From Chamaesiphon sp. 341R_metabat_111 (GTDB lineage Bacteria > Cyanobacteriota > Cyanobacteriia > Cyanobacteriales > Chamaesiphonaceae), in the NCBI GenBank assembly GCA_025351825.1, contig JANXVE010000091.1, positions 1 to 40,172 on the forward strand: DNA of 40,172 nt. The letters are read 5' to 3'. Shown here in pieces: positions 1-40,172 of this stretch (position 1 is the first letter of the stretch; the number at the start of each line of letters is the position of its first letter). Below the pieces are notes generated by a model. It made no database searches. It saw only the letters and a program-made list of their open reading frames with translations, and had not been told where the DNA came from. A program made the position numbers and the translations under genes.

Positions 1-117
1 GTTTGTATTGCCTAATGTTTATTTTCACGTAACAACCGCTTACAATATCCTCAGACATTCTGGCGTACCATTAGGTAAACTAGACTTTTTAGGTAAGCCA
101 TAAGTTAGCAACGATCG

Positions 118-148
118 AGGTAGATCGAATCTAACTTTCGATCTACCT
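118..148. terminator. Perfect 12-bp inverted repeat upstream of the first gene
   Basis: AGGTAGATCGAA at 118-129 pairs perfectly with TTCGATCTACCT at 137-148 across a 7-base loop. No clear T-tract follows on either strand, so it may be a terminator for a gene left of the window or a leader structure for the gene at 212. I see no coding sequence in 1-211. Confidence 0.35.
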
Positions 149-211
149 AATGATGAAGTTTCGATTCTCATTCTGAGATGCCGTGCCAACGGCTAGATAA
201 GCAGGTAAATT

Positions 212-733
212 ATGATACACAATTGGGAACTAGCAACTGGACATCAGATATCTGTCGAAAACCAAGGCGCGCAAACCGTTGTCACAATATCCAATACTAG
301 TGCCGGACAGCAACAACGATCGATTAATAGCTTCAATACAGGGATCTGGCTCGTACCACCCGAAATGTCAATTCTCCATGGGAGAGGCTCCGCCAACGAG
401 CCAACTGGCGCGACACTGAAAATTACCACATCTACCGGAGCATCCCTAATTCAGGTACGGGGTAACAGTATTCAGATGCAAAGTTCTCACAGTGGTGAAC
501 ATCGATCGAATACCAGCACCAGCACCAGCTTCACTGCTGGGATGCAACCAATGCAACCCATGCAACCGATGCAAATGGGTAATATGCAGATGAACATGCA
601 GCCAATGGTGATGAAAATGGGCGACATGGAACTAAATATGGGTGCAACTGCTGGCAAAAAGTTTTGCACTCAATGTGGTACTCCAGTAAAATCCGCCGAC
701 AAATTCTGCGCTGGTTGTGGACATAAATTAGAG

Positions 734-739
<6 letters not shown>
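212..739 (+). CDS. Uncharacterised protein with Met-rich linker and C-terminal zinc ribbon
   Basis: The 175-residue protein has three visible parts. Residues 1-100 look like a small beta-rich domain that I cannot assign. Residues 111-143 are strikingly rich in methionine ([10 protein letters not shown] then NMQMNMQPM), a composition found in some copper-binding segments. Residues 150-175 form a zinc ribbon with Cys152/Cys155 and Cys166/Cys169, of the type that ends many bacterial regulatory or membrane-associated proteins. There is no signal peptide or membrane helix, so it is probably cytoplasmic. The stop codon overlaps the convergent aldo/keto reductase gene by 6 bases. Bases 381-396 inside the gene match a dispersed repeat (reverse complement at 10016-10031), so part of the coding sequence (around RGSANE) probably derives from a repeat. 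Function is unknown. Confidence 0.75.
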
Positions 740-1720
<981 letters not shown>

Positions 1721-1775
1721 CTTGCCCGTCTCCTGTAGATCCTTTCGATCATGGTAACAGTTCGGGCGGAATTAG

Positions 1776-1955
1776 CTATTGGGTATAGCCCAACCGCTTG
1801 GCGAGTTGGTAGCCCAATAAAATCCCGACTACGCCGCCGATGATGCTAAACAGAATCCCCATCAGCGAAAATGAATCGTCGCCCCATAGCCCAGGAATAT
1901 AGCTACCGCCAACTGTGCCTAAAAATGACCCAATGCCAATCAGAAATTTAGTCAT
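1776..1955 (-). CDS. Small glycine-rich membrane protein, 59 residues
   Basis: An ATG at 1955 opens a 59-codon frame ending with TAG at 1776. The product begins MTKFLIGIGSFLG, has a short polar loop (GLWGDDSF), then a hydrophobic segment (LMGILFSIIGGVVGILLGYQ) with a GxxxG-like pattern, and ends in a basic AKRLGYTQ tail. This fits two short membrane segments of the kind seen in conserved small cyanobacterial membrane proteins. It lies between the aldo/keto reductase and the RES toxin on the same strand. Function is unknown. Confidence 0.6.
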   Translation of the reverse strand: MTKFLIGIGSFLGTVGGSYIPGLWGDDSFSLMGILFSIIGGVVGILLGYQLAKRLGYTQ

Positions 1956-2032
1956 TCGATTAAAAGATCGTTGCTAGATCTAGAATGCCCTAAAGATCGA
2001 AGGTTCTCTACGAGGATCTGCTACGCTAGGAA

Positions 2033-2488
2033 TTAAGTGCTTTTCTTCCACATCCGACTGTCGAACTGAAACTCCAGCACCTGCTCTGTCTGTAATTGTA
2101 GATCTGGATGTTCGGGATCGATCAAATAATTGTACTCCACTGGAATTATTGCAGAAGGCACCTTCAAGACTGGGTATTCTATTGCTTGGAGCCATTTACG
2201 CCCAATTTCTTGGAGCATTGGGTAAGCAGCGACATCTTGCCAATTGGCTGGTAAATCGGTAATTTCTAAAATTGGCGTGGTATCTGGAATAATGGCACTG
2301 ACACAAGCGAGGGGAATGTCGGTTGTTTCGCTATGTACAAATACTTCGAGGCTAGCCAATGCCAGACTTTCTGACGTGTAAGAAATCTTGTAGCCTTGAG
2401 GGTGCCAACGACCACTAGTATACAGTCCACCGACTCCAGAAAAGACTGTATTGATATGTCTGCGGGCCGCGATCCGCCAAATTCTCAC
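2033..2488 (-). CDS. RES-domain toxin (NAD+ phosphorylase family)
   Basis: A 151-residue RES-domain protein. The family's characteristic elements are visible: GRWHPQG (Arg27), YTSESLALASLE (Tyr37, Glu48) and a C-terminal stretch around LKVPSAI with the conserved Ser. Characterised members (MbcT, Res) deplete NAD+ by phosphorolysis or hydrolysis. The start is a GTG whose first G is the last base of the TAG stop of the upstream gene, so toxin and antitoxin are translationally coupled. The antitoxin comes first, as is usual for this family. Confidence 0.9.
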   Translation of the reverse strand: MRIWRIAARRHINTVFSGVGGLYTSGRWHPQGYKISYTSESLALASLEVFVHSETTDIPLACVSAIIPDTTPILEITDLPANWQDVAAYPMLQEIGRKWLQAIEYPVLKVPSAIIPVEYNYLIDPEHPDLQLQTEQVLEFQFDSRMWKKST

Positions 2489-2868
2489 TAGCTGTAGATT
2501 CCGTATTCAGTGCGATAGAGAATTTCTTCTACTTGTCTGGCTCCTTCGTCAGTGGAGAGTGCTGCTAATGGGGTAATGCCTGACAAGCTATTTTTAGGAG
2601 TTTGGAGCCATTGCAGGGCTTTTTGGGTGTCTTCAAATAGACTAATTGCTTGCTGCGTAATCCGGTTAAATCGATTGAATCGATCGACTACCAGCGGATT
2701 TAAAATCCCGTTGTCTTTTCGTAGACGAGCTTGATTTCTGGGCGAGATCCCAAAAATTTGCTGCCTGAGATTGCTATCTAGTTGAAAGCGTTCGGCAGTT
2801 TCTTCGATCGTACTGTATCGAAGAGAATTTAAAGTAAGTGGTTTTATTGTTGGAGTTGCGATCGACAT
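2488..2868 (-). CDS. MbcA/ParS/Xre-type antitoxin (DUF2384)
   Basis: This is the partner of the RES toxin. The C-terminal half has the DUF2384 signature: ALQWLQTPKNSLSGITPLAAL, then STDEGARQVEEILYRTEYG, which in MbcA-type antitoxins closes over the toxin active site. The N-terminal half, with ETAERFQLDSNLRQQIFG, is an Xre-like helical DNA-binding region. The frame is open up to an ATG at 2913 (141 residues), but the internal ATG at 2868 (MSIATPTIK, 126 residues) is the likelier start because the extra 15 residues are basic and unlike the family. Confidence 0.85.
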   Translation of the reverse strand: MSIATPTIKPLTLNSLRYSTIEETAERFQLDSNLRQQIFGISPRNQARLRKDNGILNPLVVDRFNRFNRITQQAISLFEDTQKALQWLQTPKNSLSGITPLAALSTDEGARQVEEILYRTEYGIYS

Positions 2869-3028
2869 AAACTTTTCTACTTTTTTGCCAGATGTCTTAA
2901 TTATACCTGCCAATTAGCAAATTGTGATGTTGCCCATAGAAGTACAAGACACTCTTCACCAACAAATCCGCCCCATCCCGAACCCGTTATAATTAAGGGA
3001 TAAACCCAGACTGCCCCTAGAGAATACA

Positions 3029-4261
3029 TTGTCCTCATTCCAACTGTGGCTTTACTTAACTCCCCCGATGGCTGGTGCTGTTGTCGGGTATTTTACCAAT
3101 GATGTCGCCATCAAGATGTTGTTTCGCCCCTATACGGCAAAATACATCGGCAAATATCAGCTGCCGTTTACGCCTGGATTGATTCCGAGCAATCAGGAGC
3201 GATTGGCGACACGGATTTCCGATACGATTATGGGTTCGTTGCTGACTCCGGTGGAGCTGCAAAAGATTGCCAAGCGACTGCTGCAAGTGGAACGGGTACA
3301 GGCGGCGATTACTTGGCTGCTGCAATTGGCTCTCGATCGCATCCAGTCCGACAAAGAACAAAAAACTGTTAAGCTACTCTCAAATATTCTCAAGGATCTG
3401 CTCGGTGAATCTTTTCCCCGCTGGTTGCGTGTACTAGCACGGAAGCCGGACTTTCTGGAGCCTCAGCTCAATCAGATCTTCGATCGATTAATTCTCGAGT
3501 TTCAATTAACTGACGGTCAAGCTACTCAGCTATCAAACTGGTTAATCACCACGATCTTACCACCAGAAACGCTGCGGTTAGGGTTGATTGATTTTCTAAC
3601 CGATCGAAATATTCAAGTGATCGATGAAGGTTTACGGGAGCAAAGTAGCGGTACTTATTGGGTCGTTGCTAATTTATTTGGTGTCAAAAATGCCTTAAAT
3701 CGCTTCCGTACTTTCTGTTTAGACGATCGCGACAAAGCAAATAAAATTATTGCCGAACTGATTGTCGCGCTGAACATTCGCAATCGGGGACAGGAATTGC
3801 TTCGCGATCTGACGCTCCAAAATTTACCTGTTTCTACGGTCAAGCAACTCAAGAAAACTCTCAGCGATAGCGTCCGCAGCTATATGCAAACCAAAGGAAT
3901 CGAATTTATTCAAGAGTTGGCAGATTCGATCGATTGGGACGGGATTGCTAATGTGGCGATTGGTAGGCTGCGAAGTTCGGCGGTTTTGACATCATCATTG
4001 GATGTGGTCAGTGAGGAATTAGCGATCATTATCGATCGCTATTTAGAGCGCGATCTCGAACAAATTGTGACTCAGGTAATTCCGATTTTGAGTATCGACC
4101 AAGTAATTATCGATCGGGTGAGAGCGACTTCTCCCGCCGATCTCGAAGCGGGAATCCAAGGTATTGTCAAAAGCGAACTTCAAGGGATCGTCAATCTGGG
4201 CGGCGTGCTTGGTTTTATTGTCGGTTTGATGCAGACAGCCTTTCTGTGGTTTCAAAATTAA
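3029..4261 (+). CDS. DUF445 family membrane protein
   Basis: A 410-residue DUF445 protein (YheB-like). It begins with a membrane helix ([23 protein letters not shown]), followed by the family's highly conserved LFRPY and [15 protein letters not shown] motifs. A long helical cytoplasmic or periplasmic region follows, and a closing membrane segment ([19 protein letters not shown]) ends the protein. The likely start is TTG at 3029. The first internal ATG at 3068 would delete half of the first helix. The molecular role of the family is unknown; homologues are widespread in cyanobacteria and Firmicutes. Confidence 0.88.
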
Positions 4262-4582
4262 GCACTATCCACCATCCACTATTCACTTTGTTTTGATGCA
4301 AGATATGAGAAATCGCATAATCTGTGAAACTCATCCCAATCGACAACTTAAGGATTAATTAAGTTTTCCACTTCAGCAAGACTGCTATGTTTTAAATACT
4401 GGAGAACTTTAATTTACTTATTTACGTCTAGATTTTTGAGGCATCGGAGTAGTAGTAACTCACGAGTTGGGACTACTGCGCCACATGAGCCGAAATCTAC
4501 GCACCTACCACCAATCTATCCACCAAGATTAGGGTGGAAAAGGTTTTGTTAGCCACTCGATCGGAGGAGTTAAATTAAACTC
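4262..4582. other. Intergenic leader of the sigma factor gene
   Basis: About 320 bases without a gene. It holds an imperfect hairpin at 4451-4477 (GTAGTAACT / AGTT-GGG-ACTAC with a 3-base bulge) and a GGAGGAG purine run about 13-17 bases before the ATG at 4583, a rather long ribosome-binding spacing. A structured, regulated 5' leader is plausible for a stress sigma factor, but no known riboswitch is recognisable. Confidence 0.4.
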
Positions 4583-5560
4583 ATGCCTAGTATTAAAAAT
4601 CACACGATCGCTCAACCGAGATCTACTACAGATACAGTGCGGAGCTATCTACATGAAATTGGTCGCGTGCCCCTGCTTTCTCACGAACAAGAGATTTGCT
4701 ACGGCAAGCAAGTACAGCAAATGATGGTGCTCCAAGCCCTCAAGCAGAGCCTAGAACAGACTTTAGATCGCCCCCCGACCAGAATAGAGTGGGCGAGTGA
4801 ATCGACGCTTTCAGAGACTGAACTCGATCGAGCCTTGCAATTAGGACATCATGCCAAGCAGAAAATGATCGAGGCGAATCTGCGGCTGGTAGTAGCCATT
4901 GCCAAAAAATATCAAAAGCGGAACCTAGACTTTCTGGACTTGATTCAAGAAGGTTCGCTAGGATTGGAACGGGGAGTCGAAAAATTCGATCCGACCAGGG
5001 GCTATAAGTTTTCTACTTATGCCTACTGGTGGATTCGTCAGGCAATTACTCGCGCCATCGCCCAACAGGGTCGATCGATCCGTCTACCCATTCATATTAC
5101 CGAAAAACTCAACAAAATCAAAAAAACCCAGCGAGAACTCTCCCAACAACTGGGACGCAGTGCCACATCAACCGAAATCGCCACCGCTCTAGAAATCGAA
5201 CCCGCCCAGATTCGCGACTATCTGACTATCTCCCGTCAACCAATCTCCCTCGATGCCAAAGTCGGCGATAGACAGGACACCGAACTCTCCGAACTGCTCG
5301 AAGACGGTGGCATTTCCCCAGAGAAATACACAGTCCAGGAATCTCTCCGCCAAGAACTCCAATCCACCCTGGAAGAACTCACCCATCAACAGCGGGATGT
5401 GATTAGGTTACGGTTTGGGTTGGAAGGTGGTACCGAGCTATCCCTCGCCAAGGTTGGCGAAATTCTCAATCTCAGTCGCGAGCGAGTCAGGCAGCTAGAG
5501 CATCAAGCCCTAGCCCACTTCCGTCGTCACAGCAGCTTTCGCGACTATGTAGCAAGTTAG
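4583..5560 (+). CDS. Group 2 RNA polymerase sigma-70 factor
   Basis: A 325-residue sigma factor of the RpoD/SigA family that lacks region 1.1, as expected for non-essential group 2 factors (SigB/C/D/E type). Region 1.2 is [16 protein letters not shown]. Region 2 runs from ANLRLVVAIAKKY through [19 protein letters not shown] to [16 protein letters not shown] (core binding, -10 recognition). Region 3 contains IRLPIHITEKLNKIKK. Region 4 ends in a helix-turn-helix, VGEILNLSRERVRQLEHQAL, for -35 recognition. It probably redirects transcription under stress or nutrient change. A second, similar factor begins at 39727. Confidence 0.95.
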   Translation: MPSIKNHTIAQPRSTTDTVRSYLHEIGRVPLLSHEQEICYGKQVQQMMVLQALKQSLEQTLDRPPTRIEWASESTLSETELDRALQLGHHAKQKMIEANLRLVVAIAKKYQKRNLDFLDLIQEGSLGLERGVEKFDPTRGYKFSTYAYWWIRQAITRAIAQQGRSIRLPIHITEKLNKIKKTQRELSQQLGRSATSTEIATALEIEPAQIRDYLTISRQPISLDAKVGDRQDTELSELLEDGGISPEKYTVQESLRQELQSTLEELTHQQRDVIRLRFGLEGGTELSLAKVGEILNLSRERVRQLEHQALAHFRRHSSFRDYVAS

Positions 5561-5584
5561 GTTCGATCTAGAAGAGTTGTTAAT

Positions 5585-5797
5585 CTTACAGCTTGCACCA
5601 GCGACGCGCGCTCCTCGGCTCTGCCGAGGGTTTAGCGCGTCAAGACAGTATAAAAATATTAGTGATTAGCGGAGATCTTAGGGTACCCTGGATCTACGCT
5701 AAGGGACTTGCATGGAAATAACATCCCAGATATTTGTGGGTTTATTAAATTGCAAGTCCCTAAGCAATAGCATATTTAGGCTGGTGCAAGCTGTGAG
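5585..5797. repeat. MITE-like element with 18-bp terminal inverted repeats
   Basis: Bases 5585-5602 (CTTACAGCTTGCACCAGC) and 5780-5797 are inverted copies matching at 17 of 18 positions, bounding a roughly 213-bp non-coding element. Inside are two more palindromes: GACGCGC at 5603-5609 with GCGCGTC at 5635-5641 enclosing CTCGGC-TCT-GCCGAG, and a 15-bp pair at 5698-5712 / 5751-5765 around GGGACTTGCA (14 of 15 paired). No reading frame of note and no obvious target-site duplication. It fills most of the gap between the sigma factor and the methyltransferase. Confidence 0.6.
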
Positions 5798-5848
5798 CAG
5801 ATTTAGATCCGCTCGTTGGCAAAACGCTAAAATTAATGTTTGCGCTTA

Positions 5849-6790
5849 ATGAATTTACTCTTTTCGATACTGGGAATCATCGTAGCACTGCTGGCGATCG
5901 GGATTACTGTTTATTTGCTCACAGCTCGCCCCTATCAAACATCTGACTCTGTAGCCACCTCCTATGATGAATGGACAGAAGATGGAATTTTAGAATACTA
6001 TTGGGGCGAACATATTCATTTAGGACACTATGGTTCGCCACCACGACAAAAAGATTTTCTGGCGGCAAAGGCTGATTTCGTGCATGAAATGGTGCGATGG
6101 GGTGGCTTAGATAAATTATCACCAAATACCACCGTGTTAGATGTTGGTTGCGGTATTGGTGGTAGTAGTCGAATTCTGGCGAAAGAGTATGGGTTTGCAG
6201 TCACCGGAATTACCATTAGCCCCGGACAAGTCAAGCGCGCTCAGGCACTCACGCCTGAAGGTGTAAGTGCTCAGTTTAAGGTGGATGATGCGATGGCTCT
6301 ATCCTTCCCTGATGCCAGTTTTGATGTAGTGTGGTCGATCGAGGCTGGCCCTCACATGCCCGATAAAGCCGTCTTCGCCAGAGAATTGATGCGGGTACTC
6401 AAGCCAGGTGGGGTACTGGTTGTAGCCGACTGGAATCAACGTGACGATCGTCAAATTCCGCTCAATTTCTGGGAAAAGCCCGTGATGCAGCAGCTCCTCG
6501 ATCAGTGGTCGCATCCGGCGTTTTCGAGCATTGAGGGTTTCTCTGAGCTATTAGCGGAAACAGGGCTAGTAGAAGGGCATGTAACTACCGCAGATTGGAC
6601 AGTTCAGACTCTACCTTCTTGGATTGATTCGGTGTGGCAGGGGATTGCACGTCCAGTGGGATTAATCAGTTTTGGGTTTGCTGGATTTATCAAATCACTG
6701 CGGGAAGTGCCAACTATTTTATTGATGCGCCTAGCCTTTGGTGCGGGTTTATGCCGATTTGGGATGTTTCGGGCATTGCGTTCTAATTAA
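5849..6790 (+). CDS. 2-methyl-6-phytyl(solanesyl)-1,4-benzoquinone methyltransferase
   Basis: A SAM-dependent methyltransferase of 313 residues. It closely resembles, from memory, the Synechocystis sll0418 enzyme that methylates MPBQ/MSBQ in tocopherol and plastoquinone synthesis. Shared features are an N-terminal membrane helix followed by LLTARPYQTSDSVA, then TEDGILEYYWGEHIHLGHYG, the SAM-binding motif VLDVGCGIGGSSR (about residues 96-108), WSIEAGPHMPDK, VADWNQRDDRQIPLNFWEKP, and a C-terminal amphipathic stretch ending CRFGMFRA. The ATG at 5849 gives the expected N-terminus; an in-frame TTG at 5840 adds only three residues. The product acts at the thylakoid or inner membrane. Confidence 0.9.
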   Translation: MNLLFSILGIIVALLAIGITVYLLTARPYQTSDSVATSYDEWTEDGILEYYWGEHIHLGHYGSPPRQKDFLAAKADFVHEMVRWGGLDKLSPNTTVLDVGCGIGGSSRILAKEYGFAVTGITISPGQVKRAQALTPEGVSAQFKVDDAMALSFPDASFDVVWSIEAGPHMPDKAVFARELMRVLKPGGVLVVADWNQRDDRQIPLNFWEKPVMQQLLDQWSHPAFSSIEGFSELLAETGLVEGHVTTADWTVQTLPSWIDSVWQGIARPVGLISFGFAGFIKSLREVPTILLMRLAFGAGLCRFGMFRALRSN

Positions 6791-6928
6791 TTCATTCCAC
6801 TTACTCTACGTGTGATCCCAATCTGGCTTAATCGATTTGCGACTATTGAGGAACCGATCGATCTGACTTGAACTCTGACTAAAATTAGCCTAGAAACTAA
6901 AGTCTTGGCTCACGATCCAAAGTCCGCC

Positions 6929-6961
6929 TAAAGCTGTACTAAATTTATCAGTACAGCTTTA
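6929..6961. terminator. Perfect 12-bp stem downstream of the methyltransferase
   Basis: TAAAGCTGTACT (6929-6940) and AGTACAGCTTTA (6950-6961) pair perfectly over a 9-base loop. It lies between the convergent methyltransferase and aldolase genes and may terminate or stabilise the methyltransferase transcript, although no long T-run follows. Confidence 0.45.
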
Positions 6962-6980
6962 GCTGTACTTTGCATCACTA

Positions 6981-7036
6981 GCAGCGGCGTTTTTATTCGG
7001 GGGTTCCCCCCGAATAAAAAAACGACAAGACAGCAG
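6981..7036. repeat. Dispersed palindromic element, copy 1 (terminator-like)
   Basis: GTTTTTATTCGGGGG and CCCCCGAATAAAAA form a perfect hairpin with A/T-rich flanks, suitable as a terminator for the aldolase gene arriving from the right. The same block, GCGGCGTTTTTATTC through AACGACAAGACA, recurs in reverse orientation at 37038-37094 with few differences, so it is a mobile or dispersed repeat family rather than only a terminator. Confidence 0.65.
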
Positions 7037-7065
7037 TTTTAACCGCTGACTAATCTGGATTGGAG

Positions 7066-8103
7066 CTAAACTAGAGCCAACTGTCGATCGTTATCGACAG
7101 TATAGGTACCAACACTCGCCGCACTATTGCAAGCCGCCCGATGCGCGAGGATCTTTTGCGCCGCCGCGACATTTGCACTGTCACCACACCACTTATCCAA
7201 TGCCGACTGCTGAATCGCACGAGCATAAGAGAACGTCACCGCCCACGGAGCTTGGGGAAACATCACATTCATTGCATTCAGATGGGCAGCAGCTTGCTCA
7301 TTTGTTTGCCCCCCAGACAAGAAAGCAATTCCCGCCACTGTGGGTGGAACTTCCTGCATCAGGGTATTAATTGTGGCTGTCGCTACCTCATTTACCGGAG
7401 TTGGTAACAAAGCTGACAATCCGGCAATTACCATACTGGGCTTGAGAATCATCTGTTCTAATTCTACCCCCTGAATTGCAAGCTGAATAAAGACTTCCTT
7501 CAAGGTTGCAGCAGTTACTTCCTGACATCGATCGAGTGTATGATCTCCATCAATTAGTACTTCTGGCTCCACAATCGGTACCAATCCATTCGCCTGACAA
7601 ATCGCCGCATACCGCGCCAAAGCATCGGCATTTGCCTCAATACAAGCTGCACTCGGAATATCCGCCCCAATCGTAATCACTGCCCGCCACTTGGCAAACC
7701 GCGCGCCCAGCTTGTAATACTCACTCACGCGATCCGCCAAACCATCCAAACCCTCGGTAACTAGTTCGTCAGGATGTCCATCAAATGGCTTGGTACCACC
7801 ATCGACTTTAATCCCTGGAATCATCCCCAATCCCTGCATCATACTGACAAATGATTCGCCTGTAGAGCTTGATTGTTTAATCGTCTCATCAAACAAAATT
7901 GCCCCGCTGATAAAGTTGTTGAGATTTGGCGTAGTTAAAATTAGTTCACGATAAGCACGGCGGTTTTCCGCTGTCGGCGCAATGCCCAGCTTTTCAAACC
8001 GCTTGTTACAAGTGCCATTACTTTCATCCATTGCCAAAATCCCTTTCCCCTTAGCTACTAGAGCTGTGGCGGTAGTCTGTAATTCTTGGGTATATGTACT
8101 CAT
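7066..8103 (-). CDS. fda: Class I fructose-bisphosphate aldolase
   Basis: A 345-residue class I (Schiff-base) aldolase, which cleaves or forms fructose-1,6-bisphosphate in glycolysis and the Calvin cycle without a metal. The catalytic set is visible: Asp26 in LAMDESNGTC, Lys99 in GIKVDGG, Lys139 in FAKWR, Glu179/Glu181 in VEPEVLIDG, and the Schiff-base Lys221 in LKPSM. Length matches the family. Many cyanobacteria also carry a class II enzyme as the main aldolase, so this may be the secondary, stress-related one. The gene stands alone, with the palindromic repeat downstream. Confidence 0.95.
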   Translation of the reverse strand: MSTYTQELQTTATALVAKGKGILAMDESNGTCNKRFEKLGIAPTAENRRAYRELILTTPNLNNFISGAILFDETIKQSSSTGESFVSMMQGLGMIPGIKVDGGTKPFDGHPDELVTEGLDGLADRVSEYYKLGARFAKWRAVITIGADIPSAACIEANADALARYAAICQANGLVPIVEPEVLIDGDHTLDRCQEVTAATLKEVFIQLAIQGVELEQMILKPSMVIAGLSALLPTPVNEVATATINTLMQEVPPTVAGIAFLSGGQTNEQAAAHLNAMNVMFPQAPWAVTFSYARAIQQSALDKWCGDSANVAAAQKILAHRAACNSAASVGTYTVDNDRQLALV

Positions 8104-8207
8104 TTGTAATAACTCCGCAATTTTTGACTTACTTCGATCTTAACAACAAGATTCAGATCGCCACTAAAAACTAATAACTAAAAACTAACAACGATCGGCA
8201 TTAGTCT

Positions 8208-8975
8208 CTAGAGTAAATCAGGATCTTCGCCCAGCTCCCGTAGCCGCTCCGCTAATCGTTCAGCTCTGATGCGCTGAGATTCGGCGCGTTGAGATTCAGC
8301 TTCGGCGCGTTGAGATTCAGCTTCCGCCTGTTGTTGGGCTACCTCCTCTGGCAGTAATACCAGTGCGCCAGTTGAGTCATAAAACCGGAGCCAGCTTAGT
8401 GTTTCTCGATCGATTGTCCCCTGCCAAGTTCCCAACCATAGCCCCAATTTCTCACACCAGAGCCAGCCGCGTTCGTCGGGAACGATGGTTCGATATGTGT
8501 CGCTGCGATGCCATCCCAGTAGTGAGGTAGGATCGAAGGGGTTGTAAACAAAGTAATCTTGAGTTTTGAATACTCGATCGTACAAGTCCTTTTTGAGTCC
8601 CAGATCCACGTTGGCGGTACTCGGTGACATCAGTTCGACGATCGTATCAGGATAGCGTCCCTCTTCTTCCCAGACTACCCAGCCTAGCCGCTCCCGCTCA
8701 CCATCGACATCCAATACTACAAAAAAGTCTGGACCCCTAAAGTCGCGATTTTTGACTTGGGTACTGCTGTAATAGATGAACATATTTCCGCCGACATAAA
8801 AGTCCGTCTGCTCGGCGCGGTATTGCTGATAGGAGCGAATCAGGACATTCATCGCTACTCGATGTTGGTTGGTTTCCAAGGATTCTCCATCGTCAAAAAT
8901 TAGATCTGTAGGTGGTAAGGGCGGATTCCAGCTATCGGGTGTGGCAGTAGTCTGTGCTGTAACTGTATTAACCAT
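8208..8975 (-). CDS. Uma2 family endonuclease-fold protein (DUF820)
   Basis: A 255-residue member of the Uma2/DUF820 family, which has a PD-(D/E)xK nuclease-like fold and is hugely expanded in cyanobacteria. Family marks are PPTDLIFDDGESLETNQH, FVVLDVDGERERLGWVVWEE (acidic core), PDTIVELMSPSTANVDLGLKKDLYDR and YFVYNP. The C-terminus is a charged coiled coil built from repeats of AEAESQR. ATG at 8975 is preferred to the TTG at 8990. The biological role of the family is not established; some copies sit in mobile regions. Confidence 0.85.
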   Translation of the reverse strand: MVNTVTAQTTATPDSWNPPLPPTDLIFDDGESLETNQHRVAMNVLIRSYQQYRAEQTDFYVGGNMFIYYSSTQVKNRDFRGPDFFVVLDVDGERERLGWVVWEEEGRYPDTIVELMSPSTANVDLGLKKDLYDRVFKTQDYFVYNPFDPTSLLGWHRSDTYRTIVPDERGWLWCEKLGLWLGTWQGTIDRETLSWLRFYDSTGALVLLPEEVAQQQAEAESQRAEAESQRAESQRIRAERLAERLRELGEDPDLL

Positions 8976-9098
8976 CGTGTGTGCCAACAAGAAAGGTCTG
9001 TAATTATATTTTACCGCTCGATCGTGACGATCTCCCAGGTTTAGTAAGCTCGACCACCATTAAGGGGTTCGCGTAGCTGCGTTCGAGATTAGTTATTT

Positions 9099-9941
9099 CT
9101 AATTTTTTGCAGATTGAGCTAATAAACCATGTTTGGGTGCGAAAATCATCGCGATGATGAATAGTAGGGTTTGGACAACGACAATACAGCCGCCAGTGGA
9201 GCCGTCAATATGATAACTAACATAGGTGCCCATTACACTTGAAAATACGCCACTCGCCATCGCAATTAGCGTCATGTGGTCGAAATTATCGCTTAAGAGA
9301 TATGCAGTTGCACCTGGAGTTACTAGCATGGCAACAACTAAAATAATCCCGACAGTTTGCAGTCCAGCTACAGCCGTTAGGGATAGTAATGAGAGGAGAA
9401 CATAGTAGAGAAAAGTTGTGTTTAAACCGATCGATCGAGCATGGGTAGAGTCAAAACAAAACAGGATTAAATCCTTACGGAGAACTGCGAGGGTTCCCAG
9501 GGTAATCACACTAATAATTACAGTTTGGATAATATCATCATTGGAGATACCCAAGACGTTTCCAAATAGAATATGGGTGAGATCGATCTCACTTTTAACC
9601 TTAGAAATCAAGACTAATCCTAAAGCAAAGAAACCTGTAAACACCAATCCAATTACAGTATCCTCCTTAATCCTAGTCGTTGCCTTCACAAATCCGATCG
9701 CAATTACCGAACCCACTCCAAAGGCAAATGCACCAATTGCTAGTGGAATATTCAGAATATAAGCAATTACCACCCCAGGCATCACCGCATGAGAAACAGC
9801 ATCACCCATCAATGCCCAACCTTTTAAAGTCATATAGCAAGAAAGAGCCGAACACACAATGCCAACTAGGGCACTAACCAAAATCGCCTTCACCATGAAT
9901 TCATGCTGTAAAGGTGCGACAAACCACTGAATTATATCCAT
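9099..9941 (-). CDS. mntB: Manganese ABC transporter permease MntB
   Basis: A 280-residue ABC-3 family metal permease with about eight hydrophobic helices. The cytoplasmic coupling region has SCYMTLKGWALMGDAVSHAVMPGVV, the conserved signature of Mn/Zn permeases. It is the last gene of the mntC-mntA-mntB operon on the minus strand, 123 bases after mntA. In Synechocystis the same order encodes a Mn importer used when manganese is scarce. Assignment to Mn rather than Zn rests mainly on the binding protein. Confidence 0.9.
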   Translation of the reverse strand: MDIIQWFVAPLQHEFMVKAILVSALVGIVCSALSCYMTLKGWALMGDAVSHAVMPGVVIAYILNIPLAIGAFAFGVGSVIAIGFVKATTRIKEDTVIGLVFTGFFALGLVLISKVKSEIDLTHILFGNVLGISNDDIIQTVIISVITLGTLAVLRKDLILFCFDSTHARSIGLNTTFLYYVLLSLLSLTAVAGLQTVGIILVVAMLVTPGATAYLLSDNFDHMTLIAMASGVFSSVMGTYVSYHIDGSTGGCIVVVQTLLFIIAMIFAPKHGLLAQSAKN

Positions 9942-9994
9942 TTAGATTAATTGATAATTGATAGTTGATAATCGATCGCTAATATTATCAGATC

Positions 9995-10050
9995 TGTAGG
10001 TTGGGTTGAAGAATGTTGGCGGAGCCTCTCCGTCAGGAGACAACCCAACA
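9995..10050. repeat. Dispersed repeat GTAGGTTGGGTTGAAG... with inverted CAACCCAACA end
   Basis: TAGGTTGGGTTGAAG near 9998-10012 and CAACCCAACA at 10041-10050 are inverted ends around GGCGGAGCCTCTCC, which matches (reverse complement) bases 381-396. A related element starting with the same 15 bases occurs at 28235. It lies between mntA and mntB. Confidence 0.55.
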
Positions 10051-10064
10051 CACTTATCGATTGA

Positions 10065-10838
10065 CTAGTTTCGTCTTTCTTCTTGAGTTAAAAAACTCTT
10101 TGCCAGTGATAAATCTCCAATCGAGCCACCAAATGTCCGAGATAGGTTTTCCTCAGTGAATACATCGGCGGTATTACCATAAGCTAGAATTGTTCGATTA
10201 ATTAATACCACTTTGTCACAAAAAGTTTTTATCGATGCTAAATCGTGGGTGGATATCAAAATTGTATATCCCTTCTGACGCAGCTCCATCAGGAGATTAA
10301 TCATCATCTTCTCAGTTTTGATATCCACGCCTGCAAATGGTTCATCAAGGAGTAGAACTGTGCTTTCTTGCGCCAATGCCCTTGCGAAAAAAGTCCGTTT
10401 CTTTTGTCCACCTGATAGCTCACCAATTTGGCGATCTTGCATCTGCCACATTTCTACCCGCTCTAAACTTTCTTGAACGATACTTTTATCACGAGCTTTT
10501 GGGATGCGGAGTAGATTCATATAACCATAACGCCCCATCATCACCACATCATGAACGTTAACTGGAAAATTCCAATCAACTTCTTCAGACTGAGGTACAT
10601 AGGCAACTAGATTCTTTTTTTGAACCTGACGAATTGGTAGTCTGTTAATTAATATTCGTCCATTTGTAGGCTTGACAAATCCCATGATCGCCTTGAACAA
10701 GGTTGATTTGCCCGCGCCATTCATCCCAATCAAACCACAGATTGTGCCAGCTTCAAGCTGCAAAGAGGCACTCTGTAAGGCAACTTTGCCATGATAGGCA
10801 ACTGTCACATTTTCAATATCGATACTAATTTCACTCAT
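10065..10838 (-). CDS. mntA: Manganese ABC transporter ATPase MntA
   Basis: A 257-residue ABC ATPase. Walker A is GMNGAGKST (38-46), the signature is LSGGQKKR (141-148) and Walker B is VLLLDEP (161-167), followed by the ISTHDL switch histidine. It powers import by MntB in the inner membrane. It sits between mntC (39-base gap upstream) and mntB, consistent with one operon. Confidence 0.93.
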   Translation of the reverse strand: MSEISIDIENVTVAYHGKVALQSASLQLEAGTICGLIGMNGAGKSTLFKAIMGFVKPTNGRILINRLPIRQVQKKNLVAYVPQSEEVDWNFPVNVHDVVMMGRYGYMNLLRIPKARDKSIVQESLERVEMWQMQDRQIGELSGGQKKRTFFARALAQESTVLLLDEPFAGVDIKTEKMMINLLMELRQKGYTILISTHDLASIKTFCDKVVLINRTILAYGNTADVFTEENLSRTFGGSIGDLSLAKSFLTQEERRN

Positions 10839-10877
10839 AATTTTTTAATCTTCTCTAATTTGCCAATACATTCCCGA

Positions 10878-11864
10878 TTATTTACTTTGCAAGCCCTTAA
10901 TTAAAGTATCGACATTATATTCCAGCAGCTTGAGATAGGTTGATGCGGGACCATCAGCGGGAGATAATGAATCAACATAAAACACTCCGGCAAATTTTGC
11001 GCCTGATTCTTTAGCTACCTGAAGCTGTGCTTTATTATTAACAGTGCTTTCACAAAATACTGCGGGAATCTTGTTCACTTTGACAGTATTAATTACTTTC
11101 TCGATTTGTTTTGGGGTAGCTTGTTGTTCGGCATTGACAGCCCAAAGATATACTTCTTTTAAGCCATAATCACGGGCAATGTAGGAGAAGGCACCTTCAC
11201 AACTAACGATGTAGCGTTTGTCAGCCGGAACGGTAGCAATTGCGGTTTTGAGTTTGAGATCGATCGATCTAATCTGCTTACTATATATTTTAGCATTTGC
11301 ATCATAGGCTGCCACATTTGGTGGATCGAGTTTACCTAATGCTTTGCGAATATTTTCAACGTAAATTAACGCATTTTGCGGTGACATCCAGGCATGAGGG
11401 TTTGGCTTGCCTTGATAAGTATCTTCTGAGATACTTACGGGTTTAAATCCATCACTTAACGTGATGTGCGGTACTTTTGGCAAGCTATTGTAAAAACGAT
11501 CTGCCCAGCGTTCTAGATTTAGACCATTTTCCAAAATTAGATTGGCTTTTTGTCCCCGTATCAAGTCACTTGGGGTAACTTGATAGCCGTGAATTTCCGC
11601 TCCTGGTTTGGTAATCGATTCGATGGTTGCTTTATCGCCTGCAACATTTCGCGCCATATCTGCGAGTACTGTGAAGGTAGCAAGCACCACCTTTTTACCT
11701 GTTTGAGGAGAATCTGTACTACTAGAACTATTTGCTTGACTCTGTGAAGTTGAGGATGGCGGATTACAACCAGTCAACCACATCCCGATCGACAGCCCAA
11801 TTATCCCAGTCTGCCAACGTTTTGACGCGATCGATTTTAGTGATGAGGTCAACTGATTTGTCAT
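10878..11864 (-). CDS. mntC: Manganese-binding lipoprotein MntC
   Basis: A 328-residue cluster A-I/ZnuA-like solute-binding protein. An N-terminal helix ends in the lipobox LTGC (Cys33). The expected metal ligands are His92 (IHGYQ), His157 (NPHAW), Glu223 (SCEGAF) and Asp298 (YVDSL). Two further cysteines, Cys222 and Cys271, occupy the positions that form a disulphide in Synechocystis MntC, where it influences metal binding; this argues for Mn rather than Zn. The first gene of mntCAB. The ATG at 11864 is preceded by AAGC rather than a strong ribosome-binding site. A Mn-responsive regulator site was not identified. Confidence 0.92.
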   Translation of the reverse strand: MTNQLTSSLKSIASKRWQTGIIGLSIGMWLTGCNPPSSTSQSQANSSSSTDSPQTGKKVVLATFTVLADMARNVAGDKATIESITKPGAEIHGYQVTPSDLIRGQKANLILENGLNLERWADRFYNSLPKVPHITLSDGFKPVSISEDTYQGKPNPHAWMSPQNALIYVENIRKALGKLDPPNVAAYDANAKIYSKQIRSIDLKLKTAIATVPADKRYIVSCEGAFSYIARDYGLKEVYLWAVNAEQQATPKQIEKVINTVKVNKIPAVFCESTVNNKAQLQVAKESGAKFAGVFYVDSLSPADGPASTYLKLLEYNVDTLIKGLQSK

Positions 11865-11977
11865 TAAAGCTTTTCATAATTATATCATTATTTGCGATTT
11901 TACCGCAAAAATGAGAATATTATGAGAAGTTAGGCGTTTCTGATAGTTTAGGCTGATTGGGTGCAGCCCAGTCACAA

Positions 11978-12103
11978 TCAGAAATTTGCAGAGACACCAG
12001 CTCGAAAAGTTCTGCCTGGACTGTAAATTTCGATCGATTGCATCCACCGGAATACTATTGAGATCGGTGGCACCATGATAAGTGTTAATACTTTACCTGT
12101 GGT
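11978..12103 (-). pseudogene. Relic of a TonB-dependent (siderophore) receptor
   Basis: On the minus strand a short frame ends SPGRTFRAGVSANF followed by a stop at 11980-11978. This is a typical last beta-strand of TonB-dependent siderophore receptors (terminal Phe). Just upstream, in a different frame, the sequence reads TDLNSIPVDAID, which resembles the plug-domain segment that normally lies several hundred residues before the C-terminus. The two pieces meet around ATCGATCG, as if the middle of the gene had been deleted. The C-terminal identification is fairly good; the plug match is weaker. Confidence 0.45.
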
Positions 12104-12160
12104 AGTTGCGATCGAGTCAAATATTTATTAATTAATCCTTATTCAATCAAATTAAATTAG

Positions 12161-12452
12161 GTGAAGAACGATCGATCTGTCACTCATTCCTCACAACTAG
12201 TTCGCCCTAAACTCAATTACAACTTCGCAATTACATTGGGGTTAGGGACAACATTAGTTATCGGGATGCTATTCTCACTCTGATTATCGCTGGTTATTGC
12301 CGCTATCGGCGATCTGTGGGGCACTGGTATTGCCGTTGGCAGATATACTGACGCGAGGATCGATCGAATTTCCAGTGGGTGTGCTGACGGCTCTATGTTG
12401 CTCTCCCGTGGTTATTTGGTTACTATATCAACGCCAGTCTAGTCGAATTTAG
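12161..12452 (+). pseudogene. Internally deleted FecCD-type iron-siderophore permease gene
   Basis: A GTG at 12161 opens a 40-codon frame (to TGA at 12281) reading QLVRPKLNYNFAITLGLGTT, the usual start of FecCD permeases. From 12282, in another frame, the sequence reads DYRWLLPLSAICGALVLPLA, then EFPVGVLTALCCSPVVIWLL, ending at TAG 12450-12452. This is the usual C-terminus of the same family. About 250 central residues are missing, so the gene cannot work. It is divergent from the TonB-receptor relic, and together they mark a lost siderophore-uptake locus next to mntCAB. Confidence 0.7.
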
Positions 12453-12479
12453 CTATCGATATCCGATCGCAACTGCTCA

Positions 12480-12845
12480 TCAAAAAATTGGATTAAACCC
12501 CAGAACAAGACACACAGCTTTCTCTATTTCGCTCCAATAACTGTCTTCTAGAGTTCCTAGCTTGTTAGCGATTCTCTGACAATCCACAACTCTCATTTGT
12601 TCGAGGTGAATTCCTCTACTTTCATCTAATCCATTTTTTACAGTCACCTCAACATTGACTACAAATGGATAAGCTTTCGATCCTTTCAGCAAAGGGGCAA
12701 CCATTGTGGTGTTAGATTGAGCGTTACCGACATCGTTTTGCAGAATTACACAAGGTCGTTTTTTAGCTGTTTCATTATCTACTGTCGGATCTAAGTTTAC
12801 CCACCAGATCTCACCTCTTTTGTAACGTAAATCACCCTTTGGCAT
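12480..12845 (-). CDS. MazF/PemK-type endoribonuclease toxin
   Basis: A 121-residue MazF-like toxin from ATG 12845 (alternatives: ATG 12854 or TTG 12860). The family core is visible: YKRGEIWWVNLDPT, then KKRPCVILQND, then TTMVAPLLKG and the C-terminal region ending at LGF. MazF toxins cleave mRNA at short motifs. The start lies inside the end of the antitoxin gene (stop at 12834-12832), so translation is coupled. Confidence 0.88.
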   Translation of the reverse strand: MPKGDLRYKRGEIWWVNLDPTVDNETAKKRPCVILQNDVGNAQSNTTMVAPLLKGSKAYPFVVNVEVTVKNGLDESRGIHLEQMRVVDCQRIANKLGTLEDSYWSEIEKAVCLVLGFNPIF

Positions 12846-13062
12846 CGAGTCCATTTCCAATAGCGATCTCCCATAACTTAGTCTCGGCTTGATATTCAGG
12901 ATCGTTTGCCAATTCTATATAAGCCTCCTCCAACTCTTTTAACAATTGGCTCTTTTTTGCTTGAGACAATATTTTATTGATAAATTGGCTGCGATTTTGG
13001 CTCGATCGATCGACAAATTCTAATACTTCTTCGTCTAATGTGATGCTAACTTTCGCGCTCAT
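12832..13062 (-). CDS. MazE/CopG-like antitoxin of the MazF toxin
   Basis: A 76-residue antitoxin from ATG 13062. The N-terminus (MSAKVSITLDEEVLEFVD, then RSQFINKILSQ) is a ribbon-helix-helix DNA-binding domain. The acidic C-terminus (EEAYIELANDPEYQAE) would wrap the toxin. The frame stays open to 13158 but the extra 32 residues are not family-like. A 19-base palindrome 21 bases upstream is the likely autoregulatory operator. Confidence 0.85.
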   Translation of the reverse strand: MSAKVSITLDEEVLEFVDRSSQNRSQFINKILSQAKKSQLLKELEEAYIELANDPEYQAETKLWEIAIGNGLDAKG

Positions 13063-13083
13063 TTTTACAATCTTACTAGTTGG

Positions 13084-13102
13084 TAGGATAAAATTTATCC
13101 TA
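13084..13102. promoter_or_regulatory. Palindromic operator candidate for the MazEF pair
   Basis: TAGGATAAA-A-TTTATCCTA is a perfect 9+1+9 palindrome at the place where the antitoxin promoter must lie. Ribbon-helix-helix antitoxins bind such sites to repress their own operon. Confidence 0.5.
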
Positions 13103-13357
13103 ACACAGAAAGGTTTTGAATCTCCACAAACGCTCCACTCTCCAGCCAAGATTACCACCTATGGCGATCGCTGGCACATACATCGTCGCCCGATGGAGCT
13201 GAAAGTTCCGTGTAAATACTCTACGGGTAAGCCATTGACAGTGGCTGTAGGCACACCGACAGCGGCAGTTCTTAAGTCGTTCGATTTTGTGTAGCAGAGG
13301 CTTGAGCGGGAACCTACTCCCAAAGGTAGAGATTCTCGCTTAAGCCTCGTTTTTTTG
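13103..13357 (+). ncRNA. Possible short plus-strand transcript or IS200/IS605-type end, closed by a strong terminator
   Basis: A strong intrinsic terminator at 13297-13357 reads only on the plus strand, yet no convincing plus-strand gene precedes it. The preceding 190 bases contain several short stems (GCCATTGACAGTGGC; CTGTAGGCACACCGACAG). A frame reading KYSTGKPLTVAVGTPTAAVL could be the C-terminal tail of a lost TnpB-type gene, since such elements often end in a hairpin. I cannot decide between a small RNA and a mobile-element remnant. Bases 13358-13665 hold nothing else I recognise. Confidence 0.3.
13297..13357 (+). terminator. Strong intrinsic terminator
   Basis: GAGGCTTGAGCGGGAA (13297-13312) pairs with TTCTCGCTTAAGCCTC (13333-13348): 14 Watson-Crick pairs and two G-U wobbles. 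It is followed by GTTTTTTT. Orientation is plus strand only. Confidence 0.7.
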
Positions 13358-13665
13358 CGATTTAGTTCATAATTATTATCATCGAAGTCCACCTTATTCG
13401 GAATACCACACCTACAGGATTCAAAACACCCGCACACACTACCTTCGATCTATTGAGCTATTACAATTTCTCGCCAGATATGGCAACAGCCATGACTGTT
13501 AGGACGCTAGTTTCAAGATATGCTCGATTGCGTCACGTAGAGAATCAAACCGATTGCGACATTTACGAACCCGATTTTTGACGAGCAGGCGATCGAACGT
13601 CGGCATAATATGCCAAAATTTGTAACAGTATGTTAATAATTGCCTCATATTAAAATTTTTATACC

Positions 13666-14052
13666 ATGACAGAAGAAAATCCTCCTAGTAGTCCAGCAGA
13701 TCTGGCACCTACAACAGGCAAAAAACCGACCGCCGCTGATGACGATAGGTTTGAGTGCCGCGCCTGCGGTCACATTTACAACCCCAATAAAGGCGACTCG
13801 ACTACCAAAGTCATTGCCGGAACCCCCTTTAGCGTCCTACCTGAAACCTGGAAATGTCCAGTTTGTACTGCCAAAAAGAGCGCGTTTTCAAACATCGGCA
13901 CGATTGGTAATAGCGAAGTCTCTGGATTTAAGGAAAATCAAGGCTACGGATTTGGGGTCAACACCATGACTCAATCCCAAAAAAGCTTACTAATTTATGG
14001 TGGACTCGGACTGGGGATTTTACTATTCCTGAGCCTGTATACGTTGAACTAG
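13666..14052 (+). CDS. rubA: Membrane-anchored rubredoxin RubA
   Basis: A 128-residue rubredoxin with the Fe(Cys)4 site Cys31/Cys34 (CRACGHIYNP) and Cys64/Cys67 (CPVCTAKKS). A flexible acidic/proline N-terminus precedes it, and a single C-terminal helix (LLIYGGLGLGILLFLSLYTL) anchors it in the thylakoid membrane. RubA is needed for accumulation or assembly of photosystems in oxygenic phototrophs. The order rubA-ycf48-psbEFLJ is conserved in cyanobacteria and is found here. Confidence 0.95.
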   Translation: MTEENPPSSPADLAPTTGKKPTAADDDRFECRACGHIYNPNKGDSTTKVIAGTPFSVLPETWKCPVCTAKKSAFSNIGTIGNSEVSGFKENQGYGFGVNTMTQSQKSLLIYGGLGLGILLFLSLYTLN

Positions 14053-14097
14053 TGCAGAGGAGAAAGGGATAGGGGATAGACAATGGGAAAGACGCAA

Positions 14098-14162
14098 GTG
14101 TCTTGAGCCTAAAGTCTTATGCCTAAAGCCCAAGACCTAACCTAAAACCTAAAGCCTAAAAC
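14098..14162. repeat. Degenerate GCCTAAA heptamer repeats before ycf48
   Basis: Degenerate heptads (CCTAAAG, GCCTAAA, ACCTAAA) run right up to the ycf48 ATG. They are the reverse complement of the TTTAGGC units after ycf48 and psbJ. They replace any recognisable ribosome-binding site upstream of the ATG at 14163. Confidence 0.6.
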
Positions 14163-15167
14163 ATGAACTTATTGAAACGAATTCTGAAGCAAACAGCGAC
14201 TCTACTGGCGATCGGGATATTCTGTGTTAGTTGTAGTCGGATTACTCCGCTGGCGACTAGCCCGTGGAAGTCGATCCAGTTACCAACTGAATCGAATATT
14301 CAAGATCTAACATTTACTGGAAATCCACAGCATGGTTGGGTTGTCGGTAGTGACTCGGCTATTCTCGAAACCAACGATGGTGGTAAAACTTGGGAAAATC
14401 GCAAACTAGAACTAGACAGTGACAAATATCGGTTCACCTCGATTAGCTTTGCTGGTGATGAAGGCTGGATTGTGGGCGAACCCGCAATCTTGCTCCACAC
14501 CAGAGACACTGGCAAATCTTGGGAACGCCTGACGCTCAGTGCTAAGTTGCCAGGAACGCCTGCTACCGTCAAAGCAACAGGTGAGAACTCCGCCGAAATG
14601 ACCACAGATATTGGGGCAATTTATGCCACCAAAGATGCGGGTAAAAACTGGAAAGCTCTCGTCAGTGGAGCTGTAGGCGTATTTCGGACAATTAATCGTT
14701 CTGAAAATGGTAGCTATGTAGCCGTCTCTGCCAAAGGTAACTTCTATTCCACCTGGACACCAGGACAAGACAGTTGGGAACCCCACAACCGGAATAGCTC
14801 ACGCCGAGTCTCCAGTATGGGATTTGCAAATGATGGACGACTGTGGATGCTTGCGCGGGGCGGACAGTTGCAATTTAACACCCTCGACAAGCCAGATGTC
14901 TGGGAAAACGAAGTATTCCCAGGTCAAAAGACTAATACTGGCTTACTAGATCTCGCTTATCGGACTCCAGGCGAAGCTTGGGTATCTGGTGGTAGTGGCG
15001 ATCTGCTCGTGAGTACTGATAGTGGTAAAACCTGGCTCAAAGATGAAGCCGTAGAAGAAGTACCCTCGAATTTATACAAGATTTTATTCTTCAGTGCCGA
15101 TAAAGGATTCATTATCGGTCAACGGGGGATTATTTTGGAGTACCAAGGGGAGGCTGCGGCAGTTTAG
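14163..15167 (+). CDS. ycf48: Photosystem II assembly factor Ycf48 (HCF136)
   Basis: A 334-residue lumenal beta-propeller. A signal peptide with Cys residues at 21 and 24 (IFCVSCSR) suggests a lipoprotein. The body repeats the BNR-like motif DGGKTW / DTGKSW / DAGKNW / DSGKTW, one per propeller blade, with GWVVG/GWIVGEP elements. Ycf48 binds precursor D1 and early PSII assembly intermediates. It follows rubA and precedes psbE. Its TAG stop is formed from the first TTTAGGC unit of the downstream array. No Shine-Dalgarno sequence is visible before the ATG because the GCCTAAA repeats occupy that position. Confidence 0.95.
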   Translation: MNLLKRILKQTATLLAIGIFCVSCSRITPLATSPWKSIQLPTESNIQDLTFTGNPQHGWVVGSDSAILETNDGGKTWENRKLELDSDKYRFTSISFAGDEGWIVGEPAILLHTRDTGKSWERLTLSAKLPGTPATVKATGENSAEMTTDIGAIYATKDAGKNWKALVSGAVGVFRTINRSENGSYVAVSAKGNFYSTWTPGQDSWEPHNRNSSRRVSSMGFANDGRLWMLARGGQLQFNTLDKPDVWENEVFPGQKTNTGLLDLAYRTPGEAWVSGGSGDLLVSTDSGKTWLKDEAVEEVPSNLYKILFFSADKGFIIGQRGIILEYQGEAAAV

Positions 15168-15190
15168 GCTTTAGGCTTTAGGCTTTAGGC
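15163..15190 (+). repeat. TTTAGGC tandem heptamer array overlapping the ycf48 stop
   Basis: Three perfect TTTAGGC units followed by TTTAGGG. The array begins two bases before the ycf48 stop codon and supplies its TAG. Related units occur at 14098-14162, 16145-16175 and 16320-16338. Confidence 0.8.
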
Positions 15191-15310
15191 TTTAGGGCAT
15201 GACCTTAGAGACCAAAGCCTAACAGCTAACACCTAATTTCTCATCTAGCGATCGCATTTCTTTAAGGTTATGATATAAACTTATATTAAATGAACTAGGA
15301 GAATTCAGAC

Positions 15311-15565
15311 ATGGCAGGTACTACAGGTGAACGTCCGTTTGCAGATATCGTTACCAGTATTCGGTACTGGATTATTCATAGCCTGACAATTCCAGCATTG
15401 TTTGTAGCTGGTTGGTTGTTTGTCAGTACTGGCTTGGCTTATGATGCGTTTGGTACGCCTCGTCCTGATGAGTACTACTCACAGACTCGCCAAGAACTAC
15501 CGATCGTTTCTGACCGATTTGATTCCAAGAATCAGCTTGATAAATTTGTTGAAAAGAAGAAATAG
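15311..15565 (+). CDS. psbE: Cytochrome b559 subunit alpha (PsbE)
   Basis: An 84-residue PSII core subunit. One transmembrane helix carries the haem ligand His23 in [10 protein letters not shown], and the long lumenal tail ([10 protein letters not shown], then ELPIVSDRF) is typical. It is preceded by a good ribosome-binding site (CTAGGAG, about 8 bases before the ATG). It is the first gene of psbEFLJ and forms cytochrome b559 with PsbF. Confidence 0.97.
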
Positions 15566-15701
15566 TTCGACAGATCTACACAGACGATCGTCTAATTTGA
15601 TTGGAAAGCTATTTATTGGTTGTAATTCAACAGCCATTTAATAACTATCGATCGATAATACAACTTTAAACTAACCGACCTTAACTTTAGGAGTACATAA
15701 A

Positions 15702-15836
15702 ATGGCTAGCAATAGCGGCAATCAGCCTATTTCATATCCCATTTTCACAGTCAGATGGGTAGCAGTCCATACTTTGGGCGTACCTACTGTATTTTTTATT
15801 GGCGCGATCGCAGCCATGCAATTTATTCAAAGATAG
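15702..15836 (+). CDS. psbF: Cytochrome b559 subunit beta (PsbF)
   Basis: A 44-residue protein, [20 protein letters not shown] at the start. His23 in [11 protein letters not shown] is the second axial haem ligand of cytochrome b559, and the single helix ends AAMQFIQR. A clear TTTAGGAG ribosome-binding site precedes the ATG at 15702. The gap from psbE is 136 bases, longer than in many cyanobacteria. Confidence 0.97.
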
Positions 15837-15851
15837 ATCCAAATTAAAACT

Positions 15852-15971
15852 ATGGAACGTACTCCCAATCCTAATAACCAGCCAGTAGAACTCAACCGAG
15901 CTTCACTATTTTTAGGCTTATTAATGATTTTTACACTGGGAATTCTCTTTACCAGTTATTTCTTTAACTAA
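15852..15971 (+). CDS. psbL: Photosystem II protein L (PsbL)
   Basis: A 39-residue single-helix PSII subunit: [20 protein letters not shown] at the start and LFTSYFFN at the end, both diagnostic. It starts 15 bases after psbF, so the two are certainly cotranscribed. PsbL sits at the PSII dimer interface and supports electron flow at QA. Confidence 0.97.
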
Positions 15972-16018
15972 TCGATTCGATCTGCGTTGTGTTGGGATAT
16001 TTATCAGAGGAAAAAATT

Positions 16019-16138
16019 ATGTCTGAACCAGGAAAAATCCCCTTGTGGCTGGTAGCAACTGTTGCTGGTATGGGTGTCATCGTCGTTGTAAGTTTATTCT
16101 TCTACGGCTCCTACGCTGGAATCGGCTCGTCAATGTAG
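16019..16138 (+). CDS. psbJ: Photosystem II protein J (PsbJ)
   Basis: A 39-residue single-helix subunit with the family pattern [19 protein letters not shown] and the ending [12 protein letters not shown]. An AGAGGAAAA ribosome-binding site precedes the ATG. Last gene of psbEFLJ. PsbJ affects forward electron flow and assembly of the water-oxidising complex. Confidence 0.97.
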
Positions 16139-16144
16139 TTTCTA

Positions 16145-16175
16145 GGCTTTAGGCTTTAGAGATTAGGCTTTAGGA
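16145..16175 (+). repeat. TTTAGGC-type repeats after psbJ
   Basis: Units AGGCTTTAGGCTTTAGAG, then TTAGGCTTTAGGAG. The same heptamer family as after ycf48. A reversed copy (CCTAAAGCCTAAAGCC) lies at 16322-16337, between the terminator and psaI. Confidence 0.6.
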
Positions 16176-16247
16176 GTTAGAAACAGTATCTTTTGATACT
16201 GTTTTATGAGAGAGCGCAAGCTGTACCTACAAAAGCATATCTGAAAC

Positions 16248-16276
16248 AAAAAAGCTGGACTAGTCCAGCTTTTTGT
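16248..16276. terminator. Bidirectional terminator between psbJ and psaI
   Basis: AAAAAGCTGGAC-TA-GTCCAGCTTTTT is an almost loop-less perfect palindrome with A-run and T-run flanks, followed by GTTTTT. It can end the psbEFLJ transcript on the plus strand and the psaI transcript on the minus strand. Confidence 0.8.
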
Positions 16277-16354
16277 TTTTAGAGAGTTAGTTAAGTGTCC
16301 AAGAATCAATCTAGGTCTTGCCCTAAAGCCTAAAGCCCGATCCCTAAGTTCTTC

Positions 16355-16462
16355 TTAGACAGTTTCACGTTCGATGTAGAGAAACAAGAACGCCATCATT
16401 ACAGCAGGCATTACTAAACCGACTGTAGGGACGAGGATGGAAGGTAAGAAAGAAGCTGCCAT
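16355..16462 (-). CDS. psaI: Photosystem I reaction centre subunit VIII (PsaI)
   Basis: A 35-residue single-helix protein, [20 protein letters not shown] at the start and [11 protein letters not shown] at the end. It matches the PsaI pattern (AASFLP-IL-P followed by FP/MPAV-M-LLF-YIE). PsaI helps to anchor PsaL and trimerise photosystem I. Here it is convergent with psbJ, and no psaL is adjacent within the window. Confidence 0.88.
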
Positions 16463-16670
16463 AATAAAAAGTCCTTTGTGATAAATAGACTGTATCCTTT
16501 AATTCTAGCCGAATTGGTCAACTAAAAAAGCTCACAAAAAGCTCACAAAAGTTTGTGAATCTTCATAAATGAAATTGAGCCGCTGTTTGTTGGTTAGAAA
16601 TTGGCTGAAACTTGAGTGATGGAGATGATGTGTAAATCTTTACCCCACCCTAGCCCTCCCCTTATCAAAT

Positions 16671-18068
16671 TTACTCGTCCACAACTATTTCCAAATTCTC
16701 ATAGTTGCGATCGTGACTGCCGACAAAACTAGATAGGGCGAAATCTATTTCTAGATCGCCAGTGATATCGAGCGTATGGGCTGGTAAGTGATAGGTTGAC
16801 GACTGGCTGGGGGCGGAATTGACGGGAACGATGTCTGGATGAGTAAATTGAGTCGCGGGAAAAGTGGGCGACGACTGCGGTGAATTTAGAGACTTGATTG
16901 TAGAGGGTGTACCATGTTGCATCAGCCGACGAGCACCCACAATCGCAGTTTCTAATTGCAGCTCTTCAGTAAGCTGGTTGAGTAGTTCTCCCGTATTATC
17001 TTGCCGCTGTGCGGATAACTCGAACAGCGCGAGTTCAGATTCATTCAGCGGATTGAGGCTTAGAGTGACAGTGAAGCCACGGGAACCGAGTTGAATGTTG
17101 TGTTTGTCGTAAAGATTGACTTCACCAATCAGAAGCGAGATTTGGAGCTGTGGCGGTAAATCTAGATTGCCCTTGAAAGTGAACGTGTTGAGCTGCGGGG
17201 GAATAGATTGTTCGATGGCGACAATTATTTCCGAGGTTTGGGGATGACGGAGACAGATCGACAGCTTATCGATTTTGACTGACTGAATCAGGTTGGTACT
17301 CAATTTCTGGAGATTGCAAGTACCGCTAATCGTTAGGGGATGTCCTGGTAGTAGCCCTGAAAAAGTCGATCGATCTAGACTAATCAGTTGAGAAGGCGAA
17401 TCAAAAATCGTGGTAAGTTGAATTGCACCTGGGATAGATTGGGGAACTACGGACTTTTGGGGCTGTAGTGACTCTCGCTCTAATTGTTCTAATAATCGAT
17501 CGAGTCCATCCGCCCAATCTTCTTGTACTCCCATCATCGAAATCGGTACGACTGGCTGTGTCGGTGTGGGTAGCTCGAACCGATCTTCATCATGAGCAAA
17601 TGCTGGCAGAGAGTCGATTTGGGGCGGATGAAGCTCTGAAATATTCGCCACCACTGGAGCAAAATTATCCTTCCCGAACTTCCCGCTCCCCGCTCCCCGC
17701 TCCCCGCTCCCCGCCCTACACGGAGCCTTCGAGATCGCTGGCAAAACACGAAGCTTGAGCAGCCGCTGCCATGATTGTGTGGTTGTTGTACCACTACAAA
17801 CAAACTGCCAAATTCCCGACTGTAGATCCGTGAAGGGAATAACTGCTAGTAATCCGCGCAGATTGGTAGTTTGATTGCGGGATTGAGATCGACGTTGCGG
17901 GATCCGATCTGAAGTTTGATAGGTGAGGCGAGTTTGAATCTGGGTATTGATGAGATCGCTATTTGCAACGATCCGATACTTACCTTCCATCAGTTGGAGA
18001 TTACCTGTTTCGATCGTTCTCCAGCCGCGATCTCCCTCCCGCTGGATCAAAAATTCCCAATATTCCAT
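16671..18068 (-). CDS. Uncharacterised cyanobacterial protein with an internal heptamer repeat
   Basis: A 465-residue protein with no signal peptide. Residues 1-110 (EYWEFLIQREGDRGWRTIE, GKYRIVANSDL, SGIWQFVCSG) look like a beta-rich domain; a proline/serine linker and another beta-rich region (about 215-335) follow. It ends in an acidic tail. I do not recognise a catalytic motif. Residues 117-130 (GSGERGAGSG) are encoded by CCCGCTC heptamers at 17682-17716. Because 7 is not a multiple of 3, a change in repeat number would shift the frame. Confidence 0.7.
   Translation of the reverse strand: MEYWEFLIQREGDRGWRTIETGNLQLMEGKYRIVANSDLINTQIQTRLTYQTSDRIPQRRSQSRNQTTNLRGLLAVIPFTDLQSGIWQFVCSGTTTTQSWQRLLKLRVLPAISKAPCRAGSGERGAGSGKFGKDNFAPVVANISELHPPQIDSLPAFAHDEDRFELPTPTQPVVPISMMGVQEDWADGLDRLLEQLERESLQPQKSVVPQSIPGAIQLTTIFDSPSQLISLDRSTFSGLLPGHPLTISGTCNLQKLSTNLIQSVKIDKLSICLRHPQTSEIIVAIEQSIPPQLNTFTFKGNLDLPPQLQISLLIGEVNLYDKHNIQLGSRGFTVTLSLNPLNESELALFELSAQRQDNTGELLNQLTEELQLETAIVGARRLMQHGTPSTIKSLNSPQSSPTFPATQFTHPDIVPVNSAPSQSSTYHLPAHTLDITGDLEIDFALSSFVGSHDRNYENLEIVVDE
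17682..17716. repeat. CCCGCTC heptamer array inside a coding sequence
   Basis: Four perfect CCCGCTC units plus CCCGCCC, on the plus strand (GAGCGGG in the coding sense). It resembles the short heptanucleotide repeats common in cyanobacterial intergenic DNA but here lies within the gene at 16671-18068. Confidence 0.8.
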
Positions 18069-18204
18069 GACTTATCCCTAGATGCACTAAATCTAACTTT
18101 CAGTATTTTAAGCTAGCGATCGCGATCGTGACTATATTTTTTAGATCTTAAATTTCTTTAATCTACTCCCTTCCCAGTATCGAATTAGACATCTAGAGTG
18201 GGTA

Positions 18205-18228
18205 GTGGTTTAGTGGTTTAGTGGTTTA
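18205..18228 (+). repeat. GTGGTTTA octamer, three tandem copies
   Basis: Three perfect GTGGTTTA units directly before the P-loop fragment; the next GTG at 18229 could be its start codon. The rest of 18069-18463 contains only that fragment and the antitoxin promoter region. Confidence 0.7.
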
Positions 18229-18411
18229 GTGAATAGACAGCGCGTCTATTTCTTTGGTGGGAAGGGAGTAGGTGGAAAATCACTTGTAGCGGTAACTTTA
18301 ATTGGCGAAACTCGATCGAGCTTAAATGTGGATTTACCCTTGATTAGTTTATTCGAGTCGCCGACAATTTTGGGTTTTGTCAAAGAGATCGATCGGGTTC
18401 AGTCAATCTGA
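18229..18411 (+). pseudogene. Truncated P-loop (ArsA/ParA-like) ATPase fragment
   Basis: A 60-codon frame reads RVYFFGGKGVGGKSLVAVT, which is close to the start of ArsA/ParA-type ATPases (normally FGGKGGVGKS). It still satisfies the Walker A rule GxxxxGKS. It then loses family similarity and stops at 18411. No downstream frame continues the protein. It is probably a gene remnant, though a short expressed peptide cannot be excluded. Confidence 0.4.
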
Positions 18412-18463
18412 TGCCATTTTGACACCAGCAAGCTAAAATCAAAGTAACTACCCAATTATTGCA

Positions 18464-18748
18464 ATGAGCCAACCCACCAAAGATGCACGAGTAGTAGCCA
18501 GAATTCCCCCTGCTGTCAAAGAAACCTTGCAGCGAGCGGCAGATTTATCTGGTGCTACTCTAAACCAATTTTTAGTTCAATCCGCAGTCAACGCTGCAAA
18601 CCATCTGCTGGAGACAGAACGAAAGATTGTCTTATCCGAATGGGATGCTCAGACAGTTTTCGATCTACTCGAACATCCACCGACACCAAACCAGCAAATT
18701 TTAGTTGCGGTAGCTAAACATCGAGCATTTATTCGTGAAAATTATTGA
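18464..18748 (+). CDS. DUF1778 antitoxin (TacA-type)
   Basis: A 94-residue ribbon-helix-helix antitoxin. ARVVARIPPAVKETLQRAADLSGATLNQFLVQSA is the DUF1778 DNA-binding core, and the C-terminus (IVLSEWDAQTVFDLLEHPPTPN) matches the toxin-neutralising tail of TacA/AtaR. It overlaps the acetyltransferase toxin gene by 14 bases. Confidence 0.92.
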   Translation: MSQPTKDARVVARIPPAVKETLQRAADLSGATLNQFLVQSAVNAANHLLETERKIVLSEWDAQTVFDLLEHPPTPNQQILVAVAKHRAFIRENY

Positions 18749-19268
18749 GCTGCTGCATAAATTTCATAACCGAGAACAGTTTGATTGTGGAGTAGAAGTC
18801 CTAAATCAGTTTCTCAAAGCAACGGCTCGACAACACATTCAGAAAGGTATTTCTCGGACTTTTGTTTTGAGTAATCGTTCGGTGGCTCCGCTCGAACAGC
18901 AAGATTGCCTCCAAGATATTATTGGCTTTTTTACACTGACAATCTGTGAAATTAGCACCGAAAAATTGCCATCCACCCTTGCCAAGAAATACCCATCACA
19001 GGTGCCTGGAGTTAAGTTAGCTCGTCTAGCAGTAGATAAACAATGGCAGCGGCAGGGAATTGGCGAAATATTGATGGTAGAAGCGATGCAGCGTGCGCTG
19101 CTAGTTGCAGATACGGCTGGCGGAATTGGTTTATTTGTTGATGTAAAAGATGAATCTGCTCAAAGCTATTATGCTCGCTATGGCTTTATTGGCTTAGAGG
19201 ATAATCCACTAGAGATGTTCTTACCATTATCTTTGCTGAGAACTCTAAATATTGCTACAAATCTCTAA
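18735..19268 (+). CDS. GNAT acetyltransferase toxin (TacT-type)
   Basis: A 177-residue GNAT enzyme. FDCGVEVLNQFLKATARQHI is the typical N-terminus, LARLAVDKQWQRQGIGEILM contains the acetyl-CoA pyrophosphate loop, and FVDVKDESAQSYYARYGF is the C-terminal motif with the catalytic Tyr. TacT-type toxins acetylate the amino acid on charged tRNAs and stop translation. The start is GTG at 18735, inside the antitoxin gene. Confidence 0.92.
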   Translation: MKIIELLHKFHNREQFDCGVEVLNQFLKATARQHIQKGISRTFVLSNRSVAPLEQQDCLQDIIGFFTLTICEISTEKLPSTLAKKYPSQVPGVKLARLAVDKQWQRQGIGEILMVEAMQRALLVADTAGGIGLFVDVKDESAQSYYARYGFIGLEDNPLEMFLPLSLLRTLNIATNL

Positions 19269-19319
19269 CCTACAGATCTTTTCGCTATCAACTATCAACT
19301 ATCAACTATCAATCATCCC

Positions 19320-20687
19320 ATGCAAACTGGAACCATTGTAGCGATCGCGACGGCTGTTGTCCCCCAGCAAGGAAGCGTGGGGATCGTGCGGATATCGGGG
19401 CTAGATGCTGTCGGGATTGCGCGGCGGATTTTTCAGACTCCAGGAATGCAGGAATGGGAGAGTCATCGGATCTTGTATGGCTATGTGCGGCATCCAGCTA
19501 CGGGAGTGACGATCGATGAGGCTCTATTATTAATCATGCTGGCACCCCGCTCCTACACGCGGGAAGATGTCGTCGAAATCCATAGTCATGGCGGGATTAT
19601 TTTAGTCCAGCAAATTCTCCAATTGTGTGTCGAGTGTGGCGCGAAAGTTGCCGAAGCGGGGGAATTTACCCTCAGAGCCTTTCTGAATGGACGAATCGAT
19701 CTGACTCAAGCCGAGAGTATCAGCGATCTGGTGGGAGCATTGTCACCCGCTGCTGCTCAGACGGCGATTGCGGGACTCCAGGGGAAATTGCGCCAACCGA
19801 TCGAACAGTTGCGCGCCCAAGCCCTAGATTTACTGGCTGAGATTGAAGCGAGAATCGATTTTGAGGAGGATTTACCGCCATTGGATGTCCCTGATGTAAC
19901 GGCTAAATTAGAGGCATTAGCGGTCGAAATTGGGGAGATTGTGGGCACAGCCGATCGCGGGGAACTCTTGCGGAGTGGATTGAAGGTAGCAATCCTGGGA
20001 CAGCCGAATGTGGGTAAGTCCAGTTTACTCAATGCTTGGAGTCGGAGCGATCGGGCGATCGTCACCGAGCTACCAGGTACGACGCGAGATATCGTCGAGT
20101 CTCGGCTAGTCGTGGGTGGAATTCCAGTCCAGGTATTGGATACAGCCGGAATTCGCGATACTAGCGATGTAGTGGAGCAAATCGGTGTGGCGCGCTCCCG
20201 TGCAGCGGCACAAGCTGCGGATCTGGTACTACTGACGATCGATGCTCAAGTTGGCTGGACAGATGTAGAAGCAGATCTATATGCCCAAATTGCGCCGATT
20301 ACGACGATCGTGGTGGTTAATAAAATCGATCTAGTTGACATCCCAACTCTGAATTTACCACCAGGTATAAGTTCAGTTGTCGAAACTGCGGCGGCGCAAG
20401 ATCTGGGAATCGATCGATTGGAATCAGCAATTCTAGCGATCGTCGCTGGCGGACAGCTCCATGCTGCCAATATCGACATCGCCATCAATCAACGCCAAGC
20501 GGCTGCTCTGATTCGATCGCAGACTGCTTTGCAACAGGTACTAGACACTATTAGAGGTGGATTACCTTTCGACTTCTGGACGATCGATCTGCGCGAAGCG
20601 ATTAGAGCCTTGGGGGAAGTGACTGGTGAAGAGGTGACAGAATCAGTCCTCGATCGGATCTTTAGTCGCTTTTGTATTGGGAAGTAG
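19320..20687 (+). CDS. mnmE: tRNA modification GTPase MnmE (TrmE)
   Basis: A 455-residue GTPase which, with MnmG, installs the carboxymethylaminomethyl group at wobble U34 of tRNA. The N-terminal domain ([23 protein letters not shown]) binds the folate substrate. The G domain has [25 protein letters not shown] and NKID. The protein ends FCIGK, the invariant C-terminal Cys motif. ATG at 19320, full length. Confidence 0.97.
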
Positions 20688-20893
20688 TGCGACAAATCGA
20701 TTATATTCGGGATGAAAATTATTGGTGACAGAATAGATGAACTATTAGTTCATAGCTATTACGCTATGGATAGCGGTTGAAAATAGTCAATATCCCTACA
20801 TGTGTTTGAGCAAAATTAATCGCAATTAATTACGGTTTTTTGGAGAAATTTCAACTAAGATATGAATCCGCTCCTCACATTTTCTGTATCGTC

Positions 20894-23800
20894 ATGGGAC
20901 CAACTAACTTAGATCCTCACCACTATACAGAACTAGTCAATGACAGTAATATCGATCGAGCACTAGTAGCTCTTAATTTTGAATCATTAGTCGCAAATTC
21001 TGCTTGCGATCGATTATTTATTTCACAACAGATTCCGCGCACCAATAGTGGCCAAGTAAAACCAGCTTGGATGCGGCGATACAAGCATTGTTTGCAAGGT
21101 GGTTGGTGGTGTGGTGGGCTAGATCCTTTGAATAATTGGGAACTGATGGATTGGGGTACTTTCAAGCCAGATATGCCTGCTAAAAATAAAGAAGGTAAGG
21201 TGATTAAATACGAGCATCCGCCCCAATTGTCAACTAAAGTATTTTGTCTGCGAATAACTAAAGGAATTTGGATCCAAATAGCTAATTTATTTAAAGTAAA
21301 ACTACCCCAAAAAATTGAAGTTAATTCTCAAGGTGAATCGGTTGGTTTCTGGCAGTGGGTAATTGATGCGAAGATACCAGTTACGATCTGTGAAGGAGTC
21401 AAGAAAGCCGCTACTCTATTGACTTACGGCTATCCAGCGATCGCCTTGCCAGGGATTAATAGTGGTTATCGAATCGTGCGTGATTTTCAGGACAATCCGA
21501 TTGGGAGAAAGTTGATTCCCGAGCTAGCTGTATTTGCGAATCGGAAGCAATCGATATCAGTCTGTTTCGATCATGAGATTGTACCTCATAAAGCTAAACT
21601 ATTAGATACTGCAATCGTCCATTTAGGAGAGCTATTTGAGCAAGCAGGAGCCAATGTTAATGTGATTAGATTGCCAGGGCCAGAAAAAGGTGTTGACGAT
21701 CTAATTGTGGCTCAAGGAATTAATAGTTTTAAACAGGTTTATGAGCAAGCAGTAGCACTAGAGATCGATCTAGCCAGAACTAAGCGAAATAGTGAATTAA
21801 CTTATCCGATCGATCTAGAACTAGTCGATCGATACCTGCCAAAAATAGATTTTCCAACAAGTGGAATTGTCGGAATTAAATCACCCAAAGGTACTGGCAA
21901 AACAACTGCATTAATTCCCGTAGTTGCGACAGCTCAAGCCGATTGTCGTCCGGTGTTATTATTAACACATCGGATCCAATTAGGGCAGTTCTTATGTAAG
22001 CGAATTGGCGTAAATTGGATTGATGAACAACTCCCAAAACAATCGTCTCATAGTTTGGGTTTGTGCCTAGATTCCATTTGGAAAATCAATCCTGCTGACT
22101 GGGAAGGTGGAGTAATTATCCTCGATGAAGTCGAGCAATCCCTGTGGCATCTGCTTCACAGCTCTACCTGCAAAAAGAAGCGACTGGCAATCCTCAAAAT
22201 CTTCCAAAACCTGATTGCGAGGGCGATTGAGACAGATGGCTTAATTATCGCCCAGGATGCCGATCTGTCCGATATCTCGATCGATTATCTCAAGACACTA
22301 GCCAGCAGTGAGATCGAACCCTGGATCGTGCTCAATCGCTGGCAAGCAGAGCAGGGCTGGGATGTATCCTTTTACGATAGCCCCAATCCCACCGCCCTAG
22401 TTCATCAACTTGAGCTAGATCTCCGTGCAGGTTACAAATGTTACGTTACCACGGATAGTCGATCGGGTCGATACGGTTCGGATACGATCGATCGATATAT
22501 CCAGCAGAATCTCAAGCAACTAGAAAATAATTATGCTAAAACTCTGGTTGTCTCCAGCTATACAACCAATACAACGGGACATCCAGCAGTGGATTTTGTC
22601 TCCGAAATTAATACCCAAGCAACTGAATATGATGCCGTATTTGTCACCCCTAGTTTAGGTACGGGTGTCAGTATCGATGTCAAGCATTTCGATCGAGTGT
22701 ACGGGATTTTTCAAGGGGTAATTTCAGATGCCGAAGTTCGACAAGCATTGGCGAGAGTTCGGGCTGATGTACCTCGCTACATCTGGTGTGCAAAACGAGG
22801 AATTGGCAGAATTGGTAGTGGTAGTAATAACTATCGATCGCTAGCAACTTGGTATCAGGAGAACCACAAAGAAAATTTTGCGCTGATGTGTCCAATGGTG
22901 AAAATGGATGTAGATATGCCCCTGGTTTTCGATCCAATTCATCTTCGCACCTGGTCAAAATTTGCCGCCCGAATTAATGCGGCGACGATGCTATATCGAG
23001 AAACTGTAAAAATGGGCTTGATTGGTGAAGGGCATCAATTAAATATTATCAGTGATGATTCCGATCGAGAAAAATTGAGATTGTTACGAACTGCGCTAAT
23101 TAAAGCAATCAAAACAGATCCCCAAAAATCACTAGAGATCATGCGAGAGATCGCAACCGTCCATAAAGAAACAGCTAAACTCGATCGACAACATGACTCG
23201 ATCGGCACTGAGACTAAAAAGATTCAACAGCAGGTGAAAATCCAAGCAGCACAAGCAATTGCGGCTGCTAGCGACATCGGGCATCGAGACTATCAATATC
23301 TATCAAACAAACGATTTGTCACCGATCTCGAACGTGCCCAGATTGAAAGATACAACCTTCAGGAGCGTTATGGCGTATCTGTCACCCCTGAATTAAAACT
23401 CAAAGACGATAAGGGCTATTATGGACAGCTACTCACCCACTTTTACCTCCTCAATCATCAACAGTATCTACCTCAATCAATTTATGTAGTTTGGGATCGA
23501 GACATAGACTTTAGACAAAATACCGTCTTTCTCCCCGATGCCAATCATCACACACTCAAAATTCAAGGATTATTAGCTTTAGATATCATCAGCTTCCTCG
23601 ATCCCAATCGGGAGTTCCAAATCACCGATCCAGATTTAGTTTCGCTCAAACGAATTAGTTATCTATGTAGCCAACATATCAAACGAGCGATCGGCATTGA
23701 TATGCCAGCTTATAATAATGGAGAAGTTAGCCCGATCTTGATTCTCAATCGCTTCTTGCAGATTATTGGTCTAAAGGTTAAATTAGTACCGTCTAAAGCT

Positions 23801-23923
23801 AAAAAACAAGCCAAAACCGACAGAATCTATCAGCTCGATCGATCTTTATTAAATGATGGGCGTGCTGAAATATTCAACGTCTGGCAACATCAACAAAGCC
23901 GAGAACTCGTCCGATCTGCTTAA
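20894..23923 (+). CDS. CyRepA1-type plasmid replication protein (DUF3854 plus helicase-like ATPase)
   Basis: A 1009-residue protein of the family annotated as plasmid replication protein CyRepA1 in cyanobacteria. The N-terminus has LDPHHYTELVNDSNID, then GGWWCGGLDPLNNWELMDWG. A DUF3854 toprim-like part has ICEGVKKAATLL (about 165) and ICVCFDHE-like VCFDHE (about 223). The ATPase has Walker A GIKSPKGTGKTT (327-338), THRIQLG, and Walker B VIILDEVEQ (about 407-415). The frame extends to a TTG at 20840, but ATG 20894 gives the usual family N-terminus. No other plasmid genes flank it, so it looks like an integrated or domesticated replication gene. The downstream palindrome at 23967-24025 may end its transcript. 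Confidence 0.82.
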   Translation: MGPTNLDPHHYTELVNDSNIDRALVALNFESLVANSACDRLFISQQIPRTNSGQVKPAWMRRYKHCLQGGWWCGGLDPLNNWELMDWGTFKPDMPAKNKEGKVIKYEHPPQLSTKVFCLRITKGIWIQIANLFKVKLPQKIEVNSQGESVGFWQWVIDAKIPVTICEGVKKAATLLTYGYPAIALPGINSGYRIVRDFQDNPIGRKLIPELAVFANRKQSISVCFDHEIVPHKAKLLDTAIVHLGELFEQAGANVNVIRLPGPEKGVDDLIVAQGINSFKQVYEQAVALEIDLARTKRNSELTYPIDLELVDRYLPKIDFPTSGIVGIKSPKGTGKTTALIPVVATAQADCRPVLLLTHRIQLGQFLCKRIGVNWIDEQLPKQSSHSLGLCLDSIWKINPADWEGGVIILDEVEQSLWHLLHSSTCKKKRLAILKIFQNLIARAIETDGLIIAQDADLSDISIDYLKTLASSEIEPWIVLNRWQAEQGWDVSFYDSPNPTALVHQLELDLRAGYKCYVTTDSRSGRYGSDTIDRYIQQNLKQLENNYAKTLVVSSYTTNTTGHPAVDFVSEINTQATEYDAVFVTPSLGTGVSIDVKHFDRVYGIFQGVISDAEVRQALARVRADVPRYIWCAKRGIGRIGSGSNNYRSLATWYQENHKENFALMCPMVKMDVDMPLVFDPIHLRTWSKFAARINAATMLYRETVKMGLIGEGHQLNIISDDSDREKLRLLRTALIKAIKTDPQKSLEIMREIATVHKETAKLDRQHDSIGTETKKIQQQVKIQAAQAIAAASDIGHRDYQYLSNKRFVTDLERAQIERYNLQERYGVSVTPELKLKDDKGYYGQLLTHFYLLNHQQYLPQSIYVVWDRDIDFRQNTVFLPDANHHTLKIQGLLALDIISFLDPNREFQITDPDLVSLKRISYLCSQHIKRAIGIDMPAYNNGEVSPILILNRFLQIIGLKVKLVPSKAKKQAKTDRIYQLDRSLLNDGRAEIFNVWQHQQSRELVRSA

Positions 23924-23966
23924 TCTATGGCGTAATTCTGTAGACATTATTACTGCTACAACCCGT

Positions 23967-24025
23967 GGGTACCCATTAAGGGCACCCCTACAAGTTATCT
24001 GTAGGGGTGCCCTTAATGGGTACCC
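23967..24025. repeat. Perfect 26-bp inverted repeat with GGGTACCC ends
   Basis: The arms at 23967-23992 and 24000-24025 are perfect inverted copies around a 7-base loop (AGTTATC). Each arm contains GTACCCATTAAGGGCACCCC or its complement. It lies between the replication gene and the glycosyltransferase start. No T-tract, so it is more likely a palindromic repeat (REP/MITE-like) than a classical terminator. Confidence 0.85.
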
Positions 24026-24068
24026 TAAGATCTACGATTTTACTAATATTTACCTACTGTTACAGGAT

Positions 24069-25391
24069 GTGAACATACTTTCATTAGATCGAAATCGCAC
24101 CTTAATTATTTTTACCCGTTATCCTACTCCAGGGAAAGTGAAAACTCGGTTGATTCCCGCCGTTGGAGCTGAAGGTGCCGCCTTATTACATCGCCAAATG
24201 ACTGTACAGGTAATAGATCGATCGAGAGCATTGCAAAGCGATTTGCCTGTAAAGATTGCAGTCCACTTTGATGGTGACAATTACCAGCAAATGTCTGATT
24301 GGCTGGGGACAGATTTAGGTTATCAATCTCAAGGAGAAGGTGACGTTGGAGCGCGGATGGCTCGATCGTTTTCTACTAGCTGTCAGCGCAATTCTTCAGT
24401 AGTTTTGATCGGTACCGATTGCCCAGAAATAACTATAGACATCCTCGCCCACGCATTTGAATTGCTCCAATCAGGGCGAGATTTAGTACTAGGCGGCGCA
24501 GTAGATGGGGGCTATTATCTAATTGGGATGCGCGATTATCACCCCAAATTATTTGTTGATATCGATTGGAGTACCGATCGAGTATTGCAGCAAACCGTCG
24601 CCATTGCCAACCGCCTGAATTTATCAATTGGCTATCTCCCTACCCTCACCGATATCGATCGACCCGAAGATTTGTCCATCCTAACCCAAAACCTCGCCTC
24701 AGCCAAAATCTCGATCGTCATTCCTGCACTAGATGAAGCTGCCACAATCACCAAAATCATTGCTAGCATTCATTCTCTTCCCCAAGTAGAGATTCTCCTG
24801 GTAGATGGCGGTTCAAGTGATAGCACCATCAAAATTGCCCAAGAATTAGGCGTGCGAGTTTTATCTTCCCCCAAGGGACGCGCCCATCAAATGAACGTCG
24901 GAGCCAAAGCTGCAACGGGCGAAATCCTGCTCTTTCTTCATGCCGATACCATTTTGCCATTAGGCTTCGAGCAGATGGTGCGATCGACCTTGCAGCCACC
25001 TCTGGAGGAATCTAGAACCCCACCTGTTGCAGGGGCTTTTACGCTCCAAATTGATGACTCGATGTCAAGCTTGAGATCGATCGAGCGGCTGGTAGCTTGG
25101 CGATCGAAATGGCGGCAAATGCCCTATGGAGATCAGGCAATTTTTCTCACCGCAGAGACATTTAGAAGCGTCGGTGGCTTTGCGGAAATGCCAATCATGG
25201 AAGATTTTGAGCTGATTAAAAGATTGCAGCGGTTAGGACGAATTGAAATCCTCGCCGCACCTGTGATTACCTCCGCGCGGCGTTGGCTTCAGCGAGGAGT
25301 ATGGCAAACAACCTTAATCAATCAAGCGATTGTCATTGGCTATTCGATCGGTATTTCACCAACTAGACTAGCAACTTGGTATCGTCGTTGA
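24069..25391 (+). CDS. Fusion of DUF2064 and family 2 glycosyltransferase domains
   Basis: A 440-residue two-domain protein. Residues 1-205 are a DUF2064 (TIGR04282-type) nucleotidyltransferase-like domain with FTRYPTPGKVKTRL, GEGDVGARM, VVLIGTDCPEI and GAVDGGYYLIG. Residues 215-440 are a GT2 domain (TIGR04283-type) with ISIVIPALDEAATI, LLVDGGSSDST, LFLHADTILP and MEDFELIKRL. These two families are often adjacent and have been named after arsenosugar biosynthesis, but that role is not shown for this gene. I take GTG at 24069 as start, because the frame upstream (to 23853) runs through the perfect inverted repeat and the end of the replication gene. Confidence 0.85.
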   Translation: MNILSLDRNRTLIIFTRYPTPGKVKTRLIPAVGAEGAALLHRQMTVQVIDRSRALQSDLPVKIAVHFDGDNYQQMSDWLGTDLGYQSQGEGDVGARMARSFSTSCQRNSSVVLIGTDCPEITIDILAHAFELLQSGRDLVLGGAVDGGYYLIGMRDYHPKLFVDIDWSTDRVLQQTVAIANRLNLSIGYLPTLTDIDRPEDLSILTQNLASAKISIVIPALDEAATITKIIASIHSLPQVEILLVDGGSSDSTIKIAQELGVRVLSSPKGRAHQMNVGAKAATGEILLFLHADTILPLGFEQMVRSTLQPPLEESRTPPVAGAFTLQIDDSMSSLRSIERLVAWRSKWRQMPYGDQAIFLTAETFRSVGGFAEMPIMEDFELIKRLQRLGRIEILAAPVITSARRWLQRGVWQTTLINQAIVIGYSIGISPTRLATWYRR

Positions 25392-25481
25392 TAGAAGGTC
25401 AAATTGGGTACTTCAACACTTTGTCAAATAGTTATATTACTAGGTTAAAATCAGAGAAAGTGGTAATTTAACCCAGAAGCT

Positions 25482-25787
25482 ATGACAACTTTACCAATTA
25501 ATGTACCGACTCTGATTGTCCAGCAGTTTTGTCAACGATATCATATCCAGAAACTATCTCTATTTGGATCTGTATTGAGAGAAGACTTTACAGCAGAAAG
25601 TGACGTTGATATTCTGGTAGAGTTCGATCCAGCTAATATTCCAGGACTTTTTTGTTTAGCTACAATGCAAGATGAACTATCAAAAGTTCTACAGCGATTG
25701 GTAGATTTGAGAACACCAAGTGAGTTAAGCAGTTACTTTCGCGATCGGGTAATGGCTGAGGCAATGACAATTTATGACAGCAATTGA
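25482..25787 (+). CDS. MNT-type nucleotidyltransferase antitoxin
   Basis: A 101-residue minimal nucleotidyltransferase. LSLFGSVLREDFTAESDVDILVEF contains the GS...DxD catalytic motif. MNT proteins of MNT/HepT modules neutralise HepT by AMPylating a Tyr near its active site. The gene overlaps the HepT gene by 14 bases. Confidence 0.92.
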   Translation: MTTLPINVPTLIVQQFCQRYHIQKLSLFGSVLREDFTAESDVDILVEFDPANIPGLFCLATMQDELSKVLQRLVDLRTPSELSSYFRDRVMAEAMTIYDSN

Positions 25788-26121
25788 CGATCTAACACGT
25801 GTCCGACATATGCGCGATGCAGGCAAAGAGATTATAGGATTTACGAGCGGGGATTCTCAATCATCTTTTGCCAGTAATAGAATGCTCCAATTAGCAATTG
25901 TTAAAGATTTGGAAATTATTGGAGAAGCAGCAAACAATGTCTCAATTGAATGCCAAGAAAAGTATCCATATATTCCTTGGAGAGCAATGGTTGGAATGCG
26001 TAATCGACTAGTTCATGCCTATTTTGGAATCAATTTAGATATGATTTGGCAGACGGTGCAACAGGATTTGCCACCTTTGATTGATTCATTAGAGTGTGCA
26101 TTACAAGAATTGGAAAGCTAA
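25774..26121 (+). CDS. HepT-like ribonuclease toxin (DUF86)
   Basis: A 115-residue HEPN-domain RNase. The active-site motif Rx4-6HxY is present as RNRLVHAYFG. IVKDLEIIGEAANNVS is the conserved DUF86 helix. Translationally coupled to the MNT gene just upstream. Confidence 0.93.
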   Translation: MTAIDDLTRVRHMRDAGKEIIGFTSGDSQSSFASNRMLQLAIVKDLEIIGEAANNVSIECQEKYPYIPWRAMVGMRNRLVHAYFGINLDMIWQTVQQDLPPLIDSLECALQELES

Positions 26122-26196
26122 TGTAATGATTTCCTCGGCAAGCTAATTGGGTGAGGATTGTTATAATCGATATAGTCAGTATAGGTTTAGAAGTTC

Positions 26197-27507
26197 ATGC
26201 AAGCAGAATACCGTCAGCGTCGGGAACAGTTAATGGCAAAAATCGGCAACGGTACCGCGATTTTTGGGAGCGCGCCGATGGCTGTGATGCACAATGATGT
26301 TGAATATGTCTATCGCCAAGAGAGTGACTTCTACTATCTGACAGGCTTCAATGAACCCAATGCTGTCGCCGTAATTGCCCCTCATCATCCCGAACACAAG
26401 TTTGTGATCTTTGTTCAGCCGAAGGAGCGGGAGAAGGAAATTTGGACGGGATATCGGGTGGGGATTGAAGCAGCCAAAGCTGAGTATGGCGCGGATGAAG
26501 CCTACCTAATTAGCGAACTTGATGAAAAGTTGCCTCAATACCTGGAGAAAGGCGACAAGATTTACTATCACATGGGGCGTGATGAGCAGCTAAATAATAA
26601 AGTCATCAAACATTGGCAACGCCTACTGAGATCATACGGTAAACGGGGCACGGGACCGATCGCGATCGAGGATCCCTTCCTGACGCTCCACCCGCTGCGG
26701 ATGATCAAAAGTCCAGCGGAACTAGAATTAATGCGGGAGGCTGCGCGAATTGCCGCCATCGCCCACAATCACGCCCGTAAGTTTGCCAAACCAGGCGTGA
26801 ATGAATACGAAATCGAAGCCGAAATCGAGTACATCTTCCGCAAGCATGGGGCAATGGGAGTAGCATATCCTTCGATCGTCGCCACTGGATCGAATGCATG
26901 TGTGCTGCACTATATCGAAAATAACAGCGAACTCCAAGATGGTGATTTGCTGCTCATCGATGCAGGTTGCGCCGTCGGCTACTACAACTCTGATGTTACT
27001 CGTACCTTCCCTGTCAATGGCAAATTTACCAGCGAACAGAAAATCATCTACGAACTAGTATTGGATGCTCAAATGGCAAGTATCGAGCAAGTCAAACCTG
27101 GTACTACCTGGAAAGATTTTCATCACACTTCCGTTCAAATTATCACCGAGGGCTTAGTCAACCTCGAACTCCTCACAGGTGATGTCGATACTTTGATTGA
27201 AGAAGGCAAATACAAAAACTTTTACATGCATGGTACCGGACACTGGTTGGGATTGGATGTCCATGACGCAGGTATCTACATGCACGGTGCCGAAAGCTGG
27301 TACCAATTTCAACCAGGGAATATCATCACCGTCGAACCAGGAATCTATATCTCCCCCGATATCGAAGCCGCCGAAGGACAGCCTAAAATCGATGATTGCT
27401 GGAAAGGAATCGGCATCCGAATCGAGGATGATGTGCTAGTCACAGCCACCGGAAATGAAGTGCTGACGGCTGCTATCCCTAAATTCGTGGAAGATATCGA
27501 ATTTTAA
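26197..27507 (+). CDS. pepP: Xaa-Pro aminopeptidase (M24B)
   Basis: A 436-residue metallo-aminopeptidase of the pita-bread fold, removing the N-terminal residue before proline. The five metal ligands are Asp255 (LLLIDAG), Asp266 (NSDVTRTF), His349 (GTGHWLGLDVHD), Glu380 (VEPGIY) and Glu410 (RIEDDV). The N-terminal domain (QRREQLMAKIGNGTAIF, then YRQESDFYYLTGF) is also typical. Cytoplasmic, single gene. Confidence 0.95.
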   Translation: MQAEYRQRREQLMAKIGNGTAIFGSAPMAVMHNDVEYVYRQESDFYYLTGFNEPNAVAVIAPHHPEHKFVIFVQPKEREKEIWTGYRVGIEAAKAEYGADEAYLISELDEKLPQYLEKGDKIYYHMGRDEQLNNKVIKHWQRLLRSYGKRGTGPIAIEDPFLTLHPLRMIKSPAELELMREAARIAAIAHNHARKFAKPGVNEYEIEAEIEYIFRKHGAMGVAYPSIVATGSNACVLHYIENNSELQDGDLLLIDAGCAVGYYNSDVTRTFPVNGKFTSEQKIIYELVLDAQMASIEQVKPGTTWKDFHHTSVQIITEGLVNLELLTGDVDTLIEEGKYKNFYMHGTGHWLGLDVHDAGIYMHGAESWYQFQPGNIITVEPGIYISPDIEAAEGQPKIDDCWKGIGIRIEDDVLVTATGNEVLTAAIPKFVEDIEF

Positions 27508-27549
27508 CGATCGCCAACTATCGTATCTTCAGCTTGTATTGTTATACTA

Positions 27550-27571
27550 GACTTAGTTTTTAAACTAAGTC
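27550..27571. promoter_or_regulatory. Palindromic operator candidate for the Phd/VapC pair
   Basis: GACTTAGTTT-TT-AAACTAAGTC is a perfect 10+2+10 palindrome, 7 bases before the antitoxin ATG. TATACT at 27543-27548 could be the -10 box. Phd-type antitoxins bind such palindromes to repress their operon. Confidence 0.6.
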
Positions 27572-27578
27572 ATTAGCT

Positions 27579-27824
27579 ATGGATACCGTCAATATTCATC
27601 AAGCCAAAACCCATCTATCCCAATTGCTGTCGCGGGTAGAGCTAGGCGAAGAGATTGTGATTGCCAATCGCGGGGTGCCAGTGGCAAAATTAGTCCCAAT
27701 CGCTAATAAACTCGACAGGCGCAGTAGTATGGGGATCGATCGAGGATTGTTCCAAGTACCCGCAGATTTTAATGCTGACTTACCACCAGACTTATTAGCA
27801 GCCTTTGAGGGGGCAGAAGCTTGA
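27579..27824 (+). CDS. Phd/YefM-type antitoxin
   Basis: An 81-residue antitoxin. VNIHQAKTHLSQLLSRVELGEEIVIANRGVPVAKLVPI is the Phd/YefM DNA-binding fold, and the C-terminal PADFNADLPPDLLAAFEG binds the toxin. The stop (TGA) overlaps the toxin start as TTGA. Confidence 0.93.
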   Translation: MDTVNIHQAKTHLSQLLSRVELGEEIVIANRGVPVAKLVPIANKLDRRSSMGIDRGLFQVPADFNADLPPDLLAAFEGAEA

Positions 27825-28216
27825 GGTTGCTATTGGATACTCAATGTTTACTATGGTGGTTTACACAGCCAGAACGACTCAATTCAGCAGCCATCGAGCA
27901 GATCGCCTGTGAAGATAATGAACTATTTTTCTCAGTGGCGAGTGCATGGGAAATTGCGATTAAGGTGGGGATTGGTAAATTACCACTGCCCGAACCAGTC
28001 GATATTTATGTCGCTAGTCGAATGCGGCGATTGGGTGCAAAGTCGTTAGGTATTGTTTTGCCGCATGTCTGTAGAGTAGCGACATTACCACTATTGCATC
28101 GCGATCCTTTCGACAGGATACTGTTAGCGCAAGCACAGATCGAAAAGATGAAATTGGTGACAGCGAATGAGATTTTGATTCAGTATGGGATCGAGATATT
28201 ATGGGCGAAAGGGTAA
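27821..28216 (+). CDS. VapC-type PIN-domain toxin
   Basis: A 131-residue PIN ribonuclease. LLDTQCLLWW carries the first Asp, SVASAWEIAIKVGIGKL the conserved Glu, and HRDPFDRILLAQAQ the C-terminal Asp pair. The start is TTG at 27821, overlapping the antitoxin stop by four bases. Confidence 0.92.
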   Translation: MRLLLDTQCLLWWFTQPERLNSAAIEQIACEDNELFFSVASAWEIAIKVGIGKLPLPEPVDIYVASRMRRLGAKSLGIVLPHVCRVATLPLLHRDPFDRILLAQAQIEKMKLVTANEILIQYGIEILWAKG

Positions 28217-28234
28217 GCAAACAAATCTTTTAAG

Positions 28235-28317
28235 GTAGGTTGGGTTGAAGGATAAAACCCAACATTTCTAGGGTGTTTGTGTGAATGTTGAGTTTTGCTA
28301 CGAGTAACCCAATCTAC
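28235..28317. repeat. Dispersed repeat with GTAGGTTGGGTT / AACCCAATCTAC ends
   Basis: Imperfect inverted ends bound about 83 bases, with an inner hairpin GTTGGGTT...AAACCCAAC and AACATT / AATGTT arms. The first 16 bases match the element at 9995-10050. A MITE-like, non-coding family. Confidence 0.55.
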
Positions 28318-28445
28318 AATTTTTCTGTCGATCGATCTAAACAGAAAGATATTGTCTGAACTATGATTAGAATGCTTGAATAATGGACTTTGATTCTCTC
28401 TTGTCGATTGGTTCGGTACCAGTAATAATTGATATTTAGCCAAAA

Positions 28446-28808
28446 GTGCTTAAACAAAATTTATGTCTTTTTCTAATTCTCTATTGTTCTTCGCTGATTG
28501 CTGGAGAATCATCTATTACTATTCTTGTCGTAGTGAATAAAATGTGTATGGTTTTTCCAGATATGGATGTTGTTAATATACTTCTGCATGAATTAAAAGA
28601 TGCAACATCTTATATAGCAACAACGTCATTATTCTTGATAATCCCTTGTACAATTTTCTCAATCCTCACTACTAAGACAAAATTTAATTGGAGTAAATCG
28701 AAGACTAAGGCATTTATCCTGTTTTTACGATGGTTTCTTTTCTTCCTCATCTCATGGTATTTATTTTTCGGGTTTCTGATGATGTTATATGGTTTTATTA
28801 TAAAGTGA
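28446..28808 (+). CDS. Possible small membrane protein, unassigned
   Basis: A 120-residue frame from GTG 28446 with a signal-like N-terminus (LCLFLILYCSSLIAGE) and strongly hydrophobic segments (YIATTSLFLIIPCTIFSIL and FILFLRWFLFFLISWYLFFG). The base composition is more A/T-rich than its neighbours, suggesting recent acquisition or a chance frame. There is no recognisable domain and a weak start. Confidence 0.4.
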   Translation: MLKQNLCLFLILYCSSLIAGESSITILVVVNKMCMVFPDMDVVNILLHELKDATSYIATTSLFLIIPCTIFSILTTKTKFNWSKSKTKAFILFLRWFLFFLISWYLFFGFLMMLYGFIIK

Positions 28809-28813
28809 ATTTT

Positions 28814-30907
28814 TCAACTTAATTTACTAATTCCATCAATATCTAACAAATATCCCTGCACCATTTCTAGTGCATATCGATCGGGCAAAACTTGCTGAAA
28901 CTTACTAAATCGATAGTTTGGTAGCTGCTCCAGTAGATATTTCTGGGTGTCTTTCGATTTCCAAAATTCTGGCGTAACCACTTCTACGATCGCAGCTTCA
29001 AACATTGCTGGCGTTAGATTTTCCCCTGTAACAGTGATTTGAAAATTGTCCGCTCTGACTTCCCAACCCCACAGGCATTCCAATCCATATTTCAACGTGC
29101 GATTGATGCGTCCGCCTGCAAATGTCCACCACTGTACCTGCTGATCTTCTTCTGCCCAAATTATTCGATCGATTACTTCTTGACGACGTTCTCTGCGGGC
29201 AGTATTTAATACTAACTTGGCATCTTTATCTAAATAGACTAAATCGGTTTTAGATTTTAATAAAGCCGCGATTTCCTGACAGATTTCCCAGCCGAGAAAC
29301 TGGGGAATAAATCCGCCCCAAGTTGGTTTCTTGCCGTGGGGTGCTGGAGCAACCACGATCTTCCGATTATCTCGATCGATCGATTGCGCGATCCAGGATC
29401 TACCACCTAATAAGAAGCAGCTAATTTCGGGGGTGAGGGTATCGATAAATTTTTGTTCTAATGAGCCGATCGGTTGGTCATCTACGGTATAAACTTCATA
29501 CTGTTGGGGCGAACTAAATACGGCATATAAAGCCATAAAGTTTTTGCGCCCAAACGTTTTTTCAGCTTCAGTTCCGATCGCCAGTAATCCCCCCGTCAGA
29601 TAGAGATAATTGGTTTTAATCATATGCTTGATTAGCCGATCGAACTCCGCACGTTTAATCCCTTTGAAATCGGGAATTGTCCCCAATTGCGCCCACACAT
29701 CTCCTGGTGAAATCGAAGTTGCTTGCAGTGTCATCGCTAGTAATTGTTGGACTAATACTGCCCAATTGCGATCGGATACAACGATCGATTCTACCCAATT
29801 TCGCCGCGCTAATTCGATTACGGCGATCGCTTGTAATAAAGCCGCTGAATTGTCGATTAAAAACGTCGTATTCGCACCGCCACCCCGTCTACCCGTGCGC
29901 CCCAATCGTTGTAAAAAAGCTGAAACTGTATCTGGTGCATTCGCCTGAAGTACCGCATCCAAATCGCCGACATCAATCCCCAGTTCCAATGTTGAAGTAC
30001 AGACAATGCAGTTATTATGCCCATTGGCAAACCGTTCCTCTGCCAGGGTGCGTTCCTCCAACGCCACCGAACTGTGATGAATAAATACATCAATACCGCG
30101 ATTTTGCATCGCTCCAGAGATTTCCTCAGCCAGAGCGCGACTCTGGCAGAATAATAGACTCTTTTTGCCCTGCGCCAACATGCTCGATCGATTGGCGATA
30201 TCCAGCTTAGAATCCTGCATCAAGATCCGAATCTCTTTCTTGTGCTGCTCCTTGGGCGGATCGATCTTGCAGCGCGGACGCTGAGAAGTCCCCTGTAACC
30301 AATCTAGAATCGTGTCAGGATTGCCCACAGTCGCACTCAAACCTACCCGCTGAACATCGTGAACGCTCACCCGAATTAACCGCTCTAGCACCGACATGAG
30401 CTGCGCTCCACGATCGCTTCCAGCCAGGGCGTGAACCTCATCAATTACCACCGCCCGTAAATCGGCAAAGATTTCCTGATGCGCCACACTCCCCGACATC
30501 AGCATCACTTCCAATGATTCAGGAGTCGTCATCAACAGCGTCGCTGGCTGCTTGCGAAAGGCTCTCTTCTCCGCAGCTTTGATATCACCATGCCACAAAA
30601 ATCGACTCAATCCGAGCATCTCAGTGTACATCCCCAATCGATCGGCTTGATTATTCAACAACGCCTTAATCGGTGCGATATAGAGCATCCCCACTCCTTT
30701 TGGTTCACTTTCTACCATCTGCGCCAACAGCGGAAACATACTCGCCTCCGTTTTCCCCCCAGCCGTTGGCGCGAGGACGATCGTATTGTAGCCATCGAGG
30801 ATCGCGTGTCCCGCCAGTTCTTGAACTGGGCGCAAGGATGTCCAACCCAGGCGGGAGGTAATGGCAGCTTGTAGTCGATCGGGAAAACGGGAAAAAGCAG
30901 ATGTCAT
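28814..30907 (-). CDS. Lhr-like DEAD/DEAH-box helicase
   Basis: A 697-residue superfamily 2 helicase. Motif I is APTAGGKTEA (46-55), motif II DEVH, motif III SATVGNP, and motifs IV-VI include CQSRALAEEI, STLELGIDVGDLD and LGRTGRRGGG. The arrangement resembles the N-terminal part of Lhr helicases, but the protein is shorter than full-length Lhr. The C-terminal third (EQKFIDTLTPEISCFLLGGRSW) resembles the Lhr beta-sheet/WH area. A role in DNA or RNA repair metabolism is likely; the substrate is unknown. Confidence 0.9.
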   Translation of the reverse strand: MTSAFSRFPDRLQAAITSRLGWTSLRPVQELAGHAILDGYNTIVLAPTAGGKTEASMFPLLAQMVESEPKGVGMLYIAPIKALLNNQADRLGMYTEMLGLSRFLWHGDIKAAEKRAFRKQPATLLMTTPESLEVMLMSGSVAHQEIFADLRAVVIDEVHALAGSDRGAQLMSVLERLIRVSVHDVQRVGLSATVGNPDTILDWLQGTSQRPRCKIDPPKEQHKKEIRILMQDSKLDIANRSSMLAQGKKSLLFCQSRALAEEISGAMQNRGIDVFIHHSSVALEERTLAEERFANGHNNCIVCTSTLELGIDVGDLDAVLQANAPDTVSAFLQRLGRTGRRGGGANTTFLIDNSAALLQAIAVIELARRNWVESIVVSDRNWAVLVQQLLAMTLQATSISPGDVWAQLGTIPDFKGIKRAEFDRLIKHMIKTNYLYLTGGLLAIGTEAEKTFGRKNFMALYAVFSSPQQYEVYTVDDQPIGSLEQKFIDTLTPEISCFLLGGRSWIAQSIDRDNRKIVVAPAPHGKKPTWGGFIPQFLGWEICQEIAALLKSKTDLVYLDKDAKLVLNTARRERRQEVIDRIIWAEEDQQVQWWTFAGGRINRTLKYGLECLWGWEVRADNFQITVTGENLTPAMFEAAIVEVVTPEFWKSKDTQKYLLEQLPNYRFSKFQQVLPDRYALEMVQGYLLDIDGISKLS

Positions 30908-30923
30908 TCGATAAAGTCAGAAG

Positions 30924-31376
30924 TCAATTGGCAATGATATTTTGCCACAAATCGGCTCGAACAAACCGAGATAAATGGCCAATGTTCGTTGTCGCAATCA
31001 CAATGTCAGAGACATTTAAAGTCATCGCTTGCGCTGCTAAAATCATATCACCATCAATAGTTTTGTCACCTGCGGTAGGTTGTCCTTGTTGACGTGCCTG
31101 CGCCCAAAATATTGCAGCTTGTCTCATCGCCGCAGTTGAGAGTGGTAAATATTCTACCAATTCAATTAATTCATCTAAACGCTTAATTCCTCTAACTTTG
31201 TTCGAACGCAACAATTCCCGCCGAACTTCATAGTCAGTTATTTCTGGAATGATAACTCGAATACCTGCGGCAGAGATGGTTTGAATCCAGTTGCTACAAG
31301 CAATACTTGCAGGAGAGCGATTTGGATTCGTGATTAAACCAATTGGTCCTGAATCTAACAAAACGACTTGAATCAC
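30924..31376 (-). CDS. PIN-domain protein, probable VapC-type toxin
   Basis: About 150 residues from GTG 31376, whose GTGA overlaps the upstream stop. VVLLDSGPIGLITNP has the first Asp, IPEITDYEVRRELL the Glu, and DKTIDGDMILAAQAM the C-terminal acidic residues of the PIN active site. Followed closely by the helicase gene on the same strand. Confidence 0.82.
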   Translation of the reverse strand: MIQVVLLDSGPIGLITNPNRSPASIACSNWIQTISAAGIRVIIPEITDYEVRRELLRSNKVRGIKRLDELIELVEYLPLSTAAMRQAAIFWAQARQQGQPTAGDKTIDGDMILAAQAMTLNVSDIVIATTNIGHLSRFVRADLWQNIIAN

Positions 31377-31657
31377 CAAGTTATACCCTTTAATTCACTG
31401 GGAAATAACTTGCGATCGGATAATCGATCTTCATCCAAAGCCTGAATTAGATATTCACCCGTTTCTTGCTGCTCTTGTACGTCATCTTCATCGATCCATG
31501 ACTGAAGCAAGTTAACCAATTTAGTTGACTTCTCTTGTGCTGAAATAAGCTCTGATAGCAATTTTAGCGCATAAGCCTCGATTGAAAGGCCTTGCTCTCT
31601 AGCTTTGAGATCGAGATGTTGTTCTATTTCTGGTGGAATACTGAGAGTTAGTGTCAT
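31373..31657 (-). CDS. Probable antitoxin for the PIN toxin
   Basis: A 94-residue protein. TLTLSIPPEIEQHLDLKAREQGLSIEAYALKLL resembles ribbon-helix-helix antitoxins, and the acidic C-terminus (DEDDVQEQQETGEYLIQALDEDRL) suits toxin binding. Overlap and order with the PIN gene support a TA pair. Confidence 0.72.
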   Translation of the reverse strand: MTLTLSIPPEIEQHLDLKAREQGLSIEAYALKLLSELISAQEKSTKLVNLLQSWIDEDDVQEQQETGEYLIQALDEDRLSDRKLFPSELKGITW

Positions 31658-31856
31658 CTTAAATCTTTAGAATTACACTCTTACTTATGATTGTACCAAA
31701 TAACAGGCTGTCGATCGATTGATGTTGTTTCTAAAGCACAAATATCCATACCCGATTGTGACAGCATTTGGAATCCGACACTAAACAGCCAGATATTTCG
31801 TCAAATATTCAGCATAAGCGGTAAAGTTGAGATAGCTGAGGAGATAGGATGATTTC

Positions 31857-33650
31857 ATGATTGGTCAGTTATTAGCAGGACACTATCGCGTACTCCAGGT
31901 ATTGGGCGTGGGTGGATTTGGGCAAACTTATATCACCGAAGACTTACATCTGCCTGGAAATCCCAAGTGCGTACTCAAACATCTGAAGCCAGCTAGTGCA
32001 GATCGATCGCTCCTAGAGATCGCGCGAAAATTTTTTGAGAAAGAGGCGATCGTCCTACAGCAATTGGGCAATCACGATCGAATCCCCCGCTTACTCGCCT
32101 ATTTTGAAGAGCAGCAAGAATTTTACCTAGTTCAAGAATATGTGCCTGGAAATCCCCTGTCAACAGAGTTGCAAGCTGGACGGAAGTGGCAGGAACAGCA
32201 GGTTGTCGATCTGCTGGCAGAAATTTTAGACATTCTGGTATTTATCCACAGTCAGAGGGTAATTCATCGGGATATCAAGCCTGATAATATTATGCGGCGG
32301 GCGAGCGATCGACGATTAATTCTGATTGACTTTGGGGCGATCAAGCAAGTCCGCGATCGGCAAATGCTGCACGGACAACAGACGATGACGGTGGCGATCG
32401 GTACTCCAGGCTACATGCCGATCGAACAAGCCTCTGGCAATCCCCGTGCGAGTAGCGATTTATATGCCTTGGGATCGATCGGAATTCAGGCTCTTACCGG
32501 AGTCAATCCCTGCGAACTCGCTAGTGACGATCTCACAGGTGAACTCAAGTGGGAACACCTCACTGTCGCCAATCCCCAGCTTATTGCCATTCTCCAGCGG
32601 ATGACCCGCTATCACTTCAAAGATCGCTATTTGACAGCGGCAGAGGCTTTAGCAGCCGTTAGAATGCTCGATAGTGGCACAATGCCTGTGTCTACCTATG
32701 TTCAAACTACTCAGCCTGTTTCCCAGCCAGCGAGCTTAAATACTGAATATCGCCCGACGGTTGTAGCTTCGCCGCAACCAGTTACCACTCTGCCCACACC
32801 GCAACCGCAGGCTCCCACTAAAGCGAAACAGGGCTGCTTTCCGTTGTGGGTGGGGCTGCTATCGATTTTGGCTGCGATCGGCAGTTTTGCTGTGTTTAGT
32901 GGGAGATTATTGAATCAGCGGGACTTTGCGACAGATATCCAGTCCGATCTGTGTCGGATCGCGACACCAACGGATCTACCTTCGACGCGAGTACGTGCCC
33001 AGCCCCAGCGGGATGCGACAGTTCAAACTAAGTTACCCCGTGGTACCAAGGTTGTCTACCTCGCAGAGCAAGATGCTTTTGTCCAAATTCAAATGGCCGA
33101 TCGATCGACTGGCTGGGTTTACAATAATCAAGTCACTGGCTGTAATGTCCCCTTAGCAGCACCAAAACCAAAACCTAGTCCAACGCCATCGGTGGCAACA
33201 CCTGCCCCTGCACCGATTCGATCGCCGCGAGTACCGCGCAAACCGATCGAGTCGCCGATCGTTCCCAAGCCGACTCCAGTAGAGACTCCAACCCCAGCAC
33301 CAACTCCATCACCAGCACCGATTGATGTGCCAACCCCAGCACCCACAAACATTCCTGACGCAACACCAATCCCCGTCCCCGCTCCTAGCACCTATCCAGG
33401 TCGATCGCGTCCAGATCCAGTACCATCAACGGCTCCAGCTCCAGCTCCAATTCCAGCTCCAGCTCCAATTCCAGCTCCAATACCTGTACCTGTGCCGACT
33501 CCAGCACCAGGAGTAGAGCAGCCTTTACCAGTCGATCGATCGAGCACCGAGCAATTACCTGAAAATCTCCAGCAGCAAAGCTCAGATAGAATTTCAACCA
33601 GGGATTCTACGCCACCAACTTCAGGCGTATTACCAAAACCAATCTGGTAG
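31857..33650 (+). CDS. Membrane Ser/Thr protein kinase with SH3b-like domain and Pro-rich tail
   Basis: A 597-residue eukaryotic-type kinase. The glycine loop GVGGFGQTY (17-25), Lys41, HRDIKPDN (137-144), DFG (158-160) and GTPGYMPIEQ (182-191) are all present, so it is probably active. A membrane helix follows at about 328-347. An SH3b-like region lies at 366-430 (STRVRAQPQRDATVQTKLPR, STGWVY). About 432-560 is a low-complexity tail of PAPAPIPAP/TPAPTP repeats. The kinase would face the cytoplasm and the SH3b/Pro region the periplasm. No adjacent partner identifies its signal. Confidence 0.92.
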   Translation: MIGQLLAGHYRVLQVLGVGGFGQTYITEDLHLPGNPKCVLKHLKPASADRSLLEIARKFFEKEAIVLQQLGNHDRIPRLLAYFEEQQEFYLVQEYVPGNPLSTELQAGRKWQEQQVVDLLAEILDILVFIHSQRVIHRDIKPDNIMRRASDRRLILIDFGAIKQVRDRQMLHGQQTMTVAIGTPGYMPIEQASGNPRASSDLYALGSIGIQALTGVNPCELASDDLTGELKWEHLTVANPQLIAILQRMTRYHFKDRYLTAAEALAAVRMLDSGTMPVSTYVQTTQPVSQPASLNTEYRPTVVASPQPVTTLPTPQPQAPTKAKQGCFPLWVGLLSILAAIGSFAVFSGRLLNQRDFATDIQSDLCRIATPTDLPSTRVRAQPQRDATVQTKLPRGTKVVYLAEQDAFVQIQMADRSTGWVYNNQVTGCNVPLAAPKPKPSPTPSVATPAPAPIRSPRVPRKPIESPIVPKPTPVETPTPAPTPSPAPIDVPTPAPTNIPDATPIPVPAPSTYPGRSRPDPVPSTAPAPAPIPAPAPIPAPIPVPVPTPAPGVEQPLPVDRSSTEQLPENLQQQSSDRISTRDSTPPTSGVLPKPIW

Positions 33651-33746
33651 AGATTCACTACGCTAGTCGATAGCAATTATCGTGCTGGTGAGGACACAAG
33701 CCCGACTTTCGGGTTTCTTGCTACGCCAAGATCTTTGGTTTTAAAT

Positions 33747-33779
33747 CAAAAACTCCTGCCGATTCGACAGGAGTTTTTG
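33747..33779. terminator. Bidirectional terminator between kinase and psbC
   Basis: CAAAAACTCCTG and CAGGAGTTTTTG form a perfect 12-bp stem with A/T ends and a 9-base loop. It serves both the kinase (plus) and psbDC (minus). Confidence 0.85.
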
Positions 33780-33811
33780 TTTTGCTAACTAAATTCTAGA
33801 GATACCGATGA

Positions 33812-35200
33812 TTAGTCGATGTCGTTCAAGAACAATGTTGGCTCGGTTTCGCGATCGATTCCTTTCTCGAAACCAGCAGCAGCAGCGCGGGCGCGTCCTG
33901 CATGCCATAGGTGTCCGATAAAGAAGAAGAACCCTAGAACGAAGTGGGAACAAGCCAACCACGCACGAGGTGAAACGTAGTTGAATGCGTTGATTTCAGT
34001 GATGACACCACCAACTGAGTTCAAGGAACCCAATGGCGCGTGAGTCATGTACTCAGCAGCACGACGTGCTTGCCAAGGTTGAATATCATTCTTGACTTTG
34101 CTCAAGTCCAAACCGTTAGGTCCACGAAGTGGCTCTAACCAAGGACCTTGGAAATCCCAGAACCGCATGGTTTCACCACCAAAGATGATTTCGCCCGAAG
34201 GTGAACGCATCAGGTATTTACCCAAACCAGTAGGACCTTGAGCGGTTGCAATGTTTGCACCCAATCTTTGGTCACGGATGAGGAAGGTCAATGCTTGTGC
34301 TTGGGAAGCCTCAGGACCAGTAGGACCAAAGAATTCGCTAGGGTAAACAGTGTTGTTGTACCAAACCATGATTGACGCTACAAACGCCATCAGGGATACA
34401 GCAGCTAAACTGTAGGACAGATAAGCTTCGCCAGACCAAACGAGCGCACGACGTGCCCAACCGAAAGGCTTGGTGAGAATGTGCCATACACCACCGGAGA
34501 TGCACAATAATGCAACCCAAATGTGTCCGCCAACAACGTCTTCTAAGTTATTGACACTGATAATCCAGCCTTCGCCACCGAAGGGAGCTTTTAGTAAATA
34601 ACCGAAGATGATTGCAGGGTTGAGAGTAGGATTGGTAACGATGCGAACATCTCCACCACCTGGTGCCCAGGTATCATACAAGCCACCAACAAACATTGCT
34701 TTGATGACTAGCAATAATGCACCACAACCTAAAACAATCAGGTGGAAGCCCAAGATTGAAGTCATTTTGTCCTTGTCTCTCCAGTCGTAACCGAAGAAAG
34801 AAGAATACTGTTCTAAGGTGTCAGGTCCACGCAATGCGTGATACAAACCACCAACACCTAATACCGCAGAGGAGATCAAGTGCAGTACACCAACGACGAA
34901 GTAAGGGAATGTATCCACAATTTCGCCACCAGGACCGACACCCCAACCTTGGGTAGCCAAGTGCGACAGCAAGATAATACCTTGCTCGTACATTGGCTTT
35001 TCGGGTACGAAGTGAGCTACCTCAAACAGGCACATCGCTCCAGCCCAGAACACAATCAAACCAGCGTGGGCGACATGTGCGCCCAACAGCTTACCAGACA
35101 GGTTGATCAAACGCGCGTTGCCAGACCACCAGGCAAACCCTGATGATTCTGCGTCGCGTCCGCCACCTGCAACCATTGTAGGATTAAAGGGCGTTTCCAC
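33812..35200 (-). CDS. psbC: Photosystem II CP43 chlorophyll protein (PsbC)
   Basis: CP43, 462 residues from GTG 35200, beginning [16 protein letters not shown]. It has the six-helix antenna fold with conserved [20 protein letters not shown], a large lumenal loop, and GGETMRFWD carrying the Glu and Arg that contact the Mn4CaO5 cluster. It ends [16 protein letters not shown]. The frame continues upstream to a GTG at 35290, but homologues begin at V/METPFN. The start has GAGG 10 bases upstream. Unlike the usual overlap with psbD, it begins 93 bases after the psbD stop. The sequence around the start retains what looks like the end of another psbD. Confidence 0.93.
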
Positions 35201-35240
35201 TCTTGCAGTACCTCGATCGATGAATATAAATGCGGAATCA
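35201..35240 (-). pseudogene. Vestige of a second psbD 3' end at the psbC start
   Basis: On the minus strand, immediately before and across the psbC start, the sequence holds TTTATATTC (Phe-Ile-Phe), then GAGGTACTG (Glu-Val-Leu), then GGAAACGCCCTTTAA (Gly-Asn-Ala-Leu-stop) at 35197-35183 in another frame. These are, in order, the last elements of D2 ([14 protein letters not shown]-stop). In the ancestral overlap GTGGAAACGC serves both as D2 codons and as the psbC start. Small indels separate the pieces, as expected for a non-functional copy. Confidence 0.6.
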
Positions 35241-35281
35241 AAAAAACCGGAAGATAAACATAAGTATATATTTATCTTCCG
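35240..35281 (-). terminator. Terminator-like hairpin between psbD and psbC
   Basis: On the minus strand CGGAAGATAAA (35281-35271) pairs perfectly with TTTATCTTCCG (35258-35248) around a 12-base loop, and GTTTTTTTG follows directly. It has the form of an intrinsic terminator and could limit read-through from psbD to psbC. Confidence 0.65.
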
Positions 35282-35293
35282 ACGTTTCACAGT

Positions 35294-36358
35294 TTAGAGT
35301 GCGTTACCGCGTGGTAATACTTCTTCTGGGAAGATGAATTGTTCGTGTGGTTGATCCTGTGGAGCCATCCATGCGCGGATGCCTTCATTGAGCAGAATGT
35401 TCTTGGTGTAGAACGTTTCAAACTCAGGATCTTCAGCAGCTCTCAATTCTTGAGAAACGAAGTCATAGGCACGGAGGTTTAGTGCTAAACCAACGATACC
35501 AACGGAACTCATCCATAGTCCAGTCACAGGGACGAAGAGCATGAAGAAGTGTAACCAACGTTTGTTCGAGAAAGCTACGCCGAAGATTTGCGACCAGAAA
35601 CGGTTCGCAGTTACCATCGAGTAGGTTTCTTCAGCTTGGGTTGGGTCAAACGCGCGGAACGTGTTTGAAGATGAACCGTCGCCGTCTTCAAACAAGGTGT
35701 TTTCTACAGTCGCACCGTGAATTGCACACAGTAGCGCACCGCCAAGAATCCCTGCAACGCCCATCATGTGGAAGGGGTTGAGAGTCCAGTTATGGAAACC
35801 TTGAAGGAATAAGATGAAGCGGAAAATTGCAGCTACTCCAAAGGAAGGTGCGAAGAACCAACCAGATTGACCCAATGGGTAGATCAAGAAGACGCTGACG
35901 AACACTGCGATTGGGCCAGAGAAAGCGAGCGCGTTGTAAGGACGAATCCCAACTAGACGAGCGATTTCAAACTGACGGAGCATGAAGCCAATCAAACCGA
36001 ACGCGCCGTGTAGAGCAACGAATGCCCACAGACCGCCGAGTTGACACCAGCGAGTGAAGTCGCCTTGCGCTTCAGGACCCCAAAGTAGCATCAGGGAGTG
36101 CCCAACGCTATTAGGAGGAGTGGAAAGTGCTGCGGTCAGAAAGTTACAACCTTCGAGGTAACTAGATGCTAGACCGTGACTGTACCAAGAAGTAACGAAT
36201 GTGGTACCAGTCATCCAGCCGCCGAGGGCCATGAACGCACATGGAAATAGTAAGATGCCAGACCAACCGACAAATACGAACCGATCTTTTTTTAACCAGT
36301 CGTCTAAGACATCAAAGATGCCTTTGTCAGATTGCTGGTTGCCAACTGCAATTGTCAT
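35294..36358 (-). CDS. psbD: Photosystem II D2 protein (PsbD)
   Basis: The 354-residue D2 protein of the PSII reaction centre. Tyr160 (TyrD), His197 (P680 chlorophyll), His214 and His270 (iron ligands; 268 in the usual numbering) are present. It ends [12 protein letters not shown]. It has two residues more than the usual 352, in the D-E loop after DGDGSS. CTGGAG lies about 13 bases before the ATG as ribosome-binding site. The 3' end lacks the CGTGG that normally forms the overlapping psbC start (here CGCGG). Confidence 0.97.
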
Positions 36359-36729
36359 GACGCAGTAAAACTCCAGATATTATAGGGACATTATTTCACG
36401 CGATCGGCTCAAACAATATAATCATAAAGTCGATACGCTTAAACTTAGCCGATTTATTAAATCAGTTTACGTTTCTTCATTAAGTTTAGTATGATTATGC
36501 CGAGATTGGCAGATTCTTTAGCTGTTTTTAGCTAAATTTAATATTTTCAATAGAAATTATGCCTTCTATTCTCATTTTACGGCAATTTCATAAGTATAAA
36601 TACTCATAAATAGTTTGAAGACTGGGGATCGCCGATCCTGATTGCCGTGAAGAAGTCGGTTATCTGTCTAGTCACTAGATTATCGTTCGGCTTACAATTA
36701 AGTTCAATCCCAAAATTCCTCTTCTATAT
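36359..36729. other. Divergent promoter region between psbD and the UPF0367 gene
   Basis: About 370 A/T-rich bases without a gene. It must hold the psbD promoter (minus) and a promoter for the gene at 36730 (plus). No -35/-10 pair stands out. A TATAAT at 36384-36379 lies too close to the psbD ribosome-binding site to be its -10 box. Confidence 0.5.
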
Positions 36730-36999
36730 ATGTACGTTATCGAAATCCTGCTTAAAAATACGGCAATGCCCCTGTCAGTCCAGCGCAAGACTGTCGAAGA
36801 AGCGACCACCGTTTACCAACAGGTTTTGGAAGCAATGAAGTCCGGCGATCGGAATCTGCTAGAGTTGGCCTGCGATCGTCAACCAGAAAAGAAAATTGCT
36901 GTGATGACCGATTCGATCGTTGCCGCTCAAATGTACGAAAAATCCGGTGCTGCCGCTTCAGGCAAAACGCCTGGTTTCGTTGCTTTTGCTGCTTCTTGA
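36730..36999 (+). CDS. UPF0367-like conserved cyanobacterial protein
   Basis: An 89-residue protein. MYVIEILLKNTAMPLSVQRK at the start, QVLEAMKSGDRNLLELACDR, and the end SGAAASGKTPGFVAFAAS match, from memory, the small UPF0367 family found in cyanobacteria. No function is known. A short domain without membrane helix or catalytic motif. Confidence 0.72.
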   Translation: MYVIEILLKNTAMPLSVQRKTVEEATTVYQQVLEAMKSGDRNLLELACDRQPEKKIAVMTDSIVAAQMYEKSGAAASGKTPGFVAFAAS

Positions 37000-37029
37000 T
37001 GTTTTAAACTCTTTATATGTATCGTAGGA

Positions 37030-37104
37030 TGTGTTGCTGCGCCTGTCTTGTCGTTTTCTTATTCAGGGGGAACCCCTGAATAAAAACGCCGCAGCATAAC
37101 ACAC
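37030..37104. repeat. Dispersed palindromic element, copy 2
   Basis: GTCGTTTTCTTATTCAGGGG and CCCCTGAATAAAAACG form a long hairpin. The element is the reversed counterpart of 6981-7036, sharing TGTCTTGTCGTTTT and AATAAAAACGCCGC. Outer GTGTTGCTGCG / CGCAGCATAACAC arms extend the palindrome. Confidence 0.65.
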
Positions 37105-37120
37105 CATCATCATTTAGTAG

Positions 37121-37185
37121 GTAGGGGCGAGTTCAACCGAAATATTTGGCTTCGTTTTGATTAGTGGTACAAGCCCGCCCCTACC
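37121..37185. repeat. Inverted repeat GTAGGGGCG...CGCCCCTAC
   Basis: GTAGGGGCGAGTTCAA and its near-complement CAAGCCCGCCCCTAC bound about 65 bases just before the ATPase gene. A common form of small cyanobacterial palindromic repeat. Confidence 0.55.
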
Positions 37186-37219
37186 AGCCCCGTGCCCGAT
37201 TTCCCCATTTTCCTGGTGC

Positions 37220-37936
37220 ATGACAGAATCTTTACCATTACAATCATCATCCGCGAACGGCTTCCCATCTGCAACAGCAATCGAAATCAAAGATCTGTCC
37301 TTTGCCTGGGATTCTGGCAAAACTGTCCTCGATCGATGTTCCCTGTCAGTCCCGCGCGGTGAATTTTGGATGCTATTGGGTACCAATGGTAGCGGCAAAT
37401 CCACTCTACTTCGCCTAATCGCTGGATTATTGACTCCCCAAATCGGGTCGATCGATATTCATGGCGGTTTAGGCATTGTCTTCCAAAATCCCGATACTCA
37501 ACTAGTCATGCCGACTGTCGGTGCTGATGTTGCATTTGGTCTAGTAGCCGAAAAGCTAACCGCCAGCCAAGTTCGCCACCGTGTGACGGAAGCTCTCACC
37601 GCCGTCAATCTAATCGATCTAATTCGTCGCCCGATTTACGCCCTCAGTGGTGGTCAAAAGCAACGTGTCGCCATTGCTGGGGCGATCGCCAGACAAATCG
37701 ATGTCATTTTATTTGATGAGCCGACAGCCCTGCTGGACCCCGATGCCCAACTAGATCTAGTCATCCAAGTTCGCGAACTAGTCAAAAGTCGCGGCTTGAC
37801 AGCTCTTTGGGTCACACATCGCCTCGAAGAATTAGACTACTGTGACGGTGCCTTCTTATTAGAGCATGGTAAGTTAGTCGATCGAGGTCATCCAGAGCGG
37901 ATGCGGCAGCGGTTGATGCGGGGGATTGGGGGGTAG
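37220..37936 (+). CDS. Energy-coupling factor / CbiO-type ABC ATPase
   Basis: A 238-residue ABC ATPase from ATG 37220 (an upstream ATG at 37157 lies inside the repeat). LLGTNGSGKSTLLRLIAG is Walker A, LSGGQKQRVAIAGAIA the signature and VILFDEPTALLDP Walker B, with the CbiO/EcfA-like LGIVFQNPDTQLVMPTVGADVAFGL. It resembles ATPases of cobalt, nickel or vitamin ECF importers. No EcfT or substrate-binding partner is adjacent, so the substrate cannot be inferred. Confidence 0.88.
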   Translation: MTESLPLQSSSANGFPSATAIEIKDLSFAWDSGKTVLDRCSLSVPRGEFWMLLGTNGSGKSTLLRLIAGLLTPQIGSIDIHGGLGIVFQNPDTQLVMPTVGADVAFGLVAEKLTASQVRHRVTEALTAVNLIDLIRRPIYALSGGQKQRVAIAGAIARQIDVILFDEPTALLDPDAQLDLVIQVRELVKSRGLTALWVTHRLEELDYCDGAFLLEHGKLVDRGHPERMRQRLMRGIGG

Positions 37937-37940
37937 AGGG

Positions 37941-38056
37941 GTGGGGACACGGGGGCACGGGAGCGTGGGGGCGTGGGGGCACGGGGGCACGGGCAAAATA
38001 AGACTAAGAATACTTCTTTCTCCCATGCTCCCCATCTCCCATGCTCCCCATCTCCC
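37941..38056. repeat. Two tandem repeats after the ABC ATPase
   Basis: 37941-37993 holds about 6.6 copies of an 8-base unit close to ACGGGGGC. 38021-38056 holds two perfect copies of TCCCATGCTCCCCATC plus TCCC. No gene lies in 37937-38138. Confidence 0.75.
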
Positions 38057-38138
38057 TTACCCTATCCATGTACACCATAAATTGCTAATATAAAGGCAGG
38101 AAATATAAAAAATTATTAAGAAGATTGCCATCTAAACC

Positions 38139-38726
38139 ATGCCTCCCTCACGTAAACAAGCCGTATTGCTGGTTGACGGCTACAACGTGATTGGAGCCTG
38201 GACAGAGCTACACGCCAAAAACAACAAACGCAACCCACTCCAGTCTGGATCGAGGGAAGAACTAGAGGCATCTAGATCGAAACTAATTGAAGCACTAATT
38301 AACTATAGTGCTTACGAAGATTACGAAACAAAAGTAGTATTTGATGCATATAGTCGAGATGCCCCAGCTTATACCGAGATTATTACGCCCAACCTTTCAG
38401 TTCACTATAGTGACTTTCTCGAAACCGCCGATACATACATCGAGAAATTCTGTGCCGCATTTCGTCACGATTTGCACTATTCTAAATCTAGATTAATCGT
38501 AGCAACATCCGATCGAGCGCAACAACTCACATCGATTGGCTTTGGAGCCGAATGGATCTCCTCCCCGCAACTAATTTCTGATATCGATTTTAGTGCCAAA
38601 CGATCGAGCCGCCAACATCGATCCCAGAAACAATCCTCCAAACGCTTTCTGTTCAACTCCCTCGACTCCAAGGCTCAAGCCAAACTATCTGCGCTCAGGC
38701 ATGGCTTACCCATCGATGATACCTGA
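38139..38726 (+). CDS. NYN-domain protein (YacP-like)
   Basis: A 195-residue NYN (PIN-like) domain protein of the YacP/DUF901 family. VLLVDGYNVIGAW holds the first Asp, KVVFDAYSRD the second, ETADTYIEKF the acidic helix and VATSDRAQQL the last Asp. YacP/Rae1 is an RNase, so an RNA-processing role is plausible. The 3' end overlaps the convergent phosphatase by 21 bases. Confidence 0.88.
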   Translation: MPPSRKQAVLLVDGYNVIGAWTELHAKNNKRNPLQSGSREELEASRSKLIEALINYSAYEDYETKVVFDAYSRDAPAYTEIITPNLSVHYSDFLETADTYIEKFCAAFRHDLHYSKSRLIVATSDRAQQLTSIGFGAEWISSPQLISDIDFSAKRSSRQHRSQKQSSKRFLFNSLDSKAQAKLSALRHGLPIDDT

Positions 38727-39305
38727 CAGCCATCGTCCATCTTCACACACCAGCTTAATGATTCCGCCACAAGCCAAATCGTAATTTTTCCAGCTATCGT
38801 CACCAGTCAACGCTGCCGCGATCCCCAGCACTGAACCTTTGTGAGCGATCGCTAAAATGTTTCCACTATTGCCTTGAATTAACTTATCTGCTATAATGGC
38901 GATCCGTGCATCTAGTTCCTGAGTAGTTTCAGGGTAACGAGGAATAACTAGAGATTGATAAGCATCATCAATATTTGGGTAATATCGGATCGATTCATCT
39001 ATGGGCGTAGTTTCTGGAAAGCCAGAAGTCCAGCCTTGACATAGCCACTCACATAAACCCCATTCCAGTCGAATTGGCAGTTGCAACAATCGCGCTAACG
39101 GATCGGCTGTTTGAATCGTTCGCAAGAAAGGAGAAGTATAAATACGATCGATTTGTACTTGAATAAGCTGCTGGGCTAACGAATTGGCTCGATCGAATCC
39201 TTCCGCCGAAAGTGGTGGATCGTAGCGGTAAGTAGCAGTATCAAACCACTCTGGCTGAACAAAATCTAGTCGGTGGGCATGACGAACTAACCAAAGTGTT
39301 TGCAT
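38706..39305 (-). CDS. Histidine phosphatase superfamily protein
   Basis: A 199-residue phosphoglycerate-mutase-like protein. LVRHAHR contains the catalytic RHG-type motif (Arg-His), SPFLRTIQTA the second Arg, and LAIAHKGSVLG the second catalytic His. The substrate is not evident. Convergent with the NYN gene. Confidence 0.9.
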   Translation of the reverse strand: MQTLWLVRHAHRLDFVQPEWFDTATYRYDPPLSAEGFDRANSLAQQLIQVQIDRIYTSPFLRTIQTADPLARLLQLPIRLEWGLCEWLCQGWTSGFPETTPIDESIRYYPNIDDAYQSLVIPRYPETTQELDARIAIIADKLIQGNSGNILAIAHKGSVLGIAAALTGDDSWKNYDLACGGIIKLVCEDGRWLSGIIDG

Positions 39306-39726
39306 TCTAACAAAGGAGGAGTGGGGTGAGTAAATTAGATCTTTCGGAAATGTGTCATCGATCGCTATTGTGTAACGAAATCTTAATTATCATAGGAGTG
39401 CGAGATATGTCGTTCGAGACGGTTATTTGGATCGATTACCTACGGTAAGCTACGCCAACGGGGTGTAAATACCGATCCAGTCCACTCCTAAAATGCTCAG
39501 ACTGCTTACCCTCCGCCAATTGGCTGAGGATTAAAAAATATAGTCAGTTGATGTTTAGAAATGTTAAGATTATTAATATTAAACCAACTATAAACTTGAG
39601 AATCAAGTCAAAATGACCCTGCTCGACACAACAGCGATTGGTACCTAGCCATCAGAAGTTGAGGAGAGCGCGATCCTTGCACTTGAGATTTTGCATCTAA
39701 ATTCCCCTTACATTTTAGCCAGAGTC
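39306..39726. other. Long leader of the second sigma factor gene
   Basis: About 420 bases without a real gene. TTGATG around 39547 and TATTAA about 17 bases later could form a promoter. A very short frame (MTLLDTTAIGT-stop) begins at 39613 and may be chance or a leader peptide. The sequence TAAGCTACGCCAACGGGGTG resembles small cyanobacterial repeat fragments. Confidence 0.35.
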
Positions 39727-40172
39727 ATGAAAACTGCTCAAGCATCAACCGATACTGTCCGTACCTACCTGCGTGAAATTGGGCGCGTGCCGCTCCTGAC
39801 TCACGAGCAGGAAATCCTGTTTGGTAAACAGGTACAACAGTTGACGATCCTGATGGCAGTCAAAAATACTCTCATCGAGGAACTAGGACAAGAACCTAGT
39901 TTAACGGAATGGGCAACTGCTGCCAATCTCGATCCACTTCAACTGCAAAAAGTCATTGCTGGTGGTGAAAACGCCAAACGCCGGATGGTAGAAGCCAATC
40001 TTCGGTTGGTAGTCTCCGTCGCCAAAAAATATATCAAACGTAATATCGACTTATTGGACTTGATCCAAGAAGGAACGATTGGGATGCAGCGCGGTGTTGA
40101 GAAATTCGATCCCAGCAAGGGCTATCGGTTCTCGACATATGCTTACTGGTGGATTCGCCAAGCGATTACCCG
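39727..40172 (+). CDS. Group 2 RNA polymerase sigma-70 factor, N-terminal part (cut by window end)
   Basis: At least 148 residues, open at the window end. [23 protein letters not shown] is region 1.2, and [41 protein letters not shown] and [14 protein letters not shown] form region 2. There is no region 1.1, as in group 2 factors. It closely resembles the sigma factor at 4583-5560, so the two are paralogues. The C-terminal half lies beyond the window. Confidence 0.95.

Follow-up and report, generated by a model that had tools for sequence, protein, structure and literature searches.

The psbD and psbC genes of Chamaesiphon sp. 341R_metabat_111 are uncoupled by a spacer, at a locus where overlap of the two genes is normal, and the region in which psbC starts is, judged from its sequence, a remnant of the coding tail of D2. 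Our main reading, to which we assign a probability of roughly 0.55, is that the old D2 tail serves as the psbC start and that a partial terminator in the spacer would give an excess of D2 in place of a second psbD gene (psbD2). Overlap of psbD and psbC is described for most cyanobacteria and all plastids (PMC9325196). The tobacco genes are reported to overlap by 17 bases, with translational coupling suggested and psbC also having its own promoter (PMC8133689), psbC of Synechocystis reportedly begins with GUG (PMC9845219), and D2 of Synechocystis is described as having two genes, one of them in a psbDI:psbC operon (PMC12661319). The far-red (FaRLiP) psbD/psbC paralogs reportedly do not conserve the overlap (PMC9325196); as described there, they resemble the present locus in having no overlap, whereas the psbD and psbC described here are the only ones found in their genome rather than extra copies. 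A literature search, which covered few subscription papers, returned no title on loss of overlap in the ordinary psbDC operon among the matches listed.

The window, i.e., the whole stretch of 40,172 nucleotides that was analyzed (contig JANXVE010000091.1 of assembly GCA_025351825.1), carries the two genes (Table 1) in an arrangement that resembles the overlapping psbDC operon of cyanobacteria and plastids in gene order, strand, the GTG start of psbC and the GAGG before it. The closest relatives of the genome likewise place it within Chamaesiphon. The arrangement differs in that 93 bases, the hairpin among them, lie between the psbD stop codon and the psbC GTG, just as the sequence-only reading had claimed, rather than psbC starting within the last psbD codons. 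The psbD end also has neither a ribosome-binding site nor a start for psbC; it reads GAA and CGC, and both the GAGG and the GTG reside in the remnant. The absence of GTG from the psbD end, to which the sequence-only reading had pointed, was borne out as an observation but is not the key event: CGC is present only in the window and in one congener (G003), and the other seven Chamaesiphon genomes have CGTGG and are equally uncoupled. A longer, 492-residue psbC reading frame with an N-terminal extension was rejected as a mechanical over-extension, there being stops within the extension in six of eight congeners. Elsewhere in the window, a single plus-strand open reading frame (23853-25391) fuses domains of the TIGR04282 and TIGR04283 arsenosugar-biosynthesis type.

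Table 1. Features of the psbD-psbC locus, numbered from the first base of the window.
Feature	Position	Strand	Remarks
psbD (D2)	35294..36358	minus	Intact, 354 aa; NCBIfam psbD equivalog; sole copy found in genome
psbD stop codon	35296-35294	minus	
psbC (CP43)	33812..35200	minus	GTG start at 35200-35198; psbC equivalog; single copy found in genome
Terminator-like hairpin CGGAAGATAAATATATACTTATGTTTATCTTCCG	35248..35281	minus	20 arm bases invariant in 9/9 Chamaesiphon genomes
Seven-T tract, 3' of hairpin	35240..35246	minus	
psbC leader and start block TTCATCGATCGAGGTACTGCAAGAGTGGAAACGCCC	35189..35224	minus	Invariant in 7 aligned genomes
GAGG, inferred psbC Shine-Dalgarno site, from former D2 Glu-Val codons	35211..35214	minus	
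Remnant of D2 C-terminal coding tail	35184..35214	minus	Glu-Val-Leu ... Gly-Asn-Ala-Leu-stop in the other frame, with one extra base
AAGAAACGTAAA, 5' of psbD	36467..36478	minus	Also 5' of sister-genus psbD1, absent from its psbD2 (by eye, G010 flanks)

The claim that psbC starts within a remnant of the D2 tail withstood a shuffled-spacer control. The gene begins inside AGTGGAAACGCCCTTTAA, a stretch in which 13 of 18 bases are those of the window's own psbD end (99th percentile of shuffles, 12), and the match in the eight congeners is 14/18 in seven and 13/18 in one. GAGGTACTG is found in all nine Chamaesiphon genomes, and both in this genus and in its sister genus (G009 and G010) one extra base breaks the D2 frame of the remnant. 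The further suggestion that TTTATATTC (Phe-Ile-Phe) belongs to the remnant did not survive: it occurs in five of the nine Chamaesiphon genomes and in neither sister genome and lies one base out of the D2 register, and for these reasons we treat the resemblance as due to chance. Some other lineages have a plainer remnant than Chamaesiphon, and a complete, in-frame one, reading Glu-Val-Leu-Pro-Arg-Gly-Asn-Ala-Leu-stop (EVLPRGNAL-stop), is present in Microcoleus vaginatus HSN003 (L083). On a recount, the match over 18 bases where psbC starts exceeded the 99th percentile of shuffles in 9/9 Chamaesiphon genomes, 12/35 other uncoupled loci and 0/2 sister genomes. Outside Chamaesiphon, then, the part of the remnant other than GAGG and GTG is in many cases decayed, and the general claim of a remnant is weaker there.

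In overlapping loci the second Glu codon at the D2 end is GAG and, with the next G, yields the GAGG before the psbC GTG, which is likely the psbC Shine-Dalgarno site. A strict count of distinct loci found GAG in 81 of 82 overlapping psbD genes, GAA in all 32 uncoupled psbD genes and GAGG in all 32 uncoupled psbC leaders; this count leaves out loci with <330 bases of psbD, among them both leaders without GAGG. The single exception among the overlaps, L091 (Nostoc sp. CHAB 5715), was typed as overlapping yet has neither the psbC GTG nor GAGG, and is perhaps a chimeric assembly of two psbD copies. A wider recount, which takes the short-psbD loci back in and types 62 overlaps by a looser rule, gave GAG in 62/62 overlapping loci, GAA in 43/46 uncoupled psbD genes (GAG being kept in the other three) and GAGG in 44/46 uncoupled leaders, with AAAGG in its place in the psbC leaders of G252 and G123. 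The change from GAG to GAA in uncoupled psbD, together with GAGG in the leader, indicates that the site was retained in front of psbC and is mostly gone from psbD. Among 46 stand-alone psbD genes, 36 have GAA and 10 have GAG.

The separation is neither unique to Chamaesiphon nor visibly a psbD2 import. Of 100 psbC regions from other genera, 96 could be typed, and 61 of these overlap (including G175, counted as an overlap by its sequence) and 35 are uncoupled; the regions were hand-picked for genus diversity, with Chamaesiphon and the sister genus left out, from about 150 places listed by rank of similarity to the window psbC (257 of 291 genomes matched), and so 35/96 is not a population estimate. 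By inspection of the four untyped regions, G129 is uncoupled, G166 is overlapping, G083 is seemingly uncoupled but cut, and G121 is without a psbD end nearby. In this last case (L219) there is no psbD end within 957 bases 5' of psbC and psbD was found on another contig, so that the genes may have been separated further than in other uncoupled loci. Named uncoupled loci include those of Microcoleus, Oscillatoria and a Coleofasciculus MAG. A psbC gene tree of 102 loci, built quickly from the DNA of this one gene and with some forks unresolved, requires 12 changes between the overlapping and uncoupled states, at least six of them forced by starred branches.

As to how the genes came apart, the sequence-only reading had proposed that psbD1 was replaced by a psbD2-like copy bringing its own terminator; if this occurred by gene conversion, the psbD2 3' flank would have come with it. 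In 18 two-copy genomes the copies share 95-99.7% identity across the 3' part that was compared, which makes conversion likely, and 57-60 of their last 60 coding bases are the same. Moreover, the Chamaesiphon hairpin and T-tract are similar in kind to the ends of stand-alone psbD genes, in which psbD is likewise followed by a hairpin and T-tract (32/36 flanks). The Chamaesiphon locus differs from these in that psbC follows, and no clear homology of the flanks was seen either in the 18 genomes or between Chamaesiphon spacers and the sister-genus psbD2 flanks. For 17 of the 18 genomes, the similarity between the spacer and the psbD2 3' flank was under the 95th percentile of shuffles, and G118 was just over it (score 28 vs. 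26, with a shuffle maximum of 37). None of the nine Chamaesiphon spacers scored above the 95th percentile against the two sister-genus psbD2 flanks, a result that weakens the import proposal further, whereas four of the nine (G001, G003, G004, and G008) matched the sister psbD1 spacers above all 500 shuffles with both sister genomes. Two more (G006 and G007) did so with one sister genome, and the spacers of the window, G002 and G005 were under the 99th percentile. A spacer shared throughout a clade had been named as evidence that would count against import, and that is partly what was found, all nine Chamaesiphon genomes sharing theirs. An import old enough for its flank to have decayed would be compatible with the mismatch of flanks, and a psbD2 3' flank with the CGGAAGATAA palindrome in relatives is what this already weak model would need; overall we consider import of psbD2 to be quite improbable.

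Instead of import, we propose that the psbD 3' end was rewritten upstream of the old end, via local partial duplication or recombination, and that the old D2 tail would have been left behind as the ribosome-binding site and start of psbC. For this route, as distinct from the remnant itself, we draw on other lineages. In Oscillatoria sp. PCC 10802 (L060) two copies of one AT-rich palindrome in the spacer enclose a degraded D2 tail of 108 bases, and in L177 a degraded D2 tail is flanked by two spacer copies that agree at 72 of 79 positions; by their structure both loci carry local tandem duplications in which the psbD end was copied along with its spacer. Further remnants of the D2 tail inside the spacer occur in G009 (13/18), G010 (14/18) and G032 (15/18), and such remnants are seen also in G153 and L060. 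G126 has a broken second psbD (G126:C3:4883528-4884419; residues 1-218 with a TGA, residues 307-354 separate), and the tail at its psbD1 locus is duplicated as well. Uncoupling first arose earlier than the present data can show.

In all nine Chamaesiphon genomes (including that of the window) psbD, the hairpin, the T-run and the psbC leader are present. The psbD stop and the psbC GTG are 93-100 bases apart in seven of them and ~300 in two (G002 and G007), and the psbD1-psbC spacer of the sister genus is 241-256 bases long. The leader and start block differs at one base in G002, which was outside the alignment of seven genomes. The ~240 extra spacer bases of G002 (L127:6352-6590) and G007 (C246:5511-5747) lie between the hairpin and psbC, are 78-79% alike and recur in part at other places in G003 and G004; they are possibly a mobile or RNA element. 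As to whether the Chamaesiphon gene corresponds to psbD1 or psbD2, its upstream region has a 12-base motif in common with the sister psbD1 (by eye), with a whole-region score that is not significant for the window, and by synteny no upstream neighbors are shared with the sister genus and a downstream kinase ORF matches L120 at 45%.

One psbD was found in each of the nine Chamaesiphon genomes, including a 3-contig assembly, and two in both sister genomes, with one copy truncated where a contig ends in G009. Among the matches listed, 72 genomes had ≤10 contigs, and of these 65 carry two psbD genes, four a single one and three more than two; counts from draft assemblies of other genera are unreliable, as 12 of 14 inspected single hits were the stand-alone copy. 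The second, spare psbD gene seems to have been lost in Chamaesiphon.

The hairpin and seven-T tail that the sequence-only reading placed between psbD and psbC are both there. The hairpin core, CGGAAGATAAA...TTTATCTTCCG, folds with 15 pairs (-18.1 kcal/mol) and is followed on its 3' side by GTTTTTTT, i.e., a G and then seven T. Folding of a 131-base stretch was more stable than that of all 200 shuffles (z -3.16), and for the window spacer alone z was -3.7, with 0/200 shuffles as low. A scan found four terminator-like sites, against 3.4 expected, of which the psbD-psbC hairpin is by far the longest. As in intrinsic terminators, a stable stem-loop lies directly before a T-tract (15-17 pairs, T7) in all nine Chamaesiphon genomes, but the stem is AT-rich rather than G+C-rich (G-C pairs, 4/17). 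Compared with the complete invariance of the hairpin arms, 15 of 45 four-fold sites are invariant in the last 330 bases of psbD (nine genomes) and 25 of 65 at the psbC start (eight genomes). Since the arms are identical and thus without covariation, their conservation could reflect sequence rather than structure. The hairpin and the psbC leader are two elements that look selected.

When distinct spacers were counted by a common rule (a T-rich stretch immediately preceded by a stem of ≥7 pairs, with dG ≤ -8), a stem with T-tract was found in 9/9 Chamaesiphon spacers, 2/39 other uncoupled spacers and 32/36 stand-alone psbD flanks (36 of the 37 loci given). In 20 of 24 genera with uncoupled genes, the folding z score of the spacer is under -2. 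Hence it is the hairpin plus T-tract that marks Chamaesiphon, while spacer hairpins as such recur across genera. A dispersed palindromic repeat was considered and rejected, as across the nine Chamaesiphon genomes the palindrome occurs at the psbD-psbC locus only, this locus being present on two contigs in G007. No Rfam family was found at the gathering threshold in the spacers of five related loci other than the window. The Rfam family IsrR, the antisense RNA of isiA, gave four hits, far above cut-off, all inside psbC and antisense to it (L122:9277-9463 and the psbC genes of L119, L121, and L127), probably because psbC resembles isiA, or else because psbC has a real antisense RNA.

We suggest that in Chamaesiphon the spacer hairpin turned into an element resembling an intrinsic terminator in sequence and, presumably, in activity. 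It probably acts as a partial terminator and 3'-end stabilizer, at which the majority of psbD transcripts would stop and through which the remaining fraction would continue into psbC. A single locus would then give D2 message in excess of CP43 message, and the excess would stand in for the seemingly lost psbD2, whose supposed job elsewhere is the same. That the hairpin is instead an mRNA processing or 3'-stability element, with an incidental T-run, fits the finding that so many uncoupled genera have stably folding spacers, yet so few spacers outside Chamaesiphon are terminator-like; the T-tract being present in 9/9 Chamaesiphon genomes speaks against it, and we regard it as unlikely. It is less likely still that the hairpin is a full terminator and that a separate promoter in the spacer makes psbD and psbC independent units. 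The strength of the hairpin with its T-tract would suit such an arrangement, as would a TATAAT at or after the T-run in three congeners (G003, G005, and G006) and the ~200-240 extra bases at this place in G002 and G007. However, the TATAAT is found in just 3/9 Chamaesiphon genomes, and in the window a search of the minus strand from the hairpin to psbC gave no sigma-70-like site, which favors read-through over an independent psbC unit, although psbC may have a promoter of another type. Whether psbC expression is coupled or independent is also at issue for the tobacco genes in the account cited above; the difference is that here the overlap is absent, and with it termination-reinitiation at one site. 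Returning to partial termination with read-through, its link to psbD2 loss comes from one clade and has counter-cases in G145 (one psbD, ordinary overlap) and G036 (one psbD found, uncoupled spacer, no T-tract). The broader account, that the overlap has been dissolved repeatedly in cyanobacteria with GAGG and GTG kept and a hairpin usual, and that the Chamaesiphon terminator would be an attenuator that replaces psbD2 and sets the D2:CP43 ratio in one operon, is offered tentatively, as having somewhat less than an even chance.

In about one third of the loci sampled from one order the overlap of psbD and psbC has been dissolved, and the remnant is still the psbC start region. These uncoupled loci serve as natural tests of whether it matters that D2 and CP43 are coupled. 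Chamaesiphon among them is a one-operon, one-psbD system, in which the hairpin may set the ratio of D2 to CP43.
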